Under the pieces are notes generated by a model, which saw nothing but the letters and a program-made list of their open reading frames with translations, was not told the DNA's origin and ran no database searches. Both the position numbers and the translations under genes were made by a program. A stretch of 43,747 nt of DNA from an uncultured bacterium (lineage in GTDB: Bacteria > Bacteroidota > Bacteroidia > CAILMK01): the NCBI GenBank assembly GCA_903829945.1, contig CAIKRV010000093.1, positions 1 to 43,747 on the forward strand, given 5' to 3'. This document shows positions 1 through 43,747 of the stretch, piece by piece (position 1 is the first letter of the stretch; the number at the start of each line of letters is the position of its first letter).

Positions 1-123
1 GGGTGGCACGCTTGATTTTGATCTTGGCTATCGTCATCCGGCCGACGCCAGGTACGGTGTCACCGACTACGACGGCCAGCGGAACGAGGCGGCGGGGGTG
101 ATCGGCGCGCCTTGGGATTATCG
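1..123. other. GC-rich fragment of foreign appearance
   Basis: This stretch is clearly richer in G and C than anything else in the window. In frame 2 it is open from base 2 to a stop at 137-139, and most of its third codon positions are G or C, as in coding DNA of a high-GC organism. I do not recognise the peptide. Around base 123 it changes abruptly into the reading frame of a Bacteroidetes DUF4295 gene lying in a different frame. The simplest reading is a chimeric contig end; a real insertion is possible. Confidence 0.55.
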
Positions 124-237
124 GGAACCACTAAAGTAATCAGAGCAGTACGCAGCCCGAAAACCGGAGCATATACTTTTAAAGAAGGTATAGTGCACAA
201 AGATAAAGTAAAGGACTATTTAGCTCAAACAAAGTAG
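124..237 (+). pseudogene. DUF4295 small protein, C-terminal part only
   Basis: The frame from 124 to the TAG at 235-237 reads as the C-terminal two thirds of the small DUF4295 protein found across Bacteroidetes. The signature SPKTGAYTFKEGIVHKDKV is clear. In this phylum the gene normally follows rpmB-rpmG and precedes ftsY (family knowledge); its function is not known to me. Here the N-terminal residues are missing. Upstream in the same frame are arginine/glycine-rich codons from the GC-rich end fragment, then stops. No ftsY follows; a terminator comes directly after. The piece is therefore a 5'-truncated gene, probably by an assembly join rather than biological decay. Confidence 0.75.
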
Positions 238-291
238 CCGCCCCTCTAAGCCTAACGCCTATTGCCTTAGGACTTATAAACTATATATCAT

Positions 292-316
292 AGCCACCCG
301 CACAGGGTGGCTTTTT
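292..316 (+). terminator. Intrinsic terminator after DUF4295
   Basis: Perfect 8-bp stem AGCCACCC (292-299) / GGGTGGCT (305-312) with loop GCACA, followed by five T. It would end transcripts of the truncated DUF4295 gene. Confidence 0.85.
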
Positions 317-353
317 GACGTTTGTACAACACGCCACAAAAAACCACACTGGT

Positions 354-399
354 CGCAGCGTCTCGCTGCGTCCCTTTAATCGCAAGCGTCCGCTTGCGA
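354..399. repeat. Two adjacent GC-rich palindromes
   Basis: Palindrome 1 is CGCAGCG (354-360) / CGCTGCG (364-370). Palindrome 2 is TCGCAAGCG (380-388) / CGCTTGCGA (391-399). Neither is followed by a T-tract, so they look like REP-type intergenic palindromes rather than terminators. They lie in the gene-free spacer 238-666. Confidence 0.6.
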
Positions 400-441
400 A
401 ACCTATCCTAAGCTCGCTAATTCCCCGTTACCTAAGCTTGG

Positions 442-558
442 ACACATCGGGACTTTCTACTAAGTACTAACTACTTTCTACTTAAAATACACACATCGGG
501 ACTTTCGACTAAGTACTAACTACTAAGTACTAACTACTAAGTACTAACTACTTTCTAC
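442..558. repeat. Duplicated block with 14-bp tandem repeats
   Basis: A block starting ACACATCGGGACTTTC occurs twice (from 442 and from about 490). Each copy is followed by the 14-bp unit TAAGTACTAACTAC: one unit at 461-474, three in tandem at 510-523, 524-537 and 538-551. Both blocks end with TTTCTAC. It is non-coding and resembles slippage-prone intergenic filler. Confidence 0.8.
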
Positions 559-560
559 AC

Positions 561-587
561 GTGGTGACGGAAGCATTCCGTCTCCAC
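561..587. repeat. Long imperfect palindrome
   Basis: Arms 561-572 (GTGGTGACGGAA) and 576-587 (TTCCGTCTCCAC) pair with one T/T mismatch around the loop GCA. There is no U-tract on either strand, so it is not called a terminator. Confidence 0.6.
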
Positions 588-630
588 AAAAAACACCCAA
601 ACTCACCCGCCACAGCGAGGCAGGTAACTC

Positions 631-658
631 ATAATTCATAATTCATAATTCATAATTC
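631..658. repeat. Four tandem ATAATTC units
   Basis: The 7-bp unit ATAATTC is repeated four times without change, immediately downstream of the 3' end of the PorE-like gene. Confidence 0.85.
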
Positions 659-666
659 AAAAAAAC

Positions 667-2577
667 CTACTCCCTCCTCAACCTAATCTCTACCCGCCGG
701 TTCTTTCGTTGGTTTTCTTCCGTGTCATTGGGCGCTATCATCTTGGCCTCACCCCAGCCCTTGGCAATGATGGAAAGTTCTTCTATACCAATAGCGGTAA
801 GCGCATGCGACACCATATTTGCACGCTTGGTGCTCAGTTCATCGTTTAGCATTGGCGTACCCGTATTGTCGGTAAATCCATTTACATAAATCGTAAGCCC
901 CTTATCCAGTAAAAACGGCTCAATGGCCCGCCCCAGCAATACATTGTCAGAATCCGTGAGCTCTACTTTATTAATATCAAAGTGTATCACCGCTATCAGG
1001 CTATCGAAAATAGGCTTCACATAATCCGATGGCAGCATCGAGACATTGCGCTCCAGCTGAGCCTCCGGGTGTTGCTTGTCAAATGCGAATGTGTCCATTA
1101 CCTCCGTGTACCCTATCATGGTGGTATGCATGGCATACGGTATTTTTGTAGATACTGGTATCAAGAAGCTGGCATCGCCCCGGTTGCTCCTGAACTGGTA
1201 AATAGTATCACCGGTTTTAGCATTCATCAGGTATATCGTAGCAGAGTTGAGTTTAGCCTTCGAGATACTGTCAAAAACTATACCCTTCAGGTAACCCACC
1301 GGGTCGGGCGTCAGCCCCTCGGGCAGCTTGGTTTCATACAGATCAAAATTCCCGGCTGGCCCCTGCCTGTCGCTGCCAAAAATCATCTTAGTGCCATCTG
1401 TCACTATCCACTCGCTTTCCTCGTCGCAAGCCGTATTTATAGGGTAACCGAGGTTCACAGCCGTAGCCCAGGTAGTGTCATTTATACGTCGGCTTTCGTA
1501 AATGTCAGTTCCACCCATGCCCGGCCGCCCATTGCTGGTAAAAAACAGGGTTTTGTTGTCATAGCATATATATGGGGCTGTCTCGTCTCCCGCAGTGTTT
1601 ATACCGGGCCCGGCATTCACAGGCAATTGCCACAGGTTATCCTCAAACTTAGAAACCCATATATCCAGCCCTCCATAGCCACCCGCGCGGTCACTCACAA
1701 AATACAGTTCCCTGTTGTCCGGCGATAGGCTCGGCATCCCTTCATAGTCTGGTGTGTTGATGGTGCCACCAAAAAACTGAGGTATGGTCCAGTTGCTGTC
1801 ATAGGCTATGCGGTAGGCCATAAATAGGTCGTATCCTCCCTCAGCCCAGCCATTCTCGCTCCTGTTATCACTGCGGCAAAAAAACAGATAGTGTCCGTCG
1901 GCCGAGATAAATTGTGCCGACTCATTGTCAATGGTATTCGGCGGCGCACCCATGTTCTCACCCGCCAGCCATTCCTTGCAGGATGTATCATAGTGAGCCA
2001 CATAAAAATCCTCATCCATATTCTTTACCCGGCGGGTAAAATACAAAGTAGTACTGTCAGCTGATAGCGACGGGAACACATCAGGGTACTTGCCATTGAT
2101 ATACGGGCCCAGCGACGCTGGTAACTGCGCCTGCGAGTTCAGCATGGCCTTTTTTATAAACAGTGCTTGTCGCCTGAGCGCGTTCCAGCCTGCTGTGTCC
2201 TTGTTATTGGCATACCGGGCAATCACTTGCAATCCGCTATCGGCCATACCGGCATAGAGCAGGCTGCGGGCAAGGGGTTTTGCAAACAGCTTGCCGCCAT
2301 TAGGGCACTTTACGGAGGCCTCTGCAAATACTTTCACCGCTTCCCCAAAATGATGTTGCTCAAAATACCACTCCCCAAGCTGGCTGTAGCCCGCCGGCGA
2401 CTTAGGCGCCTTAGTTATGGATCGGCTCATTTTCTTGTAAGCTACCTGCCGGTGATAATGCGACCAGTTCTTAAGTGCCGATTTATAAAATTTGTTTGCC
2501 TTCCTTGCATGCTGCGCCTGCACTGCGCCAGAGCACAGCAACAAAACAAGTACTATTACAAGTTTCAGCCGCATCAA
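667..2577 (-). CDS. PorE-like TPR / beta-propeller / CRD / OmpA protein
   Basis: Predicted cell-envelope protein of 636 aa. The N terminus is a signal peptide (residues 1-21, ending AVQA). Residues ~25-110 look like TPR helices. Residues ~165-420 contain repeated PD40/WD40-like strands (motifs such as PSLSPDNRELYFVSDR) typical of a TolB-type propeller. Residues ~430-510 look like a carboxypeptidase regulatory domain (LKGIVFDSISKAKL). Residues ~525-636 are an OmpA_C peptidoglycan-binding domain (FTDNTGTPMLNDELSTKRA). This order matches PorE, the T9SS component linked to peptidoglycan (family knowledge), but Bacteroidetes encode several paralogs of this design, so orthology is not proven. A start three bases downstream is equally possible. 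Codon use is more GC-rich than in genes right of 2.6 kb. It stands alone between a repeat-rich spacer and a truncated gene. Confidence 0.8.
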   Translation of the reverse strand: MMRLKLVIVLVLLLCSGAVQAQHARKANKFYKSALKNWSHYHRQVAYKKMSRSITKAPKSPAGYSQLGEWYFEQHHFGEAVKVFAEASVKCPNGGKLFAKPLARSLLYAGMADSGLQVIARYANNKDTAGWNALRRQALFIKKAMLNSQAQLPASLGPYINGKYPDVFPSLSADSTTLYFTRRVKNMDEDFYVAHYDTSCKEWLAGENMGAPPNTIDNESAQFISADGHYLFFCRSDNRSENGWAEGGYDLFMAYRIAYDSNWTIPQFFGGTINTPDYEGMPSLSPDNRELYFVSDRAGGYGGLDIWVSKFEDNLWQLPVNAGPGINTAGDETAPYICYDNKTLFFTSNGRPGMGGTDIYESRRINDTTWATAVNLGYPINTACDEESEWIVTDGTKMIFGSDRQGPAGNFDLYETKLPEGLTPDPVGYLKGIVFDSISKAKLNSATIYLMNAKTGDTIYQFRSNRGDASFLIPVSTKIPYAMHTTMIGYTEVMDTFAFDKQHPEAQLERNVSMLPSDYVKPIFDSLIAVIHFDINKVELTDSDNVLLGRAIEPFLLDKGLTIYVNGFTDNTGTPMLNDELSTKRANMVSHALTAIGIEELSIIAKGWGEAKMIAPNDTEENQRKNRRVEIRLRRE

Positions 2578-2633
2578 TCCGAAATATACAGCAAAAATCG
2601 AAAGGCATCCTACCGATAGCCTTAAAACACCAA

Positions 2634-3004
2634 ATAAAATAAGGGATTCTACCTTTGAATGCCTGATAAAATAAGAAATTACAAATCAGCAGGCAAAACA
2701 TAGAAAAGGTTTTAAATACCAGTATTTTTACCCCGAATAATTTGATGAGCAAGGCTAAAAAGAATGGATACAAGGCACCTTGATAATTTGGATATGCGCC
2801 CTTCTTTAAAAATGATAATGCATTGAGAATATAGGTGGAATCATCCGTTGCAAAACTCAAACGACCATCAAATAATAAAAATCCAAGGAGGGCCGTAAGC
2901 CCTAAACATACTCCTAAAAATATAGTTTTCCTGCTACTTAGGAAATTTTCAATTTTTAAAAATAAATCATTTCCGCCTGTGGAAGTCTTTTTATCAGCTG
3001 CCAT
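2634..3004 (-). pseudogene. Truncated membrane protein, glycosyltransferase-39-like N terminus
   Basis: About 125 codons from ATG 3002-3004 (a GTG lies just upstream) encode a soluble lead, then a membrane segment FLGVCLGLTALLGFLLF, then a loop with FATDDSTYILNALSFLKKG and YPNYQGALYPFFLALL, then a second membrane segment. The luminal loop with an acidic pair after the first helix, followed by a Y-P-F-F segment, resembles the start of GT39/PMT-type polyprenyl-phosphate sugar transferases of several hundred residues. The resemblance is moderate. The plausible protein ends around base 2634. Beyond that, the open frame runs through the 5' region and antisense of the PorE-like gene to 2483. The gene has its own -7 box, so it was probably functional before truncation by a join or rearrangement near 2.6 kb. 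Confidence 0.5.
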
Positions 3005-3029
3005 CACTTAAATTTTAGTAATTTGGAGT

Positions 3030-3037
3030 CAAAAGTA
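3030..3037 (-). promoter_or_regulatory. -7 box TACTTTTG of the truncated membrane protein
   Basis: Perfect match to the Bacteroidetes -7 consensus TAnnTTTG on the minus strand, about 25 bases upstream of the ATG at 3004. No clear -33 TTTG was seen. Confidence 0.5.
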
Positions 3038-3118
3038 CGACCTTTTAATCGAAGGTCAAAACAATTGATAGGGAAACCAAGCACAAAACCATGCAATTTT
3101 GCAAGCGTATTCGGGAGA

Positions 3119-3622
3119 TTATTCCTTAATTAATTCCTTGGCTAAAATTTCGGGAGTAATATTTAGTCCATCGATAACTATTTGAGCCTGATGATAATAA
3201 TATGAACGTTGACGAAGATTTTTATAAATAAAACTATGGGTTTCCGCTTCATTTAATCCTTTAAGCAATGGTCGGGGAGAATCTTCTTCAAAAAGTCGAT
3301 TAAATAATTCATTTTCAAATAACTTGATATAGACTGTGGTGCCATGGTTATTCATCCACTGCATCTGCTCATTAAAACATGGCGTACCTCCCCCGCATGC
3401 TATTACAATATTATTAAGTTCAGCAGTCTCGAATAGCAATTCATGCTCCAAAGCTCTAAATTTTTCTTCTCCATCCTGCTCAAAAATATCTGCAATGCTT
3501 TTACCTGCTTTATTTGTGATGGTTTCATCTAAATCCTGAAAGTTGTATCCAAGTATATTGGCCAAACCTTTGCCAAAAGTACTTTTACCGCTTCCCATAA
3601 AACCTGTAATGTATATTTTCAT
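3119..3622 (-). CDS. aroK: Shikimate kinase
   Basis: Phosphorylates shikimate at the 3-OH using ATP, the fifth step of chorismate synthesis, in the cytoplasm. The 167 aa match the usual family length. Visible: P-loop GFMGSGKS (residues 7-14), the DLDE shikimate/Mg site (D30, D32), R56 in KFRALEHE, the GGGTP loop (77-81), and the lid segment with SPRPLL. Chorismate is the precursor of menaquinone, whose menF-menD genes lie at 10-13 kb. The gene sits 40 bp downstream of the DUF2130 gene on the same strand and is probably co-transcribed with it. Start ATG at 3620-3622 places the P-loop at the normal distance. Confidence 0.95.
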   Translation of the reverse strand: MKIYITGFMGSGKSTFGKGLANILGYNFQDLDETITNKAGKSIADIFEQDGEEKFRALEHELLFETAELNNIVIACGGGTPCFNEQMQWMNNHGTTVYIKLFENELFNRLFEEDSPRPLLKGLNEAETHSFIYKNLRQRSYYYHQAQIVIDGLNITPEILAKELIKE

Positions 3623-3662
3623 TATTTATAATTTAAATATTTGAATAACAGTTATATAATAA

Positions 3663-4985
3663 CTATTCTTCGGTACCGCCTTCCGTTAAACTTTCAATAT
3701 TGCCCAATAATTGAATTTCAGGCATTGCACTTCCCGCAATGCCTTGAAGGGATCCTATCAGTCCATTGGCATTGAGGAGGATCATATCCAATTGTTTTTC
3801 ACGCTTTTTCCAATTTCGTTCAAACCAATTTCGTTCAGCTTCATAGCCGGCTTTCATTTCCTGATACCCTTTCATTACTGCCATAAATTGCTGTACAAAT
3901 TCCTGACTCGTTAAATAATCATACAGCATTTGCATTTTTTCGCCCTTATTGGCTTGCGAGGAATAGGCTTGTGCAATTCTTAAGAGACTTTCACGAAGCA
4001 CAACTGCCAATCCTTTATAATCCTGATAAGAACAAATCCACACTCCTTTTATTATTCCAATTTTTTCTATTTCCTCCGGCATGGCCTCGCTAATAATCAC
4101 GCAAAAATCAGCCTTTACCCCAATACTATCTTGTTTTAATTTATCAATCCATTCGGTACCAAAATGTTTGGTACGTTTACTTTCATAAAGTATTTTACCG
4201 CATTCTTGTCCAAATTGATTCCTGACTACCTGAATAATATCTCCGCCTTTTACTCCCTTTCCTACCTCGCTGATGCTATCATATGGGAATAGTGATTTTA
4301 GCGTTTCTTCCACGGCTATTTCCTGGGCTTCGCCTTGCAACTGCATGGAGCCTTGCTCAGCTCTTCTTTGTAAATCATTAATTTGTCTGGCAAGTTCTTC
4401 AATTTTTAAATCCTTTTCTTTGAGCTTCAACTCGGAATTTTCATTGGCCTTTTTTGAAATGTTTTCTGCTTCTTGCTTTAATCGCTCCTCCATTCTTTTT
4501 GCAAATTCAAGTTCTTTGGCTTCCTGCATTTCGTTGATTTGCTTTTGTAAATTAAGCTTATCCCATTCCGCTGTCTGAAGCAATTTTGCTTTCATTTTGC
4601 CTTCTTCATTGGCTTGCTCCAAAAATTTAATTTTTGCTTCATTTTCTTCTTCTACTTTTTTACGAATCGCAGATAATTGTTTTTCCTCTTCCAGTTTTAA
4701 GCGTTCCTGGATTTGCTTATCTATTTCAGAGCGGGCCTTTAATAAATCTTGTTCCTTTTCAAATAAGCTTTTTTCTCTTAGGTTAAAATCATTCTGAATT
4801 TTTAGCAGCGTTTTTTGATGTTCCTGCTCTTCCCTTTGCTTTTCCTCCTCGTATTTTTCCTTCAGATTTTTGAAATCACGGTTGATCTTTTCTTTATATT
4901 CATCCTTTACTTGCTGTACAAGAACATCTTGAACATCAATATTTTCACCGCAATTGGGGCATTTTATATGATTTCCGCTTTCCAT
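3663..4985 (-). CDS. DUF2130 protein: half zinc ribbon, coiled coil, nuclease-like C terminus
   Basis: 440 aa. The N terminus carries one CPNC pair (C9, C12), half of a zinc ribbon. Residues ~25-225 are very rich in E, K and Q with heptad spacing, a long coiled coil. The C-terminal third is the DUF2130 domain: GKGVKGGDIIQVV (~242-254) then ILYESKRTK (~265-273). The spacing of D249 and E268-x-K270 is what a PD-(D/E)xK nuclease core would show; assignment to that fold is inference from the motif. The function of the family is unknown to me. Upstream of aroK on the same strand, divergent from the thioredoxin gene. Confidence 0.8.
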   Translation of the reverse strand: MESGNHIKCPNCGENIDVQDVLVQQVKDEYKEKINRDFKNLKEKYEEEKQREEQEHQKTLLKIQNDFNLREKSLFEKEQDLLKARSEIDKQIQERLKLEEEKQLSAIRKKVEEENEAKIKFLEQANEEGKMKAKLLQTAEWDKLNLQKQINEMQEAKELEFAKRMEERLKQEAENISKKANENSELKLKEKDLKIEELARQINDLQRRAEQGSMQLQGEAQEIAVEETLKSLFPYDSISEVGKGVKGGDIIQVVRNQFGQECGKILYESKRTKHFGTEWIDKLKQDSIGVKADFCVIISEAMPEEIEKIGIIKGVWICSYQDYKGLAVVLRESLLRIAQAYSSQANKGEKMQMLYDYLTSQEFVQQFMAVMKGYQEMKAGYEAERNWFERNWKKREKQLDMILLNANGLIGSLQGIAGSAMPEIQLLGNIESLTEGGTEE

Positions 4986-5044
4986 GTTACGAAATTACAT
5001 AAAAAAGCATATCGCTGTGCCGGACCAAACGGACAAGACAATGC

Positions 5045-5069
5045 TTATTAATTGATAATCAATTAATAA
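5045..5069. repeat. AT-rich perfect inverted repeat
   Basis: TTATTAATTG (5045-5054) and CAATTAATAA (5060-5069) are perfect 10-bp arms around ATAAT, in the divergent spacer between the DUF2130 and thioredoxin genes. It could be an operator or a cruciform; there is no T-tract. Confidence 0.55.
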
Positions 5070-5133
5070 TAATATTTAAAGGCATTCCATGTCTATTTTA
5101 GAATTAATAAATGCTGCTTAAAATTGGCATATA

Positions 5134-5178
5134 CGCCGTTTATTAATCAAATACCGCCGTTTATTAATTGTAGCTTTT
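5134..5178 (+). promoter_or_regulatory. Two 14-bp direct repeats abutting a -7-like box
   Basis: CGCCGTTTATTAAT occurs exactly at 5134-5147 and 5155-5168, a 21-bp period (two helical turns). Three bases after the second copy is TAGCTTTT (5171-5178), a 7/8 match to TAnnTTTG. The repeats would cover roughly -50 to -16 of a promoter for the thioredoxin gene, a position typical of an operator. The regulator is unknown. Confidence 0.45.
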
Positions 5179-5182
5179 TTAG

Positions 5183-5209
5183 GGTTCAAGCTTGCTGCAA
5201 ATTTGAACC
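5183..5209 (+). other. Hairpin in the thioredoxin leader
   Basis: GGTTCAA (5183-5189) pairs with TTGAACC (5203-5209) across a 13-base loop, ending 24 bases before the ATG. If transcription starts near 5184, this hairpin is the 5' end of the mRNA. It may affect stability; no riboswitch is recognised. Confidence 0.35.
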
Positions 5210-5233
5210 ATCATTAACACAAGGAACAAAAAA

Positions 5234-5773
5234 ATGAAAACATTAACCGCAACGCTCACTTTAGTAATCTTAACCTCAATTTTAAATATTTCAACTTCAA
5301 GCGCCAATCATCTTAAAAAAGGAAGCAAGTTATTTAACTTAGAATTAAACGACTTCCAAAAGAAGGATGTGGAAATAATGAATTTTGTTGCCGGTAATAA
5401 ATATACCGTAATAACTTTTTTCGCTGATTATTGTTCTCCATGTATTCGCGAGTTAGATAGCATCAATAAAAAATACCTTCATTGGAAAAATAATTTCAAT
5501 ACCGGTTTTGTATCCATATGTGTTAGCAATGATCAAAACATTAATCGTATTAAAGAAAGAACTGAAAATAACAATTGGAGCTTTCCTGTATTATTAGATA
5601 ACCGTGGTGAAGCAATGAATATTTTAAGAATTGCTCATATCCCTTATACCATCATTGTGGATGAAAACGGTAAAATTGTTTATCAACAAGATGGTTATAG
5701 TGTTGAAAATATATCCAATATCGAAAAAATTATTTCAGAGGGCGTAAGCATCGAAGCCGTTGCCATAAAATAA
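5234..5773 (+). CDS. Exported TlpA-like thioredoxin-fold protein
   Basis: 179 aa with a signal peptide (1-24, ending SSANH). The mature part is a thioredoxin-like fold of the TlpA/AhpC-TSA group: TVITFFADYCSPC with the redox pair C67-S-P-C70, and IAHIPYTIIVDENGK with the cis-proline about 80 residues later. Such proteins reduce or isomerise disulfides in the periplasm, often for cytochrome maturation or oxidative defence (family knowledge); the specific partner is not evident. It stands alone, preceded by a spacer with an inverted repeat, 14-bp direct repeats and a leader hairpin, and followed by a strong terminator, so it is probably a single regulated unit. Confidence 0.88.
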   Translation: MKTLTATLTLVILTSILNISTSSANHLKKGSKLFNLELNDFQKKDVEIMNFVAGNKYTVITFFADYCSPCIRELDSINKKYLHWKNNFNTGFVSICVSNDQNINRIKERTENNNWSFPVLLDNRGEAMNILRIAHIPYTIIVDENGKIVYQQDGYSVENISNIEKIISEGVSIEAVAIK

Positions 5774-5804
5774 TGGGGAAGTCACTTTAAATTTAACCAT
5801 TTAA

Positions 5805-5850
5805 TAAAAACAGCTATTGTAAAGTATAAAACTTACAATAGCTGTTTTTA
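5805..5850. terminator. Strong bidirectional terminator
   Basis: Perfect 18-bp stem: 5805-5822 pairs with 5833-5850 (TTACAATAGCTGTTTTTA), loop 5823-5832. A-tract and T-tract flank the GC part on both sides. It serves the converging thioredoxin (+) and DUF6600 (-) genes. Confidence 0.92.
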
Positions 5851-5895
5851 TTTAGTAGAACTATAATAGATCTAAGACTCTATAAACTTAGCCTT

Positions 5896-7299
5896 TTATT
5901 TTCTTTCATTTTGTTGAGGCTCTTGCCTTGGTGCCGGCCTGCTTTGTTGAGGTCTGTTTTGCTGTGGTCTGTTTTGCTGTGGTCTGTTTTGCTGTGGTCT
6001 ATTTTGCTGTTGTTTAGGCGCTGTCCTTTGTTGCGCAGGCGCTTGATTACGTTGATATTGTTGAGGCCTAGCTTGTTGTGCAGGTGCTTGTTCCCTTTGT
6101 GCCGGAACTTGCGGTTGCTCTCTTGGTGCTTGTGGTCTTTGTGCAGGTTCCTGCGGACGCTCCATCGGTTGTTGCGGACGTTCCATCGGTTGTTGAGGTC
6201 GCTCCATCGGTTGTTGTGGTCGCTCCATCGGTTGTTGAGGACGCTCTATGGGTTGTTGAGGACGCTCTGCCGGTCTTTGGGGTTCACCTTGTCTATTAGG
6301 TTCATTTTGAGGCGGTACCCTTCTAATATTTTCCCTTTGTTCAACTTTGGCAGGAGCTGGTGCAGGATGTGCGGCATCTACCCTTCCAAAAGATGGACGA
6401 TATAAATTTATTTCGTTGTTATTTAATTGTTCCCCCGGATGGTGGCTTTCTTTAAAAGGCATTACACGGACATCTCCATGAGTAACTTGACGCACTTCTT
6501 GTACATCCGGACCGCTAATATATCTTTGATGTCTTTCTCTATCCTCATAAGAATTACGTATATATTCAGAAGAATGTATATATCTATCATTGTCACCACG
6601 TGGTCGGTAATAACCATAAGGCCTATCAGAATTAATATAACGATCTTCTAAGAAAGTCCAACGATAAGCAGGGCATTCCCATCTGCCTTGTTCATAAAAT
6701 GCAACGGTAATGCCCGGGCCTAATGGAGCCCAACCATAATAACCCGGAGAGCGTCTCCAAGCTACCCATGCCGGTCCCCAAACATCATCAGGAATCCAAT
6801 ACCATCCTACAAAATCATCAAATTGCCATCTTCCATAGTGAAAAGGGGCCCAACCCCAAGGATACTCAGATGCCCAAGTCCAACCATATTCAGTATATAC
6901 CCAATGTCCGGCAGTTGCATAAGGCATAAAACCAGGGGCTACTTCAGGGATCCAAACATAGCCGTATTGCGGATTATTTATCCAATGGCCATAAGAACTC
7001 AAATTATCATAAAAGATTTGAAAATTGACATTTTGCTGATACGCTCCATTGTTGGCAGCTGCATATCCTCCATTGTCTTGACCATAATTTTGTGGAGGAT
7101 AATTATCATTTTGTGGAGGATAATTCTGCTGTTGTTGCGGTGGGTAATTTTGTTGTTGCGGTGGATAGTTCTGCTGTTGCGGATAATTAGCACTCGCAGA
7201 AGGATAATCATTCGCATTATAAGTTCTTGGCACTGCCACTACACAAGAAAAGCTTGCAAATGCGAAAGAAATCATTATTAGGTAAAAAAGGTTTTTCAT
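5896..7299 (-). CDS. DUF6600 / YXWGXW-type envelope protein with Pro/Gln repeats
   Basis: 467 aa, probably exported; a hydrophobic N terminus ends in ASFSC (C19), a possible lipobox. Residues ~30-75 are Q/N/Y/P-rich with QQNYPP repeats. Residues ~92-235 form the Trp/Tyr/Gly-rich DUF6600 domain (SYGHWINNPQYGYVWIPEV, WGWAPFHYGRW, GPAWVAWR), known from Bacteroidetes and Proteobacteria without assigned function. The C-terminal half is low complexity: five ERPQQPM-type heptads, then QQNRP pentads, ending basic (PAPRQEPQQNERK). Pro-rich tails of this kind often lie in or across the cell wall (inference). Repeats are near-identical at DNA level, so length may vary between strains. It is monocistronic: own -7 box upstream and strong terminator downstream. 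Confidence 0.8.
   Translation of the reverse strand: MKNLFYLIMISFAFASFSCVVAVPRTYNANDYPSASANYPQQQNYPPQQQNYPPQQQQNYPPQNDNYPPQNYGQDNGGYAAANNGAYQQNVNFQIFYDNLSSYGHWINNPQYGYVWIPEVAPGFMPYATAGHWVYTEYGWTWASEYPWGWAPFHYGRWQFDDFVGWYWIPDDVWGPAWVAWRRSPGYYGWAPLGPGITVAFYEQGRWECPAYRWTFLEDRYINSDRPYGYYRPRGDNDRYIHSSEYIRNSYEDRERHQRYISGPDVQEVRQVTHGDVRVMPFKESHHPGEQLNNNEINLYRPSFGRVDAAHPAPAPAKVEQRENIRRVPPQNEPNRQGEPQRPAERPQQPIERPQQPMERPQQPMERPQQPMERPQQPMERPQEPAQRPQAPREQPQVPAQREQAPAQQARPQQYQRNQAPAQQRTAPKQQQNRPQQNRPQQNRPQQNRPQQSRPAPRQEPQQNERK
5951..6010. repeat. Four tandem 15-bp units coding QQNRP
   Basis: Units at 5951-5965, 5966-5980, 5981-5995 and 5996-6010 (GGTCTGTTTTGCTGT, one base different in the last). They lie inside the 3' end of the DUF6600 gene and code for its pentapeptide array. 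Confidence 0.9.
6158..6262. repeat. Five tandem 21-bp units coding ERPQQPM
   Basis: Five 21-bp units with few base changes between them, each giving one heptad of the DUF6600 protein tail. Near-identity implies recent expansion or homogenisation. Confidence 0.9.
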
Positions 7300-7356
7300 A
7301 CAATTTTATTTAAATCCTGTATTAAGTATTACAAATAGTTTGCCAATGCATAAATG

Positions 7357-7364
7357 CAAAGTTA
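7357..7364 (-). promoter_or_regulatory. -7 box TAACTTTG of the DUF6600 gene
   Basis: Perfect TAnnTTTG on the minus strand, about 58 bases before the start codon at 7299, in the 118-bp gap after the histidine kinase gene. It suggests separate transcription of the DUF6600 gene. Confidence 0.5.
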
Positions 7365-7417
7365 AGTTAAAGAAAGACAATAAAAAAGGAAATAAATTTC
7401 GGGAGTTTTTGCTACGC

Positions 7418-8365
7418 TTACCTGGCTTTATCCAAGGTAAAGCTGAATATGGAACCTATTCCCGGAACACTGCTGACAATTATTTTTTGCTTATGGGCCT
7501 CAATAAAATGCTTAACGATAGATAAGCCTAAACCTGTGCCGCTTTGAGATCGGGAGCGACTTTTATCTACTCTGTAAAATCGCTCAAAAATTCGATGCAA
7601 ATGCTCTTCTGCAATACCCTCACCATTATCAGAAACTTCTATGCTAACCTGTGCATGTAAATCCTCAATAGTAATGGAAGTATTGCCATTTTCACGGCCG
7701 TATTTTATACTATTTCCTAATAAATTTATGAGCACTTGTTTTATTTTTTGACGGTCGGCATTAACGTATAATTCATGTTCTGCCAAGCATTTCATTTGTA
7801 GGGTAATATTTCTTCCCTTTGCCGGTAAGTCCAGAAAATCAATTACTTCTTTAACCAAATCTTTTATATTAAAACTGGAGTATTCTATATGTACCTCCCC
7901 GGATTCAATCATGGAAATGGTCACCAAATCTTCTACTAAAGAACTAATATGATCAATATTACGAGCTGCTTTTTGAAGAAATTTTACATTAACTTCTTCA
8001 TCATTCATAGCACCTTCTAATAAGGTATAGACATACCCTTGAATATTAAAAATAGGTGAGCGTAATTCATGGGCCACATTTCCGAGAAATTCCTTTCGGA
8101 ATTGCTCCAACTCTTTCAAATTATCAATTTCACTGGTTTTTTCATTTATCAGCCTTTTAACAGAGCGTTCCAAACCATCCAAATCATAATAATTTGAAAT
8201 AGTATTATCGGCTGATTTTTTCTTGAGGGATTTCTCAATTTCTCCGGCGATATGCTTTATTTTACCCAAATAATGCCTGCGAACGAAATAATAGGCAATA
8301 AGAAGTCCAACGATTACTCCGCTAAAAATAAGGAGAAAGGTAAATATAGAAAGAGAGGATTCCAA
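7418..8365 (-). CDS. Membrane histidine kinase, PhoR-like, without sensor domain
   Basis: Sensor kinase that autophosphorylates on a histidine and passes phosphate to the regulator encoded 36 bp upstream. 315 aa: one N-terminal membrane helix (~8-28), a short linker (~30-90), then the HisKA H-box GNVAHELRSP with H99, and HATPase_c with N-box NLLGNSIKYG (N218), G1 DNGEG (246-250), F-box FERFYRVDKS, G2 GTGLG (276-280). There is no periplasmic loop, PAS or recognisable HAMP domain, so the input must come through the membrane helix, the linker or a partner. PhoR of other phyla normally has a PAS domain; what this kinase senses cannot be inferred. Confidence 0.93.
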   Translation of the reverse strand: MESSLSIFTFLLIFSGVIVGLLIAYYFVRRHYLGKIKHIAGEIEKSLKKKSADNTISNYYDLDGLERSVKRLINEKTSEIDNLKELEQFRKEFLGNVAHELRSPIFNIQGYVYTLLEGAMNDEEVNVKFLQKAARNIDHISSLVEDLVTISMIESGEVHIEYSSFNIKDLVKEVIDFLDLPAKGRNITLQMKCLAEHELYVNADRQKIKQVLINLLGNSIKYGRENGNTSITIEDLHAQVSIEVSDNGEGIAEEHLHRIFERFYRVDKSRSRSQSGTGLGLSIVKHFIEAHKQKIIVSSVPGIGSIFSFTLDKAR

Positions 8366-8401
8366 ATGCAGTATTTGCAGCGAAGTTAAAAAAGAAAAGT
8401 A

Positions 8402-9082
8402 TTAAGATTCGAATTTATATCCAATTCCCTTAATGGTCTTGATACTTTCAGGGTCAATCTTTTCTCTTATTTTGCGGATATGCACATCCACCGTTCTATC
8501 GCCTACAAAAACTTCATTACCCCAAACTTGCTCCAATAATTTATCACGACTGAAAACCTTGCCCGGATGAGCGGCCAAAAGATAAAGTAGTTCAAATTCT
8601 TTGCGAGCAAAATGCAATTTTTGACCTTTATAAGTCACCTCATAGGAATTGCGGTCAATCAGTAAATCGCCCATATCCAAATGAGTGGATTCAGCTTCAT
8701 CCTTATTCTTTCTTTTGAATATGGCTTTTATTCTACTGAGCAATGCACCCGGTTTAATGGGTTTATTAATATAATCATCAGCACCGGCACTGAAACCTGC
8801 AATTTCAGAGTATTCTTCTATCCTTGCAGTTAGAAAAATAATATGGGATTCTGCAAGCTTTTTATTTTTACGAATTTCCTGACAAGTGGTGATACCATCC
8901 ATTTCAGGCATCATGACGTCAAGAAGAATCAATTCCGGCAAGTATTTATCCGCAACTTTCAATGCTTCCTTACCGTTTGGCGCTGAATAAACTGTATAAC
9001 CTTCCTTCTTAAGATTGTATTCAAGAAATTCTAAGATATCCGGATCATCATCAACTATCAATATTTTAGCACTCTCTTGCAT
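8402..9082 (-). CDS. OmpR/PhoB-family response regulator
   Basis: 226 aa. Receiver domain residues ~6-120 with acidic pocket DDD (11-13), phospho-acceptor D55 in LILLDVMMPEMDG, T85 and K107 in NKPIKPG. Winged-helix DNA-binding domain ~130-226 (FELLYLLAAHPGKVFSRDKLL, DRTVDVHIRKIREKI, IKGIGYKFE). Once phosphorylated by the adjacent kinase it should bind direct-repeat DNA and regulate transcription. It is the first gene of the pair, 36 bp before the kinase. Directly upstream, on the same strand, lie the two small-RNA-like elements at 9240-9700, whose shared upstream blocks are candidate targets (inference). Confidence 0.94.
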   Translation of the reverse strand: MQESAKILIVDDDPDILEFLEYNLKKEGYTVYSAPNGKEALKVADKYLPELILLDVMMPEMDGITTCQEIRKNKKLAESHIIFLTARIEEYSEIAGFSAGADDYINKPIKPGALLSRIKAIFKRKNKDEAESTHLDMGDLLIDRNSYEVTYKGQKLHFARKEFELLYLLAAHPGKVFSRDKLLEQVWGNEVFVGDRTVDVHIRKIREKIDPESIKTIKGIGYKFES

Positions 9083-9207
9083 TAGTTTATTTTTATTTAA
9101 CCAATATTTTACTGCAAAATTCCGTAAAAGCCATCGAATTGTGCACGCCCGAATATTAGCTTATTGTTAATTCTATTCAATATTGGTGATAATAAGTTAA
9201 CATATCA

Positions 9208-9215
9208 CAAATTTA
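9208..9215 (-). promoter_or_regulatory. -7 box TAAATTTG ahead of the two-component operon
   Basis: Perfect TAnnTTTG on the minus strand, 126 bases upstream of the response-regulator start and just downstream of the terminator of element A. The operon therefore has its own promoter, insulated from the small RNA genes. Confidence 0.45.
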
Positions 9216-9239
9216 ATGCTAAAAATTGCCTTAAAAGAG

Positions 9240-9268
9240 AAAAAGGGCGAAACTTGTGGTCTCACCCT
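9240..9268 (-). terminator. Intrinsic terminator of small RNA A
   Basis: In minus-strand RNA: AGGGUGAGAC (9268-9259), loop CACAA, GUUUCGCCCU (9253-9244), then a run of U to 9240. Ten pairs include two G-U wobbles. Confidence 0.85.
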
Positions 9269-9330
9269 CTTCCATTGCCAAAATATCAAAACTACAACTG
9301 CCTATGAAAAAATCTTATTTTCAACTTAAT
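9240..9330 (-). ncRNA. Candidate small RNA A (about 91 nt)
   Basis: Predicted minus-strand transcript from about 9330 (5 bases after a perfect -7 box) to the U-tract at 9240. The part from 9311 down to 9240, upstream repeat edge included, is identical to element B at offset +297; the 74-bp identical block is 9238-9311. The transcript ends in a 10-bp hairpin. On the minus strand all ten positions pair (two as G-U), while on the plus strand the same two positions would be C-A mismatches. That orients the RNA. It contains no credible coding frame. The function is unknown; a regulatory small RNA is my inference. I do not recognise an Rfam family. Confidence 0.6.
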
Positions 9331-9334
9331 GATT

Positions 9335-9342
9335 CAAAGTTA
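9335..9342 (-). promoter_or_regulatory. -7 box TAACTTTG of small RNA A
   Basis: Perfect TAnnTTTG at exactly the same place in the element as the box of copy B (offset 297), inside an otherwise diverged 59-bp segment. That conservation argues it is used. No good -33 TTTG is visible. Confidence 0.6.
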
Positions 9343-9370
9343 ATCTACATTATTTATTAAATAAATACTA

Positions 9371-9404
9371 AAATTTCAAAATTCTTACGCTTTCAAAACT
9401 AAAT
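9371..9404 (-). promoter_or_regulatory. Conserved upstream block of small RNA A
   Basis: This block is shared with 9668-9700. On the minus strand it has two TTTTGAAA copies with a 17-bp period around GCGTAAGA. It would lie about -41 to -74 from the predicted start, where an activator could bind. The regulator is unknown; the neighbouring response regulator is a candidate. Confidence 0.5.
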
Positions 9405-9536
9405 TTATAATTTGAAAACATTTTTAAAGGCTTGGGTTTTCCTAATTGTATATTGTTGATATTATATATGTTAGTAATATATTTCAGGCACTTAATAAAA
9501 ATTCAAAATCTTTAAAAACTTCGACTCCTAAAAAAG

Positions 9537-9565
9537 AAAAAGGGCGAAACTTGTGGTCTCACCCT
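9537..9565 (-). terminator. Intrinsic terminator of small RNA B
   Basis: Identical hairpin to that of element A: arms 9556-9565 and 9541-9550, loop 9551-9555, U-tract 9541-9537. A second run of U follows one base later. Confidence 0.85.
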
Positions 9566-9627
9566 CTTCCATTGCCAAAATATCAAAACTACAACTGCCT
9601 ATGAAAAATGTGTTAAACTTAATTAAC
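9537..9627 (-). ncRNA. Candidate small RNA B (about 91 nt)
   Basis: Same design as element A, shifted by exactly 297 bp: perfect -7 box, a diverged 5' part of about 18 nt, then a 3' part identical to A down to the terminator. The identical block in this copy is 9535-9608. The 5' ends of the two RNAs differ, so they could have different targets or conditions while sharing the 3' body. The copy lies upstream of A on the same strand and would be transcribed separately because its terminator is intact. Confidence 0.6.
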
Positions 9628-9631
9628 GATA

Positions 9632-9639
9632 CAAAGATA
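9632..9639 (-). promoter_or_regulatory. -7 box TATCTTTG of small RNA B
   Basis: Perfect TAnnTTTG at the position equivalent to the box of element A. The two variable bases differ between copies while the six consensus bases are kept. Confidence 0.6.
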
Positions 9640-9667
9640 TCACCTATTGAAGCTACTTAAAAGGACG

Positions 9668-9700
9668 AAATTTCAAAAATCTTACGCTTTCAAAATTAAT
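9668..9700 (-). promoter_or_regulatory. Conserved upstream block of small RNA B
   Basis: Near-identical to 9371-9404: TTTTGAAA, GCGTAAGA, TTTTGAAA with the same 17-bp period. The sequence between this block and the -7 box is not conserved, so the block is conserved on its own account. Confidence 0.5.
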
Positions 9701-9775
9701 ATGATTTCTACATGACTTTTGAAATAACTTTATACCTGAATATGAAGCACTTGTTTACTTTATAAGATACTGATT

Positions 9776-10201
9776 ATGATAACGATTGACAAAATAACCA
9801 CCACTGAAGCCTTGGAATGGGCCTTTGAAATTAGAAAAAAAGTATTTGTCATTGAGCAACAGGTGGACCCTGCTGAAGAATACGATGAGTTTGAAGTCGT
9901 ATCCACCCACTATTTGGCGTTTCAAGATGGACATCCCGTTGGAACTGCTCGGTGGAGAACTACCGACCAAGGCGTAAAACTGGAACGATTTGCAGTTTTG
10001 GAAGGTGCGAGAAACGAAGGAGTCGGGACACACTTAGTAAAACGTTGCCTGCAAGATATTCCAAAAGACCAAGGCAAAATTTACCTGCATGCCCAAATAC
10101 AAGTCATTCCGTTTTATGAATTATTGGGTTTTGAAGTTAGCGGTGAAGAATTTATTGAGGCGAATATCCGACACAAAAAAATGATATATAAGGAAGCATA
10201 A
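9776..10201 (+). CDS. GNAT N-acetyltransferase, ElaA/YjcF-like
   Basis: Transfers an acetyl group from acetyl-CoA to an amine of an unknown substrate. 141 aa, the usual size of the single-domain group. Residues 14-31 (EWAFEIRKKVFVIEQQVD) match the ElaA/YjcF N terminus. Motif A with the acetyl-CoA loop is ERFAVLEGARNEGVGTHLV, with R/N-x-G-x-G at 79-84. FYELLGFEVSGEEF near the end is the usual motif-B region. The next gene, menD, converges with a 4-base gap and no terminator between. Upstream is the small-RNA region, transcribed divergently. Confidence 0.88.
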   Translation: MITIDKITTTEALEWAFEIRKKVFVIEQQVDPAEEYDEFEVVSTHYLAFQDGHPVGTARWRTTDQGVKLERFAVLEGARNEGVGTHLVKRCLQDIPKDQGKIYLHAQIQVIPFYELLGFEVSGEEFIEANIRHKKMIYKEA

Positions 10202-10205
10202 TTTA

Positions 10206-11882
10206 CTATTTCCCCTGGATCTTCTTTTTAATTTCCCCTAAACTGAGGTTATTTTTAAATTTCAATTCAAGGATACTTACCTTGGTATTTACCTTAAAAA
10301 ACTCCGTTAAGGCGCTATTCAGTTGCTTATCATTTTCTGCACTAAAATAGGTTGCATTAAAATGCTTAGCAAGGGATTCAAAGTTTAAATTTTGCTCTGT
10401 TACAAAATATTCATTCAATTCCGCTTGAACACTGGCACCGGGTAAGGATTCAAAAATTCTTCCTCCAAAATTATTGAGAATAACAATTTTTAAATTACCC
10501 TTTAAATATTTATTCCATAAGCCATTACTATCATACATAAAGCTTAAGTCGCCTAAAAATAAAATATGCATACGTTCATCAGTCATGGAATGACCCGCTG
10601 CCGAACTCACAGAACCGTCTATTCCGCTGGTTCCTCTATTTGCATAAATTTCTGAGAAGGCACTAAAATATGGGAATGAGGTTAAATGTCTAATGGCTAA
10701 ACTATTTCCTATATGTAATATGCTTCGCTCGGGTACAGCTTTAAGTATTTTCCAGCAAGCCGCAGATTCCGAAAAAGGGATTTTTTTAAAGCCCTTTTCA
10801 ACCATATCACGCATTTCCTCCTCCACTTGCTGCCACATAGCGGCATATTTTTTATTGAAGCTAATTCCTGCTTCCAATAGAGCATGAAAAAATTCGTTGG
10901 CAGGTGCAGGTATATGTACATTTAAGTGCTGATAGGTATCTGCTGCCAAATTTCCCAAACCTATATGCCAATGTTCTTGAATTTGCTTTTTGCGCAGGAA
11001 GTTTTTAACATGCTTGGATACTATGGGGCCTCCTATGCTTATAACTAGTTCAGGACATAGGGTATTTAGATGTTTATTTTTTTCAATATCGCAGAATAAA
11101 TCAGTATGGAGAAGAACTCCTTTTACATCATGCAAATTACTGCTTACATCTGCCATTAAACATAAATTTGGCATTTGTTCCAATAATCGAATTAATTTGG
11201 CATCCGGAACATGCATCCCTGCCACCACCAATATTTTTTTATAAGTACGAATCTTATTGATAAATTCTTTAGGAAGGGTATATTTCGCATTTAGATTTTC
11301 CCTAAGAATCAATTTGGGCGCAGGAAAAGAATTAATAGTATTGAGCATGTATAGCGGCTCGCGTAAGGGAACATTAATATGAACGGGGCCCATTTTTCCT
11401 TCTTTGGCAACAATAAGTGCCTCATTCATTTGTCTTTGCGAATGCCAAATGCTTTCAGTGATTGTAAAATCCAAAGGTAAATTTGCAAAATATTTAATGT
11501 GTTTGCCGTAAATATTTTCTTGATAAATGCTTTGATTATCTGCTTGGGCTATCCATTCCGGCGGTCTATCGGCAGTAATTACAATTAAAGGTAATTCACA
11601 AAAAAAAGCTTCTGCCACGGCAGGCGCATAATTGAGCGCAGCAGTACCCGATGTACATACTAATACCACCGGAGATTGTGTTTGTCTGGCAATACCCAAG
11701 GCGGTATAAGCAGCAGAACGCTCATCCGTCAACACAAAATGTGTTATTTTTTCATTCCGCATGATGGATAAAGCCAACGGAGCACTTCGGCTACCTGGAG
11801 AAAGTACCGCGTATTTTACTCCATGTGCCGCACAAATTTCAGTCAATTGCGCAAGCGCTATATAAGTTGATTCAATACTCAT
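10206..11882 (-). CDS. menD: 2-succinyl-5-enolpyruvyl-6-hydroxy-3-cyclohexene-1-carboxylate synthase
   Basis: Thiamine-diphosphate enzyme that joins 2-oxoglutarate and isochorismate, the first committed step of menaquinone synthesis. 558 aa, normal for MenD. The N-terminal Pyr domain shows SPGSRSAPLAL (28-38) and the TPP-activating glutamate E54 in LTDERSAAYTALG, then CTSGTAALNYAPAVAEA. The C-terminal PP domain has the TPP/Mg motif LGDLSFMYDSNGLWN and LKIVILNNFGGRIF. The product of the upstream menF gene (44 bp gap, same strand) is its substrate, so menF-menD form an operon. The other men genes are not in the window. Confidence 0.96.
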   Translation of the reverse strand: MSIESTYIALAQLTEICAAHGVKYAVLSPGSRSAPLALSIMRNEKITHFVLTDERSAAYTALGIARQTQSPVVLVCTSGTAALNYAPAVAEAFFCELPLIVITADRPPEWIAQADNQSIYQENIYGKHIKYFANLPLDFTITESIWHSQRQMNEALIVAKEGKMGPVHINVPLREPLYMLNTINSFPAPKLILRENLNAKYTLPKEFINKIRTYKKILVVAGMHVPDAKLIRLLEQMPNLCLMADVSSNLHDVKGVLLHTDLFCDIEKNKHLNTLCPELVISIGGPIVSKHVKNFLRKKQIQEHWHIGLGNLAADTYQHLNVHIPAPANEFFHALLEAGISFNKKYAAMWQQVEEEMRDMVEKGFKKIPFSESAACWKILKAVPERSILHIGNSLAIRHLTSFPYFSAFSEIYANRGTSGIDGSVSSAAGHSMTDERMHILFLGDLSFMYDSNGLWNKYLKGNLKIVILNNFGGRIFESLPGASVQAELNEYFVTEQNLNFESLAKHFNATYFSAENDKQLNSALTEFFKVNTKVSILELKFKNNLSLGEIKKKIQGK

Positions 11883-11926
11883 TTATAGATGGTCTTACTG
11901 GCACGAATATAAGTACAATTAAAATA

Positions 11927-12949
11927 CTAGGAAGGTAATACATTCTTGAGGGTTTTCATTTTATTTTGAGTTTCTTTCCATTCTTTATCGGGATCAGAGC
12001 CATTTACAATACCACCTCCGGCATAAAGCAAAGCGTTGGACTGATTTAATTCCATGCATCTTAAATTTACAAATAGCGCTATATTATTTTGTTTAATGCT
12101 GCCAAGAAAACCGGAATATAAGCGACGATCATACTTTTCATTGTTCAGAATAAAATCCATGGCTTCACGCGTAGGAATTCCGCAAATGGCCGGCGTAGGA
12201 TGTAATTCAAAAGCCAATTTAATGGCAGAAAAATCCTCCTTTAATAAAGCTTTAAAATAAGTAACAATATGTTCTAGTTTTCCAGCTTGACGTATGCCTT
12301 GTACCAAAGAAACATCGGTACAGTATTTTTCTAAGATTTCCTTGATATAATCTTTTACCAAAAGTTGTTCATTAAACTCCTTTTCGGTAAAAGATGTATC
12401 TTCAGCGTTATTCTGAAGTCGCGTACCGGCCAAGGCCATGGTATGAACTATATTTTGCTGCACATTTAATAATACTTCCGGGCTAGCGCCTATCCAAGTA
12501 CCAAAAACAGGTACACTTATTAAGTAAGTAAAAGCATCAGGATAGGTAATACATAAATCCTTAAAATAAGAAAGCACGTTAAATTTTGATGGGAGCTTTA
12601 TCCATTCGCAACGGGATAAAACCACCTTTTTTAAACGACCTAAGGCAATGGTATCAATGCCTTTATTGATGTAATCAGTATATTCTTCCAAGGAATTACA
12701 ATGGTTTTGAAAAGGCTCATTATAATGTAAATCTAATGCCTGCTCGGTAGAAAGTCTGGACAAGGGGATTATTTGCTCCTCTTCGGGAAGAATAATATAT
12801 TGTTCCTCTTCTTTATTAAAAGGAGCAATCAGGAAGCCTTCATCACCCGGATTATAGAGTTGCAAATTGCCCTTAAGTTGCACGATAGTATCTTCTAAGG
12901 GAAGATGATATAAGACGGTTCCTTTCAACATTTTGTACAAAGTTCGCAT
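11927..12949 (-). CDS. menF: Isochorismate synthase
   Basis: Converts chorismate to isochorismate with Mg2+. The chorismate-binding fold is clear: GASPEVLLNV, MALAGTRLQNN, ELHPTPAICGIPTREA, YDRRLYSGFLG, YAGGGIVNGSDPDKEW. There is no glutaminase partner and a menD gene follows, which favours MenF over anthranilate or aminodeoxychorismate synthase. I chose the Met at 12947-12949 (340 aa). A longer open frame reaches 13018 but overlaps the divergent gene at 13009. A shorter start at 12931 (334 aa) is also possible and has a 7/8 match to TAnnTTTG just before it (12938-12945). Confidence 0.93.
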   Translation of the reverse strand: MRTLYKMLKGTVLYHLPLEDTIVQLKGNLQLYNPGDEGFLIAPFNKEEEQYIILPEEEQIIPLSRLSTEQALDLHYNEPFQNHCNSLEEYTDYINKGIDTIALGRLKKVVLSRCEWIKLPSKFNVLSYFKDLCITYPDAFTYLISVPVFGTWIGASPEVLLNVQQNIVHTMALAGTRLQNNAEDTSFTEKEFNEQLLVKDYIKEILEKYCTDVSLVQGIRQAGKLEHIVTYFKALLKEDFSAIKLAFELHPTPAICGIPTREAMDFILNNEKYDRRLYSGFLGSIKQNNIALFVNLRCMELNQSNALLYAGGGIVNGSDPDKEWKETQNKMKTLKNVLPS

Positions 12950-12964
12950 TTTTCCGTATTTTCG
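12932..12964 (+). promoter_or_regulatory. Promoter of the DUF5723/OmpA gene
   Basis: TTTG (12932-12935), 21 bases, then TATTTTCG (12957-12964), a 7/8 match to TAnnTTTG. The spacing fits the Bacteroidetes -33/-7 promoter. It overlaps the start region of divergent menF, so the two may interfere. Confidence 0.55.
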
Positions 12965-13008
12965 CAACCAGTTTATAGGATCAATTAATAAAACTAAACA
13001 TTTTAGAT

Positions 13009-15546
13009 ATGAAGTCAAAAATCATTGCACTGTTTTACCTGCTTATCCTCGCAGGTTTCTCTGCAAAAGCTCAAGATATCATGGGCTTTAATACGGGAAA
13101 CTATGCAGGAATTAGCGGGATTGACCTCAATCCTGCCAGTATCGCTGATAGCCGATATAAGTTTGATATGGGCGTAGGAGTAGGATTCACGTTTACTAAT
13201 AATTACATTGGATTAGGCAGTAAAGAGCTGTTTAATGGTAATGCATTTTCAAAAGCAGCCACCGGTGATCACACGGTATCTACTTATTTACCGAATGGAG
13301 ATTTTTCAGTAAATGAATATGATGCGAACGGCAAATTTGTAAAGAGTAAAATTTATTTACAAAAGAGTTCAAACAGTTCAAATAAAATGATCTACCAATC
13401 GGCAAGTTTAACCTTGCCTTCCTTTATGGTTTCCTTATCCAAAACTGCTGCTTTGGCATTTACTTGGAATATCAGGGAAATTATGAACCTTGATAATTTA
13501 ACGCCAAACTTGGCTGAAATTGCCTACTACGGCAATGACCCTAAGAATAAAATTGACATTACCAACTATTGGAAAAAGCAATTAAATAATGATGGCTTGG
13601 CTTTAAATACCATGGCCTGGAATGAATTTGGTTTAGGATATGCGCAAGTGATCACCTCCAAAGGTGATAATTTCCTGAAAATAGGCGGCCGTGTTAAAAT
13701 GGATTGGGGCTTAGGTTCTGCCTATTTATACGGCAATAATATGAACTATAGATGGGAAGATAAAACACATCTGGATTTATTGCAAGCACAGTTAGGCTAC
13801 GGTCACTCCGGTGGATTGGACTATGGCGGAAAGACCGGCAAAGGTTTCAGTACTTCCAACCTGACGGATATGGTTACCCATCCGGGTTTTGTATTTGATT
13901 TGGGTGCTATTTATGAATATCGTCCGGGTGATAAGAGCCAATTTGTATATAATATGGATGGTGAAACAAATTTACCTAGAAGAGATTTAAATAAATACAA
14001 ATTCAGAATTGGTGCTTCCTTGGTAGATGTAGGGGTAATTCCATATACCAAACAAGATCCATCCAATGACTTTACTGCAAACGTGACCAACTTAAATACT
14101 GCAGCAATTAAATTGGATCCAACCCTTACTCCGATTGCAGCGGTCGATAAATTATTAAAGGATTCATTTACGCTAAAGAATACTGCCAAAACTTATAATA
14201 TGGTATTACCGGCAGCATTAAGCTTCCAATTTGATTACCATTTTTACAAAGGATTTTATGCCAACCTGACCACTTATACCCATCCAAGTTTTATTTATAA
14301 AAACCAAGAGCACTTATTGCATTCCTTGGATTATTATTCATTGACGCCAAGATGGGAAAGCAAATGGTTCGGAGTGTATTTACCGATATCAGTGATCCAA
14401 ACCGGAGAATTTATGATGGGTACTACTTTGCGCCTGGGGGCACTCATTGTTGGAACCTCTGACATTACCCCATGGTTAGGCAAACAATATATACATGGAA
14501 TAGATTTACATATAGGATTTAAAGTCCCGATTTTATGGGGTAAAGGACCTAGAGATAGAGACCATGACGGGGTTTCCGATCGTAAGGATAAATGCCCAAC
14601 CGAACCGGGAACCTGGGAAAATCACGGATGCCCGCCTAATAAGAAAGTTGAGGTGAAAAAACCTGCACCTGTGGTGGCTGACCGCGATAAGGATGGAGTG
14701 CCTGATGCCTTAGATAGTTGTCCGGATGTACCAGGCTTAGCAAAACTTCATGGTTGTCCGGATAGTGATCATGATGGTATTGCTGATAAATGGGATAGAT
14801 GTCCGCATGATAGTGGTTTAGCAATATTTAATGGATGCCCTGATAAGGATGCAGACGGCATTCCTGATATAGATGATAAATGTCCAACACTTCCTGGAAC
14901 AAAAGAACATCATGGATGTCCGGATACTGATGGTGATGGTGTATTTGATGATGTAGATCTTTGCCCAACTGTTGCCGGTCCGATAGAAAATCATGGTTGT
15001 CCTTGGGGTGACCGCGACAAAGACGGGGTACCTGACAATATTGACCAATGCCCAGACCAAGCCGGTCCGGTGGAAAATCATGGTTGCCCTTGGGGTGATA
15101 AAGATGGGGACGGTGTTCCTGATAATATTGATCAATGTCCTGAAACGCCTGGTCCTGCCAGCAATCATGGTTGTCCTGTCATTGAAAAGAAAGTTCAACA
15201 TGCGTTGGATTCAGCTGTAACCGGTTTACAATTTGAAAGCGGTAAGGATGTAATTAAATCAAGTTCATACCCAGGTTTGGATAAACTAATTGATGTTTTA
15301 CAAAAGAATCCAAATTCGAAACTATTATTGGCAGGACATACCGATAATGTAGGTGATCACGCTAAAAATATGGAGTTAAGTAGATTGCGTGCTGAAGCCG
15401 TTAAGAAATACTTTACTGACAAAGGCATTGATGCAAGCCGGATAATTGTAACCTTCTTTGGCGATACCAAACCAATCGCTCCAAATACCACTGAAACCGG
15501 TAGAGCAATGAACCGCCGTGTTGCAATGAAACTAAAATTTAATTAA
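13009..15546 (+). CDS. Outer-membrane DUF5723 barrel with TSP3 repeats and OmpA domain
   Basis: 845 aa. Signal peptide 1-21 (ending SAKAQ). Residues ~22-510 are DUF5723, rich in aromatic beta-strands and typical of Bacteroidetes outer-membrane barrels (NPASIADSRYKFD near the start). Residues ~514-725 hold seven thrombospondin type-3-like calcium-binding repeats, for example DRDKDGVPDNIDQCPD followed by NHGCP, each with Asp-rich loops and paired cysteines. Residues ~735-845 are OmpA_C with LLAGHTDNVGDHAKNMELS and RRVAMKLKF, which should bind peptidoglycan. Likely role: anchoring or pore function linking outer membrane and wall (inference). Single gene with its own promoter and terminator, divergent from menF. 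Confidence 0.9.
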   Translation: MKSKIIALFYLLILAGFSAKAQDIMGFNTGNYAGISGIDLNPASIADSRYKFDMGVGVGFTFTNNYIGLGSKELFNGNAFSKAATGDHTVSTYLPNGDFSVNEYDANGKFVKSKIYLQKSSNSSNKMIYQSASLTLPSFMVSLSKTAALAFTWNIREIMNLDNLTPNLAEIAYYGNDPKNKIDITNYWKKQLNNDGLALNTMAWNEFGLGYAQVITSKGDNFLKIGGRVKMDWGLGSAYLYGNNMNYRWEDKTHLDLLQAQLGYGHSGGLDYGGKTGKGFSTSNLTDMVTHPGFVFDLGAIYEYRPGDKSQFVYNMDGETNLPRRDLNKYKFRIGASLVDVGVIPYTKQDPSNDFTANVTNLNTAAIKLDPTLTPIAAVDKLLKDSFTLKNTAKTYNMVLPAALSFQFDYHFYKGFYANLTTYTHPSFIYKNQEHLLHSLDYYSLTPRWESKWFGVYLPISVIQTGEFMMGTTLRLGALIVGTSDITPWLGKQYIHGIDLHIGFKVPILWGKGPRDRDHDGVSDRKDKCPTEPGTWENHGCPPNKKVEVKKPAPVVADRDKDGVPDALDSCPDVPGLAKLHGCPDSDHDGIADKWDRCPHDSGLAIFNGCPDKDADGIPDIDDKCPTLPGTKEHHGCPDTDGDGVFDDVDLCPTVAGPIENHGCPWGDRDKDGVPDNIDQCPDQAGPVENHGCPWGDKDGDGVPDNIDQCPETPGPASNHGCPVIEKKVQHALDSAVTGLQFESGKDVIKSSSYPGLDKLIDVLQKNPNSKLLLAGHTDNVGDHAKNMELSRLRAEAVKKYFTDKGIDASRIIVTFFGDTKPIAPNTTETGRAMNRRVAMKLKFN

Positions 15547-15560
15547 TCAATAAGATGTTT

Positions 15561-15596
15561 AAAAAAGGCTGCATGTATTTACATGCAGCCTTTTTT
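15561..15596 (+). terminator. Intrinsic terminator of the DUF5723/OmpA gene
   Basis: AAAAAAGGCTGCATGTA (15561-15577) pairs with TACATGCAGCCTTTTTT (15580-15596), followed by more T. The loop is very tight, so the top pair probably opens. Confidence 0.9.
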
Positions 15597-15731
15597 TTGG
15601 GTTTAAAGTAAATATTATTTAATCCTAGAAAAGTATCCAGAAACATTTAAGAATTTGATAAGTAGTAAGTTAATAATAAATATTAGTATCAATACTGATA
15701 TTATTATAATGAGGTAACCCAAATAAAGGGC

Positions 15732-15757
15732 AAAAAAAAGGCGGGTAAAAACCCGCC
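15732..15757 (-). terminator. Intrinsic terminator of the acidic ExoX_C-like gene
   Basis: Minus strand: GGCGGGT / ACCCGCC stem (15757-15751 with 15746-15740), loop TTTT, then eight U (15739-15732). Confidence 0.9.
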
Positions 15758-15778
15758 TGTGTGTTTTAGATTTGAAGG

Positions 15779-16222
15779 TTAAAAATCATCATCGCCGTCA
15801 TGATCATCGGCGTCGTCCTCGAAGTCATCTCCGGCGTCGTCTTCGTCGAAATCATCGTCCCAATTATCATTATCTTCCTCAAAATCATTACCCCAGTCAT
15901 CTTCTTCTTCTTTCTTTTTCCCAGGGGTGAATTCTTCTAGATCATCATCATCGAAGGCTTCATCATCAAAATCGAAATCATCATCGTTTTCCATATCCAT
16001 TCCGTCTAGTTTATCAAGGTTTGCATCAATTGCTTTGTTACTAAGTTCATGTTCCGGGTATTTTTCAAATAACCGTTGAATTGTTGTTTCATCTATTGAA
16101 AATTCATCAACAGTTTGTAGACAACTTTCAATATACCCCGGGTCTGTTCCAAACACGGTTTCTAATGTTTTACCTTCATACTTACCAAAGGTAAAAAGGG
16201 TGTTCATTTCATAAGTTTGCAT
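15779..16222 (-). CDS. Small protein with ExoX_C-like N terminus and very acidic tail
   Basis: 147 aa from ATG 16220-16222. The N-terminal ~60 residues (TLFTFGKYEGKTLETVFGTD, then PGYIESCL) resemble the C-terminal domain of exonuclease X-like proteins, a short module with the pattern FGKYKGKT...DPxY. No exonuclease domain precedes it. The last ~75 residues are almost all D and E with a few W and F. Acidic tails often mimic nucleic acid or bind basic partners; function here is unknown. A longer frame to 16249 is rejected because a perfect -7 box (16247-16254) overlaps that start. It has its own terminator, so it is a single-gene unit. Confidence 0.75.
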   Translation of the reverse strand: MQTYEMNTLFTFGKYEGKTLETVFGTDPGYIESCLQTVDEFSIDETTIQRLFEKYPEHELSNKAIDANLDKLDGMDMENDDDFDFDDEAFDDDDLEEFTPGKKKEEEDDWGNDFEEDNDNWDDDFDEDDAGDDFEDDADDHDGDDDF

Positions 16223-16246
16223 CTGCGTGGTACGTTTATTCCTTGG

Positions 16247-16254
16247 CAAATATA
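16247..16254 (-). promoter_or_regulatory. -7 box TATATTTG of the acidic protein gene
   Basis: Perfect TAnnTTTG on the minus strand. With a start about 5 bases on, the leader to ATG 16222 is roughly 20 nt. This decides against the upstream start at 16249. Confidence 0.6.
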
Positions 16255-16366
16255 ATTACTCTTTGGAAAAAACGTAAAAACTATGCATTCGCAAATTATT
16301 AATTAATGCTGCGAAGTTCAAAAAAATATTTGAATTTTTGTCATCTAGATTTATTCACTTGAAAAG

Positions 16367-17359
16367 TTATTTCCCAGAAATCTTTTCATCCTCTTCTGTT
16401 TCAATTGGGCGCGTATTTATTAAAAACATCCTCGAACTTTCTAATACTCTAATATTTTCATCAGGAACAGAACTATGTTTCGCAAATTTTACCAAATCTG
16501 CCAACTCCAATACTTCCTTTAAATCCTTCCTATTTTTCGGATCAATGGATTCCTTTTTTAGGGCCTTAATAATTTCTGAGCTGGTCATTTCAAAAGCATC
16601 CATGTTCCAAATTCGGGTGATGTAGCGCCTCAAAATGTCCGTAAGCGCTATATAAAATTCTTTTTCCTGGCCGGATTCCCATAATCTCTTTTTCTGCAAA
16701 TTATCCAATGCTAAGATAGCTTCTTCAAACGGCGGTTTTAATGGTATTTTCAGTTCAGTTTTATCTTTATTCAGCCATCGCACCAAATATATAATGCCCA
16801 AAATAAGTGCTAATCCACCCAAAATCCATGCAAGTAATGGCCAAAATTCCTTAAAAGTATAGGGTACACTTAATGGACTTTTAATAGGCTTAGCAGGTAA
16901 TGACGTATCTGCTTTCACCAAACTTATATAAATAGGTAATGAATCGGTATAGTAGTACCTTTTAGTAGTATCACCTTTATTAGCGACTATAAACTGTAAG
17001 GACGGAAAATAATAGGTCCCTGAATCATATGCCGAAACAAAATATTTTTGTTGATATTCCCATTCCTCTCCATTCTTTAAAGTATCCGTTGCAATGGTAT
17101 CCAACATTTCCAGGCGGTGCGAAGACAATTCTGCCGGCGTGGAAAATACTAATTTATTTTTTGGGAAATGTGCCTTGATAGTAACGGTAATTTTATCACC
17201 TACCACACGTTTATTAGTATCTATGGCAACTTGTATTGGTTTGTTTTCTGCACGCAATGCAGAAGGCAGTATTACAACAAAGGCAATAAGTATGGGAAGT
17301 ACTTTAGGAATACTTATAAAGTTTAAAATAATTTTAATAGCATTTTTATTAAGCCTCAT
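16367..17359 (-). CDS. BatD/DUF4381-like membrane protein
   Basis: 330 aa. N-terminal hydrophobic segment (~15-36, signal or anchor), a periplasmic beta-rich part (~40-165; VGDKITVTIKAHFPKN resembles the Ig-like domains of BatD), a second membrane helix (~175-198, WPLLAWILGGLALILGIIYL), and a cytosolic helical C terminus with FYIALTDILRRYITR and FEMTSSEII, as in DUF4381 proteins. Such proteins are found in MoxR/Bat operons thought to act in envelope stress or protein complex maturation (family knowledge). Its start codon overlaps the DUF58 stop by one base (TAATG), so it is translationally coupled. It is the last gene of the MoxR-DUF58-BatD-like operon. Confidence 0.75.
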   Translation of the reverse strand: MRLNKNAIKIILNFISIPKVLPILIAFVVILPSALRAENKPIQVAIDTNKRVVGDKITVTIKAHFPKNKLVFSTPAELSSHRLEMLDTIATDTLKNGEEWEYQQKYFVSAYDSGTYYFPSLQFIVANKGDTTKRYYYTDSLPIYISLVKADTSLPAKPIKSPLSVPYTFKEFWPLLAWILGGLALILGIIYLVRWLNKDKTELKIPLKPPFEEAILALDNLQKKRLWESGQEKEFYIALTDILRRYITRIWNMDAFEMTSSEIIKALKKESIDPKNRKDLKEVLELADLVKFAKHSSVPDENIRVLESSRMFLINTRPIETEEDEKISGK

Positions 17360-18237
17360 TATTTGCCTCCACGTTTTCTAAAAAATACACGCAATGCTTT
17401 CATGTAGGATTCATCCACTCTTATTTCAATCATATCCACTCCGCTTTTTGAAAATGTATTTTTGAAATAATAATTTAATTGTTGCTGACGTGTTCTATAA
17501 TCCAAACGTACTTTTTTGTCGCTTGTATCTACCCAAAATTCTTGATTACTTTCAGAATCTTTCATTTTAATTAATCCTACATTGGGCAATTCCTGCTCCA
17601 TAGGATCATATATCCGGATCCCGATAATGTCATGTTTTTTATTCGCCATTTTTAAAGCGTCTTCATATCCTTCATCCAAATAATCCGAAAAAACAAAACA
17701 GGTACATCGCTTTTTAATGGCATTGGATAAATATCGTAAGGCCTCGGAAATATCAGTACCTGTACCCTTAGGTTTAAATGCAATGAGCTCGCGGATTATC
17801 CTCAATATATGACTTTTACCTTTCTTGGGCGGAATAAATTTTTCTATATGATCGCTGAAAAATATTACTCCTACTTTGTCATTATTCGTAATGGCAGAAA
17901 AAGATAATACCGCTGAAAGCTCAGTGATAAAATCACTTTTCATCATATTGATGGTACCAAAGGATTCGCTTCTGCTGACATCAATTAATAGTATTACCGT
18001 TAATTCTCTTTCCTCTTCAAATGTTTTAATAAATGGCTCATTGTAACGCGCAGTGACGTTCCAATCGATAGAACGTACATCATCTCCGAATTGATATGGA
18101 CGAACCTCCGAAAAGCTCATCCCCTTCCCTTTGAAAGCGGAATGATACTCCCCTGAGAAAATATCATTGCTTAAACCCCGCGTCTTTATTTCAATTTTGC
18201 GGACTTTCTTTAACAATTCAGAAGTTTGCGTTTCCAT
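17359..18237 (-). CDS. DUF58 von Willebrand-like protein
   Basis: 292 aa, cytosolic, no signal peptide. DUF58 signature GMSFSEVRPYQFGDDVRSID (residues 40-59) followed by WNVTAR. A vWA-type metal site DVSRS (D86-x-S88-x-S90) follows in VILLIDVSRS. Members act with MoxR AAA ATPases as partner or adaptor proteins (family knowledge). It is second in the operon, 82 bp after the MoxR gene, and overlaps the next gene by one base. Confidence 0.9.
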   Translation of the reverse strand: METQTSELLKKVRKIEIKTRGLSNDIFSGEYHSAFKGKGMSFSEVRPYQFGDDVRSIDWNVTARYNEPFIKTFEEERELTVILLIDVSRSESFGTINMMKSDFITELSAVLSFSAITNNDKVGVIFFSDHIEKFIPPKKGKSHILRIIRELIAFKPKGTGTDISEALRYLSNAIKKRCTCFVFSDYLDEGYEDALKMANKKHDIIGIRIYDPMEQELPNVGLIKMKDSESNQEFWVDTSDKKVRLDYRTRQQQLNYYFKNTFSKSGVDMIEIRVDESYMKALRVFFRKRGGK

Positions 18238-18319
18238 TTTTTAAATTAACAACTTAATAGGAACCTAAGCACTAATTTTATGTGATGCTCAATGTTTAAA
18301 TTATTTGCTTGGATAAAAA

Positions 18320-19318
18320 TTAAGGTACTTCAACTTTATTTAAAATTTCTGCAATAATGGTATCTGCGCTAATATTTTCAGCTTCTGCCTCATAGCTTAA
18401 GCCTATACGATGGCGCATAATATCAAAACAAACTGCGCGCACATCTTCCGGAACTACATAGCCTCTTCTTTTTATAAATGCATATGCTTTAGAAGCAATT
18501 GCTAAACTAATACTTGCACGTGGTGAACCACCATAATTAATAAGCGGCGCTAACTTTTGCAAGCCATATTTATCCGGTTGACGTGAAGCAAAAACAATAT
18601 CAATAATATATTGTTCTATTTTTTCATCCATATATACTTGACGTACCATTTCTCTGGCGCGGAGAATATCTTCCGGTCGAATGACCGGGTTCACCGTACT
18701 GAATGAATCATTTACGGATTTTTGCATAATGCTTCTTTCTTCTTCCTTGGTAGGATAAGTAATAAGCACCTTCATTAAAAATCGATCAAGTTGTGCTTCG
18801 GGCAATGGATAAGTACCTTCTTGTTCGAGTGGATTTTGTGTAGCTAATACCAAAAAAGGCTCTTCCAATTTAAAGGTGCTATCGCCAATGGTTACCTGAC
18901 GTTCCTGCATGGCTTCCAACAGTGCACTTTGAACTTTGGCCGGTGCACGGTTTATTTCATCGGCCAGAATAAAATTTCCAAAAATTGGCCCTTTCCTAAC
19001 AATAAACTGATTGGTAGGCATATTGTAAATCATGGTACCAATAATATCGGCCGGCAATAAATCCGGGGTAAACTGGATACGACTGAATTTTGCTTGAATT
19101 GCTGAGGACAAAGTTTTTATTGCCAAGGTTTTAGCAAGTCCTGGTACCCCTTCCAATAAAATATGGCCATTGGCCAATAAACCAACTAAAAGATTATTAA
19201 CCATTTGTTTTTGGCCTATAATCGCCTTGCCTACTTCCATGGTGAGCAGGTCTATAAATGAACTTTCTTGTTGAATACGTTCATTTAATTCGCGGATATC
19301 GGTAACATTTGTGGTCAT
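18320..19318 (-). CDS. MoxR-family AAA+ ATPase
   Basis: 332 aa from ATG 19316-19318, the usual MoxR length. Walker A GVPGLAKT (57-64), Walker B ILADEINRAP (117-126), sensor/arginine region QNPLEQEGTYPLPEAQLDRF. It acts as a chaperone-like ATPase with vWA proteins. A frame extending to 19426 adds 36 residues without family similarity. A perfect -7 box at 19342-19349 lies inside that extension and gives a leader of about 18 nt to the chosen start. First gene of the operon with the DUF58 and BatD-like genes. Confidence 0.93.
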   Translation of the reverse strand: MTTNVTDIRELNERIQQESSFIDLLTMEVGKAIIGQKQMVNNLLVGLLANGHILLEGVPGLAKTLAIKTLSSAIQAKFSRIQFTPDLLPADIIGTMIYNMPTNQFIVRKGPIFGNFILADEINRAPAKVQSALLEAMQERQVTIGDSTFKLEEPFLVLATQNPLEQEGTYPLPEAQLDRFLMKVLITYPTKEEERSIMQKSVNDSFSTVNPVIRPEDILRAREMVRQVYMDEKIEQYIIDIVFASRQPDKYGLQKLAPLINYGGSPRASISLAIASKAYAFIKRRGYVVPEDVRAVCFDIMRHRIGLSYEAEAENISADTIIAEILNKVEVP

Positions 19319-19341
19319 AAATTTTCTCTTAAAATTTTTTG

Positions 19342-19349
19342 CAAATTTA
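19342..19349 (-). promoter_or_regulatory. -7 box TAAATTTG of the MoxR operon
   Basis: Perfect TAnnTTTG on the minus strand, 23 bases before the chosen MoxR start. It supports ATG 19318. Confidence 0.55.
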
Positions 19350-19687
19350 ATACTCGAAAGAATACACGCTGCTGCTAAGATTGTGCCATTTTTTCTTAAA
19401 AAAACGCTTATCTCTAAAAATTTCACAATGATAGTAAATAAGCACCGATCATGCTCAAAAAATAAACAATTTTATTCGGTCCACCCTTTTACCATCAGTT
19501 ACGAAAATATAATTGTAACAATTTAAATGTCAATAATATTATGTTTTCTTCTATTTATTTTTACACCTCAATAATTAACAAGCCTTTAGGTAAAATTCAA
19601 TTCTTGGAAAATTAAAAATCACAACTCTTACATTTATCAACTCATACAGGTTTTATTAATTTATTCGTAAATTATTTATTTCGGCTA
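19350..19687. other. Divergent AT-rich spacer
   Basis: Gene-free stretch between the MoxR operon and the DUF6340 lipoprotein gene. Apart from the two -7 boxes at its edges I see no hairpin, repeat, RNA gene or convincing small frame in it. Confidence 0.5.
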
Positions 19688-19695
19688 TACATTTG
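19688..19695 (+). promoter_or_regulatory. -7 box TACATTTG of the DUF6340 lipoprotein gene
   Basis: Perfect TAnnTTTG, 31 bases before the ATG at 19727. The -33 region has no exact TTTG. Confidence 0.55.
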
Positions 19696-19726
19696 CGATA
19701 CCAATAAAGCATTATTAGAAAATTTT

Positions 19727-20773
19727 ATGCTCAAAAAATCAAAATTTTTTATCCTCTTAGTTATAGTAGGATTAATAATTAGCTCATGTACCTCTAATGT
19801 TTATTTCCAAGGATTGCGTGCCGCTGATGTAACGATACCTTCGGAAATAAAAACGGTAGTGGTAGTCAATCGATTTAAACCTACCAAGGAAAATAGATGG
19901 AAGGCTGTAGTAGAAGGGATTTTTACCGGTGAAATGATAGGTGCTGATAGAGAAGGTGCAGAAAATGCCCTTCGCTCATTTGCTAATACCTTGGGACTAA
20001 CCAACAGATATAAAGTGGTAATGGCAAATTATTCCTTGGAAGGAAATGGAATGGGATTTTTTCCCGAGCCGATCGCCTTTCAGGATATAGAAAAACTATG
20101 CAATGATTTTAATGCTGATGCCGTAGTAGCCATTGAAGCATTTGACTCAGATATTGGACTTGGTGCCAAACAGGAAGAGCGTAAATATACAGGCGATGAT
20201 AAAAAGGAACATACCAAAATGGTTTGGGAGGCTCGAGAAGAAGTAAATCTAACCTTGGGTTGGCGAATGTATAGCAGAAAAAATGCTGCCATCATAGATG
20301 AATATAAAATGTATAGCCGAAAAGTTTTTAAGAGTGAAAGAAATACTGAACTTGATGCAAAATTATCTCTCACTAATCCTCGCAATGCCATAAGCACTAC
20401 GGCTATGGAAGGAGGAGTAATTTATTCCGATAGAATAGCACCGGCTTGGATTACCTATTCACGTTCATATTATGGACACCAAATGGGATATCCGCAATTG
20501 AAGCAGGCCAAGAGAATGGTCATTGCCAACGATTGGGATAATGCAATTTTATTATGGAAATCATTACTATTGCGCGGCAATAGGAAATTAGCCGGCAGGG
20601 CGGCTTATAATATTGCAGTCGCCTATGAAATAAAAGGCGATTTGGGGGCAAGTTTGGCATGGGCTAAAAAGGCTTTTGAAGAGTATCATAATTCCATGGC
20701 AGGAAATTATATTTACCAATTAAATGATAGAATTGCCAATGACCAACGATTAAAGCAACAATACGGCAATTAA
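19727..20773 (+). CDS. DUF6340 family lipoprotein
   Basis: 348 aa. Lipoprotein signal with hydrophobic core and lipobox ISSC (C21). The mature part begins like other Bacteroidetes DUF6340 proteins: TSNVYFQGLRAADVTIPSEI, VVVVNRFKPTKENRW, then DFNADAVVAIEAFDSD. The C-terminal ~90 residues look like TPR helices (WDNAILLWKSLL, AAYNIAVAYEIKGDLGASLAWA). Function unknown; probably faces the periplasm or cell surface. The threonine aldolase gene follows after 55 bp on the same strand without a terminator, so read-through is likely. Confidence 0.8.
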   Translation: MLKKSKFFILLVIVGLIISSCTSNVYFQGLRAADVTIPSEIKTVVVVNRFKPTKENRWKAVVEGIFTGEMIGADREGAENALRSFANTLGLTNRYKVVMANYSLEGNGMGFFPEPIAFQDIEKLCNDFNADAVVAIEAFDSDIGLGAKQEERKYTGDDKKEHTKMVWEAREEVNLTLGWRMYSRKNAAIIDEYKMYSRKVFKSERNTELDAKLSLTNPRNAISTTAMEGGVIYSDRIAPAWITYSRSYYGHQMGYPQLKQAKRMVIANDWDNAILLWKSLLLRGNRKLAGRAAYNIAVAYEIKGDLGASLAWAKKAFEEYHNSMAGNYIYQLNDRIANDQRLKQQYGN

Positions 20774-20828
20774 AAATCATCAACTTAAATAATTCTGAAA
20801 ATTTAATATTAAAAAATATTTTATAATA

Positions 20829-21857
20829 ATGTCAACTCCAAATTTTACCGATTTAAGAAGCGATACCGTAACACGTCCAACGCCGGGGATGCTCCAAGCC
20901 ATGCAATCCGCATCCGTTGGAGATGATGTTTTTGAGGACGATCCCAGTGTAAAGTTATTGGAAGAAAAAATTGCTACGATGTTTGGTATGGAGTCCGCAC
21001 TTTTTTGTGCTTCGGGTACCATGACCAATCAAATTGCCATAAAGGTACACACCAAACCCGGTGACGAGGTGATTTGTGATAAAATGGCACATATTTATGC
21101 TTTTGAAGGCGGTGGAATAGCCTTTAATTCCGGTGCTTCCGTAAGATTATTGGATGGCAATAGAGGAAGAATTAAAGCCGAACAAGTTTTAGAAAATATT
21201 AATCCTGATAATGTCCATTATCCGCGAACCAGAATGATTGGTATCGAAAATACCATGAACAAAGGAGGTGGCGCTTGTTATGATTTTAAAGATATACTCA
21301 GTATAAAAGAGGTATGTCGAACCCATGGTTTAGCCTATCATTTGGATGGGGCGCGAATATTTAATGCTTTGGTAGAAACCAAAGAAACACCCAAAGATTA
21401 TGGACAAGCGTTTGATAGCATTTCAGTATGTCTTTCCAAAGGATTAGGCGCGCCGGTCGGCTCCTTGCTATTAGGTTCCAAAGATTTTATTTACCAAGCC
21501 AGACGTATTAGAAAAGTTTTAGGGGGAGGTTGGAGACAAGCGGGATATTTGGCTGCCGCCGGAATATATGCCTTGGATCACCATATTGAACGTTTGAAGG
21601 AAGACCACTTGAAGGCTAAAGCCATTTATGAGGCATTAAAAAGTGTTTCTTACGTGGAAGATTGTATGCCTCAGGAAACCAATATTATTATTTTTAAACT
21701 GAATGCTCGCATAAAAGTGCAGGATTTTTTAAACAAACTGGAAACAAATCATATTAAAGCATCGGCCACAGGTATAAATGCTATTCGCTTTGTAACACAT
21801 TTGGATATTACGGATCAAATGATGGAGCATTTGCTCGATGTATTGAAGAAAATTTAA
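20829..21857 (+). CDS. ltaE: Low-specificity L-threonine aldolase
   Basis: PLP enzyme that cleaves L-threonine and L-allo-threonine to glycine and acetaldehyde. 342 aa, normal length. Family motifs: DLRSDTVTRPTPGM (8-21), VGDDVFEDDPSV (30-41), HLDGAR with the PLP-ring aspartate D173, and SVCLSKGLGAPVGS with the Schiff-base lysine K204. H88 in KMAHIY is the ring-stacking position. The 3' end overlaps the convergent NdpA-like gene by four bases. Confidence 0.94.
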   Translation: MSTPNFTDLRSDTVTRPTPGMLQAMQSASVGDDVFEDDPSVKLLEEKIATMFGMESALFCASGTMTNQIAIKVHTKPGDEVICDKMAHIYAFEGGGIAFNSGASVRLLDGNRGRIKAEQVLENINPDNVHYPRTRMIGIENTMNKGGGACYDFKDILSIKEVCRTHGLAYHLDGARIFNALVETKETPKDYGQAFDSISVCLSKGLGAPVGSLLLGSKDFIYQARRIRKVLGGGWRQAGYLAAAGIYALDHHIERLKEDHLKAKAIYEALKSVSYVEDCMPQETNIIIFKLNARIKVQDFLNKLETNHIKASATGINAIRFVTHLDITDQMMEHLLDVLKKI

Positions 21858-22885
21858 TTTTCCTCTTCGTAATAAAGTTTATAAAATTTCCTGCCGTCAT
21901 ATTCTACACCGCGCTCCAATTTATCCTTGCTGCCGTGGATGTAAATGTGAAAATTTTTATCGAGCTTAATAATGCTCTTAAAAATTTTACTTTGATTTTT
22001 TACGGCCGTATCGGATATGGAAAAATCATCTTCAATAGCCACGCCGGCATCCTGACGATATTCTGATTTATATTGCTTAAAGGAATCTATCACGGCGCTA
22101 TCATTAAAAACTTGCTTGGCAAATTTTCCTTCATCAAAATGATCATTTCTTTTAAAATAATCCATAGAGCGATTTAAATATTCTGCCTGATCTCCTTTCG
22201 TAACTTCAAATTCTTCCATCAATTTTCCACTAACAAAAGCCTTGGTCAATCCCATGTAATTTTTGGTATGATGAAAATCATCCGACAATGGCTCTAATTG
22301 TAAAAAATCATTGCGCCAAAAATTTGCCTCTCCTCCTCTGCCATTTTTATCAATAATCTGGGCCTTATAACCTTTATCCGATTCTATATTAAAAATTAAA
22401 CAGCCCTTATCCAATTTTTCAATGTTAATACCCTCTTCTCCTTCAATAAAATATTCATCTGAATTTTTATGTAATTTTAAAAATGAATCCAATACTTCAC
22501 ATTTAAAAATACCGATGGCGTCAGTTGTTTCATGATCTACCTTTATTTCCGGAAAATACACTACAAATAATTCTCCGTCCTTAATATTTGGATGAAGTGA
22601 GCAATTATATAATTGGTTGGCAATCCTTATTGACTGAAGATGCACCGCCGAAGCAGATTCGAATATTTGACGGCACGCCTCATAAATTATATTTGAATCC
22701 AAACCCGTAAAGCAAAAATATTCCGGACTATGAAAAGAGGACAAAAAATATTTTATTAATAAATCGTGAACATCATCGCCAATTTCAATGGCCTTTTTGG
22801 ACAAAAATAACTCTTGTTCATTGGTCTTATTGCCCACAAAATGTACGGACAATGAGGAAATTTGGGTATTGGAATAATCAATCAT
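21854..22885 (-). CDS. Nucleoid-associated protein, NdpA/YejK family
   Basis: 343 aa, close to the ~335 of E. coli YejK. The N terminus (YSNTQISSLSVHFVGNKTNE) and the central RGGEANFWRNDFLQLEPLSD and FHHTKNYM segments are characteristic of the Bacteroidetes branch. YejK was found as a nucleoid-associated protein in enterobacteria (family knowledge); its molecular role remains poorly defined. The C terminus overlaps the end of the convergent ltaE gene. A perfect -7 box ends 7 bases upstream of the ATG, so the mRNA may be leaderless. Confidence 0.85.
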   Translation of the reverse strand: MIDYSNTQISSLSVHFVGNKTNEQELFLSKKAIEIGDDVHDLLIKYFLSSFHSPEYFCFTGLDSNIIYEACRQIFESASAVHLQSIRIANQLYNCSLHPNIKDGELFVVYFPEIKVDHETTDAIGIFKCEVLDSFLKLHKNSDEYFIEGEEGINIEKLDKGCLIFNIESDKGYKAQIIDKNGRGGEANFWRNDFLQLEPLSDDFHHTKNYMGLTKAFVSGKLMEEFEVTKGDQAEYLNRSMDYFKRNDHFDEGKFAKQVFNDSAVIDSFKQYKSEYRQDAGVAIEDDFSISDTAVKNQSKIFKSIIKLDKNFHIYIHGSKDKLERGVEYDGRKFYKLYYEEEN

Positions 22886-22892
22886 AGCTGAG

Positions 22893-22900
22893 CAAATTTA
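22893..22900 (-). promoter_or_regulatory. -7 box TAAATTTG directly before the NdpA-like gene
   Basis: Perfect TAnnTTTG with only seven bases to the start codon at 22885. It predicts a leader of 0-2 nt. Confidence 0.5.
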
Positions 22901-23023
22901 CAATCCGGCTTTCAATTAGCGCAGGATGTTGATAAAATTCATTTGAAATTCAAGAAAAGGCTAAATATGTGATGTTTTCTAAAAAATATACATTTCCATC
23001 CATTTTAAGGATTTTATACCTGC

Positions 23024-23031
23024 TATATTTG
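23024..23031 (+). promoter_or_regulatory. -7 box TATATTTG of the GyrI-like gene
   Basis: Perfect TAnnTTTG. It lies inside the upstream extension of the GyrI-like frame (22969-23058), which argues that translation begins at ATG 23059. Confidence 0.55.
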
Positions 23032-23058
23032 CCAATTAAAAATTTAATTTCAGGGTCT

Positions 23059-23547
23059 ATGTTTAAATGTCTTTCCGTATTACCCGAAAAGAAGATGATC
23101 GGTACATGTATTTATACATCATTAGCCAAAAATGAAACCTATGCATTGTGGCATCAATTTATGCCATTAGTCAAAGAAATACCTCATAAAATTGGCATAG
23201 AACTTTATTCCATTGAAATATATCCGCCCATTAAAAGTTTTGCAGAATTTACTCCACATACAGCATTTAAAAAATGGGCTTGTGTAGAGGTTAGTACTTT
23301 TGATGTTCTACCCAATCATTGCGAAACCTTAATTGTGCCTTCCGGTTTATATGCTGTTTTTGTACATTATGGTTTATTAAGCAAAGCAGGAGAAACCATC
23401 CAATACATTTTTACGGAATGGCTGCCTAGCTCTGATTATGAATTAGACTTGCGTCCGCATTTATCCATTATGGGAAGTGCTTATGCACCGGAAAGTGAAC
23501 ACTCCCAAGAAGAGTTATGGATTCCCATCCAAAAAAAATCCCCATAA
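23059..23547 (+). CDS. GyrI-like small-molecule-binding domain protein
   Basis: 162 aa from ATG 23059. It resembles the stand-alone GyrI/AraC effector-binding domain: an N-terminal strand followed by YALWHQFMPLVKEIPHKIG, SIEIYP, FKKWACVEVS, the LIVPSGLYAVFVHYGLLS core with the usual G-x-Y-A-x-F pattern, then FTEWLPSSDYELDLRPHLSI. Such domains bind hydrophobic ligands or, in GyrI, gyrase. No DNA-binding domain is attached. The open frame extends to 22969, but those 30 residues lack similarity and contain the predicted promoter. Its stop codon overlaps the hairpin of the minus-strand terminator of the next gene. Confidence 0.8.
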   Translation: MFKCLSVLPEKKMIGTCIYTSLAKNETYALWHQFMPLVKEIPHKIGIELYSIEIYPPIKSFAEFTPHTAFKKWACVEVSTFDVLPNHCETLIVPSGLYAVFVHYGLLSKAGETIQYIFTEWLPSSDYELDLRPHLSIMGSAYAPESEHSQEELWIPIQKKSP

Positions 23548-23572
23548 AATAAAAATTGTTACCTTATGGGGA
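23531..23572 (-). terminator. Terminator of the TPL-like gene, inside the convergent gene end
   Basis: Minus strand: TCCCCATAA (23572-23564), 16-base loop, TTATGGGGA (23547-23539), then eight U (23538-23531). The second arm covers the stop codon and last codons of the GyrI-like gene, so the two convergent genes share this DNA. Confidence 0.7.
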
Positions 23573-23605
23573 AGCTAATTATATCCCTAAAAATTATGCT
23601 CGAAA

Positions 23606-25003
<1,398 letters not shown>

Positions 25004-25043
25004 TTATATTTTAATATTTTACTAAATATAGGTATGCTCATCA

Positions 25044-25051
25044 CAAAGGTA
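25044..25051 (-). promoter_or_regulatory. -7 box TACCTTTG of the TPL-like gene
   Basis: Perfect TAnnTTTG on the minus strand, 46 bases upstream of the start codon at 24997. Confidence 0.5.
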
Positions 25052-25164
25052 ATTGGATGATTGCCAAACATTTCATGATTTTTATCAGCTATCTTAAAAT
25101 ATCACAAGCCGATATACTTAAAAAGTAATTAGGGAAATTTAATTAAAATTAAAATGAGTCAGTA

Positions 25165-25554
25165 TCAGATAAACTTCTGATCGCCTTCCTTGATGTTTCC
25201 ATAAAGGGAATAGCCTTGAACTAGGAGCTCCTTAATATTATTTTCAGTTTCGGCATCCCATTTGGTAATATGAAAACATGATTTACCTTTCAGTTTTTTA
25301 CGCATGGCAACCGGCATCTCTAAAAACCGCGATGGATGCGAATAAATTGGAAAAAAATAAAAGCCGGTAAAATTTTTTTGAATGACGGTCGAAGCAAAAT
25401 CTAATTGTGTTAGCGTTCTATTATTTAATTTAAAATTCACCTTCACCATTAATTCGTATTTAGTATCCGAATTTGATTTTTCATAAAGTCTATCAGCATA
25501 GGAAGCTAATAATCTTTTCAGCTGTTCAAAAATAAATTTACGCTGATCTTCCAT
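25165..25554 (-). CDS. DUF1801 domain protein
   Basis: 129 aa, cytosolic. The second half (FYFFPIYSHPSRFLEMPV, then KLKGKSCFHITKW and IKELLVQGYSLY) matches the DUF1801/YdhG-like proteins of Bacteroidetes. The function of the family is unclear. Its ATG begins one base after the TAA of the PAP2-like gene, so the two are an operon with likely translational coupling. Confidence 0.75.
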   Translation of the reverse strand: MEDQRKFIFEQLKRLLASYADRLYEKSNSDTKYELMVKVNFKLNNRTLTQLDFASTVIQKNFTGFYFFPIYSHPSRFLEMPVAMRKKLKGKSCFHITKWDAETENNIKELLVQGYSLYGNIKEGDQKFI

Positions 25555-25555
25555 G

Positions 25556-26188
25556 TTAATTTATTTGAATGGATTTTTCTAAAAAATAAAATAGTGAAAA
25601 TGATATTCCGGCACCCAAGGCAAAGCCACTCAAAACTTCATTTTTGCTATGCGCCCTTGAAAGGACTCTTTGAAAAAGCACAAGGATCCCAAAAAATAAA
25701 ATGATGAAGTTGGCAATAATAGTTCTCCAAGAATGACTGATGCAAGCAAAGTAAAGAAAATAAAGAATCACAGGAAAGATAGCGCCTATTCCTGTGCCGT
25801 GCATGCTAATTTTATACCATTTATTAATAATCCAGATCAAGGACAAACCAATAATAAAAATAACGAGTACCCCAATAATGAAAATATTAGTAAAATTAGT
25901 TTTGAAATAACTCAATACAAAATAACAAGCTATATAAGATACAATTGTAAAACCTATAGGTAAGGAGCGCTTTTTCCGGTCGCTCATTTGAATGTCCTCG
26001 CGCAAAAAATAAGTTGTAGCACCGGGTAATAATACAGTAAAGAAAAACACACAAAATAAAATAGTAAGTACATCGCCTAAGGGTGAAAAACCGGCTGCCA
26101 ACGAAAGGTATATGGTAAAATACATGACCATAAAAAGTGGATGAAAAACAATGGCCAAAATTTTCCCAAAAGCTTCAAAGGATTTCAT
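25556..26188 (-). CDS. PAP2-like integral membrane protein
   Basis: 210 aa with about six membrane helices. After helix four come KISMHGTGIGA and SRAHSKNEVLSGFALG, which occupy the places of the PAP2 motifs PSGH and SRxxxxxHxxxD but are degenerate. The first motif (KxxxxxxRP) is not evident, unless DRKKRSLP after helix two represents it. It may be a lipid phosphatase of the PAP2 superfamily or an inactive relative. First gene of a two-gene unit with DUF1801. Confidence 0.7.
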   Translation of the reverse strand: MKSFEAFGKILAIVFHPLFMVMYFTIYLSLAAGFSPLGDVLTILFCVFFFTVLLPGATTYFLREDIQMSDRKKRSLPIGFTIVSYIACYFVLSYFKTNFTNIFIIGVLVIFIIGLSLIWIINKWYKISMHGTGIGAIFPVILYFLYFACISHSWRTIIANFIILFFGILVLFQRVLSRAHSKNEVLSGFALGAGISFSLFYFLEKSIQIN

Positions 26189-26251
26189 TAGTTTGCTTAT
26201 TTAGTTTGTAAACTTCATTGGGAAATAATACACTTAACAATTCTTTTACTG

Positions 26252-26259
26252 CAAAAATA
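26252..26259 (-). promoter_or_regulatory. -7 box TATTTTTG of the PAP2-like/DUF1801 unit
   Basis: Perfect TAnnTTTG on the minus strand, 63 bases before the start at 26188, in the 109-bp gap after rpoN. Confidence 0.45.
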
Positions 26260-26297
26260 TATTTGTCAAGGCATATTAACCGGACCCAAAATGCTAA

Positions 26298-27788
26298 CTA
26301 TATTTCTTTACGTAAGCGCGCTACCTGAATGCCTAATTGTTCACGATATTTTGCAACCGTTCTTCGGGCAATATTGTATCCTTTTTCATTAAGCATATCG
26401 GTTAGTTTTTCATCCGTCAATGGACGCTTCTTACTTTCTCCATCTATCATTTCCTGGAGTATGGCTTTAACCTCACGATTAGAAACTTCTTCTCCACTTT
26501 CAGTTTGAATGCCTTCCGAGAAAAATTCTTTCAAAGAAAAAATCCCGAAATCAGTTTGTACATATTTGCTATTCGCCACCCTAGAAACGGTAGAAATATC
26601 CATGCCGATTTTATCGGCAATATCCTTCAAAATCATAGGTTGCAATTTTTCAATATCCCCGGACAGGAAAAATTCTCTTTGAAATTCCACAATGGTTTTC
26701 ATGGTTTGCAACAAAGTATTTTGACGTTGTTTAATAGCATCAATAAACCATTTTGCACCATCCAATTTTTGTTTTATAAATTGAACCTGCTTTTTTAATG
26801 CTGAATTCTTACCGTCCTCTTTATAATCTTTGAGGGTATCCAGATAATTTTTACTGATTCTGAGCTCCGGCGCATTTCTGCTGTTTAAAGTTACTGATAT
26901 TTCTCCATCCTGTGAGGTGACAATAAAATCCGGAACAATGTATTGTGTTTTTATGTTGACTTGAGATTCGCCCGGCTTAGGGTCCAAATGCGTAATTAAA
27001 TCCAGAACGTCCTTCAGTTGGTCCCGATCAATTTTTAAAGCCTTTATTAATTTATCATAATGCTTTTTAGCCAAATCTTCCATGTATTGTTGCACAATAC
27101 GAATGGCTAATTTTACATTTTCATCTTTTTTATTCTTACCATTAAGTTGAAGCACAAGACATTCTTCCAAATTACGGGCCCCAATTCCAGGAGGATCGAA
27201 GGTTTGAATAATATGCAATACTTTTTCCAACTCTTTTTCATCGGTTTGCAACTGGTTCAAAAAGGCCAAATCATAGGCAATATTTTTCAAAGGCCTGCGC
27301 AAGTATCCGTCTTCCTCAATCATGCCAATTAAATGCCTGCCTAATTCCTTTTCACGGTCGCTCATATATTGGGCATCCAGTTGCTCTTGCAAGCTATCAT
27401 AAAGGGTATTGCCCTGTGCAAAAGGTAATTCCTTATATTCATTATTCGGGTCGGAATCTTGATAGGATGAATATTCATCATTGCTATCATCATCACTTCC
27501 TAAATATTCATTGAGGTCATCCTCAAAGCTATCATTTTCATACGATTCCTCCTCTTCAGAGTTAAAATCCTCATTTTCATTGCTTCCTTCAAAGTTTTCT
27601 TCAAAGTTTTCCACGGCTTCGGCGTTGGCTCCTTCCTGAGCTTCGGTTTCGATGGCCGGATTTTCAGTCAATTCTTCCTCCACTCTTTTCTCAAACTCAG
27701 TGGTATTCAACTGAAGCAGTTGCACGAACTGGATCTGCTGCGGGGACAGCTTTTGAAGCAGTTTCTGGTTCAGTCCTTGTTTTAGCAT
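26298..27788 (-). CDS. rpoN: RNA polymerase sigma-54 factor
   Basis: Alternative sigma factor that needs AAA+ activators. 496 aa. Region I: LNQKLLQKLSPQQIQFVQLL (6-25), rich in L and Q, with activator contacts. An Asp/Glu-rich region II follows (~50-125), then core-binding and DNA-binding domains. The RpoN box ARRTVAKYRE is near the C terminus (~473-482). The strong acidic linker is typical of the family. No sigma-54 activator gene is in the window. It is divergent from asnS. Confidence 0.96.
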   Translation of the reverse strand: MLKQGLNQKLLQKLSPQQIQFVQLLQLNTTEFEKRVEEELTENPAIETEAQEGANAEAVENFEENFEGSNENEDFNSEEEESYENDSFEDDLNEYLGSDDDSNDEYSSYQDSDPNNEYKELPFAQGNTLYDSLQEQLDAQYMSDREKELGRHLIGMIEEDGYLRRPLKNIAYDLAFLNQLQTDEKELEKVLHIIQTFDPPGIGARNLEECLVLQLNGKNKKDENVKLAIRIVQQYMEDLAKKHYDKLIKALKIDRDQLKDVLDLITHLDPKPGESQVNIKTQYIVPDFIVTSQDGEISVTLNSRNAPELRISKNYLDTLKDYKEDGKNSALKKQVQFIKQKLDGAKWFIDAIKQRQNTLLQTMKTIVEFQREFFLSGDIEKLQPMILKDIADKIGMDISTVSRVANSKYVQTDFGIFSLKEFFSEGIQTESGEEVSNREVKAILQEMIDGESKKRPLTDEKLTDMLNEKGYNIARRTVAKYREQLGIQVARLRKEI

Positions 27789-27842
27789 TTTCTATCTATT
27801 TTTGCAGTATTAATTATAATGCCGCTATTATCACTTATCCTA

Positions 27843-27850
27843 CAAATTTA
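27843..27850 (-). promoter_or_regulatory. -7 box TAAATTTG of rpoN
   Basis: Perfect TAnnTTTG on the minus strand, 55 bases upstream of the rpoN start, in the divergent rpoN-asnS spacer. No equally good box was found for asnS. Confidence 0.45.
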
Positions 27851-27890
27851 AACGATAATCCGGCAATTAGCCAAGAAAATAGAAAACGAA

Positions 27891-29429
27891 ATGATACCAG
27901 TAACCAAGGATTTTATCCGCATTCAGGAGCTTTCACAATATGAAGGTAAGGAAGTTACGCTTCAAGGTTGGGTTCAAAACCGCCGTGATAGCAAAGGAAT
28001 AGTTTTTCTCATCCTGCGTGATGGGAGCGGATTTTTGCAATGCGTTGCCTTGCAAGAAAAGATTGGCGATACCGCCTTTGAAGAAGCTAAAAGACTAAGT
28101 TTGGAAAGTTCCATACGCTTGAAAGGCCTTGTAAAAAAGGACGAAAAGCAAATTGGTGGCTTTGAATTAGAAGTGAATTCGCTTGAAATATTTGAAAATG
28201 CCGAAGAATATCCTATCGGGAAAAAAGAACATGGCGTAGATTTCCTGATGGACCATCGTCACCTTTGGTTGAGATCCAAAAGACAATGGGCGATTATGCG
28301 TATTCGTAATACCGTTATTTTTGCCATTCATGAATTTTTTCAACAAAATGGATTTGTTGAAATGGATGCACCGATTTTTACCGGAAATGCCTGTGAGGGT
28401 ACCAGTACCTTATTTGAAACGGATTTTTTTGAAGAACCTGCTTATTTAAGTCAGAGCGGACAGCTTTATGGAGAAGCTATGGCCATGGCCATGGGTAAAA
28501 TTTACACCTTCGGACCTACCTTCCGTGCAGAAAAATCCAAAACACGTCGTCACCTTTCTGAATTTTGGATGATTGAGCCGGAAATGGCTTTCTACGATCT
28601 GGATATGACCATGGATGTGATTGAAGAATTTATAAGATTTGTAGTTCAGCGAGTATTGGATAAAAATAAATTCGAATTGGAAGTATTGGAAAGAGACGTC
28701 ACTAAATTGGAAGTGGTGACCCAAAAATTTCCTCGCATTTCCTACCATGATGCGGTAGCCATGATAAAAGGCGAAAAAGATGTGAATGGAAAAAATTCTA
28801 TCCTTACCCTGCAAGATGATTTAATACAAACCCAAGAAAGAATACTTGCCATAGGCAAGGAGATTGAAGAAAGGGAGCTTGCCATTAAAACGCCGGGCAT
28901 GAAGAAAGGACAAATTACTTTTAATGAAGAAAAAATTCGTCAATTAAAAGTAGAAGTAAAAGACTTGGAAGAAGCAGAACGTAATATTCCGCAATGGATT
29001 GCATCGGCACAAAATTTTGTGTACGGCAATGATTTCGGAGGCTCTGATGAAACGGTACTTACACGTCTATTCGAAACACCGATCATGGTATATAACTGGC
29101 CAAAAGCCATCAAGGCATTTTATATGAAGGAAGCTGATGATGCCCCCGGTTTTGTTCGTGGCGTGGATGTATTGGCACCGGAAGGATACGGAGAAATTGT
29201 AGGCGGCGGTCAGCGTGAAACAGATATTCAAATACTTATTGATGCCATTCATCATCATGAATTGCCGATGGAAGCATTTGAATGGTATTTGGATTTACGC
29301 CGTTTCGGTTCCGTTCCTCATAGCGGATTCGGTTTAGGCCTGGAACGTATTATTTGTTGGGTATGTAAACTGCCGCATGTTCGTGAGGCGATTCCATTCC
29401 CTCGTATGATGGGTAGATTATTACCATAA
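27891..29429 (+). CDS. asnS: Asparaginyl-tRNA synthetase with helical insert
   Basis: Charges tRNA-Asn. N-terminal OB-fold anticodon domain (VTLQGWVQNRRDSKGIVFL). Class II catalytic core with motif 2 around FRAEKSKTRRHLSEFWM (211-227) and motif 3 SGFGLGLERI near the end. The LRRFGSVPHSG segment marks AsnRS rather than AspRS. At 512 aa it is longer than the ~466 aa of E. coli AsnS. The extra length is a charged segment at ~295-380 (EEKIRQLKVEVKDLEEAERN), probably a helical hairpin, set before the conserved YNWPKAIKAFYMK. A strong terminator follows. Confidence 0.96.
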   Translation: MIPVTKDFIRIQELSQYEGKEVTLQGWVQNRRDSKGIVFLILRDGSGFLQCVALQEKIGDTAFEEAKRLSLESSIRLKGLVKKDEKQIGGFELEVNSLEIFENAEEYPIGKKEHGVDFLMDHRHLWLRSKRQWAIMRIRNTVIFAIHEFFQQNGFVEMDAPIFTGNACEGTSTLFETDFFEEPAYLSQSGQLYGEAMAMAMGKIYTFGPTFRAEKSKTRRHLSEFWMIEPEMAFYDLDMTMDVIEEFIRFVVQRVLDKNKFELEVLERDVTKLEVVTQKFPRISYHDAVAMIKGEKDVNGKNSILTLQDDLIQTQERILAIGKEIEERELAIKTPGMKKGQITFNEEKIRQLKVEVKDLEEAERNIPQWIASAQNFVYGNDFGGSDETVLTRLFETPIMVYNWPKAIKAFYMKEADDAPGFVRGVDVLAPEGYGEIVGGGQRETDIQILIDAIHHHELPMEAFEWYLDLRRFGSVPHSGFGLGLERIICWVCKLPHVREAIPFPRMMGRLLP

Positions 29430-29451
29430 ATTTTTAAATAACAACATAATT

Positions 29452-29485
29452 AAAGAGGAAGTTAACAAATGTTAACTTCCTCTTT
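29452..29485 (+). terminator. Intrinsic terminator of asnS
   Basis: Perfect 15-bp stem AAAGAGGAAGTTAAC (29452-29466) / GTTAACTTCCTCTTT (29471-29485), loop AAAT, then T-rich sequence. Confidence 0.9.
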
Positions 29486-29526
29486 TAGTTTTATAATTCC
29501 AACAATTTAATTAATCTTTGCAGCGT

Positions 29527-30915
29527 ATGGAATCAACATCGGATCATCGAAGCGGCAAAAAGAAATTAAGTTTACTTGATTCGGCCATGCTTATTATGGG
29601 CTCCATGATAGGTTCGGGAATATTTATTACTTCCGCGCAAATTGCACGCGATGTAAAAACACCCGGCATGCTCTTACTTTCATGGGCGGTAGCAGGAATC
29701 ATTACGATCTTAGGTGCCCTAAGCTATGGGGAATTGGCTGCTGCCATGCCCAAGGCAGGCGGACAATATATATATTTAAAAGAGGCTTATAATAAGCTCA
29801 TCGCTTTCCTATACGGTTGGACATTATTTACCGTTATTCAAACCGGAACCATTGCTGCCGTAGCGGTTGGCTTTGCAAAATTTACAGGGATTTTTATTCC
29901 TGAAATATCAGCGGAACATATTTTATTAACTATTGGAATATTAAAAATTTCTACTCAACAAGTTTTAGCTATCTCTGTTATTATTTTATTAACTCTTACA
30001 AATTTTCGCTCCTTGAAAACCGGGGCAATCATTCAAAATTTTTTTACCGCAATTAAAATCATTTCCTTGCTCGGAATGATTGCTATCGGATTTTATTTCG
30101 GCTGTACCGGCAAAGGAAGTTTCAGTCATTTTTCTCCGGCCTTTCCTGAGGTCATCAGCATGGGAACTTTAGGAATATTTGGTGCTGCATTAGTGGGTTC
30201 ATTATTTTCCGCGGATGCATGGAATAATATTACCTTCACAGCGGGTGAAGTAAATCAACCGCAAAGAAATTTACCATTATCATTAATCCTTGGGACGGGT
30301 ACCGTATTAAGTATATATTTCTTGGCAAATGTCATGTACTTATATATACTCCCTATAGCCCAAATACAACATGCCCCGCAGGATAGAGTAGCTACTTTAA
30401 TTTTAGAAACTTTACTGGGAAAATCAGGGGCTTTTTTAATGGCCGCTATGATTATCATTTCAACTTTTGGCTGCCTGAACGGAATAATATTAAGTGGTGC
30501 ACGGGTATATTATGCCATGGCTAAAGATAAATTATTTTTCCCGGCGGCCGGAAAATTAAATAAGAAAGAAGTACCTGCCAATGCTTTGGTGATGCAAGCC
30601 GTTTGGGCGAGCGGACTAACCCTGACGGGCTCCTATGGGAACTTACTGGATTACGTAATGTTTGCCGTTATTTTATTTTATATCCTTACAGTCATCGGGA
30701 TTTTTATTCTAAGAATAAAACGACCGGAAATGGAGCGACCTTACAAGGCTTTGGGATATCCTTTTTTACCGGGCTTATATATTGCTTTTGCCGGATTTTT
30801 TTGTGTCAGTTTATTGGCTTATAAACCGGAATATTCTTATCCGGGATTAGGAATAGTATTATTAGGAATTCCGGTTTATTTTTTAAGTAATAAGCTTTTA
30901 ATGAAAGCAAAATAA
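29527..30915 (+). CDS. APC-superfamily amino-acid permease
   Basis: 462 aa, about 12 membrane helices, inner membrane. The conserved unwound first helix is GSMIGSGIFITS (25-36). Further family features: SYGELAAAMPKAGGQYIYLKE and SADAWNNITFTAGEV in helix six. Typical of amino-acid/polyamine exchangers of the LAT type; the substrate cannot be read. I start at ATG 29527; a TTG nine bases upstream would add only three residues and lies in a TCTTTG promoter-like string. That string ends six bases before the ATG, so the leader may be very short. It converges with gldH across 16 bp. Confidence 0.88.
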   Translation: MESTSDHRSGKKKLSLLDSAMLIMGSMIGSGIFITSAQIARDVKTPGMLLLSWAVAGIITILGALSYGELAAAMPKAGGQYIYLKEAYNKLIAFLYGWTLFTVIQTGTIAAVAVGFAKFTGIFIPEISAEHILLTIGILKISTQQVLAISVIILLTLTNFRSLKTGAIIQNFFTAIKIISLLGMIAIGFYFGCTGKGSFSHFSPAFPEVISMGTLGIFGAALVGSLFSADAWNNITFTAGEVNQPQRNLPLSLILGTGTVLSIYFLANVMYLYILPIAQIQHAPQDRVATLILETLLGKSGAFLMAAMIIISTFGCLNGIILSGARVYYAMAKDKLFFPAAGKLNKKEVPANALVMQAVWASGLTLTGSYGNLLDYVMFAVILFYILTVIGIFILRIKRPEMERPYKALGYPFLPGLYIAFAGFFCVSLLAYKPEYSYPGLGIVLLGIPVYFLSNKLLMKAK

Positions 30916-30931
30916 ATTGGGGAAATAAACA

Positions 30932-31399
30932 TTAATCTATTTGCTCCACTCGTATTCCTACATCCATAATCCCTTGGATAATATCCTCGCGCATGGCATG
31001 ACTGAGAATAAAATTATATTGACCTTTTTTTGGAATAAAATAATTGTTCAATACTAAAAACGGCGGAATATCATAAATATTTCCCAAGCGTGTCCCTAAC
31101 CATTTTCCATCTTGTTCCGCAAGGGTTAAGGCAAAACGTTGTTTGTCCTCTTGATTGCCCGGCTTTTTGATGAGCAATTCTACCCATAAATTACTGAACT
31201 TATAATCTTCCGTATGTCTTAAATTTATATAAATATTATAATGCTTCCCATCCTCTTTTATATCCAAAGGGAAGGATTTTTCTTGGCCATATTTCCAATC
31301 CCAATTCGGAATATTTTGATACTTTTCGTAAACATGCCCACGGGTACATGCGTCTAAAAGTATTATCGAAAGCATTAATAATAAATATATTTTCTTCAT
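30932..31399 (-). CDS. gldH: Gliding-motility lipoprotein GldH
   Basis: 155 aa. Lipoprotein signal with LLDAC (C18). The mature sequence is GldH-like: VYEKYQNIPNWDWKYGQ, YNIYINLRHTEDYKFSNLWV, and the C-terminal GIMDVGIRVEQ. GldH is needed for gliding and T9SS-dependent secretion in Flavobacterium and occurs widely in Bacteroidetes (established). Its ATG comes two bases after the ricT stop. The order holB-ricT-gldH is found in other members of the phylum (recalled), so the three are probably an operon. Confidence 0.9.
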   Translation of the reverse strand: MKKIYLLLMLSIILLDACTRGHVYEKYQNIPNWDWKYGQEKSFPLDIKEDGKHYNIYINLRHTEDYKFSNLWVELLIKKPGNQEDKQRFALTLAEQDGKWLGTRLGNIYDIPPFLVLNNYFIPKKGQYNFILSHAMREDIIQGIMDVGIRVEQID

Positions 31400-31401
31400 A
31401 C

Positions 31402-32877
31402 TTATACTGCAGGAGAATCATTATTCGAGCCGGGATTTGAATTATTATTATTATTATTTCTATTCTGCTTATTTCGATGATCCTTGCGGAAATTTTTATT
31501 TTTATTATTTCCCTGCGTATTTGGCCCCGCTGCAGGATTATTTCCTGTAGGATTATTATTCTCTTTATTATTTTGCGGCCCTTTATGCTGCGGATTGTTT
31601 TGCGGCCTATTGGGTTGCGGTCCTCTTGGTTCATTCGGACGCCTTGGTTCATTAGGCTGCTGCGGATTTACCGGGCCTTGCGGATTTGGATTTGTATTCG
31701 CGGCTCCCGCTTGTGCAGGTCCGTTGCGCGGGAAATTGCGTTGATTGGGTTTGTTTTTGTTCTTCTTATTTCTGTGCTTACGCTCAAAACGATCTAAACG
31801 CTCCTCACCAACTACATCCTTGAAGCCCATTTCAACTTCAGGAAGTTCATCCTCCGCTTGGAATTCATCCAAATCAGTTGGCTCCACGCCGCTCTTATTC
31901 ATTTCCACCAATTCGAATAATTTTTCCAATTCCAATGGATAAAATTTAGAACCCGGTTCATTGTATCTTAACCATACTATTCTTTTCAGAATATCCATCT
32001 TTTCAATACGAGCAATACCTCTGCTGGTTTTCACGGTCAAATTCTCATCAGGGAATTCTTCCATAGCTTCCATATAGGTATCCAATTCATAATTCAGACA
32101 GCATTTTAGTCGTCCGCATTGCCCGGATAGCTTTAACGGATTTAAAAATAAATTTTGATAACGAGCCGCTACCGTTGGTACGGAGTTAAAATCAGTTAAC
32201 CAGGTAGAACAACATAGTTCTCTACCGCAACTGCCTATGCCACCTAATCGGCCGGCCTCCTGGCGCAAACCAATTTGACGCATTTCCACTTTGCACTTAA
32301 ACTCGCGTGCATAAGTTTTTATCAATTCACGAAAATCTACCCTGCCTTCCGCGGTATAAAAGAAAGTTGCCTTCGTTTTATCGCCTTGGTATTCTACATC
32401 ACTTATTTTCATGATCAGGCCTAATTCAAGGGCAAATTTCCTTGAATTCATCATGGTTTCATACTCCGCCGCTTTGGCTTCCTCGTATTTTTTTACATCA
32501 CTTTCCGTAGCTACACGGATAATGCGCTTCATCATTGGCGAATCTTCTTCAATACGATATTTGCGCATTTGTGCCTTTACCAATTCATGACTGGTTAAGG
32601 ATACAAAGCCTACATCATAGCCGCCGGTACTGCTTTCTACCACGGCCATATCACCAATTTCCAAGGGAATATTGGCTGTATTTTTAAAATATTCTTTACG
32701 AGTACCCTTAAATTTTACTTCTACCACAGGATGACGCGTAACGCCATTGGTAAAATATATATTTGAAAGCCAGTCATGCACATCTAGGATAGTACCGCAA
32801 CCACGACCGGATTTGCACCAGCCATTATTTCGACATCCTCCCGGCAAAGAACCTGTTCCACAACTTCCACAACCCAT
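31402..32877 (-). CDS. ricT: PSP1-domain protein, RicT/YaaT-like
   Basis: 491 aa. Very Cys-rich N terminus (C3, C6, C15, C21, C27), the PSP1 domain with GSCGRELCCSTW and SGQCGRLKCCLNYE, then residues ~370-491 of low complexity rich in N, P, G and R (repeated PNEPR and NNN runs). In Bacillus, RicT forms a complex with RicA and RicF that carries Fe-S clusters and affects RNase Y (established); the PSP1 cysteines seen here fit cluster binding. The Bacteroidetes role is not known to me. The tail is mirrored by long meaningless open frames on the other strand. Located between holB and gldH. Confidence 0.88.
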   Translation of the reverse strand: MGCGSCGTGSLPGGCRNNGWCKSGRGCGTILDVHDWLSNIYFTNGVTRHPVVEVKFKGTRKEYFKNTANIPLEIGDMAVVESSTGGYDVGFVSLTSHELVKAQMRKYRIEEDSPMMKRIIRVATESDVKKYEEAKAAEYETMMNSRKFALELGLIMKISDVEYQGDKTKATFFYTAEGRVDFRELIKTYAREFKCKVEMRQIGLRQEAGRLGGIGSCGRELCCSTWLTDFNSVPTVAARYQNLFLNPLKLSGQCGRLKCCLNYELDTYMEAMEEFPDENLTVKTSRGIARIEKMDILKRIVWLRYNEPGSKFYPLELEKLFELVEMNKSGVEPTDLDEFQAEDELPEVEMGFKDVVGEERLDRFERKHRNKKNKNKPNQRNFPRNGPAQAGAANTNPNPQGPVNPQQPNEPRRPNEPRGPQPNRPQNNPQHKGPQNNKENNNPTGNNPAAGPNTQGNNKNKNFRKDHRNKQNRNNNNNNSNPGSNNDSPAV

Positions 32878-32998
32878 ATCTTGAATTATATCTTTAATTA
32901 TTAAATCTTCCCTTTATTCTTTTTCGATGCATTGAAAATCAACGAATAAGAATTACTAATAATTACACTTTGGGAAGTTAAAAGTGTAAAGAGAACCA

Positions 32999-34129
32999 TT
33001 AAGCAAAAATATTTTCGCGCTTTAATAGTTCATGAATGAGCAAAGATAGGTTAAAAAAAAGAATTTTGGGATGTGCGTTTCTTTCAATGTAATAATGTGA
33101 TTCATTGAAATGTTTTACCAAATCATAAATATTACCTTCATGGATAAAGGTCGGAAATTTCTGCATAAAATCCGCATCATTAATCAATGCTCTATTTAAT
33201 ACCGGTAAATGCTTATTTTTTAATAGGCATTCTCTCAATAAACCTATACTGTAGGCCAAGAAGCCTTTTTGGTTTTCGCGACCCGTGGCAGCCATGGCAT
33301 CTATCCATTTTAATAAGGCCGGCATATTTAATACAAAACACATCCGCATCCAATCAATAAACTCTTTGGAATAATCATTTTCGGTGGACTGCACTAATTT
33401 TTGTGCCTCATTATAATTCCCATCTGCTAACATTGCAATTCGCTGAGCTTCATCAGTTTTTAAACCATATACCTGCATGATCTTTTCGGTTATTTCTTCC
33501 TCCTTCAATCGAGGCACACGGATAACTTGGGTACGGGATAAAATAGTGGGTAAAATGAGTTCCTCATTTTCAGCCACCAAAATATATAAGGTGTTTTCAG
33601 GAGGCTCTTCCAAGGATTTTAAAAGTATATTGCCTTGGGTGCCCAAGTATTCCGGAAGCCACATAATTAAAATTTTAAAGCCCTCATACATAGGCTTTAA
33701 TGTTAATCTCCGGAGGATGCTTCTACACTCCGTAGCACTTATATTTCCTTGCTTATTTTCTGCATCCAAACAATCCATCCAATCTGCATAATTTTGATAC
33801 GGATTGAGCTGCAATGCCTCTTTCCATTCTTTGAAATAGGCAGTACTTTCAGTAGCACTATTGCTTTTTTGAGGAATAAAAGGATAACTAAAATGCATAT
33901 CAGGATGCGTGAATGTCTGCATTTTATGACAAGATGGGCAGTTTCCGCAACTATCATGATCCAGTTTATTGGTACAATTTAAATATTGCGCATAAGCCAT
34001 AGCTAAAGGCAAAGCGCCGGTACCATTCATCCCTAAAAATAGTTGTGCATGGGCCACCCTTCCTTCTTGGATGCTTTGGATAAGTTTTTCCTTTATTCTG
34101 GATTGACCGATGACGTCTGCAAATAACAT
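32999..34129 (-). CDS. holB: DNA polymerase III delta-prime subunit
   Basis: Clamp-loader subunit. 376 aa. N terminus DVIGQSRIKEKLIQSIQEG and HAQLFLGMNGTGALPLA. The P-loop is degenerate (no GKT), as expected of delta-prime, which does not hydrolyse ATP. Zinc site C52, C61, C64, C67 (NCTNKLDHDSCGNCPSCHKM). SLEEPPENTLYIL and LPTILSRTQVIRV are the sensor region. A perfect -7 box ends four bases before the ATG, so the mRNA appears leaderless; the well-conserved N terminus supports this start. Divergent from gdhA; ricT follows after 121 bp. Confidence 0.92.
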   Translation of the reverse strand: MLFADVIGQSRIKEKLIQSIQEGRVAHAQLFLGMNGTGALPLAMAYAQYLNCTNKLDHDSCGNCPSCHKMQTFTHPDMHFSYPFIPQKSNSATESTAYFKEWKEALQLNPYQNYADWMDCLDAENKQGNISATECRSILRRLTLKPMYEGFKILIMWLPEYLGTQGNILLKSLEEPPENTLYILVAENEELILPTILSRTQVIRVPRLKEEEITEKIMQVYGLKTDEAQRIAMLADGNYNEAQKLVQSTENDYSKEFIDWMRMCFVLNMPALLKWIDAMAATGRENQKGFLAYSIGLLRECLLKNKHLPVLNRALINDADFMQKFPTFIHEGNIYDLVKHFNESHYYIERNAHPKILFFNLSLLIHELLKRENIFA

Positions 34130-34133
34130 ATTG

Positions 34134-34141
34134 CAAAGATA
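34134..34141 (-). promoter_or_regulatory. -7 box TATCTTTG directly before holB
   Basis: Perfect TAnnTTTG on the minus strand, four bases from the holB ATG. Transcription would start at or next to the A of the start codon. Confidence 0.6.
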
Positions 34142-34302
34142 GGAAATGTTAAAATAGCAAAAATTAAGAAACTAAAAACAGCCTTCCTTTTATTTAAGTT
34201 AAGGCAAGTCAAAATATTATCAATAATTCCGGAATTTTTTAGGGAATCAGTCTCAAGCATTATTGTCCAAGTATTTAAAGCATCATCTTATCAATTTTGT
34301 AT

Positions 34303-34310
34303 TACCTTTG
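34303..34310 (+). promoter_or_regulatory. -7 box TACCTTTG of gdhA
   Basis: Perfect TAnnTTTG, 25 bases upstream of ATG 34336. The holB-gdhA spacer (34142-34302) shows nothing else I can name. Confidence 0.6.
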
Positions 34311-34335
34311 CGCAAATTTTCAAACAAACTAAAGA

Positions 34336-35622
34336 ATGGCGTTAACTCAAACCAATGGGACACCGCATCCGGTGGAAGAAGTAGAAAATCCCTTTGAATC
34401 TATGCTCAGTCGCTTCCAGGAAGCAGCTAAGATTCTCGATATTGACGAAGACACTCATAAAATTTTGGTTTCTCCTGCCAAAGAAGTAAAAGTAAACCTG
34501 ACCGTAAAAATGGATAACGGCAGGGTACAAGTATTTGAAGGTTGGAGGGTAATACATTCGGTATATTTAGGTCCTTCCAAAGGCGGTATTCGTTATGCTC
34601 CAAATGTACATCTTGAAGAAGTAAAAGCACTTGCAGCATGGATGAGTTTTAAATGTGCAGTGGTAAATGTTCCTTTTGGCGGTGCCAAAGGCGGCATTAA
34701 ATGCAATCCGCGCGAAATGAGTAAAGGCGAATTGGAACGCTTAACCCGTGCATATACTTTTGCCTTAGCAGATATAATTGGGCCTGACCGTGATATTCCT
34801 GCGCCGGACGTAGGAACGGATCCTCAAATTATGGCATGGATTTATGATGCCTATAGCCGCAGAATGGGCTTTTCATCCCCGGCCATCGTTACCGGCAAAC
34901 CCTTGGTATTAGGAGGCTCTCTTGGGCGTGTGGAAGCCACCGGACGCGGCGTAATGGTTTCCGCATTAGCAGCAATGGGAAAATTAGGCATGAACCCTAA
35001 GGAATCTTCCGCAGCTGTTCAAGGTTTTGGAAATGTAGGTTCTATTTCCGCCCAGCTGATTGCTGAAAAAGGCGTAAAAGTAAAAGCCATTTCCGATGTA
35101 AGCGGTGCGTATTGGAATGATAACGGAATAAATATTCCGGAGGCGATGGATTATTATAAAAGTAATAATTTGAGCTTGGATGGCTATAAAGGTGCCGAAA
35201 AAATAGGCAATGAAGAATTATTGACAGCCAAAGTTGATTTATTAGTGCCGGCAGCCATAGAGGACCAAATTACTCGCCATAATGCAGATAAAATTCAGGC
35301 GCGCTTAATTGTAGAAGGGGCCAACGGACCTACCTCTGCAGGGGCGGATACTATTTTGAACTCTAAAGGCATCATGGTAGTACCGGATATCCTTGCCAAT
35401 GCAGGCGGAGTAACGGTATCCTATTTTGAGTGGGTACAAAATAGAATGGGGCATTTCTGGAGCTTGGATGATGTGTACAAAAAGGAAGACCAAGTAATGC
35501 ATGATTCCTTTGAGAAAGTATATCAAACTTCGCAGAAGTACAATTGCAGCTTGCGTATTGCAGCCTATATTGTAGCCATTGATAAAATTGCTTCCACCAT
35601 GAAATTAAGAGGGGTGTTTTAA
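34336..35622 (+). CDS. gdhA: Glutamate dehydrogenase (Glu/Leu/Phe/Val family)
   Basis: Reversible oxidative deamination of glutamate to 2-oxoglutarate with NAD(P). 428 aa, typical of the hexameric short class. Substrate-site YLGPSKGGIRY and K106; catalytic K118 in VPFGGAKGGIKCNP; PAPDVGTD; the Rossmann glycine motif AAVQGFGNVGSISA; C-terminal ANAGGVTVSYFEWVQN. Length and the last motif fit Glu dehydrogenase better than Leu dehydrogenase. Coenzyme preference is uncertain. Single gene with promoter and terminator. Confidence 0.94.
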   Translation: MALTQTNGTPHPVEEVENPFESMLSRFQEAAKILDIDEDTHKILVSPAKEVKVNLTVKMDNGRVQVFEGWRVIHSVYLGPSKGGIRYAPNVHLEEVKALAAWMSFKCAVVNVPFGGAKGGIKCNPREMSKGELERLTRAYTFALADIIGPDRDIPAPDVGTDPQIMAWIYDAYSRRMGFSSPAIVTGKPLVLGGSLGRVEATGRGVMVSALAAMGKLGMNPKESSAAVQGFGNVGSISAQLIAEKGVKVKAISDVSGAYWNDNGINIPEAMDYYKSNNLSLDGYKGAEKIGNEELLTAKVDLLVPAAIEDQITRHNADKIQARLIVEGANGPTSAGADTILNSKGIMVVPDILANAGGVTVSYFEWVQNRMGHFWSLDDVYKKEDQVMHDSFEKVYQTSQKYNCSLRIAAYIVAIDKIASTMKLRGVF

Positions 35623-35640
35623 ACCTTAATAATAATTAAT

Positions 35641-35674
35641 AAAAAGGGTGACTAAATTTATAGTCACCCTTTTT
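35641..35674. terminator. Bidirectional terminator after gdhA
   Basis: AAAAAGGGTGACTA (35641-35654) pairs with TAGTCACCCTTTTT (35661-35674), loop AATTTA. A- and T-tracts flank both sides, so it can serve gdhA (+) and the converging metalloprotease gene (-). Confidence 0.9.
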
Positions 35675-35739
35675 TTATGTGGGAAATGGTGGATAATGAA
35701 ATGAAGTTGATTGCATAATTTAACTTTCACAATCTATTA

Positions 35740-38700
35740 TTATTCTTTTATCTTAATTATCTTATACCTGGCAGTATTTCCTTCTGTATCTTTAATTAAT
35801 AACAAATAGGTGGCCGGTATCAAAGTATGTGTATCTATCATTAATTGGCTTCCACTTACTCCTTTATTGGCATACATAAGTTTACCTAATAAATCATAAA
35901 CTTCTATATGGTAAGTTTTATTTTGCTCAGGTAATTCAAGTATAAGTTGATTAATAAATGGATTAGGAATAATTTTAAACTTTCCGTCTACTGATTGTTC
36001 CTCTACACCCGTTACTCCTTTCTTGCCAAGTGCAATACTAATGGTTACATCTGCTTTACCAACACATCCTGTAGCTAAAATTGTTTCTGTAAGATGATAG
36101 ATCGTCAAAACTGTAGGTGAAACGACAGGATTACTAAGATTAGAAGTAAATCCTATTGGATCACTGGACCAACTGTATACATGACCACTTATTGCTGAAG
36201 TCCCCAGTGAAACCATTGTTGGTGGAGTAATTGTTGCATCAACTCCGGCATAAGGAATTGGTAATGGATTTACAGTAACAGTTAAATAATTCATTTTACT
36301 ACAACCTGTGGCATCAATGGTCTCATTTAAGACATAATTGGTAGTAGAAGTTGGACTTACACTGGGGTTGCTCTCAGTGATAGATGAAATATAACTGGAA
36401 GGTGTAAGTGCCCAACTATAGGAATGCCCGGCAATTGGAGTTGTTCCAATATTTATTTGATCCCCAGAACAAATTATTCTATCCGGACCGGTAATCGCTA
36501 AAGGATTTTCATTAACTGTAACTGTAACATTATTTGAATTTTGGCATCCGGTAGATACATTTTTTTCCGTTAGTGTATACTGAGTAGTAATAAGTGGACT
36601 TACTAATGGGTTATTGTAACTACTTGAAAAACCGGCCGGACTACTGGTCCAAATATAGGTATTTCCGCTAACCACACTAGCATTGCCGATAAAAGCAGAA
36701 GAACCTCCACAAATACCAACATCACTACCGGCATTGGCATCCGGCAATGGATTGACTGTAATAATAACATCAGAACTATCGCTACAGCCTGTAGCATCTA
36801 TAATTTCCTTCAAAGAATAAATAGTAGTAATTACAGGAGAAACCGTCGGGTTTGAATTAGTAGAGGTGAATCCATTTGGAGTACTCTGCCAAGAATAACT
36901 ATGACCACCTTTAGGGGAAGATCCAATGCCTATCGCTGACCCAATACAAAGACTAGCATTTCCACCGACATCTGGAGTTGGTAAAGGATTAACGGTTATG
37001 GTGATTGAATCTATTTTACTAAAATTAGTAGACGTAACTGTTTCCTCTAAAATAAATATAGTTGTAATATTTGGTCTTACAATTGGATTACTAATATTAG
37101 ATGTAAATCCTGAAGGGATACTTCTCCAGTTATAACTATGTCCGTTAATTGGAAAAGTGCCAATTTGAACATTCGTATTTGCACAAATACTAGTATCTCT
37201 ACCGGCATCTATATTTGCTATCATATCCTTAATAGGTGGTGTGTAGGAACAATTATATATACTATCCGCCTGTTTAATTGTATAAAAACCTCGTTTTATG
37301 TCCCAATATTTGCTGTTTACACATTTGAGATAATTCACATAATTCATATCACTAGGATGGGCCCAAGTGGCGATCGTATTAAAGGAATCTATTCCGCTTG
37401 TCATCGAATCAGGATATATAGCACAGAGTGTGGCAGCTTGATCTATCGAAAACAAGAGCTTCAAATGATAGCTGTTTGTATCTGAAGGAAGTCTTGATAA
37501 CAGATTTTTTTGAGTGTTCAGAACTTTTATAGATGCAGAATCTAAACTATCTTTTCCGGTTTTGATTAATTTTTTTGTCAGACCATTACTAAAAGCTTGC
37601 ATCATGGCCTGGTATCCTAATGATAGAACTATAGTATCATGACCGTTTAAATCTGTTGAAGCAAAAGGATATTGAAGCAATTGAGAAAGCAGGTTAATCT
37701 GACCTCTAATATCGGTTATGGAATCATCTAATTTATGAAGAGACAAAACCAATGCACTATCGAGTGTTAAGCTCGCAAAGCAACCACTACTAAATATAGG
37801 ATTTTTACCTCCGATCTCGGGTTGTTCTTGACGTATCATGTATTGTGGGCCCCAAGGGTCATTGTACCCCGTAGTGGTGCAAGTACGAACACTAGGATCC
37901 TCCGGTGTGATGTTTAGATTAACTTGTGAATAAACTGAATATGGTGTTCCAATGTACACATAATTGGATTTAGTTAAATTATTATATGTTCCAAATTTAT
38001 CAACGATATCCCATTTATTGTAAGTTGCGTCAATAGATGGTAAAGAAAAAGATGATGAACCTAGTGCAATTGGCCCATAAAAGCCTGCATCAATATTGCC
38101 AAATATTTGCATTCCAATTGATTCAAATTTATTTCCGCCGTTATCAATAAATAATCCCTGTGCATTCGTCAAATTTATGTCATTTTGCACAGCCGTAAAA
38201 TCTGTTATTCCAACATGGCTAAAATTAGCATTTATCCCACTATATAGACTAGAATAATTTAGCTCTATTCCAACATTATTCACATAATTAAAATTATTAC
38301 ATTTACTAACAAGTGGCGCAGTTATCATGTTCACTCCATTTCTTCCATATTCAATAGTGCAAAATCCCATTTTCAAATATGCTCCGGAAAGACCAGAGCT
38401 ATAAAATATTCCATAATCGCTAAATGGTGTAATTGAACCATTAGTTCCGGTTGTTCCTGCTATAATTGTTCTATCAATTTCACTGAAACCAGTCATATTT
38501 TCTGCCTTTAGCCCTGATGTGTATACGGTCATGCTTGAGTTATTCATAAACAAAGATGTTCCATCAATTACGACGCCTTGATCACAGTTGAACGCATTAA
38601 AATGGTCCAGAGATAAACTATTGCCCAAATAATGCGCAGCATCATTAATTCCCGTTATTGCATTTTCAACCTGAAAATAAGAAATTGTAATCCCATTTTG

Positions 38701-40932
38701 ACCATACAAATGGAGTCCACTATGCCATGTAGAGCTATTGCCGGTAGTATTCATTTCGCAATGATTAATATTAATACCATTAAATGCACAAAACATTGGA
38801 GAATTGTTATTTGTATTATCCATGTATATTGTAATATCACGTAAATCGAAAGTTACATCTCCTCCACTCGTTTTATCAGGAACAAGTCCGAGTGAACCGC
38901 CTATCGTTAGTTTAGGAGGAAGGGACATTGGAGGCCAAGTGGAAGAATATGTAGAACCGCCGTCCAGTGTTATTCTCGCATTAGTTCCGGGTATAAGGGC
39001 AGTGCTGGTGGATCCGAAAATGCTTAATGAACCAAAATTGGCGGCTCCTATTAAAAATTCCGCATCATCCAAAAGTTTCATTTGGCCGCCATCCTTGATT
39101 TGGATTGTGCCGTTTATTGAAAATGCAACATTTTTATGGACAATAAAAATGCCTCCGTTTTCAATAACAAGGCCTGCTGCACCTGAAATGTTAAGCGCAC
39201 TATTTTCATGTAATTCTAATATACAACCACTTCCCACATGCAATGAACTACCATAATTAATGTTCAAGGCTCCATTTGTACTTGGATTAAGTTCGTTTCC
39301 TATATGTATATAGCTACCATTGTATAAATTAACAGTAGCATATGAAAAAGCAGAGGGATCACCTACATCGATAAAACCATCATCAATTACATTTACGACA
39401 GCATTACAAATATCAGAGTGTTGCGTGGAAGCAATTAAAGGTCTATCATTGCTGCCTAGCGAAACTAATCCTACCGGTTCATTTTCATTAAAAGCAAGGT
39501 GGGCTCCACCTTGTATTGTCAGATCATCTGAAATTGAAGTTAGTTTAATGCCTGATGTTGTCTGTCCTGCAATATTGAAGCTACCGAATGAAGTTGTATT
39601 ATCCAATATCCTACTTCCTACTAGAAAAACATCCAAGGTATTAGATACATTTAGAAAACTAACATACTCTGTGAAATTAGTTACGAATGAAATTGCATCT
39701 TTTGCAAATGAGGTTCGTCCAATACTTTTATTTTGAATATCAAAAACTACATCATTCCCATTGAACACTGTGGCTATATCATTATGGGTACTGCAATCCG
39801 CCTCTTTCATTAATGCAAAATAAAAATCTTCTACATTTCTTAGCGGAGTTCCATCCGCTCTCTTGTTAGCGATGACATCACAGATCGTCTCAAAGGAAAG
39901 CTCGCAATTATCAGCGCCTCCGGCAGCATACGTTTCGTAATAAGAAGGCGCATCCCCCAGGGTCATATTGATGGGACCGTAGTTATTAGGCCCGTCCAAT
40001 AGATCGAAAATGGCACAGGCGATATTAAATTCCGAAAGCAAGCCGTTATTTATATCATGATACCCTACACCTCCCAAAGGGGTTTTTCTTTGTTCCAAAT
40101 CATTAGGTTTGCCTCTGAAACGTTCTTCATCAAATGCCCTTTCATGATCTTTATAAAAATTATATCCATCCACCATGGCAAAAAAGCCATCCGCCCAGCC
40201 CTCATTCCAGGCAATAAAGGAATTGCATTCTACTTCAAAAGAATGATCGGCAAGAGTTCCTCCAAAAATGGAATTCCAGTCCTTATTTTGCAAAAGCCAC
40301 ATGGCAAAATGACCAAATTCATGGTACACCACATTCTCCGAACGGACATCTCCATCCGTCAGCATAATGGCTGTATGCCCAGCCCCTCCCGTATTTAACC
40401 CGGAAAGGGGATTCAGCCAGCAAAAGGTGGGTATAGAAACATCCGATAATGATATTTCCAAGGGCTCTGAAAAAGTCCTGCCGGATTTGGCATTCAGGAA
40501 ATCGTAGGCATTGGCAGCAAGATAAACGCCTTTGATCATTTCATCTTCCACATACAGGTCCTTGTCGGTGATGTCCTGATGGGAACCTGAATGGGTAACG
40601 TTAAAGTAAGAAGTCCGTTTTTGCCCGGGGGTTTTATTATTGACCACCCAATTAAAAATGGTAGAGCCCGGAGCCACTTCAAGGTAATTTCCATAAATAT
40701 TATGCTGGGAATTTTGAGCAGCAACAACTACGTAGAAATCATAGTCGTTGTAATATCTGTGGATATTGCATGATAAGGAATAGCTCCCATCAGGATTGGT
40801 AGTGGCATCCCCTACCTGTTCATCAGGGGCAATTATATGATGAAGCATGAGATAGACCTTGAGTCCTCCCATCGGTAGCTGCTCATAGATATAGGCATTG
40901 CCGGCTTTATCATTGTTAAAGTTTCCATACAA
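35740..40932 (-). CDS. T9SS-exported metalloprotease with beta-helix and PKD-like repeats (lacks its N terminus)
   Basis: 1730 aa counted from a TTG at 40932; the frame is open from 40953, right after an in-frame TAA. Residues ~1-60 are the rest of a beta-sandwich domain (MGGLKVYLMLHH, NPDGSYSLSC). A gluzincin-like zinc site follows: HEFGH (204-208) and NEGWAD with E244. Residues ~430-1060 form a Gly/Asn/Ile-rich right-handed beta-helix. About 1085-1235 is helical. Five PKD-like repeats (~1235-1645) and a T9SS type A sorting domain (IIPNPFINQLILELPE ... PATYLLLIKDTEGNTARYKI) end the protein. It should be secreted and anchored by the T9SS, yet this frame has no signal peptide. The signal lies in the preceding frame, so the two are one gene split by a stop codon. 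Confidence 0.85.
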   Translation of the reverse strand: MYGNFNNDKAGNAYIYEQLPMGGLKVYLMLHHIIAPDEQVGDATTNPDGSYSLSCNIHRYYNDYDFYVVVAAQNSQHNIYGNYLEVAPGSTIFNWVVNNKTPGQKRTSYFNVTHSGSHQDITDKDLYVEDEMIKGVYLAANAYDFLNAKSGRTFSEPLEISLSDVSIPTFCWLNPLSGLNTGGAGHTAIMLTDGDVRSENVVYHEFGHFAMWLLQNKDWNSIFGGTLADHSFEVECNSFIAWNEGWADGFFAMVDGYNFYKDHERAFDEERFRGKPNDLEQRKTPLGGVGYHDINNGLLSEFNIACAIFDLLDGPNNYGPINMTLGDAPSYYETYAAGGADNCELSFETICDVIANKRADGTPLRNVEDFYFALMKEADCSTHNDIATVFNGNDVVFDIQNKSIGRTSFAKDAISFVTNFTEYVSFLNVSNTLDVFLVGSRILDNTTSFGSFNIAGQTTSGIKLTSISDDLTIQGGAHLAFNENEPVGLVSLGSNDRPLIASTQHSDICNAVVNVIDDGFIDVGDPSAFSYATVNLYNGSYIHIGNELNPSTNGALNINYGSSLHVGSGCILELHENSALNISGAAGLVIENGGIFIVHKNVAFSINGTIQIKDGGQMKLLDDAEFLIGAANFGSLSIFGSTSTALIPGTNARITLDGGSTYSSTWPPMSLPPKLTIGGSLGLVPDKTSGGDVTFDLRDITIYMDNTNNNSPMFCAFNGININHCEMNTTGNSSTWHSGLHLYGQNGITISYFQVENAITGINDAAHYLGNSLSLDHFNAFNCDQGVVIDGTSLFMNNSSMTVYTSGLKAENMTGFSEIDRTIIAGTTGTNGSITPFSDYGIFYSSGLSGAYLKMGFCTIEYGRNGVNMITAPLVSKCNNFNYVNNVGIELNYSSLYSGINANFSHVGITDFTAVQNDINLTNAQGLFIDNGGNKFESIGMQIFGNIDAGFYGPIALGSSSFSLPSIDATYNKWDIVDKFGTYNNLTKSNYVYIGTPYSVYSQVNLNITPEDPSVRTCTTTGYNDPWGPQYMIRQEQPEIGGKNPIFSSGCFASLTLDSALVLSLHKLDDSITDIRGQINLLSQLLQYPFASTDLNGHDTIVLSLGYQAMMQAFSNGLTKKLIKTGKDSLDSASIKVLNTQKNLLSRLPSDTNSYHLKLLFSIDQAATLCAIYPDSMTSGIDSFNTIATWAHPSDMNYVNYLKCVNSKYWDIKRGFYTIKQADSIYNCSYTPPIKDMIANIDAGRDTSICANTNVQIGTFPINGHSYNWRSIPSGFTSNISNPIVRPNITTIFILEETVTSTNFSKIDSITITVNPLPTPDVGGNASLCIGSAIGIGSSPKGGHSYSWQSTPNGFTSTNSNPTVSPVITTIYSLKEIIDATGCSDSSDVIITVNPLPDANAGSDVGICGGSSAFIGNASVVSGNTYIWTSSPAGFSSSYNNPLVSPLITTQYTLTEKNVSTGCQNSNNVTVTVNENPLAITGPDRIICSGDQINIGTTPIAGHSYSWALTPSSYISSITESNPSVSPTSTTNYVLNETIDATGCSKMNYLTVTVNPLPIPYAGVDATITPPTMVSLGTSAISGHVYSWSSDPIGFTSNLSNPVVSPTVLTIYHLTETILATGCVGKADVTISIALGKKGVTGVEEQSVDGKFKIIPNPFINQLILELPEQNKTYHIEVYDLLGKLMYANKGVSGSQLMIDTHTLIPATYLLLIKDTEGNTARYKIIKIKE
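36030..37215. repeat. Five ~240-bp repeats coding PKD-like domains
   Basis: Five consecutive units of about 80 codons, each with a pattern like AGSDVGIC, GHSYSW, NPxVSP, TTxYxLxE, ATGC and TVNPLP. They form the stalk between the helical domain and the sorting domain of the metalloprotease. The copies are diverged at DNA level, so this is an old array. Confidence 0.85.
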
Positions 40933-40953
40933 ATGGCCGGAAACGGTGATATT

Positions 40954-41670
40954 TTAGGTAGCTGTGAAAGATATCTTGTTCATTCCACCGGAACCTTCCA
41001 TATCCACCTTCGCACTGATGGTATCCGGAGAAATTGGCATCATCTGGATGGCATAGGCCATGCCCGGAAGGTATACATTCTGGAAATGCTTTTGCCATTC
41101 TTCGCGGATCTGGAATGTGTCCAGGATATTGCTTATTGGAATGGAGGCTTTGGGAATATAGCTACGGGTAGGTACAGGTATTTCCTTTGCCAGCCATATC
41201 CTTTTACGGTTATTATATTCGGTGGTACTCATCACCTCTACTGAATTATAAGGGGTAAAATAAATATATACCGAATTGGTAGCTGAATCAGTTATAGAAG
41301 CATCAAATGCCCTTCTGAACTTGATTCCCAAATGGAGTATTTCAGGATAAAAGGGAAGCCCGGTATCGGGATAAGCGCAATGGAAAGTCAGCATTAAACT
41401 ATCTGAAGGATAATACAGGGTGGAGGTATCCATAACTGCTGTATCCATCATGCTCCAACCTGAGGGTAGGTGTACCAATAGGGGCGAAACCTGATGAACA
41501 GTATCCAGAAATTTAATCTTTACACTAATGCTAAAGCTATCCGTAATAGTATCCCCCTCGTATGGAAGTACTTTCAAAGTAACCAGAGAATGGCGGCTTT
41601 TTGCGAGTAAAGATGGATGGGTTCCGGCAAGACATAGCAATGCCAGTAAAATAATTTTAATGCTTTTCAT
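40954..41670 (-). CDS. Signal-peptide part of the split T9SS metalloprotease
   Basis: 238 aa with a clear Sec signal peptide (1-23, ending SLLAK). The mature part is beta-rich (LVTLKVLPYEGDTITDSFSI, VYIYFTPYNSVEVMST) with no recognised domain. The frame ends KISFTAT then TAA (40956-40954) and continues without shift into NITVSGHLYGNF of the next frame, which begins a typical beta-sandwich domain. A CAA to TAA change would explain the stop. Whether it is a true mutation, a sequencing error or read-through cannot be decided here. It follows the lipoprotein array with a 10-base gap and is probably co-transcribed with it. Confidence 0.75.
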   Translation of the reverse strand: MKSIKIILLALLCLAGTHPSLLAKSRHSLVTLKVLPYEGDTITDSFSISVKIKFLDTVHQVSPLLVHLPSGWSMMDTAVMDTSTLYYPSDSLMLTFHCAYPDTGLPFYPEILHLGIKFRRAFDASITDSATNSVYIYFTPYNSVEVMSTTEYNNRKRIWLAKEIPVPTRSYIPKASIPISNILDTFQIREEWQKHFQNVYLPGMAYAIQMMPISPDTISAKVDMEGSGGMNKISFTAT

Positions 41671-41680
41671 GCAGATTATT

Positions 41681-42301
41681 TTATTTGTTTAAATGATATT
41701 TGGTTAGTTCCCAAATAGTACCGTCATAAAATTCACGGCGTATGACCCCAACATTTTTGCAATAGTATTCTGATTTAATCGGATCTTGATAAGATTGGCT
41801 TGTATATGCAGTAACATATACCTCATGGTAAAAATTGCCTTGGATATTTGTGGAATCAAAATGTTTCAATATGTAAATGTCAGTTCCTAGCTTTCCAGGC
41901 CATGTGGGATATAAAAATCTCTGTGCTGAGTAAGTGAAACCGTTAATACCATAGTAACTCTCTACATAGATATATTCAACCGTATCAGATGTATTAGATT
42001 TTCCACCTCCCGCTCCTCCGTAAGATTTATATTTTCCCCCATTAAGATAATATATTAGTGATTGTGCATTTCCACCTCCACCCTTAGGGTCGCTTTGATT
42101 TTCAATATTGAATCTTTCCACATAAATAGAATCTATTGCTCCAGTATTAATTTCCTTATATACCCACCAGCTTCCTTTAGGGAAAGCAAAATAGGAAAGG
42201 AATTCCTGCGAAAGTGGAGTGTAGTAAGTAGGATCACTTTTTTTGCACCACATGGCAGTGAGTGATACCGTTAGGAGGCTTAAAAGAAACAATTTTTTCA
42301 T
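41681..42301 (-). CDS. Tandem lipoprotein-like paralog 1
   Basis: 206 aa, no family recognised. N-terminal hydrophobic signal MKKLFLLSLLTVSLTAMWC followed by KKSD. A cysteine followed by K-K-S-D is typical of Bacteroidetes lipoproteins, but Trp at -1 is unusual for signal peptidase II, so lipidation is probable rather than certain. The mature part is Tyr/Trp-rich and likely beta (FAFPKGSWWVYKEINTG, ESYYGINGF, RFLYPTWPGK, FYHEVYVTAYTSQSY). The last ~33 residues are identical in paralogs 2 and 3. It precedes the metalloprotease signal-peptide frame by 10 bases, so the array and protease may work together at the cell surface (inference). Confidence 0.8.
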   Translation of the reverse strand: MKKLFLLSLLTVSLTAMWCKKSDPTYYTPLSQEFLSYFAFPKGSWWVYKEINTGAIDSIYVERFNIENQSDPKGGGGNAQSLIYYLNGGKYKSYGGAGGGKSNTSDTVEYIYVESYYGINGFTYSAQRFLYPTWPGKLGTDIYILKHFDSTNIQGNFYHEVYVTAYTSQSYQDPIKSEYYCKNVGVIRREFYDGTIWELTKYHLNK

Positions 42302-42350
42302 TAGGTTGTATTTAGTGGGGTTAATAAAGGAAAGTTTTAGATTAATTATT

Positions 42351-42971
42351 TTATTTGTTTAAATGATATTTGGTTAGTTCCCAAATAGTACCGTCATAAA
42401 ATTCACGGCGTATAACCCCGACATTTTTGCAGTAATATTCTGATTTAATCGGATTTTGATAAGATTGGCTTGTATATGCAGTAACATATACCTCATGGTA
42501 AAAATTGCCTTGGATGTTTATAGAATCGAAATGCTTAGAAATATATAATACACTTCCTTGTTTGCCGGGCCATGCGGGATATAAAAATCTCTGTGAAGAA
42601 TAGTAGAAACCATTAACACCATAGTAGCTCTCTACGTAACTATACTCAATACTTGTATCACTCTTTTTTGAATAAGAAGCCCCTCCTCCGCCTTGAGAGT
42701 TATATTTTCCCCCATTAAGATTATATATTAGTGATTGATGGTTAGCACCTCCCTTTGGGTCGCTTTGATTTTCAATATTGAATCTTTCCACATAAAAAGA
42801 ATCTAACTTACCGGTATTAATTTCCTTATATACCCACCAACTGCCTGTTGGGAAAGCAAAGTAGGTAAGAAATTCCTGCGAAAGTGGGGTGTAGTACGTA
42901 GTATCACTTTTTTTGCACCACATGGCAGTGAGGGATACCATTACGAGGCTTAAAAGAAATAATTTTTTCAT
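42351..42971 (-). CDS. Tandem lipoprotein-like paralog 2
   Basis: 206 aa from the MKK start at 42969-42971. An open frame continues upstream to 43058 but is only the reading-through of the intergenic unit and the end of paralog 3. It is very similar to paralog 1 over the whole length; differences cluster at residues ~54-115 (Gly/Ser/Asn-rich, gap-containing). Same MWCKKSD N terminus and identical C terminus PIKSEYYCKNVGVIRREF. The function is unknown. The 49-bp spacer to paralog 1 is also conserved in the array. Confidence 0.8.
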   Translation of the reverse strand: MKKLFLLSLVMVSLTAMWCKKSDTTYYTPLSQEFLTYFAFPTGSWWVYKEINTGKLDSFYVERFNIENQSDPKGGANHQSLIYNLNGGKYNSQGGGGASYSKKSDTSIEYSYVESYYGVNGFYYSSQRFLYPAWPGKQGSVLYISKHFDSINIQGNFYHEVYVTAYTSQSYQNPIKSEYYCKNVGVIRREFYDGTIWELTKYHLNK

Positions 42972-43024
42972 CAGGCTGTATTTAGTGTAGTTAATAAAGG
43001 AAAGTTTTAGTATGGGTATTTTAT

Positions 43025-43639
43025 TTATTTGTTTAAATGATATTTGGTTAGTTCCCAAATAGTACCGTCATAAAATTCACGGCGTATAACACCGACATTT
43101 TTGCAATAGTATTCAGATTTGATCGGGTTCAAATAGGCCTGATAAGTATAAGCAGTAACATATACATCGTGGTAAAAACTGCCCTGTATATTGATAGAAA
43201 CAAAATGTGACGATATATTTATAATCGTTCTTTTTTTCCCTGGCCACGCAGGGTACAAGAATCTTTCAGACGAATAATTAAACCCATTAACACCATAATA
43301 ATTATCAGAATATAAATACTGAATAGAATCTACATTCCCAAGTAAAGAACCTCCTGTACCCCAAGAATGATAAGAATTACCAATTATTTCATATGAAGCA
43401 GACTGACCGGCAGATTTTGTCTTTTTATCAAAAATATTTTGAATTGAATAAGCCTGCACATAAAAAGAATCTGTCTTACCGGTATTTATTTCCTTATATA
43501 CCCACCAACTGCCTGTTGGGAAAGCAAAATAGGAAAGGAATTCCTGCGAAAGTGGAGTGTAAAACGTAGTATCACTTTTTTTGCACCACATGGCAGTGAG
43601 TGATACTAATAGGAGGCTTAAAAGAAATAATTTTTTCAT
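43025..43639 (-). CDS. Tandem lipoprotein-like paralog 3
   Basis: 204 aa from the MKK start at 43637-43639, chosen by comparison with paralog 1; the longer frame to 43726 begins inside the end of a fourth copy. The first ~55 and last ~60 residues nearly equal those of the other paralogs. The middle (~58-125: QAYSIQNIFDKKTKSAG, YSDNYYGVNGFNYS) is much more diverged. That pattern suggests conversion of the flanks with a free or selected centre. Function unknown. Confidence 0.8.
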   Translation of the reverse strand: MKKLFLLSLLLVSLTAMWCKKSDTTFYTPLSQEFLSYFAFPTGSWWVYKEINTGKTDSFYVQAYSIQNIFDKKTKSAGQSASYEIIGNSYHSWGTGGSLLGNVDSIQYLYSDNYYGVNGFNYSSERFLYPAWPGKKRTIINISSHFVSINIQGSFYHDVYVTAYTYQAYLNPIKSEYYCKNVGVIRREFYDGTIWELTKYHLNK

Positions 43640-43692
43640 CAGGCTGTATTTAGTGTAGTTAATAAAGGAAAGTTTTAGAATGGGTATTTTAT

Positions 43693-43747
43693 TTATTTGT
43701 TTAAATGATATTTGGTTAGTTCCCAAATAGTACCGTCATAAAATTCA
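43693..43747 (-). CDS. Tandem lipoprotein-like paralog 4, C-terminal end only
   Basis: The final 17 codons EFYDGTIWELTKYHLNK and stop (43695-43693) of a fourth copy, cut off by the window edge. Sequence and spacing (668 bp to the stop of paralog 3) match the other units. The array therefore continues beyond the window. Confidence 0.8.
   Translation of the reverse strand, partial: EFYDGTIWELTKYHLNK

Follow-up and report, generated by a model that had tools for sequence, protein, structure and literature searches.

The window analysed here, a 43,747-nt stretch of DNA from an uncultured bacterium, probably carries two minus-strand sibling genes, at 9232–9329 and 9529–9626, whose predicted products are non-coding RNAs of about 90–97 nt. 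Judged by sequence, this is a previously undescribed and narrowly distributed multicopy RNA family, although of a kind already known. The siblings are likely to act in trans, where they would repress translation through pairing of an invariant core at the A-rich translation-start regions of mRNAs.

Anatomy of the tandem copies

A repeat search of the window finds an 80-nt direct repeat with one mismatch, whose arms at 9232–9311 and 9529–9608 have a spacing of 297. At the same spacing, a further 32-nt block recurs with 94% identity (9371–9402 versus 9668–9699). Such duplication is beyond chance by far. An earlier note on this DNA had claimed a 74-bp identical block (9238–9311 and 9535–9608), which is exact and lies inside the 80-nt repeat with its single mismatch. 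The TAnnTTTG boxes that it placed at equal relative positions stand on the minus strand at 9335–9342 and 9632–9639, and its conserved upstream block is the 32-nt repeat.

The duplicated family that the note proposed extends to seven copies across three genomes of one family, with one common anatomy. The window genome (G000) has two copies, a sister species of the same genus g1 (G001) has two, and a member of the same family but of another genus, g3 (G003), has three. All seven share the same layout on the same strand, in the order of upstream box, TAnnTTTG, short variable leader, 30-nt core, terminator hairpin and U, so the box and the terminator are kept in 7/7, as the check suggested in the note would have it. 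The features of the two window copies are as follows.

9371–9402, minus strand: upstream box of copy 1 (repeat, seven-copy alignment and motif count)
9335–9342, minus strand: −7 element of copy 1, TAACTTTG (motif scan and seven-copy alignment)
9303–9329, minus strand: leader of copy 1, GAAAA...UUUUC, a weak hairpin (fold)
9273–9302, minus strand: core of copy 1 (seven-copy identity; centroid folds)
9239–9273, minus strand: terminator hairpin of copy 1 (fold; compensatory changes), with a U-rich tail at 9232–9238
9668–9699, minus strand: upstream box of copy 2, TTTTGAAAGCGTAAGATTTTTGAAATTT (94% repeat; nearly gap-free against the −7 box in seven copies)
9632–9639, minus strand: −7 element of copy 2, TATCTTTG (TAnnTTTG in the same column in 7/7 copies)
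9600–9626, minus strand: leader of copy 2, GUUAA...UUAAC, a weak hairpin (97% identical to the proximal G001 leader)
9570–9599, minus strand: core of copy 2, GGCAGUUGUAGUUUUGAUAUUUUGGCAAUG, the putative target-pairing region (seven-copy identity; unpaired in most centroid folds)
9536–9570, minus strand: terminator hairpin of copy 2, with a 15-bp stem and a loop of 5 nt (fold; compensatory changes), with a U-rich tail at 9529–9535

The minus strand folds at −25.3 and −25.2 kcal/mol in the two copies (z of −2.5 and −3.5 versus shuffled sequence), and the plus strand, at −10.4 and −10.5 kcal/mol (z about 0), folds no better than shuffled sequence. The minus strand and the independent non-coding transcripts claimed previously are supported. 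The hairpin had been described as ten pairs formed only on the minus strand. Its two inner pairs are indeed G-U on the minus strand and C-A on the plus strand, but there are 15 pairs in all, not 10, since the stem extends further where the A/G-rich 5′ side meets the U run.

Across the seven copies, the hairpin has 13–15 bp and is followed by U. Its sequence is remade with the pairing kept, such that 100% of the cells are paired and two-sided changes occur at 7 of the 15 pairs. None of 500 shuffles is as good, and slid controls are far lower. The alignment was fitted to the structure and so favours the covariation count, while the same stems can be read unfitted. The changes mark the hairpin as an intrinsic terminator under structural selection.

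The predicted transcripts start near 9329 in copy 1 and 9626 in copy 2, as placed from the −7 box. The product length of about 91 nt given earlier agrees with the 90–97 nt predicted here by counting from 5–7 nt past the −7 box to the U tract, but the fixed ends at 9240 and 9537 do not stand, as the 3′ end may fall anywhere in 9232–9240 or 9529–9537.

It is extremely unlikely that either strand is instead a small protein gene. The g1 copies do have, read by eye, a 14-codon frame that opens with the ATG at the end of the core, but the G003 copy on contig C140 lacks that ATG and the other G003 copies do not keep the frame. On the plus strand, no frame is preserved among the copies either, and the C140 copy lacks an ATG at the matching position. 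Moreover, the hairpin changes follow pairing, not codons, and the non-coding claim holds in that the homologues keep the hairpin and not a reading frame.

The upstream box (TTTTGAAAGCGTAAGATTTTTGAAATTT-like) lies some 40 nt ahead of the −7 element. Its motif TTTGNNNNNGTAAGANTTT has two occurrences in the window, one at each of these copies and none elsewhere, against an expectation of 0.01. Most copies have no TTG at −33, as read from the aligned sequences, and hence we infer an activator-dependent promoter. The upstream box is probably the putative activator site, and the regulator encoded beside the pair could be the protein that binds it. Possibly, a wider regulon stands under the same activator.

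In G000, G001 and G003, GTAAGA precedes TAnnTTTG at a distance of 39–42 nt more often than does its reversed control (9/1, 13/7 and 13/5). We do not claim this spacing as a regulon motif; many of the additional matches resemble standard promoters or coding sequence. On G003 contig C195, two GTAAGA and TAnnTTTG promoters lie 777 bp apart and precede small secreted-protein genes.

The 30-nt core GGCAGUUGUAGUUUUGAUAUUUUGGCAAUG is identical in 7/7 copies, except for the last base in one. The last G of the copy-2 core doubles as the first stem base. The core is unpaired in most centroid folds, and weak alternative pairs appear in the proximal G001 copy and the C140 copy of G003. Identity over 29–30 positions by neutral descent is out of question, because the fourfold-degenerate sites of the neighbouring response-regulator gene are saturated (43% identical to G001 and 30% to G003).

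The leaders range over about 27–45 nt in the seven copies, vary in sequence and, in several cases, fold into small hairpins in the centroid folds. The earlier note had contrasted an invariant 3′ body with 5′ ends of about 18 nt that differ between the copies as variable seed ends. The body is identical, but the 5′ leaders are still 75% alike. The seed reading is not supported, since by far the strongest constraint falls on the internal 30-nt core and the leaders are not free to vary. The distal window copy and the proximal G001 copy share 97% identity in their leaders, against 72–75% between positional orthologues, and such identity across species argues against a freely varying leader seed.

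The two leader types (window 9303–9329 and 9600–9626) are swapped in position between the window species and G001. The swap seems to reflect recombination between the tandem copies with exchange of leader and body. The promoters may have stayed in place during this exchange, their identities of 74–78% being not decisive.

Distribution and gene context

A search of the window's own genome finds the two window copies and no others. G001 has its tandem pair in the same gene context, likewise at a spacing of 297 bp, and the three copies of G003 lie on three contigs at three unrelated intergenic sites. A covariance model of the four g1 copies recovers all three G003 copies with E values of 1e-11 to 1e-14. 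Beyond the window genome, real copies occur in only 2 of 198 relatives, namely G001 and G003.

Covariance searches were also run on 12 order-level and 395 class-level genomes, overlapping samples that cover about 400 different genomes; they otherwise give weaker matches, and those listed are ordinary terminators without the core. In the class, 44 of the 395 genomes were matched, and the matches listed from outside the family (nearly all the strongest) are ordinary terminators. A scan of contigs used a pattern ending in GG that is blind to G003-like copies, so the distribution beyond the examined genomes is under-sampled. IMG/VR viral contigs, searched with the exact core, phages and plasmids have no exact or near match. 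No Rfam family reached the gathering threshold, and at E values up to 10 there were chance matches only. The RNA family looks confined to a small lineage, of which the sample includes few genomes.

In genus g1, the tandem pair is flanked on one side by a PhoB-like response regulator with its histidine kinase and on the other by a GNAT acetyltransferase; the regulator follows immediately downstream on the same strand. In G003, valS neighbours one copy, a sodium/solute symporter another and an aconitase/glycosyltransferase region the third, as named by eye from translations, and the orthologous regulator of G003, 77% identical, has no copy beside it. Therefore, the link to a two-component operon drawn earlier is not conserved and amounts to adjacency in g1 only. 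As autonomous genes, the copies occupy four unrelated intergenic loci. In the window, the two-component operon is closely followed, at 5896–7299, by the gene of a DUF6600 protein whose long repeat tail is rich in proline and glutamine.

This placement bears also on the reading that the copies are not independent genes but a cis element or a spreading repeat, such as a leader of the regulator operon, a REP/MITE-like element or a CRISPR/tracrRNA-like one. The position of the g1 pair, upstream of the regulator on the same strand, would suit it, and so would the GTTGTAG contained in the core. GTTGTAG is the start of some CRISPR repeats. However, the copies of G003 stand beside three other sets of genes and not beside its regulator, every copy has its own promoter and terminator, no further copies and no array exist in the genomes at up to three mismatches, and a phage or plasmid match is absent. 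The reading is very unlikely and in the main refuted. As to tracrRNA or CRISPR RNA in particular, we rejected it, as the genomes have no array-like matches to the core or the core halves.

Pairing at translation starts

The start regions of Bacteroidota are A-rich and have no Shine-Dalgarno sequence (PMC6847099). Those of the genomes examined are also A-enriched, and the core complement AUUGCCAAAAUAUCAAAACUACAACUGCC resembles an A-rich start region. We compared the core with 200 dinucleotide-shuffled cores per genome. The mean of the best ten duplexes is −22.7 versus −20.3 ± 0.8 for the shuffled cores at the G000 start regions (n = 495) and −20.8 versus −18.8 ± 0.8 at the G003 ones (n = 183), the real core being stronger than 199/200 shuffles in each case. 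These statistics come from sampled stretches of about 0.7 Mb in G000 and 0.5 Mb in G003, with about 850 genes and mechanically called start codons.

The excess disappears when the targets are antisense start regions (fraction 0.54) or the interior of coding sequence (0.13). Between the core halves, the 3′ half is the most enriched (0/120 shuffles), both near the start codon and upstream at −45 to −18, and because of the latter, promoter sequence (TTTGCC) near short 5′ ends may contribute. Long complementary sites are not above control genome-wide (10 versus 8 control matches in G000). Altogether, the in-silico support for start-region pairing is moderate.

A candidate site before ridA-coaX in G001 (contig C159, L079 2245–2269) pairs at −32.9 kcal/mol and reaches the AUG of a 29-codon ORF. 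The syntenic candidate in the window genome (contig C71, L080 5234–5256) pairs at −22.2 kcal/mol, 3 nt from the AUG of a 20-codon ORF. Other candidates in the window genome precede a 1017-aa secreted protein (C76, −20.2) and a secreted protein whose AUG is inside the site (C18, −22.9). In G003, they are a RecR-like protein (−24.9) and a 53-aa hydrophobic peptide with a bipartite match (C253, L247 1311–1550, −24.2). At the best candidate sites, the ORFs are either short or not the same in the two genera, and secreted proteins are not enriched among the best start-region duplexes (Fisher 0.35 and 0.80).

Several sequence details accompany these sites. Some 340 bp ahead of ridA-coaX, a conserved intergenic stretch has the core-complementary site directly before ATGAAAAC, the start of the short ORF, and ridA apparently has its own TACCTTTG promoter further down. 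The 53-aa peptide (MKSRFFYFVFFVLTFFIYCFLYLI...) is preceded by ATTGCCAAAATA and AAACTACAAC, which are both halves of the core complement, in order. At position 5327 of G003 contig C64, one stretch has both sense-like (TTTTGGCAAT) and antisense-like (CAAAACTACAACTA) pieces of the core.

Such sites could also be read as those of an antisense RNA for one or a few small-peptide mRNAs, resembling a type I antitoxin unlinked to its target. The full 30-nt core would then be one long antisense that silences them in trans, with the copies under one activator. The strongest sites do extend over almost all of the core and directly border the AUG that opens a short ORF, as with the 29- and 20-codon ORFs before ridA-coaX in both g1 species and the bipartite match of the 53-aa peptide in G003. 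Against it, the peptides are unlike between the genera, and the RNA genes and the candidate short ORFs are unlinked, which leaves this reading improbable. In known type I pairs, the antitoxin typically overlaps or adjoins the toxin gene. We rejected a classical type I antitoxin, since the candidate short ORFs neither overlap nor adjoin the RNA genes.

In the favoured mechanism of translational repression by sibling sRNAs, a regulator would bind the upstream box (GTAAGA motif) and switch on all copies together; the joint activation is suggested because the promoters are mostly without the −33 TTG. Once folded, the RNA would have a leader and a terminator flanking a single-stranded core. This core, which is rich in U, would then pair in trans with the A-rich, Shine-Dalgarno-less start regions of several mRNAs and thereby block ribosome binding. 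Having several copies would increase the amount of RNA or bring different signals together.

The pairing may come under the influence of an RbpB-like protein, as proposed from the lack of Hfq and the single RRM-1 protein in these genomes. No Pfam-detectable Hfq was found in G000, G001 and G003. There is one RRM-1 protein per genome, and that of the window genome (contig C86, L267 1495–1896) has a Gly-rich tail and is RbpB-like.

The main rival takes the core as mainly a protein-binding site, for example of the RRM-1 protein, and the RNA as a sponge or titrator. The invariant single-stranded stretch of 30 nt is longer than a seed requires, and a sole RRM-1 protein without Hfq would fit such a role. 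There is a precedent, too, in that RbpB of Bacteroides binds single-stranded regions of sRNAs via a 41-nt motif (PMC11697453). However, the start-region pairing beats the shuffled cores, and 2–3 copies per genome are few for a sponge. We consider this rival possible but rather unlikely. For start-region silencing, the known constant core, the clear promoter box and a named candidate target make it directly testable in an uncultured lineage.

Relation to known small RNAs

Very few sRNA families have been described in Bacteroidota outside the gut genus Bacteroides. Within it, GibS and FopS have a conserved single-stranded stretch, an intrinsic terminator and pairing at start codons (PMC7366714, PMC11697453), and by analogy the window RNAs probably work like them. 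They too are intergenic sRNAs, FopS being multicopy, in an Hfq-less relative that has an RRM-1 protein in the cell, and they combine a single-stranded conserved stretch with a terminator. Their promoters resemble those of the window copies, with a TAnnTTTG-type one for FopS and a motif for an unknown regulator for GibS. The start-codon pairing is a further likeness, only predicted for the window RNAs.

There are differences as well. The constant stretch of the window RNAs is internal, 30 nt long and about 27 nt from the predicted start, whereas that of GibS and FopS is at the 5′ end (R1 seed). The copies number 2–3 here versus 12–15 in the FopS/GibS family. The Rfam models of FopS/GibS gave no match, the presence of FopS in Rfam being assumed from the paper's deposit statement (PMC11697453). 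Hence, with no Rfam match and an internal constant stretch, we do not file the window RNAs as members of that family.

Qrr, OmrA/OmrB and AbcR are sibling sRNAs of proteobacterial families that have no sequence relation to the window RNAs and are mostly Hfq-dependent. They resemble the window RNAs in a common core with divergent flanks and in several promoters that feed one pairing region (PMC4211561). Closer in taxonomy, Rfp18 of Flavobacterium is also a conserved independent Bacteroidota sRNA thought to pair with mRNAs (PMC9723704). By its description it is set apart, as its pairing is predicted via a third stem-loop and normal protease mRNA levels require it (PMC9723704).

PrrF1 and PrrF2 of Pseudomonas are tandem, near-identical sibling sRNAs, each with a promoter box and a terminator (PMC4211561). 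They differ from the window RNAs in being unrelated in sequence, of another phylum and Fur-controlled, and Hfq is absent in the window lineage. Depending on the species, the PrrF genes stand side by side or far apart (PMC4211561), the same contrast as between g1 and g3 here. Thus, the tandem-here, dispersed-there history of PrrF is repeated in another phylum.
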